DNA of 64,000 nt, from NCBI RefSeq assembly GCF_022524345.1, contig NZ_JAKWJU010000002.1, positions 2,604,001 to 2,668,000 of the forward strand. Direction: 5' to 3'. The translations under genes and the position numbers were made by a program. Position 1 is the stretch's first letter. The number at the start of each line of letters is the position of its first letter. Under the pieces are notes generated by a model that was not told the origin of the DNA, made no database searches, and saw only the letters and a program-made list of their open reading frames with translations. Below, in pieces: positions 1 to 64,000 of this stretch. This DNA is from Streptomyces marispadix (GTDB lineage: Bacteria > Actinomycetota > Actinomycetes > Streptomycetales > Streptomycetaceae).

Positions 1-2
1 GA

Positions 3-827
3 CGTACGCTCTGGCGTCGGCACCGCACCGGCACGGGCACGGGCACGGGCACGGGCACGGGCAGCGGCACGGAATCGGGTGCCGGAACGGAGACGGACGC
101 GGGCACGGGTGCCGGCACCGGCACGGGGGCGACCGCCGCCGGTACGGCTCCCCCGGCGACCGGCACCGGCACCGCCACGGAGACCGCGCCCGCCCCTGCC
201 TCCGCGCCGTCCGCCGTCTCGGCCACCGCATTGCGGGCAGACCAGCTCATCACCCTCGTCGCCGTAGTGGGAGTGGCCGTCGGCGCCCTCGTCTTCGACG
301 TCGAGATCGGCTTCCTCGCCCTCGTAGCCGCCGCAGGGCTGCACGTCGTCTTCCCCGGCAGGTTCGAGCAGGCCGACAAGCGCATCGTGTGGTCCGTCGT
401 GCTGCTGATCTGCGGCGTCGTCACCCTCGTCGAGGCTCTTCAGCGCTACGGCACCGTGGAGGTGATCGGCAAGGGGATCGCGGATCTGGGCTCCCCGCTG
501 CTGACCGCGCTGCTGCTCTGCCTCGTCGCGGCGATCACTTCGGCGTTCGCCTCCAGCGCCGGGTTGCTGGGCGTGCTGATACCCCTCGCGGTGCCGTTCC
601 TCGTACAGGGCGACATCGGCGTGACGAGCGTGATCACCGCGCTGGCGATCTCCGCGACCGTCGTGGACTCGACGCCCTTCTCGTCCGTGGGCGCGCTGAC
701 CCTCGCCAACGCGCCCGACGCCGAACGGCCCCGGCTCTTCCGCGTGATGCTCACCTGGGGCCTGGCCATGGCCGTCACCGCGCCGCCGCTGACCTGGCTT
801 CTGTTCACGCTGCCGAGCGCGGGGTGA
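3..827 (+). CDS. C-terminal part of a dicarboxylate-carrier (MatC/SLC13-like) permease, partial
   Basis: The reading frame is open from the left edge, so the N-terminal half lies outside the window. The visible part starts with a hydrophilic Gly/Thr/Ala-rich linker of about 75 residues, encoded partly by tandem GGCACG hexamers. About 195 residues with several hydrophobic membrane segments follow (VAVGALVFDVEIGFLALVAA, LLTALLLCLVAAI). The stretch ASSAGLLGVLIPLAVPFL and the following VVDSTPFSSVGAL resemble the second half of ion-transporter-superfamily carriers of the MatC/DASS type. An inner-membrane role in uptake of a dicarboxylate or aromatic acid fits the catabolic-looking genes downstream. 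The substrate is not readable from sequence, and the long low-complexity linker is unusual for the family. Confidence 0.7.
   Translation, partial: RTLWRRHRTGTGTGTGTGTGSGTESGAGTETDAGTGAGTGTGATAAGTAPPATGTGTATETAPAPASAPSAVSATALRADQLITLVAVVGVAVGALVFDVEIGFLALVAAAGLHVVFPGRFEQADKRIVWSVVLLICGVVTLVEALQRYGTVEVIGKGIADLGSPLLTALLLCLVAAITSAFASSAGLLGVLIPLAVPFLVQGDIGVTSVITALAISATVVDSTPFSSVGALTLANAPDAERPRLFRVMLTWGLAMAVTAPPLTWLLFTLPSAG
30..59. repeat. GGCACG hexamer tandem repeat, five copies
   Basis: Five consecutive GGCACG units encode a Gly-Thr run in the permease linker, and further degenerate copies follow to about position 190. The tract is in frame, so copy-number change would only alter linker length. 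Confidence 0.8.
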
Positions 828-918
828 ACGTACGCGACCGCGGTCGCGACCGGAGCCGCCGCCACCGGCCCGTCACCCGACGGCCGCCGCAATCACGATC
901 CGCCGGAGGGAACCCCGT

Positions 919-1638
919 ATGAGCAACGACGCCCGCGAACTCGTCGCCGCATCCTCACGCGTACTGGCGGCCGCGGGCCACGACGACCTCATCTGGGGCC
1001 ATTCGTCGATGCGCGACCCCGACGGGAGAGGGGTGTGGATCAAGTCCGCGGAGTGGGGCCTGGACGAGGTCACACCCGATCGTGTGCAGCTCGTCGCCTT
1101 CGACGGGACGGTGCTCGAAGGGGGCGGCGTACCGCACAGCGAACTGCCCATCCACACCGAGATCATGGCCGCACGCCCGGACGTCGGCGGAGTCGTGCAC
1201 ACCCATCCGCCGCACGCCGTCGCACTGGCCGCGGCCGGGCTGCCGCTGCGGCCGGTCAGCCATGCCGCCAACTACTTCGTGCCGCCGGACGTCCCCACGT
1301 TCGCGGAGACCGCCGACCTCGTGCTCACCCCCGCCCTCGGGCGCTCGCTGGCCGAGGCCCTCGGCGGCGCCCGCGCGGTCTTCCTCGTCAACCACGGCAT
1401 CGTCACCGTGGGCGAGAGCCTTCAGCAGGCGACCGTCGCGGCCGTACTGCTCGAACGGGCCTGTGCGCAGCAGTTGCTGACCGCCACGGCCGGTACGGCC
1501 GATCCCCCCGGCACGGAACCCTCGTGGTCGCCGCCGGAGGAGTCGCTGTCGAAACGCGAGCACATCTACCACGACCGGGCGGTCGCCGCCGTCTGGGACC
1601 ACCTGGTACGGCGTCTGCCGGGCGCAGGCGCGCGCTGA
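919..1638 (+). CDS. Class II aldolase/adducin family protein
   Basis: This 239-residue protein has the size and signatures of class II aldolases and epimerases (fuculose-phosphate aldolase fold). The metal-binding pair HTHPPH sits near residue 95 and the third ligand is in NHG near residue 156. The family uses Zn2+ or another divalent metal to cleave or decarboxylate sugar-phosphate or hydroxy-acid substrates in the cytoplasm. A ribosome-binding site (GGAGGGAA) precedes the ATG. The gene lies 91 nt after the permease and 8 nt before a dihydroxyphthalate-decarboxylase-like gene, so the three are probably co-transcribed. Class II aldolase homologues occur in aromatic-acid decarboxylation routes, but the substrate here is unknown. 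Confidence 0.85.
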   Translation: MSNDARELVAASSRVLAAAGHDDLIWGHSSMRDPDGRGVWIKSAEWGLDEVTPDRVQLVAFDGTVLEGGGVPHSELPIHTEIMAARPDVGGVVHTHPPHAVALAAAGLPLRPVSHAANYFVPPDVPTFAETADLVLTPALGRSLAEALGGARAVFLVNHGIVTVGESLQQATVAAVLLERACAQQLLTATAGTADPPGTEPSWSPPEESLSKREHIYHDRAVAAVWDHLVRRLPGAGAR

Positions 1639-1646
1639 GGGCCCGC

Positions 1647-2636
1647 ATGAAGCCGCTGTTCACCATGGCCTGCCAGGCGTACGACCGTATGGAACCGCTG
1701 CGTTCGGGCAGCGTCCCGATCGGGGGCGCGGAGCTGAACTTCCTCGACCTGCCGGTGGAGGAGACCTTCTTCCGGATGCTGAAGTTCGGCGAGTTCGACA
1801 TCGCCGAGATGTCGCTGTCGACGTATGTGCTGACGCTGGCCGAAGGGTCGCCCTTCGTCGCCGTGCCCGTCTTCCCCTCGCGTGCCTTCCGGCACAGCGC
1901 CGTGTACGTACGCGAGGACTCCCCCGTGACGGACCCGGCGGAGCTGGCCGGAGGGACCGTGGGCGTGCCCGAGTACCAGATCACCGCGGCCGTCTGGGTG
2001 CGCGGCATCCTCGCGGAGCACCATGGGCTCGGCGTCGGATCGGTGCGCTACCGCACCGGCGGCCTCGACACCCCGGGACGCGTCGAGAAGCTGGCCCTGC
2101 GCCTTCCGGCGGGCGTGGAGGTGACTCCCGCCGGTCCGGAGCAGACACTGTCGCGGATGCTGCTCGACGGCTCCCTCGACGCGATCTACAGCGCGCGCAA
2201 CCCGGGCCCCTTCAACGAGCCGGGGCACGGGGGCCTGCGCAGGCTCTTCCCCGACCCGGAGGCCGTCGAGCGCGAATACCACGAGCGCACCGGGATCTTT
2301 CCGATCATGCACACGCTGGTGATCCGCCGTGACGTCTACGAACGGCACCGCTGGCTGGCCCGCGAGCTGGTCAAGGCGTGCGCACGCGCCAAGGACGCGG
2401 GACTGGCCGGCATCGGCGAGACCGCGGCCCTGCGCTTCGCACTGCCCTGGCTGTGGGCGGAGGCCGAGCGGACCAGGGCCGCGCTGGGCGAGGACTGGTG
2501 GCCTTACGGATTCGAGCCGAACCGCACGAACCTGGAGACCTTCCTGCGGTACTCCCACGAGCAGGGGCTGGCCGCACGCCGCTACGAAGCGGAGGAGCTG
2601 TTCGCACCGGAGACGCTGGCGGAGGTGGTGGTCTGA
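1647..2636 (+). CDS. 4,5-dihydroxyphthalate decarboxylase-like / substrate-binding-fold protein
   Basis: The 329-residue protein lacks a signal peptide. It has the periplasmic-binding-protein type II fold pattern of the dihydroxyphthalate decarboxylase (Pht5/LigA-like) family: an EETFFRMLKFGEFDIAEMSL segment, a VPVFPSRAFRHSAVYV strand-helix, and a C-terminal domain rich in Trp and Arg. The start at ATG 1647 lies 8 nt after the aldolase stop and is preceded by a GAGGGCC-like site. With the upstream aldolase and permease it suggests uptake and breakdown of a phthalate- or protocatechuate-type acid. Homologues are often mis-annotated as ABC substrate-binding proteins, and I cannot distinguish enzyme from binding protein. 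Confidence 0.75.
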   Translation: MKPLFTMACQAYDRMEPLRSGSVPIGGAELNFLDLPVEETFFRMLKFGEFDIAEMSLSTYVLTLAEGSPFVAVPVFPSRAFRHSAVYVREDSPVTDPAELAGGTVGVPEYQITAAVWVRGILAEHHGLGVGSVRYRTGGLDTPGRVEKLALRLPAGVEVTPAGPEQTLSRMLLDGSLDAIYSARNPGPFNEPGHGGLRRLFPDPEAVEREYHERTGIFPIMHTLVIRRDVYERHRWLARELVKACARAKDAGLAGIGETAALRFALPWLWAEAERTRAALGEDWWPYGFEPNRTNLETFLRYSHEQGLAARRYEAEELFAPETLAEVVV

Positions 2637-2648
2637 GCCGTCACCGAG

Positions 2649-2672
2649 CACTGGCACTGGCACTGGCACTGG
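2649..2672. repeat. CACTGG hexamer repeat, four copies
   Basis: Four perfect CACTGG units lie just after the stop of the decarboxylase-like gene, in non-coding DNA. They resemble the hexamer tracts in coding linkers at both ends of this cluster. No function is evident. Confidence 0.75.
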
Positions 2673-2847
2673 CACGGGCGCAGACGCAGGCGCGGCGCAG
2701 GCGGGGGCACGGCAGGTGAGCGTAGGGGCGGGCGGGAGAGCTGGGCCGCGCGGGCGGGGCCCGTAGGCGCGGCCTGTGTGCCGCATGCGCCCCGCGCACC
2801 GACTGTGCGCGCATCCACACGCCCACCGGCCTCCGGCCACCGTCGAC

Positions 2848-2853
2848 TAGGGT
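2848..2853 (+). promoter_or_regulatory. TAGGGT -10 box for a probably leaderless iclR-type transcript
   Basis: TAGGGT matches the Streptomyces -10 consensus (TAgnnT) and ends 7 nt before the ATG at 2861. Transcription would begin at or next to the start codon. No Shine-Dalgarno sequence lies in that gap, which supports leaderless translation. No clear -35 box is seen. Confidence 0.45.
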
Positions 2854-2860
2854 TTCTGCT

Positions 2861-3655
2861 ATGAAGAAATCTTCGGCTCAGGACCCCGGGTCCTCGGGTT
2901 CCCGGCCGCAGTACCCGATCGAGTCCGTCGACAACGCCATGCAGATCCTGCTGCTCCTGGGCGAGCGCAGCGAGTTGAGGCTCACCGAGGTGGCCAAGTA
3001 CCTGGGAGTCGCGTCGTCGACGGCGCACCGGCTGCTCGCGATGCTCCAGTACCGGGGCTTCGTACGGCAGGACGGGCGCTCCAAGGCGTATGTGCCCGGT
3101 TCGGCGCTCACCGGAGTCGCCTTCTCGATCCTTCAGCGCTTCGACGTACGGCAGCAGCTACGGCCTTTCCTCGAGGAACTCAACCGCGAGACGGGCGAGA
3201 CCGTCCATCTCGGGGTGCTCGACGGCGCGACCGTGCGCTTCATCGACGCGGTGGAGAGCCCGCGGGCCGTGCGCGTCGCCTCACGGCTGGGCCGCTCGAT
3301 GCCCGCCCACTGCACGTCCACCGGCAAGGCACTGCTCACGACGCTCTCGACGGCGCAGCTCCACCAGCTCTATCCGGAAGAGGAACTGGCAGGGCTCACC
3401 GAGCACTCGGTACGCAGCCGCAGCGATCTGGAGAAGGAGATCGCGGTGATCCGGCGGCGCGGGTACGCGACCAGCTCGGAGGAGAGCGAGGAGGGCGTCT
3501 CGTCGGTGGCGGTGGCCTTCCCGGGTGAACTGCCGTCCCCGCGGCTGGCGTTCAACACCGCCGTCCCCGTAGGCAGGATCAGCCGCACCGACGTCAAGCG
3601 CATCGGGGAGCTGCTGCGCGCCACCGTGGAGCGGGCGTCGGAGATCATGCCCTGA
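2861..3655 (+). CDS. IclR family transcriptional regulator
   Basis: This 264-residue cytoplasmic regulator has an N-terminal winged helix-turn-helix at about residues 22-80 (LTEVAKYLGVASSTAHRLLA) and a C-terminal IclR effector domain at about 95-255 (GETVHLGVLDGATVRFIDAV, the CTSTGKALL motif). IclR proteins bind small carboxylic acids and control catabolic genes. Its position directly after the aldolase/decarboxylase genes suggests it regulates them. The start is the ATG only 7 nt after a -10 box. Its last 11 nt overlap the 3' end of the convergent TetR gene. Confidence 0.93.
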   Translation: MKKSSAQDPGSSGSRPQYPIESVDNAMQILLLLGERSELRLTEVAKYLGVASSTAHRLLAMLQYRGFVRQDGRSKAYVPGSALTGVAFSILQRFDVRQQLRPFLEELNRETGETVHLGVLDGATVRFIDAVESPRAVRVASRLGRSMPAHCTSTGKALLTTLSTAQLHQLYPEEELAGLTEHSVRSRSDLEKEIAVIRRRGYATSSEESEEGVSSVAVAFPGELPSPRLAFNTAVPVGRISRTDVKRIGELLRATVERASEIMP

Positions 3656-4610
3656 CGGACCCGGAAGCGGACCCTGAAGCGGAGCCGGAGCCGGAGCCAG
3701 ATCCAGAGACAGAAGCGGAGCCGGGCAACGGCTCCTCCCCGGAACCGTCCTCTCGGCCGTCCCCCCGGGCCTTGCGCTCCGCCCGCCTGCGGCGTTCCCT
3801 CTCGCCCGCGGCACGCGCGGCCCGCACATCGAAGTCGCCCACGGACAGCGGCTTCCCGGGCAGGGAGGCGTTGCCCTCCCGTGCACGCAGGCCGTCGAGC
3901 ATCAGCGCGAGGGCCCGCTCCGACACGTCGTCCGCGGGACCGGCGGGAGACGTCTCGCACACGGGAGTCTCCCGCGCACCATCCGAGCCCCGCCCTGCGT
4001 CTCCAGCCTCGCTGACAGCCGGACCGTCGGCACCGCCGCCGGCCGCCGCTTCAGCCTCCGCGCCGTCACTGGCCTCGACCCACTTCGACCGTACGGGTGT
4101 CGGTCGCAGCAGCAGCGACAGCAGCACGGCGACATCGCCGCCGCCGACATCCGTGCGCAAGGTCCCCTCGCCCTGAGCGGCCCGTACGACATGGTCGAGC
4201 ACGTCGAGCAGTTCATCGCGGAAGCGGCCCGTCACGGGGTCACCTCTGATGACCTCGCGGGCGAGGCTCGACTCGAGGGCGAGCTGCACGCTCAGCGTCA
4301 ACTCCCGCGAGCTGCGCAGCATTCGAACCAGGGCCTCCCAGGCGCCGGGCTCCTCGGCGACGGCCGTACGCGACTCCTCCAGCACCCGGGCGAAGGTGTC
4401 CTGTGCGACCGCGCGGATCAGCGACTCACGGTCGGGGAAGCGGCGGTAGAGCGTCGCCACCCCGACCCCGGCCCGCCGTGCGACGTCCTCCATGGGTATG
4501 TGCGGCCCGCGGGCGGCGAACACCTCCTTCGCCGCGGCGATTATCTTCCGGCGGTTGCGCAGCGCGTCCGCCCGCAGCGGCGCCGCGCCCTCGCCCGTGT
4601 CCGCGCTCAT
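3645..4610 (-). CDS. TetR/AcrR family repressor with extended C-terminus
   Basis: The N-terminal 65 residues hold a typical TetR helix-turn-helix (RKIIAAAKEVFAARG, VGVATLYRRFPDRESLI), followed by a helical ligand domain to about residue 170. At 321 residues the protein is about 100 longer than usual. The extra part is acidic and Gly/Glu-rich and ends in a Ser-Gly repeat tail from short tandem DNA repeats at 3656-3720. It is divergent from the P450/ferredoxin pair, with a 19-bp palindrome in the 151-nt gap, so it most likely represses the P450 operon and itself until a hydrophobic inducer binds. Confidence 0.9.
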   Translation of the reverse strand: MSADTGEGAAPLRADALRNRRKIIAAAKEVFAARGPHIPMEDVARRAGVGVATLYRRFPDRESLIRAVAQDTFARVLEESRTAVAEEPGAWEALVRMLRSSRELTLSVQLALESSLAREVIRGDPVTGRFRDELLDVLDHVVRAAQGEGTLRTDVGGGDVAVLLSLLLRPTPVRSKWVEASDGAEAEAAAGGGADGPAVSEAGDAGRGSDGARETPVCETSPAGPADDVSERALALMLDGLRAREGNASLPGKPLSVGDFDVRAARAAGERERRRRAERKARGDGREDGSGEEPLPGSASVSGSGSGSGSASGSASGSVRA

Positions 4611-4674
4611 GTCCCCTCCGCGCTCATGTCCCCGCTCTGCAAAGGAAGTTGGCCGATTCTGTCACCCTCTCGAT

Positions 4675-4693
4675 GTGGACGAATTTCATCCAC
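4675..4693. promoter_or_regulatory. Putative TetR operator, 19-bp palindrome
   Basis: The site GTGGACGAATTTCATCCAC is an inverted repeat centred on T4684 with a single mismatched pair. It lies between the divergent TetR gene and the P450, just upstream of a TAGCCT sequence at about 4696 that could be the P450 -10 box. The size and symmetry are those of operators bound by TetR dimers. Confidence 0.6.
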
Positions 4694-4761
4694 TTAGCCT
4701 ACGGTGAGAGGTGCGTCGCTGAAGATCCATCACTGGAATCCCTGCCTCGGATCGGAGTCCC

Positions 4762-5970
4762 ATGACGAGCGGTCGGCCCACGGTGACACTTCCCGCAGAG
4801 CGCACCTGCCCCTTCTCACCACCCGCCGTGTACGAGCGTATGCGCGAGGAGGCGCCCGTCTCCCGCGTCGCCCTGCCCTCGGGCGGCACCGCCTGGGCGC
4901 TCACCCGGCACGAGGACGTCCGCGCGATGCTGGCCGACCCTCGCTTCAGCTCCGACCGTACGAACCCCGGCTTCCCCGTCTTCTCCGAGGGCCAGCAGCA
5001 GCTCGCTGCCCGGTCCCGCAAGACGCTGATCTCCATGGACCCGCCGGAGCACGGGCCCGCACGCCGCGCCGTGGTCGGGGAGTTCACCGTGCGGAGGATG
5101 GAGGCGCTGCGTCCGCGCATCCAGGAGATCGTGGACGAGCATGTGGAGGCCATGCTCGACGGGCCGCGCCCGGCCGACCTCGTGAAGTCGCTGTCGCTGC
5201 CGGTGCCTTCCCTGGTCATCTGCGAGCTGCTGGGAGTGCCGTACGAGGACCACGAGTTCTTCCAGGCACGTTCGTCGCTGCTGCTGCGCCGCAGCGAACC
5301 GATCGCGCGGCGCGAGCAGGCACGCGACGAACTCCGCGACTACCTCGACGAGTTGGTCACGGCGAAGGAGCAGGACCCGACCGACGGCGACCTGCTGGGC
5401 AGGCAGATACTCAAGCAGCGCGAGACGGGCCGCGGCGACCACGTGGACCTGGTGAGCCTCGCCGTGCTGCTGCTCATCGCCGGCCATGAGACGACGGCGA
5501 ACATGATCTCGCTCGGCACCTTCGCGCTTCTCGAACACCCAGGTGAGCGGGAGAGGTTGGCACAGGACCCGGACGCGATGCCGGGCGCCGTCGAGGAGTT
5601 GCTGCGGTACTTCAGCATCGTCGACCTCGTCACCGCGCGAGTGGCGACCGAGGACGTGGAGATCGGCGGGGTGCTGATACGCGCCGGCGAGGGCGTGCTG
5701 GGTCTCGGCAACTCCGCCAACCACGACCCCGGCGTCTACCCCCGCCCGCACGAACTCGACATCGGGCGCGGCGACCGGCACCACGTGGCGTTCGGATACG
5801 GCGCACATCAGTGCCTCGGCCAGAACCTCGCGCGTATGGAACTCCAGATGGTCTTCGCGACCCTCTTCCGCAGGATTCCCGGACTGCGTCTCGCCGTGCC
5901 CGCCGGCGAACTGCCGTTCAAGGACGACAGCAACATCTACGGCCTCTACGAACTGCCCGTCACCTGGTGA
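4762..5970 (+). CDS. Cytochrome P450, CYP105-like
   Basis: The 402-residue soluble P450 has all class motifs: I-helix IAGHETTAN, K-helix EELLR (intact ExxR), and the heme loop FGYGAHQCLGQNLAR with the Cys ligand near residue 352. The HQCLGQNLAR stretch is characteristic of the CYP105 family, which oxidises xenobiotics and secondary metabolites. Its stop overlaps the start region of a 3Fe-4S ferredoxin reading frame, the usual electron donor. With the divergent TetR repressor and palindrome this looks like an inducible detoxification or tailoring operon. The substrate is unknown. Confidence 0.93.
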   Translation: MTSGRPTVTLPAERTCPFSPPAVYERMREEAPVSRVALPSGGTAWALTRHEDVRAMLADPRFSSDRTNPGFPVFSEGQQQLAARSRKTLISMDPPEHGPARRAVVGEFTVRRMEALRPRIQEIVDEHVEAMLDGPRPADLVKSLSLPVPSLVICELLGVPYEDHEFFQARSSLLLRRSEPIARREQARDELRDYLDELVTAKEQDPTDGDLLGRQILKQRETGRGDHVDLVSLAVLLLIAGHETTANMISLGTFALLEHPGERERLAQDPDAMPGAVEELLRYFSIVDLVTARVATEDVEIGGVLIRAGEGVLGLGNSANHDPGVYPRPHELDIGRGDRHHVAFGYGAHQCLGQNLARMELQMVFATLFRRIPGLRLAVPAGELPFKDDSNIYGLYELPVTW

Positions 5971-6065
5971 CGAACGTAAGGGGAGGGCGGGGGACCCCGG
6001 GGGAAGGCGAAGAGACAGCGGAAGAAGCCCGGGGAGAGGCCGTGGGAGAGGGAGCAGGGAACGCC

Positions 6066-6356
6066 ATGGGAGCGGAAGCGGACGCAGCAGGGGCAGCCGG
6101 CGAGGCGGAGGGCCCCGAAGGCCGAGGCGGGACGGGAGGCGCGGAAGACGCGGGGCGGGTGCGCGTCGTCGCGGACACCACGGTCTGCGTGGGCGCCGGT
6201 CAGTGCGTGCTCAGCGAACCGGCGGTCTTCGACCAGGACGACGTGGACGGCACCGTGGTCGTGCTGTCCGAACGGCCCGGCGAGGCCCGGCTCGCGGGCG
6301 TACGGGAGGCCGTGGACATCTGTCCCAGCCAGGCGCTCTCGCTCACGGAGGAGTGA
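6066..6356 (+). CDS. 3Fe-4S ferredoxin, partner of the CYP105-like P450
   Basis: The C-terminal 65 residues form a small Streptomyces-type ferredoxin with cysteines in CVGAGQC and in the late ICPSQAL segment, the pattern of P450-linked 3Fe-4S proteins. I chose ATG 6066 because a GCAGGGA ribosome-binding site precedes it. The frame is open back to a GTG at 5967 that overlaps the P450 stop, and a GTG at 6159 would give the canonical short form. The Gly/Glu-rich N-terminal stretch between 6066 and 6159 is unlike normal ferredoxins and may be untranslated. It should pass electrons from a ferredoxin reductase to the upstream P450. Confidence 0.85.
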   Translation: MGAEADAAGAAGEAEGPEGRGGTGGAEDAGRVRVVADTTVCVGAGQCVLSEPAVFDQDDVDGTVVVLSERPGEARLAGVREAVDICPSQALSLTEE

Positions 6357-6466
6357 GAGCGAGAGCGCCCCGCGGACGACGCTCCGCGAAGACGTTCCGC
6401 GCGGGACGCGAGGGACGCGAGGGACGCGGGTACGCGAAGGACGCCCCGCACGAACAGGGGATGCCG

Positions 6467-6886
6467 TCAGCCCGCCTGGCTGCTGTCCTTCATCGAACCC
6501 CAGCCGTGCCATCGCTCGATCTCGATCCAGGCGCTGACCCGGCCGCGGTCCCGGCGCGGATAGGGCTTGCCGAGGTAGTGCCGGGCGAGCCGGTCGATAT
6601 CGGCCAGGCCCTCGTCGTCACGGAGTTCGCCGACGTTCCCGATGAGGCTGATGTGTGTGTACCAGTTCTGCTCGTCGAGCACGGTGAGCGTGACGCGGGG
6701 GTCGGCCCGGATGTGCTCCAGCCTCTTGCGCCCCTCGTCCATGTTGACCAGGACGCGGCCCTGTTCCCACAGGTACCAGGTGGCCGTCGACACCGGCTGT
6801 CCGTCCGGGCGCAGGGTCGTGACGACCGCCGGGTTGGCCTTCTTCAGCATCTCCACCGCGTCGTCGGGAAGCGGGGGTTTCGACAT
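6467..6886 (-). CDS. PPOX/FDOR split-barrel (pyridoxamine-5'-phosphate-oxidase-like) protein
   Basis: The 139-residue protein has the split-barrel flavin/deazaflavin-binding pattern PAVVTTLRPDGQPVSTATWYLW, then RKRLEHIRADPRVTLTVLD and an aromatic C-terminal WIEIERWHGWG. This is typical of the actinobacterial TIGR03618/Rv1155-like group, which uses F420 or FMN. I preferred ATG 6886 over GTG 6895 because GAGGAG sits 8 nt upstream of it. The F420 precursor enzyme (FO synthase) is encoded at 46.5 kb, so cofactor F420 should be available. It lies downstream of the UbiA gene on the same strand but behind a likely terminator. Substrate unknown. Confidence 0.8.
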   Translation of the reverse strand: MSKPPLPDDAVEMLKKANPAVVTTLRPDGQPVSTATWYLWEQGRVLVNMDEGRKRLEHIRADPRVTLTVLDEQNWYTHISLIGNVGELRDDEGLADIDRLARHYLGKPYPRRDRGRVSAWIEIERWHGWGSMKDSSQAG

Positions 6887-7075
6887 ACGTGGCACTCCTC
6901 ACCGTGTTGCGCTTACGGCAGCGGTACGTCCGCCCCGTTGCGGAACATCCGCTGCCACGGAACCACAGCGACGTACAACGGGACGCGCGGGCACGGCAGT
7001 TCCGTGCCCGCGCTCGCGCGTACCCGGCGGCACCCGACTCAGGCACCCGCCCGCACATGTGCGCCCGGCACGACG

Positions 7076-7107
7076 CGTGGTCCCATACCCGGGGGGCGGG
7101 ACCCACG
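7076..7107 (-). terminator. Hairpin after the UbiA gene
   Basis: CGTGG-TCCC pairs with GGGA-CCACG around a C/G-rich loop, with one bulged C, immediately downstream of the UbiA stop codon on the minus strand. There is no T-run, as is common in Streptomyces. Confidence 0.45.
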
Positions 7108-7111
7108 TCCG

Positions 7112-8056
7112 TCACAGCAGCACGACGGCCGTGGCGAGGACGAACGTGTACCACCACTCCACGAACCGCTGTGTGCGATGGTCCTGGGCGGGCGTACGAA
7201 GCAGCAGCACCCGCGCGGCCAGCACCAGGCTCAGCGAGGCCAGCACGACGTCTATCGCCACGGTCCACCAGTGGGACCCGGCGGGCGCCACCATCACGTA
7301 GTGGGTGACGGGCAGCAGCGCCACGAAGCTCGCCGCGAAGTAGCCGCGTGAGAGACGGTCGCCGAGGACGATCGGCATCGTGCGCCGGTTCAGTGTGCGG
7401 TCGCCCTCCACGTCGCGCAGATCCTGCACGCCGATGATCAGGAACGTCATGGCCGACATGGTGAGGACCCAGTGCCACACGGCGGTGGTGATGGGCGTCA
7501 CCATCTGCCAGGCGGCGGCGAGTTGGGAGACGACGCCGAGCGCGATGAGGAGGTTCTTGGCGAACCAGTGCCGGTGGCCTCCCCACGCGTAGTGGAGCAT
7601 GAAGAGCAACTGCCACAGCAGCGCCCACTCCACCACACCCAGCAGCAGGCCCAGGGCGGGGAAGAGTATGTGGACCCCGGCGAGGCGCCGCTTGGCCCCG
7701 CGCATGCTGCTGTCGCCGGTGACGAGCGGCCGGAAGGGCTTGTTGAGGCGGTCCTCCTCGACACCGGTGATCTGGTTGATGAGGCTGGAGCCGTAGATGA
7801 AGAGCCAGAAGTAGGCCACGGCGCCCACGAGGGTGAGCGCGGCGTCGTAGGGGCCGAGACCTGCGTTCCTGACGGCGGCGGTGACGAAGCAGGACGCCGG
7901 TACGACGGTGGACCACAGGTCGTTGCTGTTGAAGCGGTAGCTGACGAAGATCTCACGCCAGATCAGGCGGGGCAGCCGGAGGGCGAGTCCGGCGCCGTCG
8001 TGCGCCCCAGCCGGGGCGGGTCTCCTGTTCTCCGGAGTGTCCGTGGCCGTGGTCAT
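7112..8056 (-). CDS. UbiA-superfamily prenyltransferase or membrane terpene synthase
   Basis: The 314-residue protein has 7-9 hydrophobic membrane helices and one UbiA aspartate-type motif as NQITGVEEDRLNKPFRP at about residues 87-103, plus a second motif VQDLRDVEGDRTLNRRTMP at about 214-232. The first motif departs from the textbook NxxxDxxxD and resembles the NQ...ED..NKP.RP form that I associate with UbiA-type terpene cyclases of fungi and bacteria. The start overlaps the stop of the polyprenyl synthase gene by 4 nt (ATGA), so the pair is translationally coupled. The synthase would supply the prenyl diphosphate that this membrane enzyme transfers or cyclises. The two P450s of the operon could then oxidise the product. 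Confidence 0.85.
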   Translation of the reverse strand: MTTATDTPENRRPAPAGAHDGAGLALRLPRLIWREIFVSYRFNSNDLWSTVVPASCFVTAAVRNAGLGPYDAALTLVGAVAYFWLFIYGSSLINQITGVEEDRLNKPFRPLVTGDSSMRGAKRRLAGVHILFPALGLLLGVVEWALLWQLLFMLHYAWGGHRHWFAKNLLIALGVVSQLAAAWQMVTPITTAVWHWVLTMSAMTFLIIGVQDLRDVEGDRTLNRRTMPIVLGDRLSRGYFAASFVALLPVTHYVMVAPAGSHWWTVAIDVVLASLSLVLAARVLLLRTPAQDHRTQRFVEWWYTFVLATAVVLL

Positions 8057-9450
8057 CGTGCCTCCACTCCTCGGCTGTTGAACTGGTCGGCGAGCGCGGC
8101 GAGTCGGTGACGGTGCGGGCTGGGCGGCAGAACTTCGAGCGCCTTGCGGCAGCGGTCGAGATAGGTGTCGGCGGTGTGCTGTGCGGCGCTCAGCGCGCCG
8201 GTGGACTCCAGGAGGCGGTGCAGCCGCTCCTGGCGCAGTTCCTCGTCGGTGCCGGCGTCGAGCAGTTCGGCGAGGAGGGCGCGGTCGGCGTCGCTTCCGT
8301 AGCGGTTGGCGAGCAGCAGCGGAAGTACGGGGCGGCCGTTGCGAAGGTCGCTGGTACGGGACTTGCCTGCGGTGACGGAACGGCCGGAGGCACCGGCCGC
8401 GACGGCCGATCTGACACCGGGGCCGACTCCGGCCCCCGCACCTCCTCCGGCTCCGGTCGCCTCCGCCTCCGTACGGCCCCCGGCCGCCGTGCGGGCCCCG
8501 CCTCCGGTCTTCTGCGGCGGTCTGGCGTACGGCAGCAGGTCGTCCTGTATCTGGAAGGCGATGCCCAGCGTCTCCCCGAACTCCGTGAGCGCGTCGGCCT
8601 GTTCGGCTGTCGCCCCGGCGAGCACGGCGCCCGTGCGGCATGCGGCACGCAGCAGCGCGGCCGTCTTCAGCCGCGCCATCTCCAGATAGGACTCGGTGTC
8701 GTCGTGGAGCGTGCCGCTGAGGTCCAGCTCCATCGTGGCGCCGCGGGTGATGTCCAGGCCCGCTTCGGCGATGACGGCGGTCGCATCGCTGATCAGCCTG
8801 TCGGAGACGCCGCGCCGACGGCACTCGCCGAGGGTCTCGAATACGGCGAAGAAGAGGGCGTCTGCGCTGACTACGGCCCGTTCGACCCCGTAGCGGCAGT
8901 GGTTCGCCGCGCGTCCGCGCCGTATCTCGTCGCCGTCGATGATGTCGTCGTGAATGAGGCTGCCTGCGTGCATCAGCTCGAACCCCGTTGCCGCGGGCTC
9001 GACTTGCTCGGTCCGGCCGCCGACTGCCGCCGCCGACTCCAGCAGCAGCACCGGCCGCAGCAGCTTGCCGGGAGGCAGCAGTGCCCAGCGGTGCTGTTCG
9101 GTGAGGGGGTCGCCGTCCCGGGCGGTCAGCCAGTCTTCGAGGCTTCTGCGGGCGGCTTCGCGGGCGCCGGTCCTGGTGGCGGTGGCGGTGGCGGTTCCGG
9201 CGCCGTCGGTGGTCCCGGTGGTGGTCCCGTCGGTTGTCCCGGTGGTGGTCTTGGTGGTGCGAGCGGCGTTCGCGGTCTCCGTCTCCGGCACGGTGTGCGC
9301 CGCAGCGCCGAGTCCCGCGTGGTCTGTCCCCGTACCGTCGGACCCCGGCCGGTCGAGAGGGGGTCCGCCGTGGCTCCCCGTGAGCCCTCCCGGTTCCACC
9401 GGCCCCGCGGGGGGTGCCGATATCTCCGGGTAGTCCTGTCCGTCGAGCAT
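8053..9450 (-). CDS. Polyprenyl (probably geranylgeranyl) diphosphate synthase
   Basis: A disordered 100-residue N-terminus rich in Thr/Gly is followed by a trans-prenyltransferase core. The core has the first aspartate-rich motif HDDIIDGDEIRRG near residue 170 and the second region QIQDDLLPYA near residue 310. The latter ends in Pro-Tyr where the usual DDxxD motif has Asp. An Ala/Gly-rich insert of about 45 residues then precedes KSRTSDLRNGR, the counterpart of the conserved KxxxDLREGK. The enzyme condenses IPP with allylic diphosphates in the cytosol. ATG 9450 has an AGGAAGG site 10 nt upstream. It is separated by 215 nt from the CYP154 gene above it, so an internal promoter is possible. 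Confidence 0.88.
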   Translation of the reverse strand: MLDGQDYPEISAPPAGPVEPGGLTGSHGGPPLDRPGSDGTGTDHAGLGAAAHTVPETETANAARTTKTTTGTTDGTTTGTTDGAGTATATATRTGAREAARRSLEDWLTARDGDPLTEQHRWALLPPGKLLRPVLLLESAAAVGGRTEQVEPAATGFELMHAGSLIHDDIIDGDEIRRGRAANHCRYGVERAVVSADALFFAVFETLGECRRRGVSDRLISDATAVIAEAGLDITRGATMELDLSGTLHDDTESYLEMARLKTAALLRAACRTGAVLAGATAEQADALTEFGETLGIAFQIQDDLLPYARPPQKTGGGARTAAGGRTEAEATGAGGGAGAGVGPGVRSAVAAGASGRSVTAGKSRTSDLRNGRPVLPLLLANRYGSDADRALLAELLDAGTDEELRQERLHRLLESTGALSAAQHTADTYLDRCRKALEVLPPSPHRHRLAALADQFNSRGVEAR

Positions 9451-9665
9451 GGTCGTCGCGCCTTCCTGAAGAACCCTGGGGGTGGTGCTCCTGGCAGCTG
9501 ATGCGGATGTGCGACTGCGGCGATCCGTACCCGGGACCGGGGCGCGACGCTGCGCCTCCGGTCCCTGGCTCCCTCCCCGTACGGTTCCGGCCTGCTACGG
9601 CGGCCGGACGCGGGCGACGGTGCGGCTCTCCGCCCGCCGCCCGCGCCGCTCCCCCTCGGTCACGA

Positions 9666-10922
9666 TCAACCCGCCGGCCGCCCGAGGCGTACGGGAAGCG
9701 TCGTGACGCTGTTGGAGAACATCGACGGCACCGGCTGGAGGGTGCCCGGCACGGCCCCCAGGATCATGTCCGGGTAGCGCGCGAAGAGTTCACGCAGCGC
9801 GATGGTGGCCTCCAGCCGCGCGAGCGGCGCGCCGAGGCAGGCGTGCACGCCGTGCCCGAACGCCAGGTGGCGTGCCTGCTCACGGGAGATGTCGAAGCTG
9901 TCCGCGTCGGGACCGTGCTGCTGCGGGTCCCTGCCGACGGCGCTGTACGGGGCCATGATCGGGTCGCCCTTGGGGATGACGACCCCTGCGACCTCGATGT
10001 CCTCCGTCGGGTAGCGGAACGGGAAGTTGCCGATGGGCGCCTCCCAGCGCAGCGTCTCCTCGACGACCGCCGGCCACATGTCCTCCGGGCCCCGGGTGAG
10101 GGCGAGTTGGTCGGGGTGGGTAAGCAGCGCCCGCACGGCGTTGACGATGAGGCTCAGCGTGGTCTCGTGCCCGGCGGAGAGCATCACCAGCAGCGTGCCG
10201 ACGAGTTCGTCCTGCGTGAGCGCGTCCGGCTCCGCCTCGCGGGCCGAGATGAGGGCGCTGGTGAGGTCGTCGCCCCGCTCCTTGCCGCGCAGTTCGACGA
10301 CACGGGCGAGGAGCTGGTAGACGGCGATCTGGTTCGCGGCGACCACCTCGGGCGAGAGGTCGCTGCGGAAGATCTTGTCCACCGCCTCGCGCAGCTCCGG
10401 GCGTTCGTAGTCCGGGATGCCGAACAGGTCGCTGATGACCTGCATCGGCACGGGGTAGGCGTAGTGCTTGCGCAGGTCGACGGTGCCGTCCGGGTCGGCG
10501 TGCGAGGGCAGCGCCTCCAGAAGGTTCTCGACGATCTGCTCGGTGCCGGGCCGCAGGTCCTCGACGCGGCGTGCGGTGAAGGTCTGGCTGACGAGCTTGC
10601 GCAGCCGCCGGTGCTCGGCACCGTCCGCCGTGACCATGTTGGTGACCTTGACCATGCCGATCAGCGGCCAGTCGTCGGGGATCTCACCGCGCTGCATGGC
10701 ACCCCAGTTGTGCCAGTCCTTGGAGATGCGCGGGTCGAGCACGAGCTGGTTGAGCAGGTCGTGGCGCGTGACGCTCCACGCCTCCACGTCGCCCGGGAGC
10801 TGTACCCGCACCACCGGTCCCAGTCCACGCAGCCGCGCGGCCTCTCCCTGGTGGTCGCGGCCGTACGGGTCGAGCGTGAGCGTGGGAACGCCGGAGGTGG
10901 ATGGTGCCTGTTCTGCCGTCAT
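9666..10922 (-). CDS. cvnF: Cytochrome P450, CYP154-like (conservon cvnF)
   Basis: The 418-residue P450 has I-helix SAGHETT, K-helix EETLR (intact ExxR) and heme loop FGHGVHACLGAPLARLE. The KDWHNWGAMQRGEIPDDWP stretch and overall length fit CYP154, the family that forms the last gene of conservons with two P450s. Its ATG overlaps the TGA of the CYP157 gene at 10919-10922. As a soluble monooxygenase it probably acts on the terpenoid made by the downstream enzymes, or on an unknown conservon ligand; this is inference. No ferredoxin gene is adjacent. Confidence 0.92.
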   Translation of the reverse strand: MTAEQAPSTSGVPTLTLDPYGRDHQGEAARLRGLGPVVRVQLPGDVEAWSVTRHDLLNQLVLDPRISKDWHNWGAMQRGEIPDDWPLIGMVKVTNMVTADGAEHRRLRKLVSQTFTARRVEDLRPGTEQIVENLLEALPSHADPDGTVDLRKHYAYPVPMQVISDLFGIPDYERPELREAVDKIFRSDLSPEVVAANQIAVYQLLARVVELRGKERGDDLTSALISAREAEPDALTQDELVGTLLVMLSAGHETTLSLIVNAVRALLTHPDQLALTRGPEDMWPAVVEETLRWEAPIGNFPFRYPTEDIEVAGVVIPKGDPIMAPYSAVGRDPQQHGPDADSFDISREQARHLAFGHGVHACLGAPLARLEATIALRELFARYPDMILGAVPGTLQPVPSMFSNSVTTLPVRLGRPAG

Positions 10923-12193
10923 GCGGACTCTCCATCGGGGCGGGCGGCTGCGGGCGTGGTGCGGATGTCGTGCGGTACGGCGAATGCGACCGGAAGCTGG
11001 GTCGGGCAGCGGGTCCAGGGGGACGGGTTCCAGGTGATCTCGCTCGGCGTGACCGTGAGCCGCAGACCGGGCAGTTGGTGCAACGCGGTGTCCACCGCGG
11101 TACGGGTGATCACGCGCGAGGTGTCCTGCGCGGGGCACATGTGCGGCCCCGCCGAATAGGCCATGTGCGCACGGTTGTTGTGGGGACGGGTCCCCTCCGG
11201 TGCGAGCGCCGGGTCCGAATTGGCCGCGGACAGGCCCAGGATGAGCACGTCGCCGTGGCGGATGGACTGACCGCCGAGTTCGATGTCGCGCAGCGCGTAG
11301 CGGGCGGGCATGTGCGTCATCGGCGGCTCGCGCCACAGCACCTCGTCGAGCGCGTCGTCAACGCCGAGCTGGCCGCTGCGCAGCCGGTCGTCGAACGAGG
11401 TGTCGGTGATCATCCGGTAGAGGGTGTGGGCGATCCAGCAGGTCGTCGTCTCGTTCCCCGCGGAGATCATGACCACCATGGACTGGAGGACCTCGGGGTC
11501 GTCCTGGAGGTTCGGGTGGTTCATCAGGGCGGTCGTCAGATCCTCGGAGGGATGCTGCTGCCGCTCCCGCAGGGTGTCGAACAGGATCTGCTCGAAGCTT
11601 CGGTTGCCGACCTGGGAGTCCGTCTGGCTGCTGAACAGCGCGATCAGCGCGGCACGCAGCTCGTGGCCCTGGCGGGTGTCGAGCCCGAAGAGGCTCGCGA
11701 TGGCCAGCATCGGCACGTAGGCCGCGTAGTCGGCGACGAGGTCCGCGCGCCCCAACTGGGCGAACGTGGAGATCAGTTCGGAGCAGATCCGCTGCACCTG
11801 GCGGCGCAGCGCACGGTGGTTGATGCGTCCGACTCCGTCGTCCAGGGGCTGCCGCAGCCGCCTGTGCTCCTGCTGGTCGGCGCCGATGACGTTGGGCCGG
11901 TAGGCCATCATCGGCAGCAGCCCGGAGTCCGGCGAGACGATGCCGTCGTTGAGGTCGCGCCAGTTGCGCGCGTCACGGGAGAACAGCGCCTCCCGCTCGG
12001 TGATGATGCGCAACTGCTCGACACCCATCACCAGCCACCCGGGCACCCCGGGCTCCAGCTCGACGGGCGCCACCGGACCGTGTTCGAGACGGAGTTGGTG
12101 GTAGATGCGGTGCGGGTCTCTCGACTGGGTTATGTCCGTGAGCGATACGAGCTTTTCGGAGCCGTACATACGCGGGGGGGCAGGTGTGGTCAC
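10919..12193 (-). CDS. cvnE: Cytochrome P450, CYP157-like, lacking ExxR arginine (conservon cvnE)
   Basis: The 424-residue protein has an I-helix of the form SAGNETTT and a heme loop YSAGPHMCPA retaining the Cys ligand. In the K-helix the invariant ExxR reads EVLW in DDALDEVLWREPP. Loss of the ExxR arginine is the known hallmark of CYP157 proteins, which sit between the GTPase and the CYP154 in conservons. The gene overlaps cvnD and the CYP154 gene by 4 nt on each side, so the products are probably made in fixed ratio. Catalytic activity is uncertain; a sensory or heme-binding role is possible. Confidence 0.92.
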   Translation of the reverse strand: MTTPAPPRMYGSEKLVSLTDITQSRDPHRIYHQLRLEHGPVAPVELEPGVPGWLVMGVEQLRIITEREALFSRDARNWRDLNDGIVSPDSGLLPMMAYRPNVIGADQQEHRRLRQPLDDGVGRINHRALRRQVQRICSELISTFAQLGRADLVADYAAYVPMLAIASLFGLDTRQGHELRAALIALFSSQTDSQVGNRSFEQILFDTLRERQQHPSEDLTTALMNHPNLQDDPEVLQSMVVMISAGNETTTCWIAHTLYRMITDTSFDDRLRSGQLGVDDALDEVLWREPPMTHMPARYALRDIELGGQSIRHGDVLILGLSAANSDPALAPEGTRPHNNRAHMAYSAGPHMCPAQDTSRVITRTAVDTALHQLPGLRLTVTPSEITWNPSPWTRCPTQLPVAFAVPHDIRTTPAAARPDGESA

Positions 12194-12798
12194 GCGACCT
12201 TCTCCTGGGCCTTGATACGGGCGGCGTACTCGACGAGGGTGATCAGCGCCTGTACCGACGAATGGTGGTTACGGGCGTCGATGTGGATGAGCGGCGTCTC
12301 AGGAAGCAGATCGAGCGCATCGCGCAGATCCTCCTCGTCGTACCGGACCGAGTCCGGGAACTGATTGATGGCGACGGCGAACGGAAGGCTGCGCACGTCG
12401 AGTTGGTCGAGGATCTCGAAGCTGTCCTCGATCCTGCGGGTGTCGATGAGGACCAGCAGGCCGATCGAGCCGATGACCAGGCCCTCCCACAGGTCCCAGA
12501 AGCGACGCTGTCCCGGTGTGCCGAAGAGATAGAGGACCATCCGCTGGCTGAGCGTGATGCGCCCGAAGTCCATGGCCACGGTCGTTGCGGTCTTGCCCGA
12601 GAGTCCGGACAGATCGTCGACGCCCGTACTGGCCTGGGTGATGGTCTCCTCAGTGCGCAGCGGGTCTATCTCGCTGACGCTCCCCACGAGCGTCGTCTTG
12701 CCGACCCCGAAAGAGCCGACGACGAGGATCTTCAGCGCCTGATCGACGGTGGGGGCCAGATAGCGCCCGTCAGGCGCTGAGTTGTCTGCGGAGTCCAT
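12190..12798 (-). CDS. cvnD: Conservon GTPase CvnD
   Basis: The 202-residue Ras-like GTPase has a P-loop GSFGVGKTT near residue 28, a switch region TTVAMDFGRI, G3 as FGTPGQRRF and a degenerate G4 NQFPDS, all characteristic of CvnD/MglA-related conservon GTPases. It would cycle at the membrane with the kinase-like CvnA, the roadblock protein CvnB and the DUF742 protein CvnC. It overlaps cvnC by 29 nt and cvnE by 4 nt. Confidence 0.95.
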   Translation of the reverse strand: MDSADNSAPDGRYLAPTVDQALKILVVGSFGVGKTTLVGSVSEIDPLRTEETITQASTGVDDLSGLSGKTATTVAMDFGRITLSQRMVLYLFGTPGQRRFWDLWEGLVIGSIGLLVLIDTRRIEDSFEILDQLDVRSLPFAVAINQFPDSVRYDEEDLRDALDLLPETPLIHIDARNHHSSVQALITLVEYAARIKAQEKVA

Positions 12799-13138
12799 CC
12801 AGTACCTCTTGGAGTATGTGCACGTCGGGAAGCTGCGCCTTCGGGACCTGAGAACGTGTGATCAGGTAACCGGCGTCGATCAGGTCGCAGGCGAGGATCG
12901 TGACGACGCTGACCGACAGCCCCAGGTGAGCGGCGGACTCCGCCACGGAGATCCTGTACCGGCACATCCGGTACAGCATCCGCTCCTGCCTGCTGGCAGT
13001 CACCGGGAGCTCGGTGCCGTCAGGGTCGACGGTCTCCAACAGCGTCTCCACTGCCAGCCGTTGACGAGGGCGGGCGCGCCCGCCGGTCAGCACGTAGGGG
13101 CGCACAGGTCCCCTTCTCGGTCCCCTCGGTCCGGTCAC
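12770..13138 (-). CDS. cvnC: DUF742 protein CvnC
   Basis: The GTG at 13138 overlaps the cvnB stop (GTGA) and gives a 122-residue protein, the usual CvnC length. It contains the DUF742 pattern of a basic N-terminus RPYVLTGGRARP, a winged-helix-like MCRYRISVAESAAHLGLSVSV, and an IDAGYL...HILQEVLDGL C-terminus. The reading frame runs on upstream to 13303, but the coupled GTG start is supported by the conserved N-terminus. CvnC is a DNA-binding-like partner of unknown biochemical role in the conservon complex. Confidence 0.92.
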   Translation of the reverse strand: MTGPRGPRRGPVRPYVLTGGRARPRQRLAVETLLETVDPDGTELPVTASRQERMLYRMCRYRISVAESAAHLGLSVSVVTILACDLIDAGYLITRSQVPKAQLPDVHILQEVLDGLRRQLSA

Positions 13139-13539
13139 GTTACTGAGCGCCTCCTTGGCGGACTGGCCTGGTGGTCGCCGAACCGCTGGACCTGGAGCAC
13201 CATCTGGGAGGCGATGACCCCCGGGTCGACCTTGTTGCTCGTGATCACCGCGAGCCTGGACCCGTCGCCCGCACCGCGAAGGAAGAGAAAACCGCCTTTC
13301 CACTCGACCATGTGCTGCTTCAATCCCCCTTCGCCGAAGCGCCCCGCCAGGCTGGTGCCCAGCGACTGGAGCCCGGCCGCCGCCGCGGCGAGCGTGTCGG
13401 CCTCGTCGATGCCGAGATCGCGGGTACGGGCGCGTACCAGACCGTCGGCGCTGAGGACCACCGCGTGCTGGACGCCGGGGACGTCAGCTACGTCACTGAG
13501 CATCCAGGACTGGTCGTACGCGGCTGCTTCGTGACTCAT
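13135..13539 (-). CDS. cvnB: Roadblock/LC7 protein CvnB
   Basis: This 134-residue protein has the roadblock/LC7 fold pattern VPGVQHAVVLSADGLVRART near the N-terminus, then LAAAAAGLQSLGTSLAGRFG and SRLAVITSNKVDPGVI. It belongs to the MglB-like GTPase-activating or scaffold family and is expected to act on CvnD. It overlaps cvnA and cvnC by 4 nt each. Confidence 0.94.
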   Translation of the reverse strand: MSHEAAAYDQSWMLSDVADVPGVQHAVVLSADGLVRARTRDLGIDEADTLAAAAAGLQSLGTSLAGRFGEGGLKQHMVEWKGGFLFLRGAGDGSRLAVITSNKVDPGVIASQMVLQVQRFGDHQASPPRRRSVT

Positions 13540-15134
13540 CGGTCGTCGTCCCCCTGGGGCGAATCGGTTTCATCATCGGGCGAAGAGGTCCGGCCCCCCA
13601 GCACGAAAGAACTCATGAAGGAAGCGGCGGCTTCCGGGTCGTCATCGCTGTCGTCGCTGGTCTGCTGTGTCTCGACGGGAGCCGTGGAGCGGGAGTGCCG
13701 CGGCGAACGCCGGCGCGGCAGCCCCACCGCGGGGGACGGCGGATCCGAGGAAGGGGACTCCGTGCTCTCGGACGCGAACGCTGAAGCGGGGTCGGGAGCA
13801 GGAGGCGCGAAGTCGGGCTCCGGCACGGACGCCGCGGCGGGAGACCGGGTCGGCAGCGGCTCGCGCGGCCCCCGCGAGGGAGCCGCGAGCGGGTTCTCCT
13901 CACGTTCCGCACGCACGGTCTGCTCTGCTTCCACCGCCGGCGCGGCGGTGCCTTCTGGTACGGGCATCGTGTACACCGGGTCGATGGCTTCGAGGAGGTC
14001 CATGGGCACCAGTACGACGGCACGGATGCCTCCGTACGGCGAACGTCCAAGGCTGACCCGGATGTTGAGCCGGCGTGCGATGTTGCCGACGACGGCCAGA
14101 CCGATCTGCGGGGTCTGGAGGTCGCGGATGCTGGTGTCGCGGGGGCCCGCCACCAGTTCGAGGGCCTTCTGGAGCCGGGCCTCGGTCATGCCCGTTCCAC
14201 GGTCGTCGATCTGGATGACCGCTCCCGACGGCACGGCCTCGAGCTGTGCGGTGACCTCCTTGCTCCTGGGGCTGTAGGTCGTCGCGTTGCCGAGGAGTTC
14301 GGCCACCAGGTGGATGAGCCACTCGGCTGCGAAGTCCTTGACGCCCAGGTCGGGTTCGCCGCCGATCACCACACGCTGGTAGTCGGTGATCTGCCCGCCG
14401 GCCGCCCGGACGATGTCCGTGAGGGGCACCGTCTCCTGCCACTGCTGGCCGGTCCACGAACCACCGAGGATGCGGAGGCTCTGGGCGTGGTGGGCGAAGG
14501 TCGTCGCCAAGTGGTCGATCTCGATGCCGAGTTCGGGCAGTCCGGGCTCGGGACGCTCGGTGAGGCCGCCGGCCTTCTCCTGGATCTGGAGACCGCCCGT
14601 CTGGAGCCGCTGTGCGAGGAAGACGATCGCGTGCTCACAGGCGTCCTGGACGTCGATGAGTTCCTCGTCCACCTCGTCGAGTGCGCTGCTGAGCAGCTTC
14701 GCCGTCTGCGGGCTCAGATTCGGGAGGGAGGAGTCGGGCTTGCGCCGCTCCGTCAGCACGGTGTGCAGATCGCGGCACCATGCCTCGATGGACTCGTGGA
14801 AGGCCTCGAACTGAGACTGCGACCACGTCTGCCACTGTTCCGTCAGACGCGCCCTCTCCGACGACACTTGGGCGTCGGCGGCGCGCTTGGCCTGCTCTGC
14901 CTGCTCGGCGAAGTGGCCGGAGTTGCGTATGTCCTCGCGGTGCATGCGCCACAGATGAGGCAGGCAGGCCAGCAGCCCCACGGCCGCCACGGAACCGCTC
15001 GCCATTACGGCGGGGGACCGGGTCCACCAGCTGACCATCTGCGCGGCGACCGCCACGGCCGCCAGTAAAAGGGCGGCGGGCCACACCGTCTGGCGTCTGA
15101 ACCCCGTCCGTCCGCTAAGAGATTCGGTACTCAA
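13536..15134 (-). CDS. cvnA: Conservon sensor histidine-kinase-like protein CvnA, with a TTA codon
   Basis: The 532-residue protein has two N-terminal membrane helices (about residues 18-34 and 41-58), a coiled region, and an HATPase domain with N-box ELLGNATTYSP and G-box DDRGTGMTEARL. A Pro/Ser/Glu-rich tail of about 130 residues follows. CvnA proteins have the ATPase fold but lack a normal phospho-acceptor domain. The annotated start is TTG 15134 with only a weak GAAAG upstream; no better in-frame start precedes the first helix. Leu23 is a TTA codon (15066-15068), rare in Streptomyces and read by bldA tRNA, which would tie the operon to development. Confidence 0.92.
   Translation of the reverse strand: MSTESLSGRTGFRRQTVWPAALLLAAVAVAAQMVSWWTRSPAVMASGSVAAVGLLACLPHLWRMHREDIRNSGHFAEQAEQAKRAADAQVSSERARLTEQWQTWSQSQFEAFHESIEAWCRDLHTVLTERRKPDSSLPNLSPQTAKLLSSALDEVDEELIDVQDACEHAIVFLAQRLQTGGLQIQEKAGGLTERPEPGLPELGIEIDHLATTFAHHAQSLRILGGSWTGQQWQETVPLTDIVRAAGGQITDYQRVVIGGEPDLGVKDFAAEWLIHLVAELLGNATTYSPRSKEVTAQLEAVPSGAVIQIDDRGTGMTEARLQKALELVAGPRDTSIRDLQTPQIGLAVVGNIARRLNIRVSLGRSPYGGIRAVVLVPMDLLEAIDPVYTMPVPEGTAAPAVEAEQTVRAEREENPLAAPSRGPREPLPTRSPAAASVPEPDFAPPAPDPASAFASESTESPSSDPPSPAVGLPRRRSPRHSRSTAPVETQQTSDDSDDDPEAAASFMSSFVLGGRTSSPDDETDSPQGDDDR
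15066..15068 (-). promoter_or_regulatory. TTA (bldA-type) codon in cvnA
   Basis: The codon order CTT-TTA-CTG encodes Leu22-24 in the first membrane helix. In Streptomyces, TTA is read only by the developmentally timed bldA tRNA, so translation of this first gene of the operon may be delayed. Confidence 0.8.
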
Positions 15135-15137
15135 TAG

Positions 15138-15813
15138 TTGACCGCAGCTTTCACATATCGATGAGAAGTGGAGCCGGTTGACGCCGCGTCAGTGTAGATG
15201 CCGTCACCCTGCGTGGGAAGCTCGTGAAGAAGGAAGTTCCGCGGTCGTGGCGATTGCCGGCGCGCAACGCGGCGGCGTTGTTTCCGTAAGACCTTGACCT
15301 GCACTTTCCGCACGGTGCACACATCGCGCGATTTCGATGACCCGGCAATCGGACAGCGGGCCTCACACGGGCACGCCCGGCACATCTTCCGGCCGCGTAC
15401 GAAGTCTCCTCTATTCCCCTTCGCCGCTGGTGAGCGGAACGCAGAGGTGATGCCCGGCAATGCCCGTACGGCGCCGAGTACAGCATATCGGCGCGGGCAT
15501 TGTCCGTTGAATCGAACGATCAAAAGGCACAATTCTCACCAGCTCGGCGACAGCGGACCACTGAGAGAATCAAGAGGAAAGACAGAAACAACGAAAAACC
15601 GGAATACCTCGGAACAGGATCTGTTCGGGGCGGATCGGTCGTAACAGGTGCGCATCGCCCGGGACGCAGGCTCTCTCCGGCGGAGACGGGGCCGTGGAGT
15701 GGAGGGCCCGGGTACGGCAGCGCCGCTCGCCGCCCCGGCACGCCTGCCCGCTCGGCGCGGTCCTAACCCGCCGTTCCCGGCCCGTTATCGGCCGGTTCCC
15801 GTCCCGTTCCCGG
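15138..15813. other. Gene-free 676-nt interval upstream of cvnA
   Basis: No reading frame with coding character is seen. The part at 15517-15610 is clearly richer in A than its surroundings. A TACACT sequence on the minus strand at 15191-15196 would make a plausible -10 box about 55 nt before cvnA, although no matching -35 is evident. A short palindrome ATCGCGCGAT occurs near 15323. Confidence 0.4.
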
Positions 15814-16907
15814 CTATTCGCGACGCCTGGGCGGCCCGCCGGTGTCCCGCTGCTGCGAACGGCCGCCCGGCGCCGCGGACTTCTGCCCCGTATCCGGTGC
15901 CAGGTCGTCGAGGAACGCCCTGCCGGTCCTGTCGACGGCACGTGTGACGGGCTCTTGGAGAATGCCGAACGCAGCGGCCCACGCGACGACTTGGGCACTC
16001 GCGTCAAGACTGGTCAGACCCGGCAGAAAGGCCCCGCTGACGAGCAGCACGCCCAGCACGGCCGTCATGGCTCCGGCGGGAAGGCGCAGCAGGAGCAGCA
16101 GCACGGAGACCTGGTACGGGGAGGAGTCGCCGCGCATCGTCTTCAGCGACACCGCGCCCGCCAGAGCCGCCGCGGACATCCCCATGAACTCGATGAGGAA
16201 AACGTCACTTCCGTCGGCCGTGTTGCCGCCGAGGGGACAGACCCGGGCGGGCGGCACTTCCTGGCCGGGAAAGCAGAAGAGGTCCGCCACATCGCTCTCG
16301 GCGGACGCCCGGAGGCCGAACAGGATCGCAATCACGGCCGTGATCGTGATGGACCAGATCAGAATCTGAGTGAAACCGCGGACCCTGGCACGCTCCGTCT
16401 CCTCCGCCTTGTTGGCGGCGTGCAGCGTTTCCGCGACGACGTCTCCGGCTCGCCAGGGGAAAGCCGCCGCCAGCGCTCGAAGCGGCTCCATTCCTTCTCC
16501 GGGAGCGTGCGCTGCGGATGGTCGGATGGCAGGGCTCACGGGCCCGTGTGAGGATCTGCGGAAATCTGCCTCTCAGGTCGTCGCCGCTGGCCACCCTGGT
16601 CAGTTCGACCTCGGCCTCGGCAATGTCGGACAGCGCGGTCACGATGTCGGTGTTGAACAGCCTGCGCCAAAAGCCGCGGTACCAGGGCCGGGGTTCGACT
16701 TCCTTCTCCGCTGCCTTGAGATGGTTCACGGCCTGTTCCGTGACTTCACGTTCGACGTCCGCAGAGTCGTGTTTGCGTGTCCGCACCTGGGATTCCAGGT
16801 AGGCGATGTGCTCCGATTCGGGCGCACAGCGCCGATCTGTCCAGGCCCGGCACATTCTTCCCCGGCCGCCGACGGCTTTTCCCCGCACGTGGATTCTCGT
16901 CAGCCAT
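15814..16907 (-). pseudogene. Integral membrane protein gene with two apparent frameshifts
   Basis: ATG 16907 has a strong GGAGGA site 7 nt upstream and opens MADENPRAGKSRRRPG. This frame must shift near 16820 to continue as PESEHIAYLESQVRTRKH, a soluble helical region (NHLKAAEKEVEPRPWYRGFWRRLF). It must shift again near 16540 to enter a frame with four membrane helices (FTQILIWSITITAVIAILFG, FMGMSAAALAGAV, VSVLLLLLRLP) that ends at 15814. Each piece has protein-like composition only in its own frame. The downstream piece could also start at GTG 16539. It is either a decayed gene or has sequence errors. I do not recognise the family. Confidence 0.6.
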
Positions 16908-17014
16908 CGCGGGTCCTCCACGGTGGACGGCCGTAGCTGAATCCCAGCAGAACGCCGGGCCGTACCGGCCGCAAACGGAGTCCGCCGGTGGAACCGGAGG
17001 CACCGGGGGACCGT

Positions 17015-17527
17015 TCAGCGGCCTTCGGGCGTCTCGGCGCCGGGCCTCTCCCAGAACGCCGCGATGAGCCGTTCTCGTCCGTGTACGACGAGGACGAGGC
17101 ACAGCAGCGTGTATGCGAGGGAGAAGTACTTGACCGAGGGATAGCCGTAGGCGAAGTCCATCACCGTGATGTTCAGCGACACCGCGAACAGCGCCATCGC
17201 CCCGAGGGTGACCGTGCGGCGTGAGAGCAGCATCAGCGCGGGGACGAGTTCGTACAGGCCCGTGAAGCGGCCGTACACCTCTGAGTAGCCGTAGAACGCC
17301 CAGACGACGCTGGTGCCGTCCGGCGTGCGGTTGGAGATCGTCCAGTCCCCGTAGTCGTACTGGCCGCCGAGCAGCTTGATCGTGCCGTAGCCGGCGAAGA
17401 CGACGAACAGCACCAGCCTGAGGGCGGTGATCAGCCGGGGACCGGCCTTGCCCCCTCCTGCTTTGCGCTGTCCGGCCCCGTCCTGGCCGGCCTTGTCCTG
17501 TCCGGCTGTGCGCTTCATGGCCCGCAT
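17015..17527 (-). CDS. DoxX-like four-helix membrane protein
   Basis: The 170-residue protein starts with a basic tail (MRAMKRTAGQDKAGQ) and has four hydrophobic helices with the DoxX-type spacing (LRLVLFVVFAGYGTIKLLGG near residue 40, LYELVPALML, VTLGAMALFAV, FSLAYTLLCLVLVVHG). The start at 17527 has GGAG 8 nt upstream. DoxX proteins are membrane components linked to quinone or thiol redox homeostasis, but the exact role is unknown. It is divergent from the two-component pair. Confidence 0.75.
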   Translation of the reverse strand: MRAMKRTAGQDKAGQDGAGQRKAGGGKAGPRLITALRLVLFVVFAGYGTIKLLGGQYDYGDWTISNRTPDGTSVVWAFYGYSEVYGRFTGLYELVPALMLLSRRTVTLGAMALFAVSLNITVMDFAYGYPSVKYFSLAYTLLCLVLVVHGRERLIAAFWERPGAETPEGR

Positions 17528-17728
17528 GGGTTTCGCTCCGGTTCTCTCGACGCACACCGCCCGCGGGGAGAGAGAAAGGGGGCGGCACCGGCGACAGTGT
17601 CGGCCGCGCCGTGCGGCGGGGGCTTCGTGCTGCCGGCCGCTCCCGGCGGCCAGAAGTAGGAGGCGCCCGGAGGCGGGCCCTCCTCGGGGAGGACGCCGTG
17701 GGGCCGCGCCCGCGGCTACGTTCGGCGC

Positions 17729-19123
17729 GTGCCGCAGATACGGAGTTCCTTGCGTGCCCCCGCCACGGCGTACGGGTGGGTGCGGCTGCTGCCGTTGCTC
17801 GCCGCGGTGGGGTCCGTCGGGCTGCTGCATGTGCCGCAGGTCGAACCGTCGGGCTGGGACTGGCTGGTGGCCGTGGCCTCGGCGGCGCTGGTCCCGGTGG
17901 GCGGACGCCGTCCGGTGCAGGTACTGGTGGCGCAGTGCCTGCTGCTGGTGGCCGCCGTCGTGACCTCCGCGAAGATCGGCGGAGGTGTGGCGCAGATCCT
18001 CGCGTGCGTGGCGCTCGGCGAGGTCGCGCTGAGATGTCCGGGACGAAGGATGTGGTGGAGCGCCGCCGCGCTGTGTGCGGCTTCTGCCGCGGACTTCCTG
18101 CACTTCTACTCGATCGCCGCCAACGCCCTCATGGTGGCGATGAAGACCGGACTGCCGCTGCTGCTGGGCTCGTTCCTGCGTTCGCAGCGGGAGCTGGCGG
18201 CACAGGCGGAGCAGCGCGCAAGGGAAGCGGACGAGCGCCGAAGCTGGGAGACGAAGGTCGCACGCGCCGACGAACGTGCCGCCGTGGCACGCGAGTTGCA
18301 CGATGTCGTGGCGCACCACGTCGCGTCGATCGTGCTGCGTACCGGAGTCGTACGGCATGTGGTGCCCTCCGCCGACCCGAGGATCGACGAGGCCCTCGAC
18401 GACGTGCACAGCATCGGCGGCCAGGCGCTGACCGATCTGCGGCGGCTGGTCGCGGTGCTGCGCGACCCCGGCACGGCTGGGGAGCCGCCGCTGCTGACCT
18501 CGGCCGGGCTGTCGGCCGAGCTGGAGAGCGTCCTGGAACGTACGCGGCAGGCGGGCGCCGAGGTCTCCACGGATGTGGACGAGGAGACGGCGGGACGGCT
18601 GGACACCGCGCATCGGCATGCCGTGCTGCGCGTGGTGCAGGAGGGCCTGACGAACGTGCTGCGGCACGCGGGCGCCGGTGCCCGCGTGCGGGTGATGCTG
18701 GCGCGGGAGGGCCGGTACGGCGTACGGGTCGAAGTCAGCGACGACGGCGGGCAGTCGGGCGCCGGAGCGTCGGCGCGAGGCAGTGGTCACGGGGCCGGTG
18801 GCCACGACCACCGGGGCCACGACCACCGGGGCCACGGCCACGGTCTGACGGTGATGCGTGAGCGCCTGGAACTGCTGGGCGGCGAGCTGCGCGTTGGCCC
18901 GAACTCCCCGGGCGGCGCGGGCTGGACGCTGAGCGCGGTGCTGCCGGACGCGCTGTTGCCGGACGGAATGCGGCCAGACGAGGTGCCGCCGGAGGGGACG
19001 GGACCGAAAGGGACAGGACCAGAAGGGACGGGGTCGGACAGGACAGGACCGGGCGGGACGGGTCGCGACGGAACAGGGCCCGGCACGTCCGCGCTCCCCT
19101 CCCCCCGGGCGGCGGCACCGTGA
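17729..19123 (+). CDS. NarL-type (HisKA_3) sensor histidine kinase with His-rich insert
   Basis: The 464-residue protein has five or six N-terminal membrane helices to about residue 150, a coiled segment, the phospho-acceptor motif ARELHDVVAHH with His191, and a HATPase domain (N-box VVQEGLTNVLRHAG). Between the G1 box (VSDDGGQSG) and the GLTVMRERL motif is a His-Asp-Gly-rich insert (HDHRGHDHRGHGHG) in the ATP lid, which could bind a metal. The C-terminal tail is a Gly-Thr-Gly-Pro repeat with no known fold. Its stop overlaps the GTG of the response regulator gene (GTGA). Confidence 0.92.
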   Translation: MPQIRSSLRAPATAYGWVRLLPLLAAVGSVGLLHVPQVEPSGWDWLVAVASAALVPVGGRRPVQVLVAQCLLLVAAVVTSAKIGGGVAQILACVALGEVALRCPGRRMWWSAAALCAASAADFLHFYSIAANALMVAMKTGLPLLLGSFLRSQRELAAQAEQRAREADERRSWETKVARADERAAVARELHDVVAHHVASIVLRTGVVRHVVPSADPRIDEALDDVHSIGGQALTDLRRLVAVLRDPGTAGEPPLLTSAGLSAELESVLERTRQAGAEVSTDVDEETAGRLDTAHRHAVLRVVQEGLTNVLRHAGAGARVRVMLAREGRYGVRVEVSDDGGQSGAGASARGSGHGAGGHDHRGHDHRGHGHGLTVMRERLELLGGELRVGPNSPGGAGWTLSAVLPDALLPDGMRPDEVPPEGTGPKGTGPEGTGSDRTGPGGTGRDGTGPGTSALPSPRAAAP

Positions 19124-19803
19124 TCCGTACCCTCCTCGTCGACGACCAGCAGCTCGTACGGGCGGGCCTGCGCATGCTGTGCACAGCGGCCGACGGCATC
19201 GAGGTGGTGGGCGAGGCGGAGGACGGGCGCCAGGCGATCGCGCTCGTCGAGCAGTTGGTGCCGCACGTCGTGCTGATGGATCTGCGGATGCCCGGCGTCG
19301 ACGGCATCACCGCCACACGCCGCATCCTCGGCGCGCGCCCCTCGGTACGGGTGCTGGTGCTGACGACCTTCGACGACGACGAGCATCTCTATCCCGCGCT
19401 GGAGGCCGGGGCGTGCGGCTTCCTCGCCAAGGACGCCGCCCCGGAGGAGCTGCTGGACGGAATCCGCAGCGCGGCCGCCGGCCGGAGTCCGTTCAGCCCG
19501 CACGTGCTGCGCCGGCTCGTACGGCGTGCCGTCCTGGCCGAGGGAAGGCCGGACGGGCAGGAGCACACCGCCGATGCGGCGGCGGTGGCGCTCACCGCAC
19601 GGGAGCGCGACGTGCTCGAATCGGTCGTCGTGGGCCGCTCCAACGCGGAGATCGCCGAACGCCTCCACATCGGCGTCACCACCGTCAAGACGCATATCGC
19701 CGGACTGATGGCCAAGACCGGCAGCCGCAATCGCGTCCAACTCGCCGTCCGTGCCCATCACTTGGGGCTCGGCGGGCCCGGCCCGTGCAGTCCCGGCACA
19801 TGA
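19120..19803 (+). CDS. LuxR/NarL-family response regulator
   Basis: The 227-residue regulator has a receiver domain with acidic pocket (DDQQ), phospho-acceptor Asp54 in LMDLRMPG, and Thr/Lys switch residues (LTTFDDDE, LAKDAAPEE). A LuxR-type helix-turn-helix at about 155-215 (LTARERDVLESVVVGRSNAEIAERL, shown in part) follows. It is translationally coupled to the upstream kinase, which should be its cognate partner. Target genes are not evident; the flanking DoxX and CapA genes are candidates. Confidence 0.95.
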   Translation: MIRTLLVDDQQLVRAGLRMLCTAADGIEVVGEAEDGRQAIALVEQLVPHVVLMDLRMPGVDGITATRRILGARPSVRVLVLTTFDDDEHLYPALEAGACGFLAKDAAPEELLDGIRSAAAGRSPFSPHVLRRLVRRAVLAEGRPDGQEHTADAAAVALTARERDVLESVVVGRSNAEIAERLHIGVTTVKTHIAGLMAKTGSRNRVQLAVRAHHLGLGGPGPCSPGT

Positions 19804-19874
19804 CTGAGGTCCCAGCCCGTACGGTCCCGGACCCCGGCCCCCCGGCAGCCGCATGTCCGGAGGCTGAAGCCCCA

Positions 19875-19907
19875 CCCGGCCGTACGCATGATCCGCATAC
19901 GGCCGGG
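19875..19907. terminator. Bidirectional terminator between convergent genes
   Basis: CCCGGCCGTA pairs perfectly with TACGGCCGGG, extended by further GC pairs after one mismatch. It lies between the ends of the response regulator and the convergent CapA gene. Confidence 0.7.
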
Positions 19908-19948
19908 CGGGGCCCCGCCCTCCCGGAGGTGGTTACCTCAACGAGGCG

Positions 19949-21244
19949 TCAACGGCCCATCCGCAGACCCTGTTCGGCGGCACCGCGGCTGAGCACCGAC
20001 TCGCGGATCGTGCGGAACGCCTCGGCCCGCCCCTCACCCGCGTCACGGGCGTTCTCCTGGCTGAGGTCCACGACGCTGATGCGCGGCGACGTCTGGACGA
20101 AGAAGGGCACGAACTCCGCCTTCTGCACCTTCCATTCGTTCTGACGCCCCCGACTCCCCGCGTCCTCGCCCGACTTCGCGTGGCCGCCGGACTTCGCGTC
20201 CTTGTCCGGCTTCGCGTCGCGGCGGGCGTCGCGGGCGTCCCCCGCCCCGCCTCGCGTGCCGCCCTTCCCCGGCGGTACGAAGGTGAAGCGTGCCGCCGAA
20301 CTCATCGACCCGCGCGGGTCGTTCATCTTCCCGGCGAGCTGGTCGCCCATCCCGTAGACGACCCAGGTGCCGTTGACCTTCTCGTAGGGCTGCGGCACAT
20401 GCGCATGGGTGCCGATGATCAGGTCGATGTCCTTGCGTCCGCTGCGGTCGCGGGAGCGTGTGAGCTTCTTCGCCAGTCGCTTCTGCCTGCTGTCGGGGGC
20501 CTGTTGCCACTCGGTGCCCCAGTGCATGCTCGTCACGACGATGTCGGCACCGGCGCGCCGCGCCGCCCGCGCGTCGGCGATGATCCGGTCCGGGTCCATC
20601 ATGTTGACCGCCCACCGCTTGTCCTTGGGCACGGATATGCCGTTCGTCCCGTAGGTGTAGGCGAGTTGGGCGACCTTCGCGCCGCCCGCCTTCATCATCG
20701 TCGTACGGCCCCGGGCGCGGGCGGAGGCGGCGGATCCCGCGTGCTTGAGGCCCGCCTTGTCCATGGCGGTGATGGTGCGGCGTACCCCGTCCACACCGTC
20801 GTCCATGCTGTGGTTCGAGGCGGACGAACAGCTCTCGTAGCCGGTGTCCTTGAGGGCGGAGGCCACGTCGGGGGGCGTCTTGAAGGCCGGGTATCCGGTG
20901 AAGGGGCCGCCCGAGCGGCCGTAGACGGTCTCCATGTGGCATATCGCCAAGTCGGCCCCGGAAGCCAGGGACTTGGCGCCCGCGAGCATCTTGCGGAAGT
21001 CGTAGCCCGAGCCGCCCGCGTCCGTACGGGCCTGACGTATGACGGAGTCGTGTGAGAGGACGTCGCCCGTGGCGACCAGGGTGAACGGCCGGTGTGCGGA
21101 CGCCTGGCGGGCCTCTTTCCTCGCGGCGGCGTCGTCCCGGCGCTCGTCGCGCTGCCGGTCGTGCCCGCTGCCGCAGGCGGCGACGGTCCCCAGCAGCAGC
21201 GTCGCGGCGGCGGCGAGGGCGGCCTGACGTATGTACGTGCTCAT
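19949..21244 (-). CDS. CapA family lipoprotein (poly-gamma-glutamate-type metallophosphatase fold)
   Basis: The 431-residue protein has a lipoprotein signal peptide with lipobox LLGTVAAC. It has the CapA core: TLVATGDVLSH near residue 55, NHSMDDG, MHWGTEW, and GTHAHVPQP with a metal-binding His pair. CapA proteins are membrane-anchored extracytoplasmic enzymes of the calcineurin-like fold linked to poly-gamma-glutamate anchoring, but most actinobacterial members have no known substrate. A Lys/Asp/Gly-rich low-complexity insert of about 50 residues interrupts the C-terminal part. It is divergent from the 5'-nucleotidase. Confidence 0.88.
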   Translation of the reverse strand: MSTYIRQAALAAAATLLLGTVAACGSGHDRQRDERRDDAAARKEARQASAHRPFTLVATGDVLSHDSVIRQARTDAGGSGYDFRKMLAGAKSLASGADLAICHMETVYGRSGGPFTGYPAFKTPPDVASALKDTGYESCSSASNHSMDDGVDGVRRTITAMDKAGLKHAGSAASARARGRTTMMKAGGAKVAQLAYTYGTNGISVPKDKRWAVNMMDPDRIIADARAARRAGADIVVTSMHWGTEWQQAPDSRQKRLAKKLTRSRDRSGRKDIDLIIGTHAHVPQPYEKVNGTWVVYGMGDQLAGKMNDPRGSMSSAARFTFVPPGKGGTRGGAGDARDARRDAKPDKDAKSGGHAKSGEDAGSRGRQNEWKVQKAEFVPFFVQTSPRISVVDLSQENARDAGEGRAEAFRTIRESVLSRGAAEQGLRMGR

Positions 21245-21565
21245 GATGGGCTCTCGCTTTCTCAGGGAAAGTCGACAAACCCAGATATATGGGGCGGAAC
21301 GCCGCGCCGCGCGACGGCGCCGCCATACGGCCCAGCCCGTGCGCCCGCCCGTGGGCGGCGGCGGGCCGGCGGGCCGAAGTGCGCGTGGACGGGCCCGCGT
21401 AGGGAGCGGCCGTACGAACGCACGCGCACGAAGGGCCGATACGGAGCGCCGCATACGCAGGGTCAGGCTCAGGGCCGAGCCGGTCCGAGCCGCCGGCGAG
21501 GCGCGAGGCGACCGCCCGCCACCGGGCGCTCCCCCGGCCGCAACCCTGTCGTTACCGCAACACTC
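21245..21565. other. Gene-free divergent promoter region (capA / 5'-nucleotidase)
   Basis: The 384-nt gap between the divergent genes has no coding ORF. An A/T-rich patch (ATATAT) near 21284-21290 is a candidate promoter element for the CapA gene on the minus strand. The rest is plain GC-rich DNA. Confidence 0.4.
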
Positions 21566-21595
21566 CTGACGCACTACGCGCGTTGACCGTAGGCT
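21566..21595 (+). promoter_or_regulatory. Putative promoter of the 5'-nucleotidase gene
   Basis: A CTGACG -35 box and a TAGGCT -10 box are separated by 18 nt, a normal Streptomyces vegetative spacing, 34 nt before the start codon. An AGGAAGGGG ribosome-binding site follows. Confidence 0.45.
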
Positions 21596-21628
21596 GCCAG
21601 CGCTCGCAGTCCAGGAAGGGGAACCTCG

Positions 21629-23446
21629 ATGATGACCGTGCAACCTGAACGGCGCAGACGCGTGCGCCGGTTGACCACCGGCGCGGCGGCGCTGGCAGCC
21701 GCCGTCGGCGTGCTCGCCGCCGCACTGCCCGCCGGGGCGGAGAGCACCGACGGCGGCGGGCAGCACGCCCAAGGCCGCACCGTCGACGTGCAGTTGCTCT
21801 CCTTCAACGACTTCCACGGCAACATCGAGCCGCCGCCCGGCTCTTCAGGCGAGGTCTCGCGGGAGAAGCCCGACGGTTCCACGGAGAAGGTGGCCGCGGG
21901 CGGCGCCGAGTATCTGGCGACGTCCCTGCGCAAGGCCCGCAAGGACAACCCCTACAGCGTCACCGCGGCGGCGGGCGACCTGGTGGGCGCGAGCCCCCTG
22001 ATCTCCGGTCTCTTCCATGACGAGCCCACCATCGAGGCGTTCAACAAGATGGACCTGGACGTCGCGGGCGTCGGGAACCACGAGTTCGACGAGGGCCGCA
22101 AGGAGCTGAAACGCCTCCAGGACGGCGGCTGCCACCCCAAGGACGGCTGCTCCGAGGAGGGGAAGGTCTTCAAGGGCTCCGACTTCCCCTATCTCGCCGC
22201 GAACGTGACGGACGAGAAGACCGAGCGCCCGATCCTCAAGCCGTACACGGTGTGGAAGAAGAAGGGCGTCAAGATCGGCTTCATCGGCGTGACCCTCGAA
22301 GGCACTCCGGACATCGTGAGCGAAGAGGGCGTCAAGGGACTGAAGTTCCACGACGAGATCAAGACCGTCGACAAGTACGCGAAGAAGCTCGACAAGATGG
22401 GCGTGAAGTCCATAGTCGCTCTGATCCACGAGGGCGGACTGCCGAAGAAGCCCGAGTACAACTACGACTGCGACAGCCCCGGAGCGGGCGACGGCGTCTC
22501 CGGCCCGATCACGGACATCGCCAAGGGCATCTCGCCCAAGGTGGACGCGCTGGTCACCGGCCACACCCACGAGGCGTACGCGTGCAACATCCCGGACCCG
22601 GCCGGTAACCCTCGCACGGTCACCTCGGCGTCGTCGTTCGGCAAGCTCTACACGGACACGACGCTGACGTACGACCGCGGCACGGGCGACATCGTCCGCA
22701 CGAAGGTCGACAGCGCCAACCACGTGGTCAGCCGTAGGCAGGCCAAGGCGAAGGACATGACCTCGCTCGTGAAGCGCTGGGGCAAGCTGGCCGACCCCAT
22801 CGCCGACAAGCCGATCGGCTACATCTCCGGCGACATCGACGGCCGCGGGGCGGAGAAGCCCGAGTCGCCGCTGGGCGATGTGATCGGCGACGCCCAGCTC
22901 GAGTTCATGAAGCCCGAGGACAAGGGCGGCGCCCAGCTCGCGCTGATGAACCCCGGCGGCATCCGTTCCGACCTCGTATACAAGGCGGCGGAGGACGAGG
23001 GCGACGGCGTCGTCACCTACGGCGAAGGCTTCACGGTGCAGCCGTTCACCAACATGATGACGGCGATCGACCTCACCGGTAAGCAGCTCGTCACAGCCCT
23101 TCAGCAGCAGGTCAGCGGGGCGAACGAGAAGTCACCGAAGATCCTCCAGGTCTCCGAGGGCTTCAGCTACACGCTCGACATGACCAAGTCCGGCAAGGAC
23201 CGCGTCGTCACCGACTCGGTGAAACTGGATGGCAAGGCGCTCGACCCGGACAAGACCTACCGCGTCGCGATGAACGAGTTCCTGGCGGGCGGCAACGACG
23301 GCTTCCCGGTCTTCAAGGACGGCAAGGACAAGCTCGTCGGCAAGTCCGATCTGGAGGCGCTGGAGGCGTACTTCGGCGAGCACTCCTCGAAGTCCGACCC
23401 GCTGGACCCGCCGAAGGCGGACCGCATCAAGGTCGTCGAGAAGTAG
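21629..23446 (+). CDS. Secreted 5'-nucleotidase / metallophosphatase
   Basis: The 605-residue protein has a twin-basic N-terminus and Sec-type signal peptide cleaved near AGA-ES (residue 36). A calcineurin-like metallophosphatase domain follows with LLSFNDFHGN, GDLVGASPL, GVGNHEFDEG, and VTGHTHEAY, which supply the two-metal site. The C-terminal 5'-nucleotidase substrate domain has LMNPGGIRSDL and the late GGNDGFPVF loop. It hydrolyses extracellular nucleotides to nucleosides and phosphate, a phosphate-scavenging role. It is followed by a very strong hairpin. Confidence 0.95.
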   Translation: MMTVQPERRRRVRRLTTGAAALAAAVGVLAAALPAGAESTDGGGQHAQGRTVDVQLLSFNDFHGNIEPPPGSSGEVSREKPDGSTEKVAAGGAEYLATSLRKARKDNPYSVTAAAGDLVGASPLISGLFHDEPTIEAFNKMDLDVAGVGNHEFDEGRKELKRLQDGGCHPKDGCSEEGKVFKGSDFPYLAANVTDEKTERPILKPYTVWKKKGVKIGFIGVTLEGTPDIVSEEGVKGLKFHDEIKTVDKYAKKLDKMGVKSIVALIHEGGLPKKPEYNYDCDSPGAGDGVSGPITDIAKGISPKVDALVTGHTHEAYACNIPDPAGNPRTVTSASSFGKLYTDTTLTYDRGTGDIVRTKVDSANHVVSRRQAKAKDMTSLVKRWGKLADPIADKPIGYISGDIDGRGAEKPESPLGDVIGDAQLEFMKPEDKGGAQLALMNPGGIRSDLVYKAAEDEGDGVVTYGEGFTVQPFTNMMTAIDLTGKQLVTALQQQVSGANEKSPKILQVSEGFSYTLDMTKSGKDRVVTDSVKLDGKALDPDKTYRVAMNEFLAGGNDGFPVFKDGKDKLVGKSDLEALEAYFGEHSSKSDPLDPPKADRIKVVEK

Positions 23447-23834
23447 CGGGAGACAGCGAGAAGTACGGAGAGCACCGCGCAGCGGCCGCCGTTCGCGACG
23501 GCCCAGCGGCGCAGCGGCTCGACGGCAGCACCACGGCAGCGCCCTGTCGGGTGGGGGCAGACCCCCGCCGGGCAGGGCGCTGCCGCATGTGCGGGGTCTG
23601 CGGGCGCGCCTTCGTACGCAGGGGAGACACGGGGCCGTACGCGGGTCGGGGGTGCGGCCGATACGCGGGCGCCGTCGCGGTGCCGGGGCGGCGCCCCGCA
23701 GCGGGTGCACGCCCGCTCACCGGGGTTTGAGCGTGCCGGAACGTGCTACCCGCCCGGCGGCGGCGCGGGCCCCGTGCGGGCTCCCGGCGGACTCGCATGC
23801 CGCCGCCCCGAGAAGTCGTCGAGGAGCTGGTCCC
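23447..23834. other. Gene-free interval holding the nucleotidase terminator
   Basis: Apart from the hairpin at 23535-23584 the 388 nt contain no convincing gene. The region before the CBS-domain gene is GC-rich, with GAGGAGC as its ribosome-binding site near 23820. Confidence 0.5.
23535..23584 (+). terminator. Strong hairpin terminator after 5'-nucleotidase
   Basis: GGCAGCGCCCTG pairs with CAGGGCGCTGCC, extended inward by GGG/CCC pairs around a GGGGG-CAGA-CCCCC tip. It lies 90 nt after the stop. Confidence 0.85.
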
Positions 23835-24251
23835 ATGACTACTGCACGCGAAGTGATGACCCCGGGTGCCGAGTGCGTACAGACGGCTCAGTCGGCCGCC
23901 GACGCCGCCCGAATAATGACGGAGGCCGGTGTGGGCGCCCTTCCGATCTGCGGTCCGGACGACAAGATCAAGGGCGTGGTCACGGACCGGGACATCGTGG
24001 TGAAGGTGCTCGGCAAGAACCGCGATCCGGGAAGCTTCCCCGCGGGCGATCTCAACCAGAGCGAAGCCGTCACGATCGGGGCGGACGACGACGCCGAGGA
24101 GATCCTGGCCACGATGGCGCGCCATCAGGTGCGGCGGCTGCCGGTGATCGACGGTGACCGGCTCGTCGGCATGGTCGCGGTCGCCGATGTCGCAAGGTCG
24201 CTGCCGAACGCCAAGACCGGCGAACTCGTCGAGGCCCTGTCGTACGACTGA
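23835..24251 (+). CDS. Tandem CBS-domain protein
   Basis: The 138-residue cytoplasmic protein consists of two CBS motifs, about residues 5-60 (VMTPGAECVQTAQSAADAAR and VVTDRDIVVKVL) and 72-128 (ADDDAEEILATMARHQVRRL and LVGMVAVADVARSL). Stand-alone CBS pairs bind adenosine nucleotides and act as energy or stress sensors in actinobacteria. ATG 23835 follows GAGGAGC. A Cys-rich mini-protein gene follows on the same strand 192 nt later. Confidence 0.92.
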   Translation: MTTAREVMTPGAECVQTAQSAADAARIMTEAGVGALPICGPDDKIKGVVTDRDIVVKVLGKNRDPGSFPAGDLNQSEAVTIGADDDAEEILATMARHQVRRLPVIDGDRLVGMVAVADVARSLPNAKTGELVEALSYD

Positions 24252-24443
24252 CAGAGCCCGCGACCGACCGGTCCCACGACCGACCGGCCGTCCCCAGCCC
24301 ACCGGCCGACTACCGCTCGGGGACCGGCGCTCCCGCCGGGGCCGCACGGCCGCCATGGCCGGCGGAATCCGCGCGGCCGGTCCGCCGGTCCACCGACTTC
24401 CAGTCGTCCAGTCCCACCCGTCCACACCACCGAGGAGCCTGAG

Positions 24444-24677
24444 ATGGCCGTATGCGAGGTCTGCGGGAACGACTACGAAGCCGCCTTCGAAGTCCGGGCG
24501 GCAGGCGCGGTGCACACCTTCGACAGCTTCGAATGCGCCGCGCAGAAGATGGCACCGATCTGTGAGAACTGTGGCTGCCGCATCCTGGGCCACGGTCTCC
24601 AGGCAGAGGGGCGCTTCTTCTGCTGCGCGAGCTGCGCCCGGATGCAGGGGCGCATGGAGCTGGCGGACCATGTGTGA
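24444..24677 (+). CDS. Cys-rich zinc-ribbon / metallothionein-like mini-protein
   Basis: The 77-residue protein contains nine cysteines arranged as CEVC near the N-terminus, a single Cys near residue 31, CENCGC at 40-45, and CCASC at 60-64, plus a His. The CxxC pairs suggest one or two bound zinc ions, like small zinc ribbons. The CENCGCRILGHG segment recalls prokaryotic metallothionein-like domains. A GAGGAGCC site precedes the ATG, and a perfect 16-bp hairpin follows the gene. The function is unknown; metal buffering or a redox role is possible. Confidence 0.75.
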   Translation: MAVCEVCGNDYEAAFEVRAAGAVHTFDSFECAAQKMAPICENCGCRILGHGLQAEGRFFCCASCARMQGRMELADHV

Positions 24678-24722
24678 CCGGTCCGCCGGGAGCTGACGCC
24701 TCCGCGAGTACCGGATGACAGC

Positions 24723-24765
24723 AGTGCGCGGGACGCCGTCGCCACCTGGCGGCGTCCCGCGCACT
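24723..24765. terminator. Perfect 16-bp hairpin terminator
   Basis: AGTGCGCGGGACGCCG (24723-24738) is fully complementary to 24750-24765, with an 11-nt loop. It lies between the Cys-rich protein and the convergent phospholipase gene and probably serves both. Confidence 0.85.
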
Positions 24766-24833
24766 CGTGTGTGTGCCCGCGTGCTCTGCTGTTTCTCGTG
24801 CTCTGCTACGTGAGTTCGGGGGGCGCGCGGCCG

Positions 24834-25310
24834 TCAGCCGACCGGCGTTCCCTTCTTGACGCCGAGGATCACCACGGCCTGGTAGTAGGTCCATGCGAGC
24901 CCGTCGCAGGACTTCTTGGTCGCGCCGTCGTACTGGGCGCAGGCGCGCTTGAGGTCTTCGTAGAAGGCGCTGTCGACGCGGGCCTTGTTGGCTTCGAAGG
25001 TGCCCTGCGCCTTGTAGTTGCGGTAGCCGAAGTCGTGCCGGATGCACCCGTTCTCGAAGGGGAAACCGAACGGGTTGTCAGGGGACGAGGAGCAGACGTC
25101 GGTCGACCAGTCGAAGTTGTAGTCCGCCCACGCGGCCTGGTCGGCCCTGGCGGCCAGGAAGGCGTTCTGGCTTGCGGCGTCGGTCTGGGTCCAGCTTGCG
25201 AGTACCTGGGGTTTGTCGGCCGGGTCCGCGACAGCGCTTGTGGCGGTGCCGAGGACGGTGAGGAGACTCAGGGAGGAGACGATGACACCCGCGATGAGTC
25301 TTCGACGCAT
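24834..25310 (-). CDS. Secreted prokaryotic phospholipase A2
   Basis: The 158-residue precursor has a Sec signal peptide (MRRRLIAGVIVSSLSLLTVL, cleavage near AVA-DP). The mature domain has the prokaryotic PLA2 signature with catalytic His-Asp in CIRHDFGYRNY and four cysteines for two disulfides (WSTDVC, NGCIRHD, LKRACAQ, KKSCDGL). It should hydrolyse the sn-2 ester of phospholipids extracellularly in a Ca2+-dependent manner. It is monocistronic between a strong terminator and a long empty region. Confidence 0.93.
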   Translation of the reverse strand: MRRRLIAGVIVSSLSLLTVLGTATSAVADPADKPQVLASWTQTDAASQNAFLAARADQAAWADYNFDWSTDVCSSSPDNPFGFPFENGCIRHDFGYRNYKAQGTFEANKARVDSAFYEDLKRACAQYDGATKKSCDGLAWTYYQAVVILGVKKGTPVG

Positions 25311-25340
25311 TTCGAACCTCCGTGGGGGGAGAGGTGGTTC

Positions 25341-25368
25341 AGAACATCGGACTTGCGGAGCTTGTCAA
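25341..25368 (-). promoter_or_regulatory. Possible promoter of the phospholipase A2 gene
   Basis: On the minus strand a perfect TTGACA (25363-25368) is followed 16 nt later by TGTTCT at 25341-25346, a weak -10. A GGAGG ribosome-binding site lies next to the ATG. Confidence 0.4.
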
Positions 25369-26587
25369 ATCATGAGCATGACAGAACAACCGCTTTCCAA
25401 ATAGCCGCGTGCGCGGAAGTTCTCCGTACGACTCAAGGTGCCGACGAGGCACACGCGGGCCGTGGTACACGAGCCGGGCCCGCGCCGCTGTGCGGCACCG
25501 GACCGGACCGGACCGGGCGTTCCGCACAGACCCGAGCCCCCAGCAGGCCGGGGCCCCGGGGAGGAACCCGGGACCCCGTTGCCAACGTGGGGGAACCCAC
25601 TACCAGCCTGCACTCCGATAACGAACGCGCCCTGAGATCGTCACGGTTCGGAACGCTTCGCCGAAATACGTGACTTCACACGCCAGTCGGGGCAAGAGCG
25701 GCGACGCGCCCGGCAGGGGCCCGGACGCAGTGGGCCAACGTCCGTTCGCCGGGCGGCACTTGTGCGCCGCGAACGCCATGCGGCGACCGTGACTCCCCTC
25801 CGCCGGGCGCCGGACGCTCCGTCACATCCCCGCCGCCCCGCACCGCGCCCTCCGCGGCCGCCGTAGGTCCGGACCCCCGGCCCGCCGCTGACGCGGCCTC
25901 ATTTCCCGCCGTGAGCGGGCCGTTTGGGGATTCGCGGCCCCAGACAGACCCCCGGCAGGTCTCGGAATACCGCCGAAATTCGGACGCATGCGCTCGCCTA
26001 TATGTCTCGCCATTGGAACGTGTCATATCACCCTTACCCCTCCTTAAGTGCCCGTATTGCGAGGGAACTTCGCTCCGCAATTCTTCGGTCACCATGAGTG
26101 ACGATTCGTGCAGGGCCCTTCACAGAGGCCGCAGCCGCAGGTCAGACCGCGCAGGCGGGACCAAGTGCGGTGCGGCGAAACTGAATTCAGGGAACCTGCA
26201 CAACTGGTTCGTACGGACGGCACATGACCCGGGGGGCGCACATGCGGGTGGCTCGTGCGCGGTGAGCTTGATGCGGGAATGTCCACTTGGGACGTCGCGG
26301 CCGGATCCACAGTGCGGACATGACCGGAGTGGCAAGTGAAGGGTTCGCCACGAATTCGTGCACACGGCTACACCTCGGCGAAGTCGAGCGGCCGTATCGG
26401 CGCTTGAACGGCACTCGGATGAGTGGCCGGGCAGCGCGTACACGTGCTTTGATCGGGCCCTGACGCGGAAGTTGAACGAATGGTTCCCGTTCTCGGGCAT
26501 CTGACGACCGCTCGACGGCCGGACGGCTTTCCCCGAGCCGGCCGATGCTATTGAGAACACCAGAGCAAGCGAAGGGAAGCTCAACTC
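25369..26587. other. Gene-free 1.2-kb region upstream of the export locus
   Basis: I find no reading frame with a ribosome-binding site and protein-like composition. The stretch at about 25960-26100 is unusually A/T-rich for this genome and includes a short inverted repeat (ATTGCG ... CGCAAT) near 26056-26081. The precursor gene at 26588 probably has its promoter in the last 250 nt; TGCTATTGA around 26545 is a weak -10 candidate. Confidence 0.45.
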
Positions 26588-26791
26588 ATGGACTTCATTG
26601 AGACCCGCGAGATTTCCGACAACGACCTGGACAACGTTTCGGGTGGCGTCCTCGGCTCCGTCGTGGGCACCGCGGTGAGCACCGCCGACTCGGTCGCCCC
26701 GGTTTCCGAGACCGCCGCCACCGTGAACGGCGTCGCCTCCGGCCTGACCGGTGTCGACACCTCCCAGGTCACGGGCCTCGCCGGTCTCTGA
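26588..26791 (+). CDS. Double-glycine-leader bacteriocin-like precursor peptide
   Basis: The 67-residue peptide has an acidic leader, MDFIETREISDNDLDNVSGG, of the type cut by C39 peptidases after the Gly-Gly at residues 19-20. The predicted 47-residue core is rich in Val, Ala, Gly, Ser and Thr, is nearly uncharged, and contains no cysteine and no aromatic residue. Lanthionine or thioether bridges are therefore impossible. A GAAGGGAAG ribosome-binding site precedes the ATG. The next genes encode an HlyD adaptor and two bacteriocin-type ABC transporters, the first with the peptidase that would remove this leader. I see no modification enzyme within reach. Confidence 0.8.
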   Translation: MDFIETREISDNDLDNVSGGVLGSVVGTAVSTADSVAPVSETAATVNGVASGLTGVDTSQVTGLAGL

Positions 26792-26874
26792 GGCGATGCC
26801 CGTCGCCGGGCGGCGGGGCCGGCAGTGCACAGCCCGCACCGCCCGGTGCATCCAATCCCAGTGGGGTGAAGTGA

Positions 26875-26900
26875 GCCCCGGAACCTGCTTGTTCCGGGGC
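26875..26900 (+). terminator. Hairpin between precursor and exporter genes
   Basis: GCCCCGGAAC pairs perfectly with GTTCCGGGGC around a 6-nt loop, 84 nt after the precursor stop. It would terminate most precursor transcripts or act as an attenuator before the transporter genes. Confidence 0.75.
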
Positions 26901-27165
26901 TTACGGATGCGTACCGGGTAGTTGTGAAACGTAATTGTGAAGTGATGTGAAGGGCTTGTCCCGGAAGTCCGCACAACCCCCGGAGTACACTCCACGAGTC
27001 CCGCCCACGAATTACCGTCGGCGGACGGCGGCGGCACCCACGGACGGTCATGTCCCCCGCCCCCGGTCCCACTTCGAAGCCGATGTGAAGACGATGCGGA
27101 ACGGCGTCGTCACAGAAGGAAGCGTCATGCCTGAAAGCGACGAACGCAGTTGAGGGAATAGCCCC
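26901..27165 (+). promoter_or_regulatory. Upstream region of the exporter operon with TGTGAA repeats
   Basis: Three TGTGAA motifs start at 26923, 26936 and 26946 (13- and 10-nt spacing) in a locally A/T-richer stretch. These could be a regulator binding site or part of the promoter for the exporter genes. No convincing -35/-10 pair is seen, and no coding gene is supported here. Confidence 0.35.
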
Positions 27166-27972
27166 GTGCAGTTCCGGCAGAAGGCGTTTTCCAAGCTGCA
27201 ATCCCCCGAGGAACTCGACCTGCCCGTGCGCTTCGCGCGCCCGCAGGGCTGGCTCGTGCTGCTCGTGACCGTCCTGGTGATGGCGGGCGCGTGCTACTGG
27301 GCCATCACCGGCAGGGTCTCGGGGAAGCTCGACGCGCCCGGAGTCCTCACCCACTCCAAAGGCAGCTACGTGCTCCAGAGCCCCGTCTCGGGTCAGGTCG
27401 TGCAGGTGCTGGCCGAGGAAGGCCGCATGCTTCCGGCCCGCACACCGGTGCTGAAGGTGCGAACGGAGGCCGGATACCGGGCAGTTCGCACCGTCGCGGC
27501 AGGCCGCATGACGTCGCTGACGGCGAAGATCGGCTCCGTGATCACACCCGGCAAGGACGTCGCGACGGTCGAGCGCATCCAGCGGGCCGACGAGCCCCTG
27601 GTGGCGATGTTGTACGTGCCTGGCAGCGGCGGCTCCACGGTCTCCCCCGGCGCGGCCGTCGATCTGACGGTGCAGTCGGCGCCCACCGACCAGTACGGAG
27701 TGCTGCGCGGCAAGGTCAAGGCGGTCGGCCGGGCGGCACAGACCCGCCAGCAGATCGCCGGTTTCCTCGGCGACGCGCGGCTTGCGGAGCAGTTCACCAA
27801 GGACGGCCAACCGGTCGCGGTGATGGTGGAGTTGGAGAAGTCCGCCACGACGAAGTCCGGCTACGAGTGGTCGTCCGAGAAGGGCCCGCCGTACCGCCTC
27901 GACTCCATGACGATCACCGACGGCGCGATACACCAGCCGTCGCAGCGGCCCGTCGATTGGCTGCTCCCATGA
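27166..27972 (+). CDS. HlyD-like adaptor, NHLP bacteriocin system secretion protein
   Basis: The 268-residue protein has one N-terminal membrane helix (about residues 28-46, LVLLVTVLVMAGACYWAI). A biotinyl-lipoyl-like hairpin domain follows (GSYVLQSPVSGQVVQVLAEE ... VRTVAAGRMTSLTAKIGSVI). This is the membrane-fusion-protein layout shortened for Gram-positive cells. It starts at GTG and ends in a 4-nt overlap with the peptidase ABC transporter gene. It likely stabilises the transporter at the outer face of the membrane. Confidence 0.88.
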   Translation: MQFRQKAFSKLQSPEELDLPVRFARPQGWLVLLVTVLVMAGACYWAITGRVSGKLDAPGVLTHSKGSYVLQSPVSGQVVQVLAEEGRMLPARTPVLKVRTEAGYRAVRTVAAGRMTSLTAKIGSVITPGKDVATVERIQRADEPLVAMLYVPGSGGSTVSPGAAVDLTVQSAPTDQYGVLRGKVKAVGRAAQTRQQIAGFLGDARLAEQFTKDGQPVAVMVELEKSATTKSGYEWSSEKGPPYRLDSMTITDGAIHQPSQRPVDWLLP

Positions 27973-30584
27973 GCCCGCGGCAGAAGACCGCCAAGAAGGC
28001 ACGAACCGCCAAGCAGTCCGGCAGGCAGTCCGCGAGGGCGTCGGCCAAGGCTTCGGCGGAGGCGCCCGCGCCCGAGCCGCGTACCCACGGGTCCGGCGGT
28101 GCGGAACCCGGCACAACGGACGCCGGCGGCGGGGACGTTCGTACCTCTGACACGCACAGCGGGGACAACGGCGCCGTCCCGGACGCCGGTTCGGACGGCG
28201 GCTGGGACGGCGGTTGGGACGACGGTGGCCAGAACCGGCTGCCGCCGCCCGGCCGCAGAAGGCGCCAGACAAGCGCCAAGAGCGCCAGGCCGGGCAACCC
28301 CGGCGGCGAGTCCGGTGCCGGCTCCAGCGGCAAGTCGAGGAGCAAGTCCAGCGGCAAGTCCGGTGCCAGGCGCAGCGGAAAGCACCGCACCGGCGCCGGG
28401 CGCACCTCGCCGCAGCAGATACCGAAGCCCAAGTACAAGACCATCCGCACCCCGACCGTCCTCCAGATGGAGGCCGTCGAGTGCGGCGCCGCGGCGCTGT
28501 CCATGGTCCTCGGCCACTGGGGGCGGCACGTACCCCTCGAAGAGCTGCGCATCGCCTGCGGCGTCTCCCGCGACGGTTCACGCGCCAGCAACCTCCTGAA
28601 GGCCGCCCGCAGTTACGGCCTCACCGCCAAGGGCATGCAGATGGAGCCGGCGGCGCTCGCGGAGATCCCCGCACCCGCCGTCCTGTTCTGGGAGTTCAAC
28701 CACTACGTCGTCTACGAGGGGATGGGGCGCCGCTTCGGCCGCCGCGGCGTACACATCAACGACCCCGACAAGGGCCGCCGTTTCGTACCCCTGGAGGAGT
28801 TCGACACCAGCTTCACCGGCGTCGTCCTCACCTTCGAACCCGGCGACGACTTCCGCCGCGGCGGCAAACGCCCCGGCTTCATGAGCGCCATGCCCGCGCG
28901 GCTGCGCCGCACCACCGGCACCATGCTGGCCGCACTGCTCGCGAGCCTGCTGCTGGTGGGCGTGGGCGCGGCGGTGCCCGCCCTCAGCCGCACGTACATC
29001 GACATGTTCCTGATCGGCGACCAGACGTCGCTGCTGGGCGTGCTGTTCGCGTCGATGGGCGCGATGGTCGTGCTCACGGCCGCACTGACCGCGCTCCAGC
29101 AGGCGAACCTGCTGCGCGGGCGCATCATCTCCTCGACGCTCAGCAGCGCGCGCTTCTTCCGGCATCTGCTGCGCCTGCCAGTCACGTTCTTCGCCCAGCG
29201 CAGCCCCGCCGACCTGGTGCAGCGTCTCCAGTCCAACGACACGGTCGCCGAGACCCTCTCGCGCGACCTCGCCGCCGCCGGCGTCGACGCCGTCGTCGTC
29301 ATCCTCTACGCGGTGCTGCTGTGGACGTACGACCCCCAACTGACCGTCATCGGCGTACTGATCGCACTGGGGAACCTCATCGCGATGCGCGTGGTGATCC
29401 GGCTGCGGGCAACCGGCACGCAGAAGCTGCGCGCGGACACCGCCCGGCTCACCAACACCTCGTACACCGGGCTTCAGTTGATCGAGACGATGAAGGCGAC
29501 CGGCGGCGAGAACGGCTACTTCCGCCGCTGGTCGGGACAGCACGCCACGACCCTGGAGGAGCAGCAGAAGCTGGGGATGCCCACGGCGTGGCTTGCCGTG
29601 GTGGCGCCCACGCTCGCGACGCTCAACAGCGCGATGATCCTGCTGATCGGCGGCATGCGCGCAGTCGAGGGCCATATCTCGATCGGTCTGCTGGTGGCCT
29701 TCCAGGCGCTGGTGACGCGCTTCACGGCGCCCATCACCCGGCTCAACGGCGTCGCCGGACGCATACAGGACTTCGCCGCCGACGTGGCGAGGCTGAAGGA
29801 CGTGGAGAACTTCCCCGTCGACTCCCTTTACTCGCGGCGCGAGCCCGTGGCCGACACCCGCCGCCTCAAGGGCCATGTGTCGCTGGAGAACATCACGTTC
29901 GGCTACAGCCCGCTCGACAAGCCGCTGCTGACGGACTTCTCGCTGTCGGTCGGACCGGGACGCCAGGTCGCCCTCGTCGGCGGCTCCGGCAGCGGCAAGT
30001 CCACGGTCTCCAGGCTGATTTCGGGCCTGTACAGCCCTTGGGAGGGAGTGATCCGCATCGACGGGCAGCGGCTGGAGGACATCTCCCGCAGCGCCCTGGC
30101 CGCCTCGGTCTCCTTCGTCGACCAGGACGTCTTCCTCTTCGAGGGGACGGTAAGGGACAACGTGGCCCTGTGGGACCCGTCGATACCTGACGAGGCGGTC
30201 ACCACCGCGCTGCGTGACGCCGCCGTCCTCGACGACTTCGCCCGGCGGCCCGGCGGCATCCACAGCCGCGTCGAGCAGGACGGCCGCAACCTCTCCGGCG
30301 GGCAGCGGCAGCGCCTGGAGATCGCCCGCGCGCTGGTGCGGCGGCCCAGCATCCTCGTACTGGACGAGGTGACCAGCGCCCTGGACGCCCAGACCGAGCA
30401 GGTCATCATCGACAATCTGCGGCGCCGCGGCTGCGCGTGCGTGGTGATCGCGCACCGGCTGAGCACCGTACGCGACAGCGACGAGATCGTGATGCTGGAC
30501 CACGGCAGCGTCGTCGAACGCGGCCGCCACGAGGAGCTGGTGGCCCGCGGCGGCGCGTACGCGGAACTGGTCAAGGAGCACTGA
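27969..30584 (+). CDS. C39-peptidase-containing bacteriocin ABC transporter (PCAT, NHLM type)
   Basis: The 871-residue protein has a Lys/Gly/Ser-rich N-terminal extension of about 150 residues. The C39 peptidase follows with catalytic Cys172 in AVECGAAALSM, His in FNHYVVYEG and Asp in INDPDKG. Six membrane helices (about 320-600) come next, then an ABC ATPase with Walker A GGSGSGKST near residue 670, signature LSGGQRQRLEIARAL and Walker B ILVLDEVTSALD. It would cleave the double-glycine leader and export the core. The disordered extension is not usual in the family. ATG 27969 overlaps the adaptor stop. Confidence 0.94.
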   Translation: MSPRQKTAKKARTAKQSGRQSARASAKASAEAPAPEPRTHGSGGAEPGTTDAGGGDVRTSDTHSGDNGAVPDAGSDGGWDGGWDDGGQNRLPPPGRRRRQTSAKSARPGNPGGESGAGSSGKSRSKSSGKSGARRSGKHRTGAGRTSPQQIPKPKYKTIRTPTVLQMEAVECGAAALSMVLGHWGRHVPLEELRIACGVSRDGSRASNLLKAARSYGLTAKGMQMEPAALAEIPAPAVLFWEFNHYVVYEGMGRRFGRRGVHINDPDKGRRFVPLEEFDTSFTGVVLTFEPGDDFRRGGKRPGFMSAMPARLRRTTGTMLAALLASLLLVGVGAAVPALSRTYIDMFLIGDQTSLLGVLFASMGAMVVLTAALTALQQANLLRGRIISSTLSSARFFRHLLRLPVTFFAQRSPADLVQRLQSNDTVAETLSRDLAAAGVDAVVVILYAVLLWTYDPQLTVIGVLIALGNLIAMRVVIRLRATGTQKLRADTARLTNTSYTGLQLIETMKATGGENGYFRRWSGQHATTLEEQQKLGMPTAWLAVVAPTLATLNSAMILLIGGMRAVEGHISIGLLVAFQALVTRFTAPITRLNGVAGRIQDFAADVARLKDVENFPVDSLYSRREPVADTRRLKGHVSLENITFGYSPLDKPLLTDFSLSVGPGRQVALVGGSGSGKSTVSRLISGLYSPWEGVIRIDGQRLEDISRSALAASVSFVDQDVFLFEGTVRDNVALWDPSIPDEAVTTALRDAAVLDDFARRPGGIHSRVEQDGRNLSGGQRQRLEIARALVRRPSILVLDEVTSALDAQTEQVIIDNLRRRGCACVVIAHRLSTVRDSDEIVMLDHGSVVERGRHEELVARGGAYAELVKEH

Positions 30585-30586
30585 AC

Positions 30587-33500
30587 GTGGCATCCGCCGA
30601 AGGCTCCGCAGGAGACCCCCGCAACGGCGAGGGGCAGAACGAGGCTTCCTGGGACACCGGTCAGTGGGAGACCGGTCAATGGGAGACGGCCCAGTGGGAC
30701 ACCGGTCAATGGGACACCGGCCAGTGGCAGACGGGCCAGTGGGAGACCGGCGCGTACGGGACCGTGGCGACGGGAGACGGTGACGCGGGCGCGGACAGCG
30801 CCACGAACGGCCCCTCGGGCACTGGCACGGGCACCGGCGCGAATACCGCTGTGAACTCGGCCGGGAGCGCCGCCGCGCACCCGAGTGCCGCCCCGGGTAC
30901 GGACGTCGGCACGGGCGCGGGGCAGCAGCAGAACGGTGCGTACGACACGGGCGGGCACGCCGCCGTGCCGTACGCGAACGACTCGTACCCGAACGACTCG
31001 TACGACACCGGCACGATGAACGCAGTCCCATACGGCGCAGGCGGGCACGGTCACGGCGAGCAGCACACCGGTGGCCACGGCACCGGCGGGCACGGCACCA
31101 CGACCTACGACACCGGCCAGCACGCGGTGGTACCGCCCACGGACGCCACCGGCCAGCACGCGGTCGTACCGCCCACGGACGCCACCGGCCAGCACCCCGT
31201 CGTACCGCCCACGGACGCCACCGGCCAGCACGCGGTCGTACCGCCGCCCGCGGCCACCACGGGGCCCATCCCCGCCGTGGAGCCCACACAGACGCCCACG
31301 CCGACACCCACGCCCACGGCCCCCGCCGGACCGGCGGACGCGACCGCGACCGGACCCGCCCACGCGGCCGGACAGGACCCGGTCATCGCCGCGTTCGGCA
31401 TGCTCGGCACGGACGCCGACTGGTCCGGCAGGCGCAGCCTCCAACTCGAAGGCCCCCATGTGCTGTGGCTGGTGACGGCCGGTGCGATGGACCTCTTCGC
31501 CGTCGACGCCGTCCAGCAGGGCCACTGGCACTTCCTCGGGCGCCTGGAGCCGGGCACCTTGCTCCTCGGGCCCATCGAGGGCCCCCAGCACACACTCGTC
31601 GGCAGGCCGCTGCGCGAGTGCGCGGTGCGCCGCATCGAACTGCGTGAGCTGGAGCGGCCCGAGCACAGGAACGTCGCCGCGGTCTTCCGCGGACACAACC
31701 CCGCGGGCCAGCAGCAGGCAGCCGGGCCCGACTCCGCCCAGGGCGCCGACGGCATCGCCGCCCTGCCGCACACCCACCTCGACAGGGCCTTCGCACTGGG
31801 CATCGGCCGCAGCCTCCGGGTGCTCTTCGAGGCGCCGCTCGACGGCGAGGTGACCCCGGACGCCATGAACCCCGGTGCCGGGCAGGGCGGCGGCCCGGAC
31901 GACGAGGACATCCTGTGGATGAACGTCGATCCCCGAAGCGTCCAGTACGGCGCCGAGTTCAGCCCGGAGGCGGCGTCGCAGCTCCTCGTCGACGGTGCGG
32001 TCTGGCAGCGCATGGTGGACCAGCAGTTCCGGCTGCTCTCCGCCCTCGACCGCTGGATCGAACACCTCGAACGTGCACACGAGGACCGTACCGCCGCGGG
32101 CATCGAGGCGGGCGAGGCCGTACGCGCCCAGGCCGACCAGGCGCTGCTGGCCTCCATCAACACCACCGGCAAGGGCGCCTCGGGCCCCTCGTCCGCGAAC
32201 GACGACGCGACGCTCGCCGTCTCCCGCATGGCCGCGCGTGCCGCCGGCATCGAGCTGTCCGCGCCCGCACAGGGCCGCGCCGTCAACGACCGTACGAACC
32301 CGGTGGAGCGCATCGCGCTCAGCTCCCGCGTACGCACCCGCGTGGTGAAGCTGCGCCACCGCTGGTGGCGGGAGAACACCGGCCCGCTCGTGGGCCACAG
32401 GGCGGACTCGGGCGAGCCGGTCGCGCTGCTGTGGCGGCGCGGACGTTACGAGGCGGTCGACGCGGACGGCGTGCGCACCCGCATCCGCAAGTCACGCGCG
32501 GGCGAATTCGAGGCGCGTGCCGTGATGTTCTACCGGCCGCTGCCCGAAGAGCCCATGAGCGCATGGCGGTTGATGCGTTTCTGTCTGCGCGGCACGCGCA
32601 TGGACCTGCGCAATCTGGCGCTGGGCGGGCTTGTCGCCGTCGGCCTGGGCGCGCTGGTGCCGATCGCCACAGGCCAGGTGCTCGGTGTGTATGTGCCGAA
32701 CGCCGAGACCAGTCTCATCACCCAGGTCTCGCTGGCGATCGTGCTCAGCAGCATCGTCTCCGCGGCGTTCATGCTGCTTCAGAACACCTCCATCCTGCGC
32801 ATGGAGGGACGCTTCGAGGCCGCTTTGCAGCCCGCTGTCTGGGACCGGCTGCTGCGGCTGCCCACGAAGTTCTTCGCGGAACGCTCCACCGGCGAACTGG
32901 CCAGCGCCGCCATGGGGATCAGCACCATGCGCAGAGTGATGTCGGGCGTGGGGCCCGTGGCCGTACAGGCGTGCACGGTCGGCACGATGAACCTGGTGCT
33001 GCTGCTGTTCTACAGCGTTCCGCTGGCGCTGATGGCGCTGATGCTGCTGGTGTTCATCGCGGGCGCGTTCATCGCCATGGGGATCTGGCAACTGCGCTGG
33101 CAGAGCAGGCTCGTCGACCTCAACAACAAGCTCAACAACATGTCGTTCCAGACGCTGCGGGGCCTGCCGAAGCTGCGCGTGGCCGCCGCCGAGAGCTTCG
33201 CCTACGCGGCGTGGGCAAGGGAGTTCGCCCGCAGCCGGGAACTACAGCAGCGCGTCGGCCGGATCAAGAACTACACGACCGTGCTCAACTCGGTCTATCT
33301 GCCGCTGACTTCGCTCGTACTGTTCATGCTGCTGGCCGGTCCCGCCCGCGGCACCCTCTCCTCCAGCGGCTTCCTCACGTTCAACACCGCCGTCACGATG
33401 ATGCTGACGTCGGTCACGCAGCTCACCAACTCGCTGATCTCGGCCGCCGCGGCGCTTCCGATGTTCGAGAAGGTCAAGCCCGTGCTCAACGAGCCCACCG

Positions 33501-34258
33501 AGGTACGCGACGGCAGCACCCAGCCCGGCGAGCTGTCCGGCGCGATCGAGGCACGGCATCTGACGTTCCGCTACAGCGACGACGGTCCGCTCACCCTCGA
33601 CGACGTCTCGCTGCGTGTGGAGCCCGGCGAGTTCGTCGCCGTCGTAGGGCCCAGCGGCTGCGGGAAGTCGACGCTGCTGAGGCTGCTCATCGGCTTCGAG
33701 AAGCCCGCCTCGGGCAGCGTCCTCTACGACGGCCAGGACCTCGCCGCCCTCGACCAGGCGGCGGTGCGGCGGCAGTGCGGCGTAGTGCTCCAGAACGCGC
33801 AGCCGTTCGTCGGCTCGATCCTCGACTCCATCTGCGGCGCGGAGATCTACTCGCACGAAGAGGCATGGGAGGCCGCCGAGATGGCGGGCCTCGCCGAGGA
33901 CATCAAGCGCATGCCCATGGGGATGCACACGATCCTCTCCGACGGGGGTTCGGCCGTCTCCGGCGGACAGCGGCAGCGCCTGATGATCGCGCAGGCCCTC
34001 ATCCGGCGCCCGCGCATCCTCTACTTCGACGAGGCCACCAGCGCCCTCGACAACGAGACGCAGCGCACCGTCATCGAGAGCACCCGCAAGCTACAGGCCA
34101 CGCGCATCGTGATCGCCCACCGGCTGTCGACCGTCATGGACGCCGACCGGGTGCTGGTGATGTCGCAGGGGCGGATCGTGCAGCAGGGGTCGCCGTCGGA
34201 GTTGCTGGCGGACACCTCCGGTGAGTTCCACGCGCTGGTACGCCGCCAGATCCGCTGA
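30587..34258 (+). CDS. NHLP-type bacteriocin ABC transporter with long repeat-rich N-terminus
   Basis: The 1,223-residue protein starts at GTG 30587 (AAGGAG 8 nt upstream), two bases after the PCAT stop. Residues 1-250 are low complexity and include two repeat blocks. Residues 265-650 form the N-terminal domain typical of the NHLP ATP-binding transporter family (VLWLVTAGAMDLFAVDAV ... LGRLEPGTLLLG). Membrane helices (about 665-960) and an ABC domain follow, with Walker A GPSGCGKST near residue 1021, signature VSGGQRQRLMIAQAL and Walker B ILYFDEATSALD. It probably pairs with the PCAT. It has no C39 peptidase. Confidence 0.92.
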   Translation: MASAEGSAGDPRNGEGQNEASWDTGQWETGQWETAQWDTGQWDTGQWQTGQWETGAYGTVATGDGDAGADSATNGPSGTGTGTGANTAVNSAGSAAAHPSAAPGTDVGTGAGQQQNGAYDTGGHAAVPYANDSYPNDSYDTGTMNAVPYGAGGHGHGEQHTGGHGTGGHGTTTYDTGQHAVVPPTDATGQHAVVPPTDATGQHPVVPPTDATGQHAVVPPPAATTGPIPAVEPTQTPTPTPTPTAPAGPADATATGPAHAAGQDPVIAAFGMLGTDADWSGRRSLQLEGPHVLWLVTAGAMDLFAVDAVQQGHWHFLGRLEPGTLLLGPIEGPQHTLVGRPLRECAVRRIELRELERPEHRNVAAVFRGHNPAGQQQAAGPDSAQGADGIAALPHTHLDRAFALGIGRSLRVLFEAPLDGEVTPDAMNPGAGQGGGPDDEDILWMNVDPRSVQYGAEFSPEAASQLLVDGAVWQRMVDQQFRLLSALDRWIEHLERAHEDRTAAGIEAGEAVRAQADQALLASINTTGKGASGPSSANDDATLAVSRMAARAAGIELSAPAQGRAVNDRTNPVERIALSSRVRTRVVKLRHRWWRENTGPLVGHRADSGEPVALLWRRGRYEAVDADGVRTRIRKSRAGEFEARAVMFYRPLPEEPMSAWRLMRFCLRGTRMDLRNLALGGLVAVGLGALVPIATGQVLGVYVPNAETSLITQVSLAIVLSSIVSAAFMLLQNTSILRMEGRFEAALQPAVWDRLLRLPTKFFAERSTGELASAAMGISTMRRVMSGVGPVAVQACTVGTMNLVLLLFYSVPLALMALMLLVFIAGAFIAMGIWQLRWQSRLVDLNNKLNNMSFQTLRGLPKLRVAAAESFAYAAWAREFARSRELQQRVGRIKNYTTVLNSVYLPLTSLVLFMLLAGPARGTLSSSGFLTFNTAVTMMLTSVTQLTNSLISAAAALPMFEKVKPVLNEPTEVRDGSTQPGELSGAIEARHLTFRYSDDGPLTLDDVSLRVEPGEFVAVVGPSGCGKSTLLRLLIGFEKPASGSVLYDGQDLAALDQAAVRRQCGVVLQNAQPFVGSILDSICGAEIYSHEEAWEAAEMAGLAEDIKRMPMGMHTILSDGGSAVSGGQRQRLMIAQALIRRPRILYFDEATSALDNETQRTVIESTRKLQATRIVIAHRLSTVMDADRVLVMSQGRIVQQGSPSELLADTSGEFHALVRRQIR
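30650..30754 (+). repeat. Seven tandem 15-bp units encoding Trp-x-Thr-Gly-Gln
   Basis: Seven in-frame 15-bp units encode W-[DEQ]-T-[GA]-Q pentapeptides near the N-terminus of the NHLP ABC transporter. Regular tryptophans every five residues in a cytoplasmic disordered region are unusual. Confidence 0.85.
31112..31255 (+). repeat. Four tandem 36-bp units encoding TGQHAVVPPTDA
   Basis: Four nearly identical 36-bp units encode the dodecapeptide TGQHAVVPPTDA, the last one degenerate. The DNA identity suggests recent expansion by replication slippage or recombination. Confidence 0.85.
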
Positions 34259-34432
34259 CGCCGTCCGGGCCGGGTCGGTACGCGGCGGGCAGCGGGACCG
34301 ATGGTACGGAATCGGGCATTGACCCACGTTCTTGACGTTCCGTGACCGATGCGTGATCGAACGAGGGCTCTCGTGGCAGTGAAACGACCGCACCGCCGGT
34401 GTCCCCGGCTCGCCGCCCGATGTTGCCCGTGC

Positions 34433-34978
34433 ATGGGAAACACGTCATTCACCGTTCTGAGGACCGCCCGCCACGACGTGCCCGCCGAGCCGCCGCGCAC
34501 ACAGTTCGCGGAACTGACCGGCGCCTACTGGCTGGAGCCCATCTACGCCGGGCTCGCGAACGAATGGAACCGCCAGGGCAGGACCGTCCCGGGTGCACCA
34601 CGCGAACAGTGGCGGGTGCCGCCCGACGAGTCCACGGGCGCGGAGGGGACCGCCCGGGAGACCGGCAGTGCGGACCCGCAGGGAGGACTGGAGGGTCGCC
34701 GGGAAGAACGGCCGGAACGACGGCCGGAAGCACGCCAAGAGGTCCAGGGGGGCCAGGAGTCCGGGGCGGGGCCGAGGTTGCGGCAGGTGCGGGACGTTCG
34801 CGAGGTGCGGGACTTCCGAGAGGTGCGCGACGTTCGGGAAGTCCCGGCTGCGCGGCGGGTGCGGGAGATCCCGCGTGCGCGCGACGTACCCGAGGTGACC
34901 GAGGCGACGGAAGTGCCCAAGGCATCCGAGGCATTCGCGGCATCTGCGACGCCCGAGGCGTCCGAGGTTCGGGAGTGA
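34433..34978 (+). CDS. Hypothetical protein with Arg-Glu-Val repeats
   Basis: ATG 34433 gives 181 residues. The first 60 have protein-like composition with a motif TQFAELTGAYWLEPIYAGLA and NEWNRQGRTVPG. The second half is charged and contains direct repeats of the type REVRDVREVRDFREV from roughly 12-bp DNA repeats (about 34780-34870), which may form a helix. No signal peptide is seen. It lies 174 nt after the NHLP transporter on the same strand and might be co-transcribed, but nothing shows it belongs to the export system. I do not recognise the family with certainty. Confidence 0.55.
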   Translation: MGNTSFTVLRTARHDVPAEPPRTQFAELTGAYWLEPIYAGLANEWNRQGRTVPGAPREQWRVPPDESTGAEGTARETGSADPQGGLEGRREERPERRPEARQEVQGGQESGAGPRLRQVRDVREVRDFREVRDVREVPAARRVREIPRARDVPEVTEATEVPKASEAFAASATPEASEVRE

Positions 34979-35251
34979 CCCTCGGAGCGGTCGTACGCCT
35001 CTGACGCCGGGCCTGGCGGTCCTCGTGGAACACCGGGCCCGCGTCGCCCGCTCCCGTCCGTATGCACCCAGGCGTACCTCGTTCGAGTCAATCCACGGCT
35101 CGAAGCGCGACGCACGCCCCCCTTCGCGCGTTGGCGGGCCGACAGGGTGCCCCCGCGTCGTCCGGCCCGCCCCGGGCCGCCGTGCGGCGCGAACACCCCT
35201 CGATTCGTTCCGAGTCCCTTCGTCCTCCGCACCGGTGTCCAGGAGTCCTCG

Positions 35252-35698
35252 ATGCAGATCCGACGTCTCGCCCTCACCGCGACCGCCCTCACCTCCCTAC
35301 TCACCTCGGCCGCGACCGCCGCCCCGCACGCGTTCGCCGACGCGTACCAGGGGCGCGCGGACCGCCTCGTCGTCACCGTCGCCGAATCCGGCAGCACAGC
35401 CTCCGAAGGCACCTACGTGCTCTACTGCCACCCCGCCGCAGGCGACCACCCCCGGCCCGAAGCTGCCTGCGACGGGCTGGACGAGGTGACCACCTGGGGC
35501 AAGGACCCGTTCGCCCCCGTGACGCGCGGCACCCGCTGCACGATGCAGTACGGCGGCCCGGCGAGCGCCCATGTACGCGGCGTCTGGGCGGGCCGTCCCG
35601 TCGACGCCCACTTCAACCGAGAGAACGGCTGCGAGATGAAGCGCTGGGACGCCCTCGTGCCGCTGCTGCCCCGCACGGGCATGAGCGCACCGTCGTGA
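35252..35698 (+). CDS. Secreted subtilisin-inhibitor-like (SSI) protease inhibitor
   Basis: The 148-residue precursor has a Sec signal peptide (cleavage near AFA-DA). The mature protein has the SSI pattern: RADRLVVTVAESG, VLYCHPAAGDHP, AACDGLD, reactive loop RCTMQYGG, and GVWAGRPVDAHFNRENGCEM. Four cysteines match the two SSI disulfides. By alignment with SSI (CPM-VY) the P1 residue is Met in CTM-Q, which predicts inhibition of subtilisin-like proteases. AGGAG precedes the ATG, and a perfect 17-bp hairpin follows the gene. Confidence 0.93.
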   Translation: MQIRRLALTATALTSLLTSAATAAPHAFADAYQGRADRLVVTVAESGSTASEGTYVLYCHPAAGDHPRPEAACDGLDEVTTWGKDPFAPVTRGTRCTMQYGGPASAHVRGVWAGRPVDAHFNRENGCEMKRWDALVPLLPRTGMSAPS

Positions 35699-35730
35699 CG
35701 AGCACTGCGTGACGCAGCGCGGCCGAAGAC

Positions 35731-35768
35731 ACGGGGCCGGTGCCGGGACAGCCCGGCACCGGCCCCGT
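35731..35768 (+). terminator. Perfect 17-bp hairpin terminator after the SSI gene
   Basis: ACGGGGCCGGTGCCGGG (35731-35747) is complementary to 35752-35768 with a 4-nt loop, 33 nt after the stop. A short GTCGTTTCGGACC direct repeat follows. Confidence 0.9.
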
Positions 35769-36017
35769 CGTTTCGGACCGTCGTTTCGGACCGTCGCTTC
35801 GGCCGGACCGCCTCGGTCCACGGGCCTACGACGTAATACCGAAGCGGATCGTGAAATCCGGTGCGCCTCCCGTCCGTTGGAACACGGTGGAGGACACGGC
35901 ACGAACAGCCCGCCCAAGAAGCAGGGCACGAGAAGCAGGGGCCCAAGAACCAGGGCACGAGAAGCCACCCACGAGAAGAAGCCGCACCGCGCCAGACGAA
36001 CGGATGAGGAGACTTCC

Positions 36018-36404
36018 ATGGCAGTCCAGCTCAATCACACGATCGTCCACGCCACCGACAAGAAGGTCTCGGCGGAGTTCCTCGCCGGGCTGCTGGGGCT
36101 CGAAGTGCAGCCGCAGTTCGGGCCGTTCCTGCCGGTGACCGCAGCCAACGACGTCACGCTCGACTTCGCGGACGCCGGCGACCGGGGCGTCACGCCGCAG
36201 CACTACGCGTTCCTCGTCTCCGAGGAGGAGTTCGACGCGATCTTCGCCCGCGTCAAGGACGCGGGTCTCACGTACTACGCGGACCCCCATCGGCAGCGTC
36301 CCGGCGAGATCAACCACAACGACGGCGGACGCGGCGTCTACTGGGCCGACCCGGACGACCACATGATGGAGATCATCACCCGCCCCTACGGCAGCGGGAG
36401 TTGA
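36018..36404 (+). CDS. VOC (glyoxalase/bleomycin-resistance-like) family protein
   Basis: The 128-residue protein has the paired beta-alpha-beta-beta-beta modules of the VOC fold: LNHTIVHATDKKVSAEFLAG with a metal-binding His near residue 7, and RGVYWADPDDHMMEIITRPY with Glu near the end. It is a small cytosolic metal-dependent enzyme or drug-binding protein; the substrate is not predictable. A GAGGAGA site precedes ATG 36018. It is preceded by degenerate AAGCAGGGCACGAG-type repeats (about 35920-35990). Confidence 0.88.
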   Translation: MAVQLNHTIVHATDKKVSAEFLAGLLGLEVQPQFGPFLPVTAANDVTLDFADAGDRGVTPQHYAFLVSEEEFDAIFARVKDAGLTYYADPHRQRPGEINHNDGGRGVYWADPDDHMMEIITRPYGSGS

Positions 36405-36414
36405 CCGTTCCGCC

Positions 36415-38877
36415 TCACCGTTCGGCTGTGCCCGGACCCGCAGAGGAATCCTGCGACGAGCCCTTCCCGGGACCCGGCTCCGGGCGGGAATCCGGGCCGG
36501 ACGCCGGGCCGACCGAGGCGCTGCTGCCGGGACACGTCGTACCGCGCGGCAGCTTGTAGGGCGCCGCCAACCGGTACGTGCCGGGGCGCGGCGCCTCCAG
36601 CAGGGTCCAGGTGTCCATGACCGGCTCCTCCTCACCGGGCGGCGGCGGACCGCCCACCTGCGGCCTGGCCTTGCGCAGACAGCCGTAGAGGTTCGGGCGG
36701 CCCGGCTGCGGCGCCTCGATGCGGCGGCCCTCGGCGTCGACCAGTCCGAGCCAGGGCGACCAGGGGATACGCACCAGCACGGCGCCGCGCTCCCGCACCC
36801 GTACCTTCACCTCGCCGGCGCCCGCGTGCTCGACGCTCGCGGGCGGATCGGCCATCGGCAGCGGGTCGGCGACCCGGTAGAGCCGCCAGTGCACGCCGCT
36901 CCAGATCTCCTTCAGATACGGCTGCCCACGGCGGACGATCTCGGCTTCTTCCTTGCCCGCACCGTCCGGGGGCGAGGACGGCAGCACCACATAGCGCACG
37001 GCCCAGCGCCGCAGCCAGCGGTGGTAACTCTTCTCCGTCAGGCCGCCGTTCTCGTAGAAGACGGGGTTGCGGTCGGTGTCGGCCTGTCTGTTCCAGCCGC
37101 GGGCGAGGTTGACGTACGGGGCGAGGGCCGACGCCTCGCGATGGCTGCGCACGGGTACGACCTCGACCCGGCCGCGGGACGCGTCGACCTTCTTCAACTG
37201 CTCCACGAGGGGACGCAGTTCGCCCGTCCACGCGTCGTCGGGCGTCGTCGCGAACACGTCGTAGGAGGGCTTGCCGATCTGCCAGCCGGTCGCGACCACG
37301 AGCGCGGCGGCCATCGCCATGCCTCGGCGCGACCGCCAGTCCCCACGCACCACCAGCGGCGCCGCCGCGAGCAGCACCACCACGCCGAACAGCAGGCTCA
37401 GCCGCTCCACGTTCGACCCGACCTGCGACGGGATCAGCCACGTCAGCACCACGCCCGCCCCGTACACCAGCGCACCCAGCCGCACGGTGCGCCATGAGCG
37501 GGGCACCAGCAGGAACGCGGGCACCGCGCCCGCGAGCGGGAAGAGCGCCGACCACCACGGGATCGGCTGCAACCCGTGGAACGGGAAGAAGGCGGCCGAC
37601 AGCGCCACCACAACGGGCGGTGCGACGGCCAGCGCGTACGCGGCCTGACGGCGGCGGTCGAGGAAGAGGGCGGCGGCGACCACTTCGAGGAAGAGCCCGG
37701 CAACGGGGCTTCCCGTCGTCGCGAGCGCCGCGAGCAGCGCCGCGGCTGCTCCGCGCGCCACCCGCCACTTGCCGGAGCCGCGCCACCAGCGCCGGGGCCA
37801 GGCCCACACCATCGCGACCGCGGCGAGTGCGAAGAGCACGCCGAGCGCGAAGGTGACCCGGCCGGAGGCCGCGTTGCAGACGAAGGAGAACGCGCCCCAG
37901 AGAGCGGGCGCGAGCGGCCTGCGCAGCACCCGCCGGAGGATCAGCGCCAGCAGCCCGGAGGAGAGGATTCCGGCAAGGATCAGGGTGCTGCGGACCCCGA
38001 GCCAGGCCATGAGGTACGGCGAGAGGACGCTGTACGAGAAGGGGTGCAGCCCCCCGTACCAGGCCAGGTTGTAGGCGGAGTCCGGGTGTTCGCCGACGAA
38101 CTTCGCCCAGGCGTCCTGTGCCGCCAGGTCGCCGCCGCCGCTGGCGAGAAGCCACAGCCACAACAGGTGCAGGACCGTCGCCAGCAGCACGGGCGAGGCC
38201 ACGGGGTGGCGCAGCAGGGCGGAGGCGAGCCGGCGTACGCGCGACGGCAGCGGCTCGGTGACGGCGGCGGTTCGGGGGGCGGCGGGGGCGGCCTCGCCGG
38301 CGGCCGTTTCGGGGGCCGTTTCGGGGGCCGGATTCGTTGCTGAGTCAGTCGCGGTGCCTGTTGTGGTGCCTGTCGCTGAGTCTGTTGTGGTGCCGGTTCC
38401 CGCGTCGGTTGCTTTGCCGGGCGCGGGGTCGGCCGCCGCAGGGGGCACGTGGGCCGGGTCGCTGTCCGTACGTGCCGTCTCGGTACCGGAGTCGGCGACG
38501 GCGCCGGGATCGGCGTGGGCGCCGGGGTCGTGTGGGCGGCCCGGGGGCGCGCCCTGCCCGGGTCCCCTGCCCGCGCGTGTGTGCTCGCCGACGTCCGGGC
38601 CACCGGGGCGCAACGGCATCCGGCTTCGCGTATGGCCCGACGCACGCCCCTGTACGCGCCGCGGACCGCGCGTCCTGGTGCCCGTGCTCTCCGCCGAGTC
38701 CACGTCGGTGCCTCGTCTGGGCCCCGGGACGGTGCCGGTCTCTGTGCCGCTCTCGGCGCCCGTATCGGAGCCGGAAGCGGAGCCGGTGCCGGTTCGGGCG
38801 GCGGCGCGTGAGGACGCACCCGTCCCGGGGACCGGCCTGTCCCCGGCTTCTATACCGGCGTCCTCGCCTTCCGGCAT
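36415..38877 (-). CDS. Large polytopic membrane protein (possible glycosyltransferase-type), next to DD-carboxypeptidase
   Basis: I chose ATG 38877 (CAGGAG 6 nt upstream), giving 820 residues; the frame extends to GTG 39003. A Thr/Gly/Ala-rich disordered N-terminus of about 220 residues precedes 10-11 membrane helices, starting VLLATVLHLLWLWLLAS. The first loop has AWAKFVGEHPDSAYNLAWYG, like the extracytoplasmic loop of GT-C glycosyltransferases. A soluble extracytoplasmic C-terminal domain of about 300 residues (WRLYRVADPLP, VRIPWSPWLGLVDAEGRRI) recalls 6-pyruvoyl/GT-C-associated domains. It lies downstream of a D,D-carboxypeptidase, suggesting cell-envelope work. The specific activity is unknown. 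Confidence 0.75.
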   Translation of the reverse strand: MPEGEDAGIEAGDRPVPGTGASSRAAARTGTGSASGSDTGAESGTETGTVPGPRRGTDVDSAESTGTRTRGPRRVQGRASGHTRSRMPLRPGGPDVGEHTRAGRGPGQGAPPGRPHDPGAHADPGAVADSGTETARTDSDPAHVPPAAADPAPGKATDAGTGTTTDSATGTTTGTATDSATNPAPETAPETAAGEAAPAAPRTAAVTEPLPSRVRRLASALLRHPVASPVLLATVLHLLWLWLLASGGGDLAAQDAWAKFVGEHPDSAYNLAWYGGLHPFSYSVLSPYLMAWLGVRSTLILAGILSSGLLALILRRVLRRPLAPALWGAFSFVCNAASGRVTFALGVLFALAAVAMVWAWPRRWWRGSGKWRVARGAAAALLAALATTGSPVAGLFLEVVAAALFLDRRRQAAYALAVAPPVVVALSAAFFPFHGLQPIPWWSALFPLAGAVPAFLLVPRSWRTVRLGALVYGAGVVLTWLIPSQVGSNVERLSLLFGVVVLLAAAPLVVRGDWRSRRGMAMAAALVVATGWQIGKPSYDVFATTPDDAWTGELRPLVEQLKKVDASRGRVEVVPVRSHREASALAPYVNLARGWNRQADTDRNPVFYENGGLTEKSYHRWLRRWAVRYVVLPSSPPDGAGKEEAEIVRRGQPYLKEIWSGVHWRLYRVADPLPMADPPASVEHAGAGEVKVRVRERGAVLVRIPWSPWLGLVDAEGRRIEAPQPGRPNLYGCLRKARPQVGGPPPPGEEEPVMDTWTLLEAPRPGTYRLAAPYKLPRGTTCPGSSASVGPASGPDSRPEPGPGKGSSQDSSAGPGTAER

Positions 38878-39128
38878 CTGCGGCTCCTGCACAGTCGGCA
38901 CTGCGCCCTCTCCCCCGTACGGCTCGGCCCGCCTCACCGCGTAGTGAGCCGGGCCCTTCTCACCGGTACGGGACCTTCCGGTGACCGGCGGTCCCGTCGG
39001 CACCTCTCGCGGACCCGGAACCCGGGCCCCGCCGGTCTTGGCCCGGGTTCCGGGTCCGGGTCGAGGTCCCGGTCAAGGTCCCGGTCAAGGTCCCGGTCCC
39101 GCCGGTGTCTCCGGTCATGTCAGCCGGT

Positions 39129-42100
39129 TCACAGGATCCTGGTCAACTTGGCCCCGAAGCCCGGCGCGGTCATGTCCTCCTTCAGCTTCACCGGAACCCT
39201 CACCTGGCCCGGTCCGTCGCCCACGGTCAGCGTGCCGGCCCTGTCGCCCGCCTTCCCCTCATGGGGCAGCGCCTTGCCGCCGTCCGTGAGACCGAGCTTC
39301 ACCTTCAGCCCGGACCAGCCCACGGCCGAGACGTCACGCGAGGCGACGACGGGCGTCTTCCCGCCGAGCTGGTCGTCCACGTAGCCGACGACCTCGCCCT
39401 TGCGCACCACCTTCTGCGCACGCAACGAGTCCTGTGCGGTGTCGATGAGCTTCTTGCTCGCGGCGAGCACCGTGTCGAGGATCGACGGCTCGTACTGTCC
39501 GAGCACCGCCCCGACGATCAACTGCTCGGTGCCGCCGACCCTCTTCTCCGCTGCGAAGAGCAGATTGCCGCCCGCCTTCGTCGTCGTACCGGTCTTGATG
39601 CCGACGACTCCGTCGAGCGGGACGAGCTTGTTCCAGTTGCCGTGCCGGTCGCCCTTGGTGTCGGTGTAGCCGGGCATCCGTACGGTCTCACGGAAGACGT
39701 CGATGTCCATGGCCTTCTTCGCGAGCTTCACCTGGTCCGTGGCGGTGCTCACCGTGGAGGACGTCAGACCGCTGGGGTCGGTGTACTTGGTGTTCTTCAT
39801 GCCGAGTTCGCCGGCCGCCTTGTTCATCTTCCTCGCGAACGCCTTCTCCGAACCCGCGTCCCAACGGGCGAGCAACCGGGCGACGTTGTTCGCGGAAGCG
39901 ATCATCACGGCCTGGACTGCCTCACGTTCGGAGAGCGTGTCGCCCTTCTTCACCTCGACGGTCGACTCGTTCTGCGCGCTCAGGCCGGCTTCCTTCTCGG
40001 CCTTCTTGTCGACGGGGATCTTCGCACCGTCCGACCCCTTCTTGACCGGGTGGTCGCGCAGGATGACGTACGCGGTCATCACCTTCGCCACACTCGCGAT
40101 CGGCACCGGCTTCTGCTTGCCGTACGAGCCGAGCGAGCCGAGGCCCTGCACTTCCAGCGCGGCCTGCCCCTCGGAAGGCCACGGCACGGACGGCTTGTGC
40201 CCCTGGAAGCTGTAGGTCGGCGAGGCCGAGAGCGACAACTGCGGGTCGGGCAGCGGACGTACGGCCTGAGCGATGGCGAAGAGGATCGCCAGCACCACCA
40301 CCAGCGGCGTCCAGATCTTGACCCTGCGTACGGCCGTACGCAGCGGAGTCTCGGGCGGCGGCGGGGTGTTGGTGAGCTGGGCGAGCAGGTCGAGCGGCGC
40401 CTGATCGGGCCGCACCTGCTGCCTCGTCAACTCGGCCTCGGAGAGCTGCTTTTGCGGCTCCGCCTCGGGCGGCAGCGCCCCGGCGGCCGGCTGGCCCTCG
40501 GGCTTGGGCGGTACGACCGGGCTGGGCGCACGCGTGGGCCGTGGGGGCGCGTCGGCGGACCGCAGGGGCACGAACTGGCTGGTGCGCTCCGAGTCCGACT
40601 CGTCGTCGCCCGGCCGGGTCTTCTCGTCCGGGGAGGAGGACTTCCCGTCCGGGGACAGGGGCTTCTCGTCACCGGAGCCGGGCTTCGCCCCGTGCTCGCG
40701 GCGCTGCTTGTCCGGCTCGGGCTTCTTGTCGCCGTCCGCGTCGTCGGCCTTGGAAGCGGCCTTGGAATCAGCCTTGCCACCGGACTCGGCCTTGGAATCA
40801 GCCTTGCCACCGGACTCGGGGTCGGCGCCGGAGGGCGCAGCCGCTGCCGACGCTGCCACGCGCGGGTCGACGGGCTTCGAGGGCGCGTCCCCGGACTTCG
40901 GGGACTCGGGGGACTTCTCCGGTGACTCGGCGGTCTGGTCCGGGGACTTGGCGGGCTGGTCCTCGGGCTTGGACGGCTTCGCGGACTTCGCATCCGCGTC
41001 CTTCGTCCCCGCTGCCCCGGACTTCGCGGACGCCTCCGGCTTCTCCGCCTTGCCGGTTTTCGCCGAGGCGCCTGCCTTGCCGTCCTTCTGACCTTCGGCC
41101 GCGCCTGCCGCCTTGTCTTCTCCCCCGCCTTCCGCCTTGCTCTCTGCGTCGGCCTTGTCCCGGCTGCCCGGCTCTACGGTGCGGAAGACGGCCGTCGGCT
41201 GATCCACACGCCCTGCGCCGGAGCCCTCGCGGCCCGAACTCTCGCCCCGCGAGCCCTCGTTGGGGGAAGCCTCGTCGCCGGGCGTCTCCTCGGCACCGGC
41301 GCCCTTCGCGGCACGGTCCGCCGAGGCTTCGCGAGCAGGCACACGGAAGACCGCCGTGGGCTCGTCCACCCGTCGGCCGCTTACCGCCTCGGGCTTCCCA
41401 CCGGTCTGCTCGGCGGCCTTCCCGCCGGACTCCTCACCGGTCTTCTCAGCGGCTTCCTCACCGAGCTTCCCAGCGGACTTCCCAGGGGCCTCCTCACCGG
41501 TCTTCTCACCCGTGGGCTCTTCGTCCTCGCTGCGCGCCTCGGAGCTGCCGGACGCTTCCGCCGCGTCGGTCTCTGCGGGCTCGCCGGTCCCTCCGGTTCC
41601 GTCGACCTCCCCGACGTCCCCGGCCTCCGCGACGTCCCCGGTCTCGTCGGTCTCGTCGGTCTCGACGGCCTCCCCGTCGCTTCCGCTCTGGGTGGGTTTG
41701 CCCGAACCGAAGAAGGCGGCGGTCATGCGCTCCGCGCGCCTGGCGGCCTCCTCGCTGTCCGTCGCCGCCGCGAAGTCGTCCTCGCCGGGCCGTACGGTCC
41801 TGAACATCGCCGTGGGGTGGTCCACCCCGGCCGGGGCCTTCGCGGCGCTCTCAGCGCCGTCTGAGCCCTTCGGCGCCTTCACGTCTCCCGAGCCGCCCGT
41901 GCCGTTCGCGCCACCGGAGTCACTCGCACCACCCGAGCCACCCGAGGCGTCCGGCTCCTCGCCGTCGGCGGACTTCGGACGCACCGGCAGCTCTCCGGCC
42001 GGAATTTGGCTTGAATTCTTCTCCCCCGAACCGGAGTTGGCACTCTCGTTCTTGACGTCCGCGGTTTTTTCGGTGCTTTGCCCGTCGCTCTCGGCGGCTT

Positions 42101-42512
42101 GCCCGGTGCCACCGGGCTCGTCGTCCGTACCGGCGACCCACGCCGCCACCGCGGCCTTCAACCGGTCGTCGCCGCGCCCGTTGCCCTCGCCGCCGCCACC
42201 GGAGGCCGCGGCTTCGGAGCCGTCCGTCCCGGCACCGTCGCGAGCGCCGTCCGCGGCTTCCGCTTCCGTCTCGCCCCCGTCGGCCGCCGACGGCTCGGGC
42301 GGGGCGGGCGAGGCGTCGCCCGCGGCCTCGTCCCGGGCTTCGCCGGAATCGTCCGTGGCGTCGGAGGGGGCGGCGTCCGGCTTCGCGCCCCGCTTCCGCT
42401 CGTGGTTCTTCCCGGACTTCTTCCCGTCCGTGGAAGCAACCGCCGTGAGGTCGTCCGTCGTCTCCCCCGACGACTCCCTGCGTTCCACCTTGTCGGGGGA
42501 CTCGCCCGCCAC
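39129..42512 (-). CDS. D-alanyl-D-alanine carboxypeptidase with a 700-residue cytoplasmic N-terminus
   Basis: This 1,127-residue protein has a membrane helix near residue 731 (IWTPLVVVLAILFAIA). A peptidase S11 domain follows with SVAK (Ser near 804), the SAN triad and the KTGTT box, plus a C-terminal beta domain. The enzyme trims the terminal D-Ala of peptidoglycan stem peptides. The N-terminal 700 residues are disordered, Ser/Glu/Lys/Gly-rich and cytoplasmic. They hold three copies of a PTAxFR motif (about residues 230, 384 and 440) and a TSQFVPLR motif near 645, which look like kinase or FHA-domain sites. It starts at GTG 42512 behind an AGGAGG site. Confidence 0.93.
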   Translation of the reverse strand: MAGESPDKVERRESSGETTDDLTAVASTDGKKSGKNHERKRGAKPDAAPSDATDDSGEARDEAAGDASPAPPEPSAADGGETEAEAADGARDGAGTDGSEAAASGGGGEGNGRGDDRLKAAVAAWVAGTDDEPGGTGQAAESDGQSTEKTADVKNESANSGSGEKNSSQIPAGELPVRPKSADGEEPDASGGSGGASDSGGANGTGGSGDVKAPKGSDGAESAAKAPAGVDHPTAMFRTVRPGEDDFAAATDSEEAARRAERMTAAFFGSGKPTQSGSDGEAVETDETDETGDVAEAGDVGEVDGTGGTGEPAETDAAEASGSSEARSEDEEPTGEKTGEEAPGKSAGKLGEEAAEKTGEESGGKAAEQTGGKPEAVSGRRVDEPTAVFRVPAREASADRAAKGAGAEETPGDEASPNEGSRGESSGREGSGAGRVDQPTAVFRTVEPGSRDKADAESKAEGGGEDKAAGAAEGQKDGKAGASAKTGKAEKPEASAKSGAAGTKDADAKSAKPSKPEDQPAKSPDQTAESPEKSPESPKSGDAPSKPVDPRVAASAAAAPSGADPESGGKADSKAESGGKADSKAASKADDADGDKKPEPDKQRREHGAKPGSGDEKPLSPDGKSSSPDEKTRPGDDESDSERTSQFVPLRSADAPPRPTRAPSPVVPPKPEGQPAAGALPPEAEPQKQLSEAELTRQQVRPDQAPLDLLAQLTNTPPPPETPLRTAVRRVKIWTPLVVVLAILFAIAQAVRPLPDPQLSLSASPTYSFQGHKPSVPWPSEGQAALEVQGLGSLGSYGKQKPVPIASVAKVMTAYVILRDHPVKKGSDGAKIPVDKKAEKEAGLSAQNESTVEVKKGDTLSEREAVQAVMIASANNVARLLARWDAGSEKAFARKMNKAAGELGMKNTKYTDPSGLTSSTVSTATDQVKLAKKAMDIDVFRETVRMPGYTDTKGDRHGNWNKLVPLDGVVGIKTGTTTKAGGNLLFAAEKRVGGTEQLIVGAVLGQYEPSILDTVLAASKKLIDTAQDSLRAQKVVRKGEVVGYVDDQLGGKTPVVASRDVSAVGWSGLKVKLGLTDGGKALPHEGKAGDRAGTLTVGDGPGQVRVPVKLKEDMTAPGFGAKLTRIL

Positions 42513-42751
42513 CGATGCCTCCTGCTGATGAATCTCGCCGCTCGCCCTACAAGTTGCGTATCAGTTAACAGTGTCCTGTGCGCCGCGCCTCCCACATCGC
42601 GCGGGGGCTCCGGCAAGGTCACGGACAGGTCTCTCCGACCGTGCAGACGAGAACGACATACCTACTGGTTCCCGTCCATAACGCCCAGGCACTCTCGACA
42701 GACCATTGTGAGAGGGGTCACCCTGTCAGACATCCACGCGGGGAGGCATGG

Positions 42752-43570
42752 ATGGGCAGGAGCCGCAGAACTATTCCGGAGGAGCTTCTGCTGCTGGCCT
42801 TGGACCCGGCCACGGGCACCACGGCACAGCCGCAGTCGCTTGACCTCGGCCTGGCCGGGGCCCAGCTCGTCGAGCTGGCTCTCGCAGGACGTATAGCCCC
42901 AGACGGGGACCGAATCGCCGTGGTGCTGCCACGGCCGACCGGAGATCCAACTCTGGACTCCGCACTGGAGTTGCTGCGAAGGCGTGGCAGCCCGGTGCGC
43001 GCTGTCCACTGGATCGGCGGACCCCGATTGGGGCTTCGCCAAACCTATCTCACACACCTGGAGCGGTGCGGCATGGTGCATGCCGTATCAAGCCAGATGT
43101 GCGGGGTGTTGCCGACGACGCGCTACCAGGCGACGGAGACGGCCATCAGCCGGGAGATACGAACCCGGCTCGATGCGGCGATCCGTACGGGCGTGCCGCC
43201 GGACCCGCGGACGGCGGCGCTCGCGGCGCTGGCGCACGCGGTCGGCCTCGGCAAGCACCTGTATCCCGGCAACGAGGGGCGCTCGTGCCGCTCGCGTCTC
43301 CGGGATCTCATTCGGCACGACCCGATGGGCGGTCTCGTCGCACACGCCGTGATGGATGTGCAGAACGGCGCGGGGGCGCAGCCCCGGCGTGCGGCGGGCA
43401 ACGGCGGCGCCGGTGCTCCGGCTCCCCCCGCCCAGAACGGCCGGCCGGCGGCGAGCGGCCGTCCCACGGCTGCGCGCGCGGGCGTACCCTCCGGACACGT
43501 CCAGTCCAGGCAGGTGTCTGAGAAGACACGGCCGAGTGTGGGCGGGATGGTCCGCGCCGGCGCACGCTGA
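42752..43570 (+). CDS. GPP34 family phosphoinositide-binding-like protein
   Basis: The 272-residue protein matches the GPP34 (GOLPH3/Vps74-like) pattern: RTIPEELLLLALDPATGT at the N-terminus, LAGAQLVELALAGRI, and RAAIRTG-type helical repeats followed by LAALAHAVGLGKHLY. Actinobacterial members are peripheral membrane proteins of unknown function. The C-terminal 70 residues are Ala/Pro/Gly-rich and disordered. ATG 42752 follows GGGAGGC. It is divergent from the DD-carboxypeptidase gene and ends in a strong hairpin. Confidence 0.88.
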   Translation: MGRSRRTIPEELLLLALDPATGTTAQPQSLDLGLAGAQLVELALAGRIAPDGDRIAVVLPRPTGDPTLDSALELLRRRGSPVRAVHWIGGPRLGLRQTYLTHLERCGMVHAVSSQMCGVLPTTRYQATETAISREIRTRLDAAIRTGVPPDPRTAALAALAHAVGLGKHLYPGNEGRSCRSRLRDLIRHDPMGGLVAHAVMDVQNGAGAQPRRAAGNGGAGAPAPPAQNGRPAASGRPTAARAGVPSGHVQSRQVSEKTRPSVGGMVRAGAR

Positions 43571-43907
43571 TCGAGGGGTGCGCGCGAGCGCACTCTGCAC
43601 CACCGGCAGCGCGTCGGAGCGCCTGCCGGCACCGTGAAGGCGCGCGGGGTGGTGGCCCGGCTGTCGAAGGGGACGGCCGGACCACCACCCCGCGCGCATG
43701 CCTGCGGTCGGTGTCGCGCCGTGGACGCCTCCGCGCGTCGAGTACGGGCGTGTGCGAACGGCCGGGCCGCCGTGGCCGTATCCGTTCTGCCGGAGGCCCG
43801 TCGGTGTGCCCGTTCATGCACCCTCTGTTGCCATTCGCCAGCGAGATCGCTCACGGTGGTGGCAACCTGCTTGAAAGTAGTCGTACTTACGCGGAGGTGC
43901 AGCGCCT
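43571..43907. other. Gene-free interval between GPP34 and the XRE regulator
   Basis: Besides the terminator at 43640-43697 the 337 nt contain no convincing gene. The last 60 nt (TTGAAAGTAG ... ACTTACGCGGAGG) carry the promoter candidate and the GGAGG site of the regulator. Confidence 0.5.
43640..43697 (+). terminator. Hairpin terminator after GPP34
   Basis: GCGCGCGGGGTGGTGG (43640-43655) pairs perfectly with 43682-43697; the loop itself contains partly paired CGGC/GCCG segments. Confidence 0.85.
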
Positions 43908-44768
43908 GTGGCGTCCAACGTCAACCCCACCGTCCGACGCCGTCGTCTGGGCCAAGAGCTGCGTCGTCTCCGTGAGTTGAAGAACATGACGGCAGAGGAG
44001 GTCGCGGACCGCCTGCTGGTCTCCCAGTCGAAGATCAGCCGCCTAGAGAACGGCCGCCGCAGCATCAGCCAGCGCGATGTGCGGGATCTGTGCGGGGTGT
44101 ACGAGGTCGAGGACAGCCGCATAGTGGAATCGCTGATGCAGATGGCCAAGGAGTCGCGTCAGCAGGGCTGGTGGCATGCGTTCGGCGACATCCCCTACAG
44201 CGTCTACATCGGCCTCGAGACGGACGCGGCCTCGCTGCGCGTCTACGAACCGCAGGTCGTACCGGGCCTGTTGCAGACGCAGGCGTACGCGGAGGCCGTC
44301 TGCGAGGGCGCGCAGCCGGAGGCCTCGGCGGCGGACATCGAAAAGCGCGTCCAGGTACGCATGCGCCGCCAGGAGCGCATCAAAGACGCCCGTCATCCGC
44401 TGCGGCTGTGGGCGGTGCTGGACGAGTCGGCGCTGCGCCGCCAGGTCGGAGGCAGGCAGACCATGGTCGAGCAGTTGGAGCGGCTCAACGAGGTCTCCCA
44501 ACTGCCCCATGTGACGGTCCAGGTGATGCCTTTCTCCATGGGCGCGCACCCGGGTGTGAACGGGCAGTACGCGATCTTGGAGTTCCCGGACGCGTCGGAC
44601 TCGTCGGTGGTCTATCTGGAGGGCGTCACCAGCGACCTCTATCTGGAGAAGTCGCACGATGTGCAGAGCTACAGCGTGATGTATGAGCATTTGCGAGCCG
44701 AAGCTCTCAATCCGGACCAGACACGTGAGTTCATCGAGAATGTGGCAAAGGACTATGCCCGTGGCTGA
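43908..44768 (+). CDS. XRE-family regulator with DUF5753 domain
   Basis: The 286-residue regulator has an N-terminal helix-turn-helix (LGQELRRLRELKNMTAEEVA, LLVSQSKISRLENGRR) and a DUF5753 domain (EPQVVPGLLQTQAYAEAVC, LWAVLDESALRRQVGG, VQVMPFSMGAHPG). A GTG start follows GGAGG by 10 nt. The next gene encodes a DUF397 protein; XRE/DUF397 pairs are developmental and antibiotic regulators in Streptomyces. From memory this resembles the S. coelicolor SCO4441/SCO4442 pair. Target promoters are unknown. Confidence 0.93.
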   Translation: MASNVNPTVRRRRLGQELRRLRELKNMTAEEVADRLLVSQSKISRLENGRRSISQRDVRDLCGVYEVEDSRIVESLMQMAKESRQQGWWHAFGDIPYSVYIGLETDAASLRVYEPQVVPGLLQTQAYAEAVCEGAQPEASAADIEKRVQVRMRRQERIKDARHPLRLWAVLDESALRRQVGGRQTMVEQLERLNEVSQLPHVTVQVMPFSMGAHPGVNGQYAILEFPDASDSSVVYLEGVTSDLYLEKSHDVQSYSVMYEHLRAEALNPDQTREFIENVAKDYARG

Positions 44769-44906
44769 GGGCGGGGAGCGTACACCCTGCCCGAGAGCAC
44801 AGTGAAGCTTCCTGCGGAATATGCCATCCGGTCGAGTGAACGGCCCCTTCGCGCTGGGAAATCGAGGCGTACGGTCGAGCGCTGGAGTCGAACAACCGGA
44901 GCAGAC

Positions 44907-45116
44907 ATGGCAATTCAGCAGGGAAACACCAGCGAATGGATCAAATCGACCTACTCGGCGAACGGAGCGTGCGTCGAGGTGAAGTCCCCTACCCGGACGG
45001 CAGTGGCGGTGCGTGACTCGAAGGTCCCGGACGGGCCGTCGCTGAGCTTCCCCCCGGGCACCTGGGCAGGCTTCGTGGCCGATGTGCGCGGCGGAGGTTC
45101 CGTCCGTAGCGTCTGA
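44907..45116 (+). CDS. DUF397 small regulator partner
   Basis: The 69-residue protein has the DUF397 pattern WIKSTYSANGACVEVKSP and VAVRDSKVPDGPSLSFPPGTW. A GGAG site 5 nt before ATG 44907 decides the start. DUF397 proteins act with the adjacent XRE/DUF5753 regulator, here 138 nt upstream, probably by direct binding. It is convergent with the ADP-ribosylglycohydrolase gene. Confidence 0.92.
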   Translation: MAIQQGNTSEWIKSTYSANGACVEVKSPTRTAVAVRDSKVPDGPSLSFPPGTWAGFVADVRGGGSVRSV

Positions 45117-45302
45117 GAAATCACGGTCACCCCGGTGACACCCGGCGACGCCCGGGGCACCGGCCCGGTGACACCTGGAACAGAGCCCTCTCGACCGGCC
45201 CGCCGTCCCAGCCGAGGGGGCTCTTCCACGGGCACATGACGGTGACCGCACACCCGGGCGGGTGCCGAGTCCCGTACGTACTCCCCCTGTTCGCTGCCCG
45301 GT

Positions 45303-46421
45303 TCAAGCACGCGGATAGCGCGCGAGCCACGCCTGCGACGCCGCTCCCGGAGCGTGCAGCGCGGGCCCCTGGGTCATCTCCATCGCGAAGTCGTCGGCCA
45401 GTTCGAGCACCGTCGCACGCCCCTCCAACTCCGCCACCCACGCGGGCGGAAGGGCCGTCTCCCCATGGATGGTGCCCAGCAGATTCCCGCAGACGGAGCC
45501 CGTGGAGTCGCTGTCACCGCCGTGGTTCACGGCCAGCAGCAGCCCATGGCGTACGTCCTCCGCGACGAGAGCGCAGTACACGCCGATGGACAGCGCCTCC
45601 TCGGCCGTCCACCCCTTGCCCAGAGCCTCGACGCGCTCCGCGGACGGCATACCCTGGCGCATCGCGCCCAGCGCCCGCTTCAGCGCGTCCGTCGTCTCCT
45701 CGTGGTCCGGCCTGGTCGCGAGCATCGCCAGCGCCTTCTGCACGGCGTGATCGAGGCTGTCCTTGCGCGCCAGCGCATGCACGATCACGGAGAAGGCACC
45801 CGCCGCGAGATAACCCGTCGGATGGCCGTGGGTCTGCGCCGCGCACTCCACGGAGAGCTGGAAGACCAACTGCGGCTCCCAGCCGACCAGAAGCCCGAAC
45901 GGCGCCGAGCGCATCACCGTCCCGCAGCCCTTCGACTCGGGATTCTTCGGCGACTCCAGCGTGCCCATCCGCTCGTCGGACAGCCCGCTGAGGCACGTCT
46001 TGCCCGGCGAGCGCTGCGCGTACAGCCACTCCTCACGCGCCAGCCAGCCGTCCTCCTCCTTGCGCTCGTCCGGGCCCCAGTCCCGCTGCGTGACGGCCCA
46101 CCTGCGGTACGCCGCGTGCACATCGGTCGGCGGGTGCCAGGCGCCCGTGTCACGGCGTACATGCGCACGGATCAGGCCGTCCGTGGTGAAGAGCGTCATC
46201 TGCGTGTCGTCGGTGATGGCACCGCGACGCCCGTACGCCGGTACGTAGTCCGTGACGCCGGCGGCGCCGTGCGCCTCTCTGATCGCGCTCAGCGAGTCGA
46301 ACTCGACGCCCGCGCCCAGGGCGTCGCCGATCGCGCCGCCGAGCAGACAGCCCCGCACCCGGCTGCGGAAGTCCTGCTGCTCGGTGCGGCCCCACATGGC
46401 ATCACCGCCGGAAGCGGCCAC
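45303..46421 (-). CDS. ADP-ribosylglycohydrolase family protein
   Basis: The 372-residue enzyme has the family motifs: GCLLGGAIGDALGAGVEF near the N-terminus, TDDTQMTLFT, and NHGGDSDSTGSVCGNLLG with the metal-binding aspartates. It would remove ADP-ribose from protein or nucleotide targets in the cytoplasm, using Mg2+. GTG 46421 is preceded by GGGAGAG; an ATG eight codons later has a weaker site. It lies 95 nt downstream of the FO synthase gene. Confidence 0.93.
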   Translation of the reverse strand: MAASGGDAMWGRTEQQDFRSRVRGCLLGGAIGDALGAGVEFDSLSAIREAHGAAGVTDYVPAYGRRGAITDDTQMTLFTTDGLIRAHVRRDTGAWHPPTDVHAAYRRWAVTQRDWGPDERKEEDGWLAREEWLYAQRSPGKTCLSGLSDERMGTLESPKNPESKGCGTVMRSAPFGLLVGWEPQLVFQLSVECAAQTHGHPTGYLAAGAFSVIVHALARKDSLDHAVQKALAMLATRPDHEETTDALKRALGAMRQGMPSAERVEALGKGWTAEEALSIGVYCALVAEDVRHGLLLAVNHGGDSDSTGSVCGNLLGTIHGETALPPAWVAELEGRATVLELADDFAMEMTQGPALHAPGAASQAWLARYPRA

Positions 46422-46516
46422 GTCTCTCTCCCACTGGTACGACGTAAAGGTCAGTGCCCCAAGGCAGCAAGGGAGGATCCGCCCCCCTCAGCAGGTCAGC
46501 ACTCTAGAACGCCGCT

Positions 46517-49126
46517 TCAGCTTTCCAACACCGGAAGGAGCTCCGGAAGGTGTCCGTCCGAACGGCGGGCCGCCTGCTGCCGCTCCTCCGGCACCCGTCC
46601 GTACAGCGTCGTACGGGCACGGGCGGGCCTGCCCGCGGCTTCGGCGATCGCGACAAGATCCTTGACGGAACGGTACGAACCGTAGGAGGACCCGGCCATG
46701 CGGGAGATGGTCTCCTCCATCAGCGTGCCGCCCAGGTCGTTGGCACCGGACCGCAGCATCTCCGCGGCACCCTCCGTGCCCAGCTTGACCCAGCTCGTCT
46801 GGATGTTGGTGACGTACGGGTGCAGCAGCAGCCGCGCCATCGCCGTCACCGCCCGATTGTCGCGGGCGGTGGGGCCGGGCCGGGCGATGCCCGCGAGATA
46901 CACCGGCGCGTTGGTGTGGATGAACGGCAGCGTCACGAACTCGGTGAAACCTTCCGCCCCCTTCGCCAGCGCCGACTGCTGGATGCGCGCCAGCCGCCGC
47001 AGATGACCCAGCCAGTGCCGAGGCTGATCCACATGCCCGTACATCATCGTCGACGACGAACGGATGCCCGACTCGTGCGCCGTCTCGATCACTTCGGCCC
47101 AGGTGTCGGCGGGCAGCTTGCCCTTCGTGAGGACCCAGCGGACCTCGTCGTCGAGGATCTCCGCCGCCGTGCCCGGAATGGAGTCCACACCCGACTCCTT
47201 CGCACGCAGCAGCCACTCACGGATCGAAAGCCCCGTGCGGCTGGCTCCGTTGACGACTTCCATCGGCGAGAAGGCGTGCACATGCATGCCCGGCACACGC
47301 TCCTTCACGGCGCGTGCGATGTCGAAGTACGCGCTGCCCGGCAGATCCGGATGGATGCCGCCCTGCATGCACACCTCGACCGCGCCCACGTCCCACGCCT
47401 GCTGAGCGCGGTCGGCGACCTGCCCGAGGGAGAGGGTGTAGGCGTCGGCGTCGGTACGGCGCTGCGCGAAGGCGCAGAAACGGCAGCCCGTGTAGCAGAC
47501 GTTGGTGAAGTTGATGTTCCGCGTGACGATGTACGTCACCTCGTCGCCCACGACGTCGCGGCGCAACTCGTCGGCGACACCGCACAGCGCGTCCAGGGCC
47601 GGGCCGTCGGCGTGCAGCAGCGCCAGGGCCTCGTCGTCGCTGAGGCGCGTCGGATCGTCCGCCGCGGTCGACAGGGCCGCCCTCACGTCGGTGTCGATGC
47701 GTTCGGGCGCCATGCCGGGCCGTGCCGCCTCACGCAGCGAACCCCAGTCCCCGTAGACCTCGTCGAAGTCGTCACGACGGTCGCCGGAGCGGCCCTCGGT
47801 GTCGATCGTGCGATGCAGATCCGTACGTCCCGAAGGAGCGAGGAAACCCTCGTCGGGCTCCTGCCAAGGGCGGCCCTCAACGGGCGCGTCCTCACGGGCG
47901 AGACCCGTGCCCGGCTCCGCCAGCGCCTCCACGTGCGGCAGCAGCCGGGGATCGAGCCACGGCTCGCCGCGCCTCACGAACTCCGGGTAGATCGGCAGGC
48001 GTTCACGCAGCACGAAACCCGACTCGGCCGTGCGCTCGGCCAGATCCTCGATCTGCGGCCACGGACGCTCCGGATTGACATGGTCCTTCGTCAGGGGCGA
48101 GACACCGCCCCAGTCGTCGATGCCCGCGGCGATCAGCGCCGCGAACTCTCCCGCGGCGCCGTCGACCAGATTCGGCGGCGCCTGGATACGAGCCGAGGGG
48201 CCCATCACATGGCGCGCCACCGCCACCGTCGCGGCCAGCTCCTCCAGTTCGGCGTCCGGCGTCCCGCGCATCGCCGTGTCCGGCTTGGCGCGGAAGTTCT
48301 GCATGATGAGTTCCTGAATGCCGTGGTAGGCGCGCTGAACGCGGCGCAGCGCGAACAGGGACTCCGCACGCTCCTCATATGTCTCGCCGATGCCGATCAA
48401 CAGCCCAGTCGTGAAAGGCACGTTGGAACGACCCGCGTCCTCCAGCACACGCAGCCGCACCGCGGGCTCCTTGTCGGGAGAGCCGTAGTGGGGGCCACCC
48501 GGCTCGCTCCACAGCCGCTCGGCCGTGGTCTCCAGCATCATGCCCATCGACGGCGCGACAGGCTTGAGACGCTGGAAGTCCGACCAGGACAGCACCCCGG
48601 GATTGAGGTGCGGCAGCAGACCCGTCTCCTCCAGCACGCGGATCGCCATGGCGCGCACATACGACAGGGTGTCGTCGTAGCCGTGCGACTCCAGCCACTC
48701 ACGGGCCTCCGGCCAGCGGTCCTCCGGCTTGTCCCCGAGCGTGAACAGGGCCTCCTTGCAACCCGATTCGGCTCCGCGGCGAGCGATGTCGAGGACCTCG
48801 TCGGGGGAGAGGAACGCCCCGTGGCCGTCGCGGCGCAGCTTTCCGGGGACGGTCACGAACGTGCAGTAGTGGCACTTGTCGCGGCACAGCCTGGTGAGCG
48901 GGATGAACACCCCCCGCGAATAAGTGATCACCCCGGGACGGCCCGCCGCCTCCAGCCCCGCGTCCCGAACTCGCGCCGCGGAACGGGCCAGTTCGGCGAG
49001 GTCGCCGCCGCGGGCCTGAAGCAGTACGGCGGCTTCGGCGGCGTCGAGCGACACCCCGTCGCGGGCACGGCGAAGGGCACGCCGCATTGCGTTGGCGGTG
49101 GGGGCTGCCTGCGCGTTCGAAGTCAT
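46517..49126 (-). CDS. fbiC: FO synthase (fused CofG-CofH), coenzyme F420 pathway
   Basis: The 869-residue bifunctional radical-SAM enzyme has two Fe-S motifs: [10 protein letters not shown] (CofG half, near residue 70) and [10 protein letters not shown] (CofH half, near 535). Together the two halves make the deazaflavin FO from tyrosine and the ribityl-diaminouracil of riboflavin synthesis. FO is the chromophore of F420, used by FDOR proteins such as that at 6.5 kb. ATG 49126 gives the family N-terminus. No other F420 gene is in the window. Confidence 0.96.
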
Positions 49127-49512
49127 GAATCGAGCATACGAGCGGGACCGGCGGCTCTCCGGGACGCGGCCTGCGGGCAATCTCACATCGGCCGCGGGTT
49201 CGGCCGGGCATACGGCCGCGCGTCCGTCAGCGCATGGGGCTGCGCATGCGTGGGGGCGTGGGGGCGTAGGGCTGGGCATCCGTCAGCGCATGGGGCTCGG
49301 CACACGGCCGGGCATGCGTCTGGGCACGGGTCTGGCGCGCGTCTGGGCATCGTCTACGGGGCTGTTTCGACGAGAAGTGCTCGATCGCGGGGGTGCTCGT
49401 CTACGGTGCTGCGAGCGCGTCGGCCGTACGGCCGCGTGCCATGCGGGATGCGACAACCGGCGGTGTGCTGATCGTGCGCCTGCCGGCGAAACCGACGATT
49501 ACGGGGGAATAC
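49127..49512. other. Gene-free divergent interval with degenerate GC-rich repeats
   Basis: The 386 nt between FO synthase and the Ser-rich surface protein contain imperfect repeats built from GCGCATGGGGCT, GGGCATGCGT and TGGGGGCGT units (about 49220-49350). No coding gene is supported. Confidence 0.45.
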
Positions 49513-50190
49513 ATGCGAGTTCGCGTTCTCACCACTTCCGCTGTGCTGATGTTCGCCGTACTGGGCGCAGGCGCCGCGACGGCGCACGCGGCACAGGACG
49601 GCACACGGGGCGGGGCCCCGGGCGCGGGGGCCGGAGTGACGGTCGCCGCGCAAGAGGCTGCTTCGGACGGGGCGTCGGACGGGGCGTCGGGCGGTACGTC
49701 GGCCGGGGCCGCCTCGGAACGGGCCGGTGGCGATGACGAGGTACGTACCGAGGCCGCGCCCGGCCGGATATCGGGCGGCGTCAGCAGCGGAGGCACCAGG
49801 GGCGGGACCACGAGCAGCAGCTCGTCCAGCTCGACGACGAGCAGCAGCACGACCAGCACCGGAGGCAGCCTCAGCAGCAGTAGCAGTAGCAGCACTGGGG
49901 GGAGCCTCAGCAGCAGTAGCGGAGGCAGCAAGACCAGCAGCACAGGCAGCACAGGCGGGACCGTCAGCAGCAGCAGCGGCGGCATCAGCAAGACCAGCTC
50001 GGGCAGCAGTTCACGGGGCGGCACGAGCATCGGCAGGACCACGACGGCCAGCGGCGGCTACGGCAGCACGGACTCGGACCGCAAGAAGAGCCACAGCCGC
50101 TGGTGGCTGTGGCTGCTGATCCCGTTCATCCTCCTCGTCGTCGTGGCCGTGGGCCTGGCGCTCTACGCCGCCTCCCGGCGCCGCTCCTGA
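49513..50190 (+). CDS. Ser/Gly/Thr-rich surface protein with C-terminal membrane anchor
   Basis: The 225-residue protein has a Sec signal peptide (VLTTSAVLMFAVLGAGAATA, cleavage near AHA-AQ). A long Ser/Thr/Gly low-complexity stalk follows, then a C-terminal hydrophobic helix (WWLWLLIPFILLVVVAVGLA) ending in SRRRS. This is the layout of a type I membrane-anchored, probably glycosylated surface protein. No catalytic domain is seen. ATG 49513 fits the signal peptide. Confidence 0.7.
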   Translation: MRVRVLTTSAVLMFAVLGAGAATAHAAQDGTRGGAPGAGAGVTVAAQEAASDGASDGASGGTSAGAASERAGGDDEVRTEAAPGRISGGVSSGGTRGGTTSSSSSSSTTSSSTTSTGGSLSSSSSSSTGGSLSSSSGGSKTSSTGSTGGTVSSSSGGISKTSSGSSSRGGTSIGRTTTASGGYGSTDSDRKKSHSRWWLWLLIPFILLVVVAVGLALYAASRRRS

Positions 50191-50544
50191 ACGGGCATGG
50201 GGACAGGGCGGGTTGACGGGGGCGGGTTGACGGGGCGAGTCGACAGGCCGGGGCCCTGGAGCTACGGATCGGGCCCCTGGACGCGCGGACCAGGGCCCTG
50301 GAGCCCCGGGCAGAAGCCGCCCCCTCGGGCCACGCACGGCATGGCCGGAGGGGGCGGAGGGCGCGCGCATCCCTTGTCCTTTCCGGCCTGGTCGGCCCTC
50401 CCCCGCCGCACCCGCCAAGAGTTATCCACAGGGGTTCCCCCTCCTGTCTCCTCCACGTAGAACAGAGCCGTGGCGCCAGACCGGCGCCGCCACATACTTC
50501 GGGTGCAGGACGCGCAGCCGCGTCGCACATAGGGGGAGGCACAG
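50191..50544. other. Gene-free interval with GGGCCCTGGAGC-type repeats
   Basis: The 354 nt hold a repeated GGGTTGACGGGG element (about 50209-50240). A set of inverted GGGCCCTGGAG / CCAGGGCCC elements (about 50248-50310) could act as a terminator for the surface-protein gene. No gene is evident. Confidence 0.45.
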
Positions 50545-52053
50545 ATGCCAGGCGTGGAAAGACGCGACGTGCTCCGGCTGTCGGCGGTGGCGGGCGCCAC
50601 GGGCATGCTCACCCTCGGCGGGGTCCGCTTCGCCCGCGCCGCCGACGGCACCGAGAAGACCCGTACCGTCAAGGGCCGACTGCCCACCGGCGCACCCGAC
50701 TTCGTATATCTCCCGGTCGAAGTCCCCGCAGGCGTCCGCGAGATCGAGGTCTCGTACACCTACGACAAGCCCACCGTCCCCGAGGGCACCAAGGGCAACG
50801 CCCTGGACATAGGCGTATTCGACGAACGGGGCACGGCCCTCGGCGGGCGAGGCTTCCGTGGCTGGTCCGGCGGTGCACGCGACCGGTTCACGATCAGCGC
50901 CGAGAAGGCGACGCCGGGCTATGTCGCAGGTCCCGTCCATGAGGGCACCTGGCACGTCGTCCTAGGCCCGTACACCGTCGCCCCACAGGGCATGGAATAT
51001 GAGGTCACCGTCACGCTCCGGTACGGCGACCAGGGCGAGACCCCCCGTCCCGTCCACCCGCCCGAGCGCGCGAAGGGCCGAGGACGTGCGTGGTACAGGG
51101 GCGACTGTCATCTCCACACGGTGCACTCCGACGGCAAACGCACCCCGGCGGAGGCCGCCGCCGCAGCCCGCGAGGCAGGACTCGACTTCATCACCACCAC
51201 GGAGCACAACACCACGTCGGGGCACGGCGCTTGGGACGGCCTGTGGGACGAGGACTTCCTGATCCTCTGCGGCGAGGAGGTCACCACCCGCAACGGCCAC
51301 GTGCTGGCGCTGGGCACGGACCCGGGCACCTTCGTCGACTGGCGCTACCGAGCGGGAGACGGCCACTTCTCACGCTTCGCACGGCGCATACGGCGCGCGG
51401 GCGGACTGGTCGTACCGGCCCACCCCGACTGCCCGTTCGTGGGCTGCCAGTGGAAGTTCGGCTACGGCGAAGCGGACGCGGTCGAGGTGTGGAACGGGCC
51501 TTGGACGACGGACGACGAACTCGCGGTCGCCGCCTGGGACAACATGCTGACGGCCCCGCCGCCCGACCGTGGCCCGCTGCCCGCGATGGGCAACAGCGAC
51601 GCACACGCCGAGCCGCAGAAAGTCGGCCTGCCGCAGACGGTCGTGCTGGCGGAGGACCTGTCACGGCGAGCGCTGCTGGAAGGCATACGCGCGGGCCGCA
51701 GCTATATCGCGGAGTCCTCGGAGATCTCCGTGCGGTTCACCGCGAGCAGCGAACACGGCGAACACGCCGACATAGGCGAGCGGTTGGCGGTCCCCAGCGA
51801 TGCGCGGGTGACCGTCCGTCTGGAGGTGACCGGTGCGCCGGAGGGTGCCACGGCCCGGTTCCTCACCGACCAGGGTGAGATGTTCGCGAGCCCCGTATCC
51901 GACAAGCCGCTGGAGTGGCGTACGACGGCGTCGGCGGCGGCATATGTGCGCGCGGAGATACGCCACCGCCCGCCCATAGGCTCGCCCGCGGACCTGCCGG
52001 GCGCGATGGCCGCGATGACCAACCCCATCCGGCTCGGCCACGACGACGGCTGA
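50545..52053 (+). CDS. Tat-exported CehA/McbA-type PHP metallohydrolase
   Basis: The 502-residue protein has a twin-arginine signal (ERRDVLRLSAVAGATGMLTL). A beta-rich N-terminal domain follows, then a PHP domain with metal ligands in GDCHLHTVHSDGKRTP near residue 190, TTTEHNTTSG, VPAHPDCP and GNSDAHAEP. CehA/McbA-like proteins hydrolyse carbamate, phosphoester or related bonds outside the cytoplasm after folding with metals inside. The Tat signal fits this. ATG 50545 has a GGGGGAGG site. Substrate unknown. Confidence 0.88.
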   Translation: MPGVERRDVLRLSAVAGATGMLTLGGVRFARAADGTEKTRTVKGRLPTGAPDFVYLPVEVPAGVREIEVSYTYDKPTVPEGTKGNALDIGVFDERGTALGGRGFRGWSGGARDRFTISAEKATPGYVAGPVHEGTWHVVLGPYTVAPQGMEYEVTVTLRYGDQGETPRPVHPPERAKGRGRAWYRGDCHLHTVHSDGKRTPAEAAAAAREAGLDFITTTEHNTTSGHGAWDGLWDEDFLILCGEEVTTRNGHVLALGTDPGTFVDWRYRAGDGHFSRFARRIRRAGGLVVPAHPDCPFVGCQWKFGYGEADAVEVWNGPWTTDDELAVAAWDNMLTAPPPDRGPLPAMGNSDAHAEPQKVGLPQTVVLAEDLSRRALLEGIRAGRSYIAESSEISVRFTASSEHGEHADIGERLAVPSDARVTVRLEVTGAPEGATARFLTDQGEMFASPVSDKPLEWRTTASAAAYVRAEIRHRPPIGSPADLPGAMAAMTNPIRLGHDDG

Positions 52054-52501
52054 ACCTCGGGGCCGGGCACGGCTGTTCGCGAGCGGAACGCAGGCGGACG
52101 GGGCCGCAGGCAGGCGACGAGAGGACAACGGGCAACGGGGCGAATTGAGGGGGGCGGGGGTGGGGGGGGAGCCCCCCAGTGCTGCGCGCCCCATCCCCCC
52201 GCCACGCCCCCTGACGCCCCCTCACCCGCCGGGCGTTGTCGCGCCGGGCGGTATCCCCGCCGGGGTCCCGCCCCGCGCTGCCCCCTGTCCTGACTCCTCC
52301 TGTTTGACTGTTCTTCACGGCAGGTCGATGTGTACGGATGTTCCCGTTACGGGTGTGCGGCTTAAAAGCGTCAGGCAGCATGTGGGGACCGCCGGGTGAC
52401 GATGGCCGAAAAGGGCAGTGCTCGTGTTGCACATCCGCGCTCCCGACGTCCGTCCGACCACGAACCACCGTTCCGCAGCAACCAGTTGATCAAGGACGCC
52501 G
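52054..52501. other. Gene-free interval upstream of the second conservon
   Basis: The 448 nt include a G-run/C-run hairpin (GGGGGG-AGC-CCCCC around 52165-52177), probably terminating the metallohydrolase gene. TTTGAC near 52303 is a possible -35 for cvnA, but no matching -10 is clear. A short open frame at 52396-52731 overlaps cvnA out of frame and is not supported. Confidence 0.4.
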
Positions 52502-54244
52502 ATGACCGACACACCGGTGGCGCTGATCGTGTTCCTCGCCTTGGGTACCGTCGCCGTCGTTCTGGCCCTCCTCCTCGTCCGTTCGCGACAGGAGTTGAGC
52601 AGGTCTCAGCTCCACTCGGAGGCGACAGAGACGGAACTCGAGAGCGCGTCGCGCTACGCCGCCGATCTCGCGGCGAGGCTTCAGGCGGTCGAGTCCGAGC
52701 TGAGGCATCTCGTGAACGCCCGCATACCTGATCTGGCCAGTTCCCTCGCCCACTCCAACGTCCCCGTCCCCGGCCCTCTCGGCACCGCGACGCTCAGCCC
52801 GGAGCTGGACCGTTCCATCGACGCCGTGCTCTCACAGGTGAGGGAGGAGGTCACCAAGGAACGCAAACGTGTCGACGCCGCGGCGCAGGCGACGATGCGG
52901 GGCGCCAGCACCACCATTCAGGCGCTGCTGTACCAGCTTCAGACCCTCCTCCAGCGGATGCAGGAGAAGTACGAGGACCCTCTCGTCGCCGAGGACCTCC
53001 TCGCGGCGGACTTCCTCAACGAGCAGGCGCTGCGCCGCATTCAGTCGACTGCGGTGGTCTGCGGTGCCTGGCCCGGGTTGACGCGCGACAACTCGCATCT
53101 CGCTGACGTCGTCGTGGGTGCCTCGTCCCGGCTGAGCGGCTATGAGCGCATCCAGGTCAGCAATCTGCTGCGTGACCCGGTGGGTGTGATCGCCCGCGCG
53201 GTCGAGCCGGTGGCGGTGACGCTGACGGAGCTGATGGCGAACGCGCTTCACTACTCGCATCCCGAACTCCCCGTCGTCGTAACGCTCCAGCAGGGAAACC
53301 GCGGGGTGTCGGTCATCATCGACGACGCGGGCGTCGGCATGACAGCGGAGGAACTGACCCGCGCCAAGCGGCTGATGTCGGGCGAGGAGGCCATTCTCAT
53401 CACCGAACTCGGCGACCCGCCGCGCAACGGCTTCGCGGCCATCGGGCAGCTTGTGCGCCAGTACGGGTTCGCCGCGCATGTGGAGCCTTCCCCGTACGGG
53501 GGTGTGCGTGCGGTGGTGCACATTCCGGGCGAGCCGCTGCTGACGCTGCTGGACGAGGCGGAGCATCCGATGTCGGCGATGGCTCCGACGCCGCCGTACG
53601 GCACGCCCGTGCTGCCGGGTTATGCGCCTGCGGACTTCCGTTCGCCGGTCCCGTCGCAAGGGGTCGGCGCGGGTGCCCCGCTTGGGGCCGGTGCGGGCGC
53701 GTCGCCGGGTGCCGGTACGGGAACGTCCTCCGGGACGGCGGACTCCGGCGCAGGGGAGTTGCCCCGCCGTCGCAGGCGGCGGCGCGCGGACGCGGCGGAG
53801 AAGGCGGCTGCCGCCGGCGGCACGGGCGATGCGAGTACGGGGAGCGGCGGCGCAAAGTCCGTTGATCCGCCCGGCACTTCACGCCCGGCGGAACCGGGCG
53901 GAGAGCCGGACACCGCCCCTGGCACCAGCCGCGGCACCGACCCCCGCTCCGGCTCCGGCTCGAAATCCACTCCCGGAAGCGCCTTCGCACCGCCGACGAC
54001 GCCCGAGCAGAGCGCGGAGCGCTGGTCGGCGTTCCAGAGGGGCACCGCTTCCGGAAGGGCGGCGGCCATGGACCGGCCGGACGGCCCGGAAGAGCGAGAC
54101 TCCGCCGACTCGCCCCGCTCCCCGCACAGCCCGAGCAGATCGACCGACACGACCCGTACCAGCAGCACAAGCGACACCGCAGGGGCGGACGGCGTATCAG
54201 GCGACGCCGGCCCCGGCGCTTCGGAAGGGAACAAGCACGCATGA
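52502..54244 (+). CDS. cvnA: Conservon sensor kinase-like protein CvnA (second set)
   Basis: The 580-residue protein has one N-terminal membrane helix (VALIVFLALGTVAVVLALLL). A coiled-coil (about 45-90), a dimerisation-like helical region, and an HATPase domain follow, with N-box ELMANALHYSHPE and G-box DDAGVGMTAEEL. A disordered tail of about 180 residues is rich in Gly, Ser and Pro. It differs from the first conservon CvnA in having one helix and little sequence in common outside the ATPase domain. Its stop overlaps cvnB (ATGA). Confidence 0.92.
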   Translation: MTDTPVALIVFLALGTVAVVLALLLVRSRQELSRSQLHSEATETELESASRYAADLAARLQAVESELRHLVNARIPDLASSLAHSNVPVPGPLGTATLSPELDRSIDAVLSQVREEVTKERKRVDAAAQATMRGASTTIQALLYQLQTLLQRMQEKYEDPLVAEDLLAADFLNEQALRRIQSTAVVCGAWPGLTRDNSHLADVVVGASSRLSGYERIQVSNLLRDPVGVIARAVEPVAVTLTELMANALHYSHPELPVVVTLQQGNRGVSVIIDDAGVGMTAEELTRAKRLMSGEEAILITELGDPPRNGFAAIGQLVRQYGFAAHVEPSPYGGVRAVVHIPGEPLLTLLDEAEHPMSAMAPTPPYGTPVLPGYAPADFRSPVPSQGVGAGAPLGAGAGASPGAGTGTSSGTADSGAGELPRRRRRRRADAAEKAAAAGGTGDASTGSGGAKSVDPPGTSRPAEPGGEPDTAPGTSRGTDPRSGSGSKSTPGSAFAPPTTPEQSAERWSAFQRGTASGRAAAMDRPDGPEERDSADSPRSPHSPSRSTDTTRTSSTSDTAGADGVSGDAGPGASEGNKHA

Positions 54245-54666
54245 CCATCCCCGCTCGCCGCCCGGTCCGTGAGGACACCTCCTGGGTACTGACTCCGCTT
54301 CTTGAGCTGCCGCATGTGATACACGCCGCGGTGATCTCCGGCGACGGTCTGATCGAGGGCCGTTCGCCGGATCTGGAACGGGATTCCGCGGAGGGCGTCG
54401 CGGCGATGCTCTCCGCCCTTCAGGGTGCGGCCCGTACGACCACGGCGGCTTTTGTGGGCGACCACGACGTCGAGTTGCGCCAGACCGTGATCGAGTCCGA
54501 CCGGGGCTGGGTCTTCGCGATACCTGCCGGGCAGAACACGTGTCTGGCGGTCTTCGCCGGGCCGGACGTCAACATGGGTGTCGTCACGCACCAGATGCAG
54601 GTCCAGGTGGCGAGCCTGGGCTCGAAGACCATGAACAGCCCGACACGGAGCGACAGTCCGGCATGA
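54241..54666 (+). CDS. cvnB: Roadblock/LC7 protein CvnB (second set)
   Basis: The 141-residue roadblock protein (LLELPHVIHAAVISGDGLIE, AMLSALQGAARTTTAA, WVFAIPAGQNTCLAVFAG) probably regulates the GTPase CvnD. It overlaps cvnA and cvnC by 4 nt. Confidence 0.94.
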   Translation: MTIPARRPVREDTSWVLTPLLELPHVIHAAVISGDGLIEGRSPDLERDSAEGVAAMLSALQGAARTTTAAFVGDHDVELRQTVIESDRGWVFAIPAGQNTCLAVFAGPDVNMGVVTHQMQVQVASLGSKTMNSPTRSDSPA

Positions 54667-55031
54667 ATCCGCCGCCACGTGACCACCGGCGTCTCGTGCC
54701 CGCGTATCTGGCTACGACCGGGCGCGCGGTGCCGAGCCGCAACACGTTCGACCGGCTGACGGTGCTGCATGCCCCGGGTGATCCTGCGGGGAGCGGTCTG
54801 CGGCCGGAGCAGCGGCGACTGCTGGAGTTGCTTCAGCCTGGTCCGCTGTCTCTGGCCGAGGCGGCTGCGCATCTGCGGTTGCCTGTCAGCGTCGTGAAGG
54901 TCATGGTGGCCGATCTGGTCGATGCGGGCCGTCTGTCCGCTCGTGCCCCCGTACCCGACGCCGAACTGCCCGAGCGGCAGATTCTGGAGAAGGTTCTCGA
55001 TGGACTCCGCACTCTCAGGTCCTCGCGATGA
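54663..55031 (+). CDS. cvnC: DUF742 protein CvnC (second set)
   Basis: ATG 54663 overlaps the cvnB stop and gives 122 residues, the same length as CvnC of the first conservon. It has the DUF742 pattern RLVPAYLATTGRAVPSR and LAEAAAHLRLPVSVVKVMVA, followed by ERQILEKVLDGLRTL. Confidence 0.92.
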   Translation: MNPPPRDHRRLVPAYLATTGRAVPSRNTFDRLTVLHAPGDPAGSGLRPEQRRLLELLQPGPLSLAEAAAHLRLPVSVVKVMVADLVDAGRLSARAPVPDAELPERQILEKVLDGLRTLRSSR

Positions 55032-55740
55032 AGACACCGGTGACGAAGACGAAGACTGGCGGCGGGCCGCCGGTGGTTCCGGCGGTGGTTCCGGCGGTGG
55101 TTCCGGCGGTGACGGTCCCGCCGGCTCGGCGCCCCCGCCTGTGCCCGAGCCGCCGGAGGCGGTGGTCCACCTGGACGGGGAGCGCACTCAGACGCTGGTG
55201 AAGCTGCTGGTGGCGGGCCCGTTCGGTGTCGGCAAGACGACGTTCATCCGTTCGCTGTCGGAGACGGAGCCGCTGCACACCGAGGAGTTGATGACCAGCG
55301 GGAGTGCGGCCGTCGACGATCTGTCGGGGGTCAGGGAGAAGTCGACGACGACGGTGGCGATCGACTTCGGCCGTCTGACGCTGCCGGGCGATCTGGTGCT
55401 GTACATGTTCGGTACGCCCGGCCAGCGCCGTTTCTCGCCGCTGTGGCAGGACATCTCGCGTGGTGCGCTGGGTGCTCTCGTCCTGGCCGACACCCGCCGG
55501 TTGTCGGATTCGTTCGAGGTGATGGACATGATCGAGGACGCGGGGCTGCGTTACGCGGTCGCCGTGAACTCCTTCCCCGACTCTCCCGCGCACCATCCGT
55601 CCACGTTGCGCGACCATCTCGATCTGCTGCCCGATACGCCGCTGGTGCTGTGCGACGCTCGCGACCGTGAGCAGGCGACGGATGCGCTGATCGGTCTCGT
55701 GGGCCATGTGCTCGCGCTCACGCCTCAGGAGACTCTGTGA
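55000..55740 (+). CDS. cvnD: Conservon GTPase CvnD (second set)
   Basis: The 246-residue GTPase has a P-loop GPFGVGKTT near residue 74, FGTPGQRRF and NSFPDS. An N-terminal extension of about 55 residues contains a Gly-Gly-Ser repeat (GGSGGGSGGGSGG). This extension is absent from the first conservon CvnD. ATG 55000 lies 32 nt inside cvnC, as in the first set. It overlaps cvnE by 4 nt. Confidence 0.93.
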   Translation: MDSALSGPRDEDTGDEDEDWRRAAGGSGGGSGGGSGGDGPAGSAPPPVPEPPEAVVHLDGERTQTLVKLLVAGPFGVGKTTFIRSLSETEPLHTEELMTSGSAAVDDLSGVREKSTTTVAIDFGRLTLPGDLVLYMFGTPGQRRFSPLWQDISRGALGALVLADTRRLSDSFEVMDMIEDAGLRYAVAVNSFPDSPAHHPSTLRDHLDLLPDTPLVLCDARDREQATDALIGLVGHVLALTPQETL

Positions 55741-57245
55741 CGTCCGCTTCCGAGCCGGGCACTCCGGCGCACGCCTCCACCCAGGACTCGCCCAAGCGCA
55801 CGCCCACGCCGGACACGCCGCCGCCAGGCACCACCGCCCCGGACGCGCCCGAGCGCACGCCGGCGCCGGACATACCCACGCGCGCCCCGGCCGGTGAGTC
55901 CCCCGCCCCGCTCAGCAGTGCCCTGCCCACGCCGGTGGGCGAACCCCACGTGGAGCTGGAGCAGTTGTACGGGCCGGAGTTCGCCGCCGATCCGCAGGGC
56001 GTCTATGCGCGGCTGCGCCGCTACGGCCCGATCGCCCCGGTGGAGATCTCGCCGGGCATCACGGCGATGCTCGTCACCGACTACCGGGCGGCGCTCGATC
56101 TGCTGCACGACACGGTCACCTGGTCCAAGGACCCTCGTAAGTGGCAGGAGTCGGTGCCGGAGGACTCGCCGATCCTGCCGATGATCGGCTGGCGTCCCAA
56201 CGTCATGTTCAACGACGGTGATGTGCACGCCCGTTACCGTCAGGCGATCACCGACGGCTTCGAGCGGATTCCGCCGCACGAGCTGCGCACGATGGTGGTG
56301 GGCATCGCCGACTCGCTCATCGCGGGGTTCGGTGCGGACGGACAGGCCGATCTGATGGGCCAGTTCGCGCGTCTGCTGCCGTTGAAGCTATTCAACAGGC
56401 TTTTCGGGCTGCCCGATTCGTACAGTGACCGCCTCATCTCGTCCATCGCCGGGATGATGGAGGGCGACCCGGCCGAGGCGTCGGCGGCGAACGAGGAGTT
56501 CCAGGGCTATATCAGCGAGTTGATCTCCGCGAAGAAGCATGTGCGCGGCCGGGATCTGACGTCGTGGTTCCTGGACCATCCCGTCGGTCTGAACGACGAG
56601 GAGGTCACGCATCAGATGGTGCTGACCATGGCCGCCGGTCATGAGCCGACGTGCAATCTGATCGGCAACGCCCTGGCCCGCATGCTCACCGACGACCGCT
56701 ACTACAGCACGCTGTCCGGGGGTGCTCTCACTCCGCGCGACGCCATTCAGGACGTGCTGCTCAACGAGCCGCCGATCTGCAACTATTCGGCGCACTTCCC
56801 CCGGCGTGACGTGTTCTTCCACGGCACGTGGATCCGTACGGGGCAGCTCGTGATGGTGTCCTACACGGCGGCGGGCGCGGCTCACGGCCGTACGGGGGAG
56901 GGTGCGGGCGCCGGCGGCAGCGGCGCGAGCGGTTCGGGCGGCGGTGCGCATCTGGCCTGGTCGGCGGGGCCGCATTCGTGCCCTGTGCCTCGTGCGGCGC
57001 TGCTCATCGCGACGACGGCGATCGAACGGCTCTGCGCTTGGCTGTCGGACATCGAACTGACCGTTCCGCACGACCGGTTGACGTATCGGCCGGGTCCGTT
57101 CCACCGGGCCCTGACCGAACTGCCCGCACGTTTCACTCCGATCAGCCCCGGCCAGGCAGGAGAGACTCCATGGGACAGCAGGGACACAGGGCACAGCGGC
57201 AACGGCAGGGCGGAGGCGGAGGGGGAGAGCACGCCCGCTCCGTGA
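55737..57245 (+). CDS. cvnE: Cytochrome P450, CYP157-like, with no ExxR at all (second conservon cvnE)
   Basis: The 502-residue protein has an extra Pro/Thr-rich N-terminus of about 75 residues and keeps the heme Cys in WSAGPHSCPVPRA. The K-helix motif reads DVLL in AIQDVLLNEPP, so neither the Glu nor the Arg of ExxR is left. The I-helix is AAGHEPT, with Pro in place of the first Thr. An inserted Gly/Ser loop (about residues 385-402) precedes the heme loop. A normal monooxygenase cycle is doubtful. GTG 55737 overlaps cvnD. Confidence 0.9.
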   Translation: MTSASEPGTPAHASTQDSPKRTPTPDTPPPGTTAPDAPERTPAPDIPTRAPAGESPAPLSSALPTPVGEPHVELEQLYGPEFAADPQGVYARLRRYGPIAPVEISPGITAMLVTDYRAALDLLHDTVTWSKDPRKWQESVPEDSPILPMIGWRPNVMFNDGDVHARYRQAITDGFERIPPHELRTMVVGIADSLIAGFGADGQADLMGQFARLLPLKLFNRLFGLPDSYSDRLISSIAGMMEGDPAEASAANEEFQGYISELISAKKHVRGRDLTSWFLDHPVGLNDEEVTHQMVLTMAAGHEPTCNLIGNALARMLTDDRYYSTLSGGALTPRDAIQDVLLNEPPICNYSAHFPRRDVFFHGTWIRTGQLVMVSYTAAGAAHGRTGEGAGAGGSGASGSGGGAHLAWSAGPHSCPVPRAALLIATTAIERLCAWLSDIELTVPHDRLTYRPGPFHRALTELPARFTPISPGQAGETPWDSRDTGHSGNGRAEAEGESTPAP

Positions 57246-58549
57246 CGCCGGAGGCGGTGCCGATCGACCCGGCGGGGGCCGACATCCATGGTGAGGCGGA
57301 CCGTCTGCGTGCGCGCGGCCGGCGGCGCTAGTGGAGTTGCCTGCGGGTATCCGTGCGTGGTCCGTCGGCAGTTTCGGTCTGCTGAAGCGGCTGCTGACCG
57401 ACGAGCGGGTCTCGAAGGATCCGCGGCAGCACTGGCCGGCGTGGCAGCGCGGCGAGTTCCACGACACGTGGATTCGTTCCTGGGTCGGTGTGACGAACAT
57501 GTTCACGTCGTACGGGGCGGATCACCGGCGGCTGCGGAAGCTGGTCGCTCCGGCTTTCACGGCCCGCCGTACGGAGGCGATGCTTCCGCGCGTCGAGCGC
57601 ATCACGGGTGAACTGCTCGACGCGATGGCGGGGTTACCGCCCGGCGAGCCGGTCGATCTGCGCGGCGCGTATGCGCATCCGCTGCCGATGGGTGTGATCT
57701 GTGAACTGTTCGGCGTTCCCGATGAGCAGCGTCCGGACATGGCCCGCCTCGTGGAACGCATCATGGACACTTCCGTTTCGCCGGAGGAGGCGGCCCGTAC
57801 GGCGGAGGAGGTGCAGAGTGCCTTCGGTGCGCTGGTCGCGCTCAAGCGGCGGGAGCCGGGTGAGGATCTGACGAGCGTGCTGGTCTCCGCGCGTGACGAC
57901 GAGACGGGGTCGAAGCTGTCGGAGGCGGAGCTGCTCGACACGCTTCTGCTGGTGATCGGCGCGGGCCATGAGACGACGGTGAACCTGATCGGCAACGCCG
58001 TGCACGCCCTGCTGACCCATCCCGCCCAGCTTGAACTCGTTCTCGATGGGCGTGTCTCGTGGAACGACGTCATCGAGGAGACGCTGCGCTGGGCGCCGAG
58101 CATCGCCTCGCTTCCGTTGCGGTACGCGGTGGAGGACATCGAGCTGGGCGCCGAACTCGTCGGGGACGCCGAGGAGTTGCCTGGCCGACGCCACTGGCGG
58201 CGTCGGCGGCGCTTCCGGCGCGGACGGCGGCACGGTCACGATTCGCCGAGGTGAGGCGATACTCGCCACCTACGCCGCAGCGGGCCGCGATCCGGGCAGA
58301 CACGGCGCCACCGCGGGCGAGTTCGACGTCCGGCGCACGGATGTGGAGCATCTGTCGTTCGGGCACGGCGTGCACTTCTGCCTGGGCGCTCCCCTCGCGC
58401 GCATGGAAGCCCGTACGGCGCTCCCCGCGCTGTTCGAGCGCTTCCCGGAGCTGTGTCTGGCGGTGCCGCCGGAGGAGCTTAGGCAGGTGGAGTCGTTCAT
58501 CGCGCACGGCTATCGCACGCTGCCCGTGCTGCTGCACGGCTCCCGCTGA
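57170..58549 (+). pseudogene. cvnF: CYP154-like P450 (second conservon cvnF) with two compensating frameshifts and a TTA codon
   Basis: ATG 57170 opens GQQGHRAQRQ ... ADIHGEADRLRARG, then the frame must shift by -1 near 57320; one extra C would give GPAALVELPAG. The core runs intact in the new frame with I-helix GAGHETT and K-helix EETLR. Near 58183 one base too many moves the frame back; dropping one G gives ELPADATGG. From there the heme loop FGHGVHFCLGAPLARME follows and the gene ends at 58549. The two indels cancel. This is either a decayed gene or two sequencing errors in GC runs. The leucine at 57634-57636 is a TTA codon. It overlaps cvnE by 76 nt. Confidence 0.85.
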
Positions 58550-58777
58550 GTAGTCCGCGCCCCGGGCTACGGCGGCTGACGCGGCGCCGGCAGGCACCGA
58601 GGCGTCCGTTCCGCCCCCGCAGGGGACCTACAGGGGGTCTTCAGGGGTCTTCGGGGTCGTGCTTTTACCACACCAACAGCCCGTGTTCCGTGAGAAGTTC
58701 GAAGGACTCGTAGAGGAGCTGGGGCCCTGATGACGTATAGCTGACAAGCAAGGCAGACTGACCCCTGCGGGAGTGGA

Positions 58778-61759
58778 ATGAAAGCGCAGGGGGCCATCAT
58801 GGGCGCGGGCGCCGAGGGGATCATCGGCCGCGGGACCGAGCAACTGGAGCACACGCTGTGCTTCACGGTGCTCGGACCGGTCCGTGCCCACCGCGGTGAC
58901 CAGGAGCTGTCCATGGGTTCGCCGCAGCAGCGTGCGATGCTCGCGGCGCTGCTGCTGCGCGGCGGCCACACGGCCACGGCGGAGGAGCTGATCGACGCCC
59001 TGTGGGGTGAGGAGCCCCCGGAGCAGGCGAAGGCGACGCTGCGCACCTACGCCTTCCGTATCCGCAAGGCGCTCGGAGACGATGCGGAGCTGCTGGTCAG
59101 CGAGTCGGGCGGCTATGCGATCCGTACGGGCCGTGCCTTCTCCGACGTCTCGCTGGATCTGGATGTGGCCACGGCGCTGGTCGCCGAGGCGGAGAAGTCC
59201 GCGGCGAGCGGCGACCGTTCACGGGCGCGTGACAGCTATGCCGCCGCTCTCGCGCAGTTCAGCGGTGAGCCGCTGGCGAGTGTTCCGGGCCCGTTCGCGG
59301 AGCGGCAGCGCAGCAGCCTGGCGGAGTGGCAGCTCACTCTTCAGGAGCACCGCATCGATCTGGATCTCCAACTCGCGGGTCACACCGAGGCGGTGAGCGA
59401 GCTGACCGCTTTGACGGCGGCGCATCCGCTGCGGGAGCGGCTGCGGGAGCTGCTGATGCTGGCGCTGTACCGCAGCGGCCGGCAGGCGGAGGCGCTGGCG
59501 GTGTTCGCCGACACCCGTCGTCTGCTGGCGGACGAACTGGGCGTCGATCCGTGCGCGGAGCTTACGGGCCTTCACCAGCGCATTCTCGAAGCGGACGACG
59601 GTCTCGCCCTCGCACCGGACGAGCCGTCGGGCCCGGCCACGCCGAAGCCCGCGCAGCCCGCTCAACTGCCTGCGGCGGTCGCGGACTTCACGGGACGTAA
59701 GGCGTTCGTCGCGGAGCTGAAGGACCAACTGGCTCTGGCGGAGGGCACGGTGATGGCGCTGTCCGCGGTGGCGGGCATCGGCGGCGTCGGCAAGACGACC
59801 CTGGCCGTGCATGTGGCGCATGCCGCGGCCGAGTACTTTCCCGACGGTCAGCTCTACGTCGACCTTCAGGGCGCGGGCCCTTCGGCTGCGGAACCGGAGG
59901 CGGTGCTGGGGGCGTTCCTGCGTTCGCTGGGTGTCGAGGACAACGGCATCCCGGAAGGGGTCGAGGAGAGATCGGCGCTGTTCCGTTCGCTGCTGTCGGG
60001 CCGCCGCATACTCACCCTCCTCGACAACGCCCGTGACGCGGCGCAGGTGCGTCCCCTGCTGGCGGGGGCCGCGGGCTGTGCCGCGCTGGTCACCAGCCGT
60101 ACGCGGATGACGGATCTGGCGGGCGCGCACCTGATAGACCTCGATGTGATGAGCCCCGACGAGGCGATGACGCTCTTCACGCGCATCGTCGGGGAGGAGC
60201 GGGTGACCGCCGAGCGTCAGGCGGCGATGGCGGTCGTCGGTGCCTGCGGTTTCCTTCCGCTGGCGATCCGTATCGCCGCGGCCCGGCTCGCCTCCCGCCG
60301 GACGTGGACGGTGGCCGTACTCGCGGAGAAGCTCGCCGACGAGCGGCGCCGTCTCGACGAACTCCAGGTCGGCGACCAGGCCGTGAAGGCCACCTTCGAG
60401 TTGGGCTACGGCCAGCTCGATGCCGAACAGGCCCGTGGTTTCCGCCTGTTGGGCCTCGCCGACGGCCCTGACATCTCGCTGCACGCCGCGGCGGCGCTGC
60501 TGGACCGTCCGGCGGGCAGCACCGAGTCGCTGCTGGAGTCGCTGGTCGACGCGTCCCTGCTGGAGTCGGCCGCGCCTGGCCGCTACCGCTTCCACGATCT
60601 GGTGCGTCTCTTCGCGCGTGCCTGCGCGGAGCGCGACGAGCAGCCGCCGTCGGAGCGTGAGGCGGCCTTCTCCCGGCTGCTGGACTTCTATCTCGCGACC
60701 GCTTCGAAGGTCTTCGCCCTGGAACGCCCCGGCGAGCGGGCCGTCGACCATCTCACCCGGCCGCGCACCGGCGGTCTGCGCTTCGCGGACCGCGACGCCG
60801 CGCTCGCGTGGCTGTTCTCCGAGGCGGACTGTGTGCTGGCCTGTGTGCAGCAGGCCGCCGAGCGCGGGCTGCTGCGCCACGCCGCGGACCTGCTGATCGC
60901 GGTGAAGGACTGCGCGGACTCGGGTGTGCACTCGCTGCGTTACGAGCGGGCCGCCGCCACCGTGCGCGACGCCGCCCGCGACGCCGGCGACGTGCTCGCC
61001 GAGGCCCGTACGCAGATCATGCTCACGCACGTCCACATCGTCGCGGGCCGCTTCGACCAGGCCGATCAGGAGGCGGAGCGCGCGGCGCTGCTCGCCGGTG
61101 CCTCGGGCGATGTCCTGGCGGGCTGCTGGTCCCTCAACGACCGGGGCATCGTGGCCAATTGCCAGCAGCGCTACAGCGACGGCGAGGCGTATCTGCTGCG
61201 CGCCATCGACGCCTTCCGCGAGGACCGCAACCGGCCCAGCGAGGCGAGCGCGCTGTGCAACCTCGCGCAGATCTGCCTGGCGCTCGGCCAGACCGACCGC
61301 GGAATTCAGCTCGCCGAGCAGGGACTTGAGATCTACGAGACCCTCGACCACGGCATGCGTACGGCCAACGCCCGCTATGTGCTGGGCCGTGCCCTCACGC
61401 ACGGCGGTCATGTCGAGGAGGGCCTGGATCAGCTCAACCAGGCCGCCTCCCTCTTCCACGAGAGCCGCCAGCCGCTGTGGGAGGGCGTCTCCAACTTCCG
61501 TATCGCGGAGGCCCACTTGGCGGCGCGGCGGCCCGCGCAGGCGGCCGGGCACGCCGAACAGGCCCTTGCGCTGCGCGGCATCGGCGGCGAGTGGATGCGC
61601 GGCAGGATGCTCACGGTCCTGGGGCGTGCGCTGGTGGCGCTGGGTCAGCGTGACCGTGCAAGGGTGTGCTGGAAGGACGCCCTGGCCATCTTCGAGGAGA
61701 TGGGCGCCTCCGACGCGGACGAGGTGCGGGCGCTTCTGACCCCTGCTCAAGCTGCGTAA
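58778..61759 (+). CDS. afsR: AfsR-type SARP regulator (BTAD, NB-ARC, TPR)
   Basis: The 993-residue protein, the same length I recall for S. coelicolor AfsR, has an OmpR-like DNA-binding domain (FTVLGPVRAHRG, SPQQRAMLAALLLRGGHTAT). A BTAD domain (about 115-260) and an NB-ARC ATPase follow, with Walker A GIGGVGKTT near residue 332 and LLDNARD. TPR repeats to the C-terminus complete it. AfsR is a pleiotropic activator of antibiotic production, phosphorylated by Ser/Thr kinases, that activates afsS. The next gene is an afsS homologue with SARP-like repeats before it. ATG 58778 follows GGGAGTGG. Confidence 0.93.
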   Translation: MKAQGAIMGAGAEGIIGRGTEQLEHTLCFTVLGPVRAHRGDQELSMGSPQQRAMLAALLLRGGHTATAEELIDALWGEEPPEQAKATLRTYAFRIRKALGDDAELLVSESGGYAIRTGRAFSDVSLDLDVATALVAEAEKSAASGDRSRARDSYAAALAQFSGEPLASVPGPFAERQRSSLAEWQLTLQEHRIDLDLQLAGHTEAVSELTALTAAHPLRERLRELLMLALYRSGRQAEALAVFADTRRLLADELGVDPCAELTGLHQRILEADDGLALAPDEPSGPATPKPAQPAQLPAAVADFTGRKAFVAELKDQLALAEGTVMALSAVAGIGGVGKTTLAVHVAHAAAEYFPDGQLYVDLQGAGPSAAEPEAVLGAFLRSLGVEDNGIPEGVEERSALFRSLLSGRRILTLLDNARDAAQVRPLLAGAAGCAALVTSRTRMTDLAGAHLIDLDVMSPDEAMTLFTRIVGEERVTAERQAAMAVVGACGFLPLAIRIAAARLASRRTWTVAVLAEKLADERRRLDELQVGDQAVKATFELGYGQLDAEQARGFRLLGLADGPDISLHAAAALLDRPAGSTESLLESLVDASLLESAAPGRYRFHDLVRLFARACAERDEQPPSEREAAFSRLLDFYLATASKVFALERPGERAVDHLTRPRTGGLRFADRDAALAWLFSEADCVLACVQQAAERGLLRHAADLLIAVKDCADSGVHSLRYERAAATVRDAARDAGDVLAEARTQIMLTHVHIVAGRFDQADQEAERAALLAGASGDVLAGCWSLNDRGIVANCQQRYSDGEAYLLRAIDAFREDRNRPSEASALCNLAQICLALGQTDRGIQLAEQGLEIYETLDHGMRTANARYVLGRALTHGGHVEEGLDQLNQAASLFHESRQPLWEGVSNFRIAEAHLAARRPAQAAGHAEQALALRGIGGEWMRGRMLTVLGRALVALGQRDRARVCWKDALAIFEEMGASDADEVRALLTPAQAA

Positions 61760-61776
61760 ACACGCGCGGCGGGCCC

Positions 61777-61823
61777 GCTTATCAGTCGTTCATCGATCGT
61801 TTATCGCGGCTCGGCAGTCTTAT
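61777..61823 (+). promoter_or_regulatory. afsS promoter: three 11-bp direct repeats (AfsR/PhoP-box-like) and -10
   Basis: Three adjacent 11-mers, GCTTATCAGTC, GTTCATCGATC and GTTTATCGCGG (61777-61809), share the GTTCAYCG pattern of Streptomyces PHO boxes and of the AfsR site. Eight nt later TCTTAT (61818-61823) can be the -10. An 11-bp period and 8-nt spacing to the -10 is the known SARP promoter architecture. A second -10-like TAGGGT is at about 61877-61882. Confidence 0.7.
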
Positions 61824-61976
61824 CCCGTCGATCCGTCGCGTCGGGGGGCAGGCGGATCCGGGGGAGGCCGCGCTCCGGCTAGGGTGAGCGGCCCTAACGC
61901 CCGCCCGGCGGCCCACGGGGGAGTCGCTGGGCGGGCACGTCAGCACAATCTGCCACCAAGCCAGGAGAGTTCGGCA

Positions 61977-62246
61977 ATGACTGAGACAACGCAGTCCACC
62001 GTTAAGGACATCGAAGACGACATCGAGACCACCAGCACCGACGACAACCACTCGCCGATCAGCCCTGAGAAGGACGGCGTGGCCTCGGCCGAAGACGGCG
62101 ACGTGACGACGCTCGACAACCACTCGCCCATCGCGCCGCCGAGGGGCCGGAAGACCTCCGCCGACGAAGAGGCCGAGGACGAGGGCGATGTGACGACGCT
62201 CGACAATCACTCGCCGATCGCGCCGCCGCTGGGCGGCGCCCAGTAG
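61977..62246 (+). CDS. afsS: AfsS-like small acidic protein with three DNHSPI repeats
   Basis: The 89-residue acidic protein has three copies of a TTxDNHSPIxP motif (TTSTDDNHSPISPE, VTTLDNHSPIAPP twice). AfsS/AfsR2 proteins carry TTxDNHMPxPP-type repeats and lie directly 3' of afsR, so both sequence and position point to AfsS. Here Met of the repeat is replaced by Ser-Pro-Ile. AGGAGAG lies 7 nt before ATG 61977. AfsS is a global activator of secondary metabolism whose biochemistry is unknown. Expression should depend on AfsR through the repeats at 61777-61809. Confidence 0.85.
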   Translation: MTETTQSTVKDIEDDIETTSTDDNHSPISPEKDGVASAEDGDVTTLDNHSPIAPPRGRKTSADEEAEDEGDVTTLDNHSPIAPPLGGAQ

Positions 62247-62418
62247 GCCGCTTTCCACGGGGGAACAGGCGGGCTTGGCGTCAGCAGCGCGGAGGGGGCG
62301 CCGCTGCCGCCGGGCCCGCTTGAGTGTGCGCCGAAAGGGCATCCTGACAGTGCACGCATCCCGACGTACGCGAAAGCGATGTCAGGTACGCGAACTTGGG
62401 TCTCCCGAAGGAGAGGAC

Positions 62419-62565
62419 ATGCCCAGAATTCTCAGGACGCTCGTCGTCTGCTCGTTACTGATACTCGGAGCGGCCTCTCCAGCGATGGCCGCCGAATCGC
62501 AGGACGGTGGGGTGGCAGTGCACGACGTTCACATCACCGGCACCACCGACGGGCATTCGCCCTGA
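62419..62565 (+). CDS. Small secreted peptide ending in TTDGHSP
   Basis: The 48-residue ORF has a strong GGAGAGG site and a clear Sec signal peptide (RTLVVCSLLILGAASPAMA, cleavage before AESQDGG). The predicted mature peptide is 24 residues, acidic and His-rich, and ends GTTDGHSP. The last residues echo the TTxDNHSP repeat of the AfsS-like protein 170 nt upstream. It has no cysteine in the mature part. It is followed at once by a strong terminator. I do not recognise it; a secreted signal or marker peptide is possible but unproven. Confidence 0.7.
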   Translation: MPRILRTLVVCSLLILGAASPAMAAESQDGGVAVHDVHITGTTDGHSP

Positions 62566-62581
62566 CGGACGGACACCGCGT

Positions 62582-62619
62582 GGAACGGGGCGGGCCGCTT
62601 GTGCGGCCCGCCCCGTTCC
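62582..62619 (+). terminator. Perfect 17-bp hairpin after the secreted peptide gene
   Basis: GGAACGGGGCGGGCCGC (62582-62598) pairs with 62603-62619 around TTGT, 16 nt after the stop. It may end the afsS-peptide transcript. Confidence 0.9.
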
Positions 62620-62743
62620 GTGTCCGCGTTTCCCGGCCCGCGCGTCGTGCTCGCGGCGGATACGCGACTGCTGTGCGCCGCCGGTGCGTTGACGGCGTCG
62701 GCGCCGCGCCGGCGCCGCGCCGGTCGACGGACTAGCCGACGGG

Positions 62744-63328
62744 CTAGTCGACGGACTTGACCAGGCACTCCGAGACGTCGCCGATGCGCCCCGGGTGTGC
62801 CATGCGTACGTCCACCGGTGCGGTGGTCCTGCTGCCGACCTCCACCTCGGCGGAGCCCGAGTCGACGTGCGTCCCGGACTCGTCGAGGAACTCGACCGTC
62901 ACCGTGTAGGTCTTGGTGTAGTTCTTCGGGTTGCGGACCTCCACCTCGGCCTTCGCTTCGCTGCCGCTCTGCGGGGCGCAGCGGGTGACCGTCGCCGACG
63001 CCGATCCGTAGCGGGTGCTGCCGTGCCTCGAACCGGTGGTGCCGGTGGTGCTGTGGTAGCGGCGGGTACCGCTCCGGTAGCCGCTGTCGCCGGAGCTGCC
63101 GTAGTCGCCCTTACGGCCGTAACTGCTGCCGTCGCTGCCGTAACTGCTGCCGCCCGTGTCGCTGTCGTAGCTGCTTCCGCTGTTGTTGTGGCTGCTCGAA
63201 CTCGAACTGCTGCACCCGCCCCCCTTGCTGCTGCCCCGGTACCCGCCGCCCTTGCGGCCGGGGCTGAAACCGCTGATCGCCACCAGCACGACGGCGACCG
63301 CGGCGATGAGCTTGAGACGACGCGACAT
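62744..63328 (-). CDS. Secreted Ser/Gly/Tyr-rich protein with C-terminal beta domain
   Basis: ATG 63328 gives 194 residues with an N-terminal membrane/signal segment (LKLIAAVAVVLVAISGF). A Ser/Gly/Tyr-rich repeat region (about residues 25-105, SSYGSDGSSYGRKGDYGSSG) follows, then a C-terminal domain that looks like a small beta-sandwich with two cysteines (VTRCAPQSGSEAKAEVEV ... VSECLVKSVD). The C-terminal part resembles FxLYD-type domains. It is likely exported. The function is unknown. Longer frames upstream lack support. Confidence 0.75.
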   Translation of the reverse strand: MSRRLKLIAAVAVVLVAISGFSPGRKGGGYRGSSKGGGCSSSSSSSHNNSGSSYDSDTGGSSYGSDGSSYGRKGDYGSSGDSGYRSGTRRYHSTTGTTGSRHGSTRYGSASATVTRCAPQSGSEAKAEVEVRNPKNYTKTYTVTVEFLDESGTHVDSGSAEVEVGSRTTAPVDVRMAHPGRIGDVSECLVKSVD

Positions 63329-63521
63329 GGACCGAACCCCCGATTCTCGACATGCACGGGAGCGGACGCCCCCGTGCGGGGACGCCGTCAGGTGGCCGCG
63401 GGGTTCCGCCGGGCGTAACGTCTTGTACGGGACGGCGCATCCTGCGGCGGCCCCCTGCTTCCCGATCCGCGACGCACCCGCGGGGAGAAGCGGCCCCGGC
63501 GCCGGAAGCGAGGCGAAGCCG

Positions 63522-64000
63522 ATGGTCCGCAACCTGCTCGGCATCCTGTTGGCGCTCGCCGGAGCGGCCCTGGCCGTGTGGAGCCCCTTCAGCTCCTGGT
63601 ACGGAGGCCGGCTCGGCCGTGACTACGAGACGAGCGAGCTGTTCGGCTCCGGCGGCATCACCGGAACCCAGGCCGGACTGTGGACGGGCCTGTTCGTGCC
63701 CATGCTGGCCGCCGCGGCGCTCGCCTTCCTCGCGGCGCTGCTGCGCTCACGCCTGCTGATGACGCTCGCGGGTCTCCTCGTGCTCGGCTTCACGATCCTG
63801 TGGATGGTCCGCCAGGGGCAGGAGGCGGGCACCCTCACCGCGGGCGGCGGCGGCCTCGGCGAGGGCGCCGGCTATGCGATCGGCGGCGGCGTACTGCTGC
63901 TCCTGGCGGCGCTGGTGATGCGTGGCCGCCGCAGACGCGGACGGCGCCGCAAGGGCCGGGGCGGTACGCCCATCGACGAAGGCCGTGCCGCGCCCCCGCA
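63522..64000 (+). CDS. Integral membrane protein, 3'-truncated by the window edge
   Basis: ATG 63522 opens MVRNLLGILLALAGAALAVW, a first membrane helix, followed by SPFSSWYGGRLGRDYETSEL and three more helices (LFVPMLAAAALAFLAALL, LLMTLAGLLVLGFTILWMV, AIGGGVLLLLAALVM). A basic tail (RGRRRRGRRRKGRG) still runs at the right edge. The four-helix layout recalls small Streptomyces membrane proteins of unknown function. It is divergent from the secreted Ser/Gly-rich gene. Confidence 0.75.
   Translation, partial: MVRNLLGILLALAGAALAVWSPFSSWYGGRLGRDYETSELFGSGGITGTQAGLWTGLFVPMLAAAALAFLAALLRSRLLMTLAGLLVLGFTILWMVRQGQEAGTLTAGGGGLGEGAGYAIGGGVLLLLAALVMRGRRRRGRRRKGRGGTPIDEGRAAPP

Follow-up and report, generated by a model that had tools for sequence, protein, structure and literature searches.

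The peptide-exporter operon in the window (the whole 64,000-nucleotide stretch of Streptomyces marispadix DNA that was analysed) is, on balance, best read as the hub of a dispersed Streptomyces peptide-secretion regulon, in which unmodified cores would leave the cell through one exporter and are predicted to act at the hyphal surface. This reading is built on sequence comparison, and its parts differ in strength. A shared exporter and regulon are predicted with good confidence, and the cores are probably unmodified. A role of the peptides at the surface or in morphology is putative, and is offered tentatively. By gene order and description the home operon is that of S. coelicolor SCO0753-0756; the scattered peptide family around this known operon looks new.

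The system had initially been taken as undescribed. This does not stand: the operon, with all four genes, has been published as SCO0753-0756 (PMC6629963), with the lack of cysteine pointed out. The available excerpts of that paper describe a small hydrophobic Cys-free peptide, an HlyD homologue and two ABC genes, present in many Streptomyces, and report induction of the operon by the activated two-component system SCO5282/5283 in a dispersed-growing strain. Elsewhere, in excerpts, the operon is named a bacteriocin cluster (PMC5733086) or assigned to bacteriocin biosynthesis (PMC6414726), and S. coelicolor papers also label it a lanthipeptide cluster. There is no known difference between SCO0753-0756 and the home operon; SCO0753 has 77 aa and the home precursor 67 aa, the two being compared by description only. 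Dispersed members and a shared element are found here, and the excerpts of PMC6629963 do not mention them for SCO0753-0756. For Streptomyces, the open-licence literature matches listed contain no earlier description of either the element or dispersed double-glycine (GG) peptides.

Table 1. Features of the home operon (positions in the window)
Feature	Position	Strand	Basis
GGGAATGTCC block, second conserved block 5′ of the operon peptide	26275..26284	+	Upstream alignment (47 regions)
Bipartite promoter-like element GAGTGG-N16-CGTGCTTTGATC	26421..26454 (12-mer 26443-26454)	+	Common to remote peptide genes
Conserved ribosome-binding-site-like GAAGGGAA	26571..26578	+	
Precursor peptide, 67 aa: 20-residue double-glycine leader and 47-residue core	26588..26791	+	Orthologues
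Strong hairpin, terminator- or attenuator-like, between peptide and HlyD genes	26871..26904	+	
HlyD-like adaptor, TIGR03794	27166..27972	+	Above curated cut-off
C39 peptidase/permease/ATPase, TIGR03796	27969..30584	+	Above curated cut-off; C39 domain match
ABC2 permease/ATPase, TIGR03797, without C39 match	30587..34258	+	Above curated cut-off

The glycine pair of the precursor comprises residues 19 and 20, and the core that follows contains no C, F, W, Y, K or R. The short leader matches no NCBIfam family at E <= 0.01 in a profile search, including the long NHLP and Nif11 types (TIGR03793 and TIGR03798). Peptide-exporter orthologues of the same layout occur in many Streptomyces, and in a set of five close sequences the leader shows a pN of 0 and the core a pN/pS of 0.21, so that the arrangement is more than chance; by these values the home core is under purifying selection among close relatives. 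The three adjacent genes form an NHLM three-gene export system, with scores of 161.6 bits for the HlyD protein (curated cut-off 156.2), 1007.2 bits for the C39-ABC protein (853.3) and 877.7 bits for the ABC2 protein (709.4). The stop of the HlyD gene is overlapped by the ATG of the C39-ABC gene, and the ABC2 protein has a long low-complexity N-terminal extension. The C39 domain retains Q166, C172, H245 and D265, whose roles we assume from such domains in general. The initial annotation was thus correct in assigning a GG leader, a core free of cysteine and aromatic residues, and a complete cleavage and export set next to the peptide.

The leader is not confined to the operon. A further 37 leaders are found in 30 of 121 Streptomyces genomes, located 0.2-8.5 Mb from the operon or on other contigs; four far leaders (in G081, G119, G002 and G001) judged to reflect contig breaks or fragments are excluded from this number, and one locus (L057) was reassigned from operon to remote. 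There are one to three remote precursors per genome, in a third of the exporter-bearing genomes, and the home genome carries four leaders, that of the operon and three remote ones, two of which are a tandem pair. Leader and exporter occur together in 83 of the 121 genomes, with leader only in 2, exporter only in 3 and neither in 33 (p = 8e-24). The exporter is thereby present in ~70% of this genus sample, with a single match in each of 86 genomes (E <= 1e-200); in the class sample, genome G256 carries two. Remote leaders are restricted to exporter-bearing genomes (30/86 versus 0/35, p = 1e-5; if the G001 fragment is counted, 1/35 of the exporter-negative genomes, p = 1e-4). Counting against the regulon reading, a lower-scoring exporter type (861-946 bits) is represented five times in Streptomyces genomes that lack the leader. 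The remote peptides were analysed as a set of 36 of the 37, one (L080, a leader by profile) being missed by the ORF pattern and dropped.

Operon and remote genes also have upstream sequence in common. The 12-mer CGTGCTTTGATC is present at <=2 mismatches upstream of 47/47 operon and 28/36 remote peptide genes (~1% in shuffles), with TGG at a fixed spacing from it in 44/47 and 27/29 respectively. The exact 12-mer occurs at 79 sites in the 121 genomes, and 69 of these precede a GG peptide (reversed-pattern control, 3). Sixty-seven, 53 of them at operons and 14 at remote genes, lie 57-157 bp 5′ of a leader match, and the other two precede further GG peptides outside the leader matches, so the 12-mer serves as a short DNA tag with which further family members were found. 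The remaining 10 exact sites have no recognised GG peptide downstream, and 8/36 remote upstream regions lack the 12-mer at <=2 mismatches; both observations count against a regulon. In the home genome the tandem pair has the 12-mer with 4 mismatches, the full profile still scoring beyond shuffles, and there is no 12-mer match upstream of the third remote peptide. A hairpin comparable to that of the operon (<= -20 kcal/mol) lies 3′ of 47/47 operon and 34/36 remote peptide genes (16/30 in shuffles).

The cores of the operon peptides, 45-53 residues long, have a mean net charge of -2.3, with Cys, Lys or Arg in 0/40; the window core is not among the 40, and two loci with a shifted C-terminus (L019 and L048) were left out of the core statistics. 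One Cys is present in 5/36 remote cores and an aromatic residue in 24/36. GxxxG motifs are enriched in the cores (163 observed versus 64.5 expected, uncorrected for relatedness). Compared with shuffles, the hydrophobic moment of operon cores leans to the helix period and that of remote cores to the strand period, the sequences being related; for the window core alone it is not significant. Some remote cores vary a lot. In the same six genomes the rate of core change is 1.32 (0.79-2.89) for remote and 0.62 (0.38-1.04) for operon cores; these intervals overlap, and faster evolution of the remote cores is therefore not claimed.

A mechanism may be proposed from these features. A common regulator would turn on the whole set, just as SCO5282/5283 is needed for the S. 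coelicolor operon; precursors would be cut after GG by the C39 domain, and HlyD, ABC1 and ABC2 would export every core, home and remote, for extracellular action in unmodified form. The home peptide, anionic and rich in glycine zippers, might then form a coat on the hyphae or change their surface and so promote dispersed growth, with remote peptides contributing strain-specific cores. A bolder version, which we consider speculative and improbable as a whole, is that a conserved home peptide and strain-specific unlinked companions, sharing one private promoter signal and one exporter, make up, genus-wide, a layer or code of unmodified peptides at the surface of the hyphae, steering sticking, dispersal or kin recognition. 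The unit to study is the dispersed regulon, with one exporter, one promoter-like signal and several unlinked peptides. An old unknown becomes directly testable, as deletion of the one exporter should remove all the peptides together, and a published switch in morphology, relevant to fermentation, is connected with a definite set of products predicted to be secreted.

The cores could instead be modified in trans, their Val, Ala, Ser and Thr residues being altered before export by an enzyme from another locus, such as a radical SAM epimerase or a LanM dehydratase. Proteusin cores are similar in composition to the home core, and the home genome has one LanM cluster, located elsewhere, and one SPASM radical SAM gene. 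Excerpts of PMC2887384 show that the exporter family serves modified peptides in other systems. We consider this alternative unlikely. The initial annotation noted no modification enzyme beside the peptide, and this is supported: none is seen by Pfam among the seven flanking genes of the window (phospholipase A2, CBS, 5′-nucleotidase, SSI, D-Ala-D-Ala carboxypeptidase and two without a family), and none recurs among ORFs of at least 80 aa in 17 homologous operon loci, window included. In these loci the ABC genes adjoin the peptide in 17/17 and other neighbours recur in <=6/17, HlyD being recovered in 11/17, a shortfall due to the limit of the ORF picker. Near the remote peptides no maturase was seen among the 100 of 123 flanking proteins covered by Pfam, for the first 25 of 113 families listed, and regex and BLAST searches of 205 ORFs from the 36 remote loci found no LanM-like sequence and no CxxxCxxC (first 250 residues) or CHG motif. 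Besides the peptides, ORF clusters recur in <=6/36 of these loci. Homologues that always lie beside a modification enzyme, named initially as a finding that would speak against the proposal, are thus seen at neither operon nor remote loci in these scans. LanM is present in 20/85 leader-positive and 14/36 leader-negative genomes (p = 0.12), and because leaders and LanM are not associated the LanM cluster of the home genome is judged an unlikely modifier. The operon cores moreover offer no cysteine. The PoyD epimerase has 0 matches in the 121 genomes, but its control likewise matched nowhere, so that the zero does not show absence.

If the cores are unmodified, as we prefer, they could still be candidate class II-type bacteriocins with a dedicated exporter and a two-component switch, by analogy with streptococcal regulons. 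The GG leader and C39 exporter, the dispersed and co-regulated genes, the GxxxG enrichment and the large variation in some remote cores are all consistent with this. Class II bacteriocin cores are usually, though not strictly, cationic, whereas the operon cores are anionic and free of Lys and Arg. No recurrent neighbour fit for an immunity gene is found among ORFs of at least 80 aa in the 17 loci; the home core is under purifying selection among close relatives, and the remote and operon core rates overlap. Bacteriocins are accordingly rather doubtful, if somewhat less so than modification in trans. Pheromones read by a receptor elsewhere, with the promoter element as the output, appear very unlikely. 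At 45-53 residues the operon cores would be unusually long pheromones, and the operon has no recurrent receptor or kinase gene beside it (17 loci, ORFs of at least 80 aa). The published kinase has, in the excerpts of PMC6629963, just four residues in its extracellular loop, although streptococcal GG peptides using the same export route do include pheromones (PMC5295010, in excerpt).

By the defining features tested, the home peptide is not a lanthipeptide: unlike class II lanthipeptides it has no Cys in its core, nor do the operon cores, and LanM is neither adjacent to the precursor nor associated with it across genomes. The GG leader and C39 exporter are as in unmodified class II bacteriocins, without the cationic core. 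SapB requires Cys-based rings and a synthetase, and the home system has neither; like SapB and AmfS, morphogenetic lanthipeptides, it has a hydrophobic secreted peptide tied to hyphal morphology, its role here being putative. SapB is discussed alongside SCO0753-0756 in the excerpts of PMC6629963. The same three exporter families are found in NHLM/Nif11 systems, where one export cluster serves several precursors per genome (Haft et al. 2010, PMC2887384, in excerpt), unlike which the home leader is short and without an NCBIfam match, with no maturase seen. GG-peptide genes are dispersed in S. mutans. In the streptococcal regulons (Blp/Com, NlmTE) one C39 exporter serves more than one peptide, under a conserved promoter element and two-component control, according to excerpts of PMC5295010. 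The home system differs from these in being actinomycete and of NHLM type with a second ABC protein, in its anionic cores, and in that no pheromone or recurrent immunity gene is seen; it resembles them in its double-glycine precursors, of which several are unlinked within one genome.

The core of the system is an operon in which a precursor peptide of 67 amino acids is followed by HlyD, C39-ABC and ABC2 genes, all on the forward strand. The peptide leader terminates in EISDNDLDNVSGG, in agreement with the double-glycine consensus, and its core lacks Cys, aromatic residues, Lys and Arg. Each of the three genes downstream scores above the curated cut-off of an NHLM export family, and the C39 domain retains Q166, C172, H245 and D265, which are presumably the functional residues. 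The initial annotation of a Cys-free GG peptide with exporter genes is borne out and was correctly placed. The ABC2 family match starts at residue 540, after a long low-complexity extension. Two operon peptides elsewhere (L019 and L048) have an intact leader and an apparently frame-shifted, Pro/Ser/Arg-rich C-terminal half that is identical in both.

Features and their coordinates
Feature	Coordinates	Strand	Remark
Window	G000:C2:2604001-2668000		window's genome, 6.7 Mb
Phospholipase A2, prokaryotic	window 24834-25310	-	one flank of operon
Second upstream block	window 26275-26284		GGGAATGTCC-like; ~160 bp before 12-mer in many operon upstreams
12-mer block	window 26443-26454		CGTGCTTTGATC
Precursor peptide	window 26588-26791	+	contains operon leader (profile A2)
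HlyD	window 27166-27972	+
C39-ABC	window 27969-30584	+
ABC2	window 30587-34258	+
ABC2 N-terminal extension	window 30650-31260	+	tandem TGQWET-like and TGQHAVVPPTDA-like repeats
Subtilisin-inhibitor-like protein	window 35147-35698	+	other flank of operon
Third remote leader	G000:C2:3138338		~0.5 Mb from operon (profile A2)
Remote tandem-pair leaders	G000:C2:3194959 and 3195601		~0.5 Mb from operon (profile A2)
Remote tandem-pair genes	L025:6795-7043 and 7431-7685 (G000:C2 ~3194794-3195684)	-	~0.4 kb apart
Leader pairs, other genomes	G525:C1:3854678 + 3855178; G511:C20:484254 + 484757; G468:C40:982806 + 983293		~0.5 kb apart
Frame-shifted operon peptides	L019:9001-9246; L048:1079-1324
Remote type with K/R and F in core	L026:6324-6533; L086:3930-4139		SRIETRE.AD..LD.V.GG
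LanM cluster	G000:C2:1840369-1848099 (L033, L099)		two LanM-family matches, LanT-like C39 ABC gene
Lower-scoring NHLM exporter	L101 (G038:C1:380000-396000)		leader-free Streptomyces

The operon itself is already known, contrary to the suggestion that the system was undescribed. By gene order and description it is the counterpart of SCO0753-0756 of S. coelicolor. PMC6629963 describes this as a hydrophobic Cys-free 77-aa peptide with the gene of a HlyD homologue and a pair of ABC genes behind it, kept in many Streptomyces. There SCO0753 is the most overexpressed single gene (log2 6.3) of a dispersed-growing SCO5282-D125G strain, with the exporter genes at log2 4.25-4.4, and the genes are nearly silent in the null mutant. 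Elsewhere it is termed a bacteriocin cluster (PMC5733086, PMC6414726), and SCO0756 is included among up-regulated efflux genes (PMC5882110).

A search for related loci gave 18, every one in Streptomyces. Among 121 Streptomyces genomes the leader is present in 85 and an exporter above cut-off in 86 (both 83, leader only 2, exporter only 3, neither 33). In one leader-only genome (G001, completeness 79%) the leader sits at the end of a contig, and in the other (G119) it is close to one; the exporter lies at contig ends in two exporter-only genomes (G028, G120) and is of a different type, scoring 907 bits, in the third (G038). An exporter of at least 986 bits is found in 83 genomes, all 83 with the leader. 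In the class sample of 296 genomes from 114 genera, Streptomyces is the single genus with the leader (22 genomes), and the exporter family is found in eight genera, matching in 33 genomes at E <= 1e-200 and exceeding the cut-off in 26; two Streptomyces of this sample (G382 and G406; 926 and 946 bits) have the exporter without the leader. In the order sample of 197 genomes the leader is present in 137, spread over two of six genera. The exporter of L101 is neighboured by what appear by eye to be a SagB-like oxidoreductase, a cupin-like protein and a 42-aa GG peptide.

The window's genome contains four leaders at E <= 1e-9 and one C39 exporter above the TIGR03796 cut-off. The leaders number 122 in all: 81, a single one in each genome, sit 1085-1799 bp upstream of the peptidase match of the exporter, and 41 lie elsewhere. 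Four of these 41 were judged to reflect contig breaks or fragments; without them there are 37 remote leaders in 30 genomes, either 0.2-8.5 Mb from the operon within its contig or on a different one. Remote leaders occur in 30/86 exporter-bearing versus 0/35 exporter-free genomes (p = 1e-5), or 1/35 if G001 is taken as remote (p = 1e-4). The 36 remote peptides analysed, from the 37, have 65-78 amino acids and several dissimilar core types, with one Cys in 5, an aromatic residue in 24 and Lys or Arg in 13. No common neighbour gene was found at the 36 loci, no maturase was seen by Pfam in 100 flanking proteins (among the 25 of 113 families listed), and regex and BLAST searches of 205 ORFs found no LanM-like motif, no CxxxCxxC in the N-terminal 250 residues and no CHG motif.

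Operon and remote genes have a bipartite upstream element in common. In 47 aligned operon upstream regions the CGTGCTTTGATC block has a mean identity of 98%, scores highest of 140 ungapped 12-column blocks, and is preceded by TGG at 16 bases in 44. The 12-mer is found at up to two mismatches in 28/36 remote upstreams, versus ~1% of shuffles. Of the 29 having a looser form, 27 show TGG at a distance of 15 or 16 bases ahead of it. The tandem pair of the window's genome has the 12-mer alone at four mismatches and scores 11.9 and 11.5 with the full profile, where 99.9% of shuffles fall below 0.74; no match was found for the third remote peptide. The remote type of L026 and L086 is without the element, and its two upstream regions are alike by eye. 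Across the 121 whole genomes there are 79 exact 12-mer sites (three for the reversed-pattern control), of which 67, 53 of them at operons and 14 at remote genes, lie 57-157 bp upstream of a leader match, two precede GG peptides missed by the leader profile, and ten have nothing recognised downstream. The element is read as a putative promoter, with TTGG as the -35 part and TGNTTTGAT as an extended -10; it could alternatively be an activator site, and the GGGAATGTCC-like block may be a regulator site. A hairpin of -20 kcal/mol or lower follows the peptide gene in 47/47 operon and 34/36 remote cases and 16/30 shuffles (medians -35.3, -30.9 and -20.1 kcal/mol). Located between peptide and HlyD in the operon, it would fit a peptide output above that of the exporter. 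Leader, exporter and element are linked at the level of sequence.

In 40 distinct operon cores (the window core uncounted, the two shifted ones excluded) Cys, Lys and Arg are absent, one has aromatics, and the mean net charge is -2.3. They contain 163 GxxxG motifs versus 64.5 +/- 6.7 when shuffled, a number reached by 0/500 shuffles in a statistic that ignores kinship; remote cores contain 81 versus 55.5 +/- 5.7. Among close orthologues the operon peptide is under purifying selection (core pN/pS 0.21, leader pN 0). In six genomes with both, the operon core gave 0.62 (0.38-1.04) and one remote core type 1.32 (0.79-2.89); the intervals overlap, so no difference is claimed.

The exporter belongs to the NHLM export families by the tests run, which ruled out the operon peptide both as an NHLP/Nif11 precursor family member and as a lanthipeptide. 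LanM occurs in 34/121 genomes, and no association with the leader was found (20/85 leader-positive versus 14/36 leader-negative, p = 0.12). The window's genome has a separate LanM cluster, in which the leader pattern found no peptide of the operon family.

A signal acting at least partly via SCO5282/5283 would boost transcription from the shared element; such control is published (PMC6629963) for the operon alone in one species. Precursors would then build up, and C39-ABC would cleave after GG and, together with HlyD and ABC2, export the cores of operon and remote peptides alike, probably unmodified. Outside the cell the hydrophobic anionic glycine-zipper cores may bind one another or the hyphal surface. 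In its mode of working this would resemble the streptococcal GG-peptide regulons as outlined in PMC5295010. Unlike those, the Streptomyces system has anionic cores, an actinomycete host and NHLM-type exporter genes, the exporter type being like that described in PMC2887384, and no pheromone or recurrent immunity gene was seen in it.
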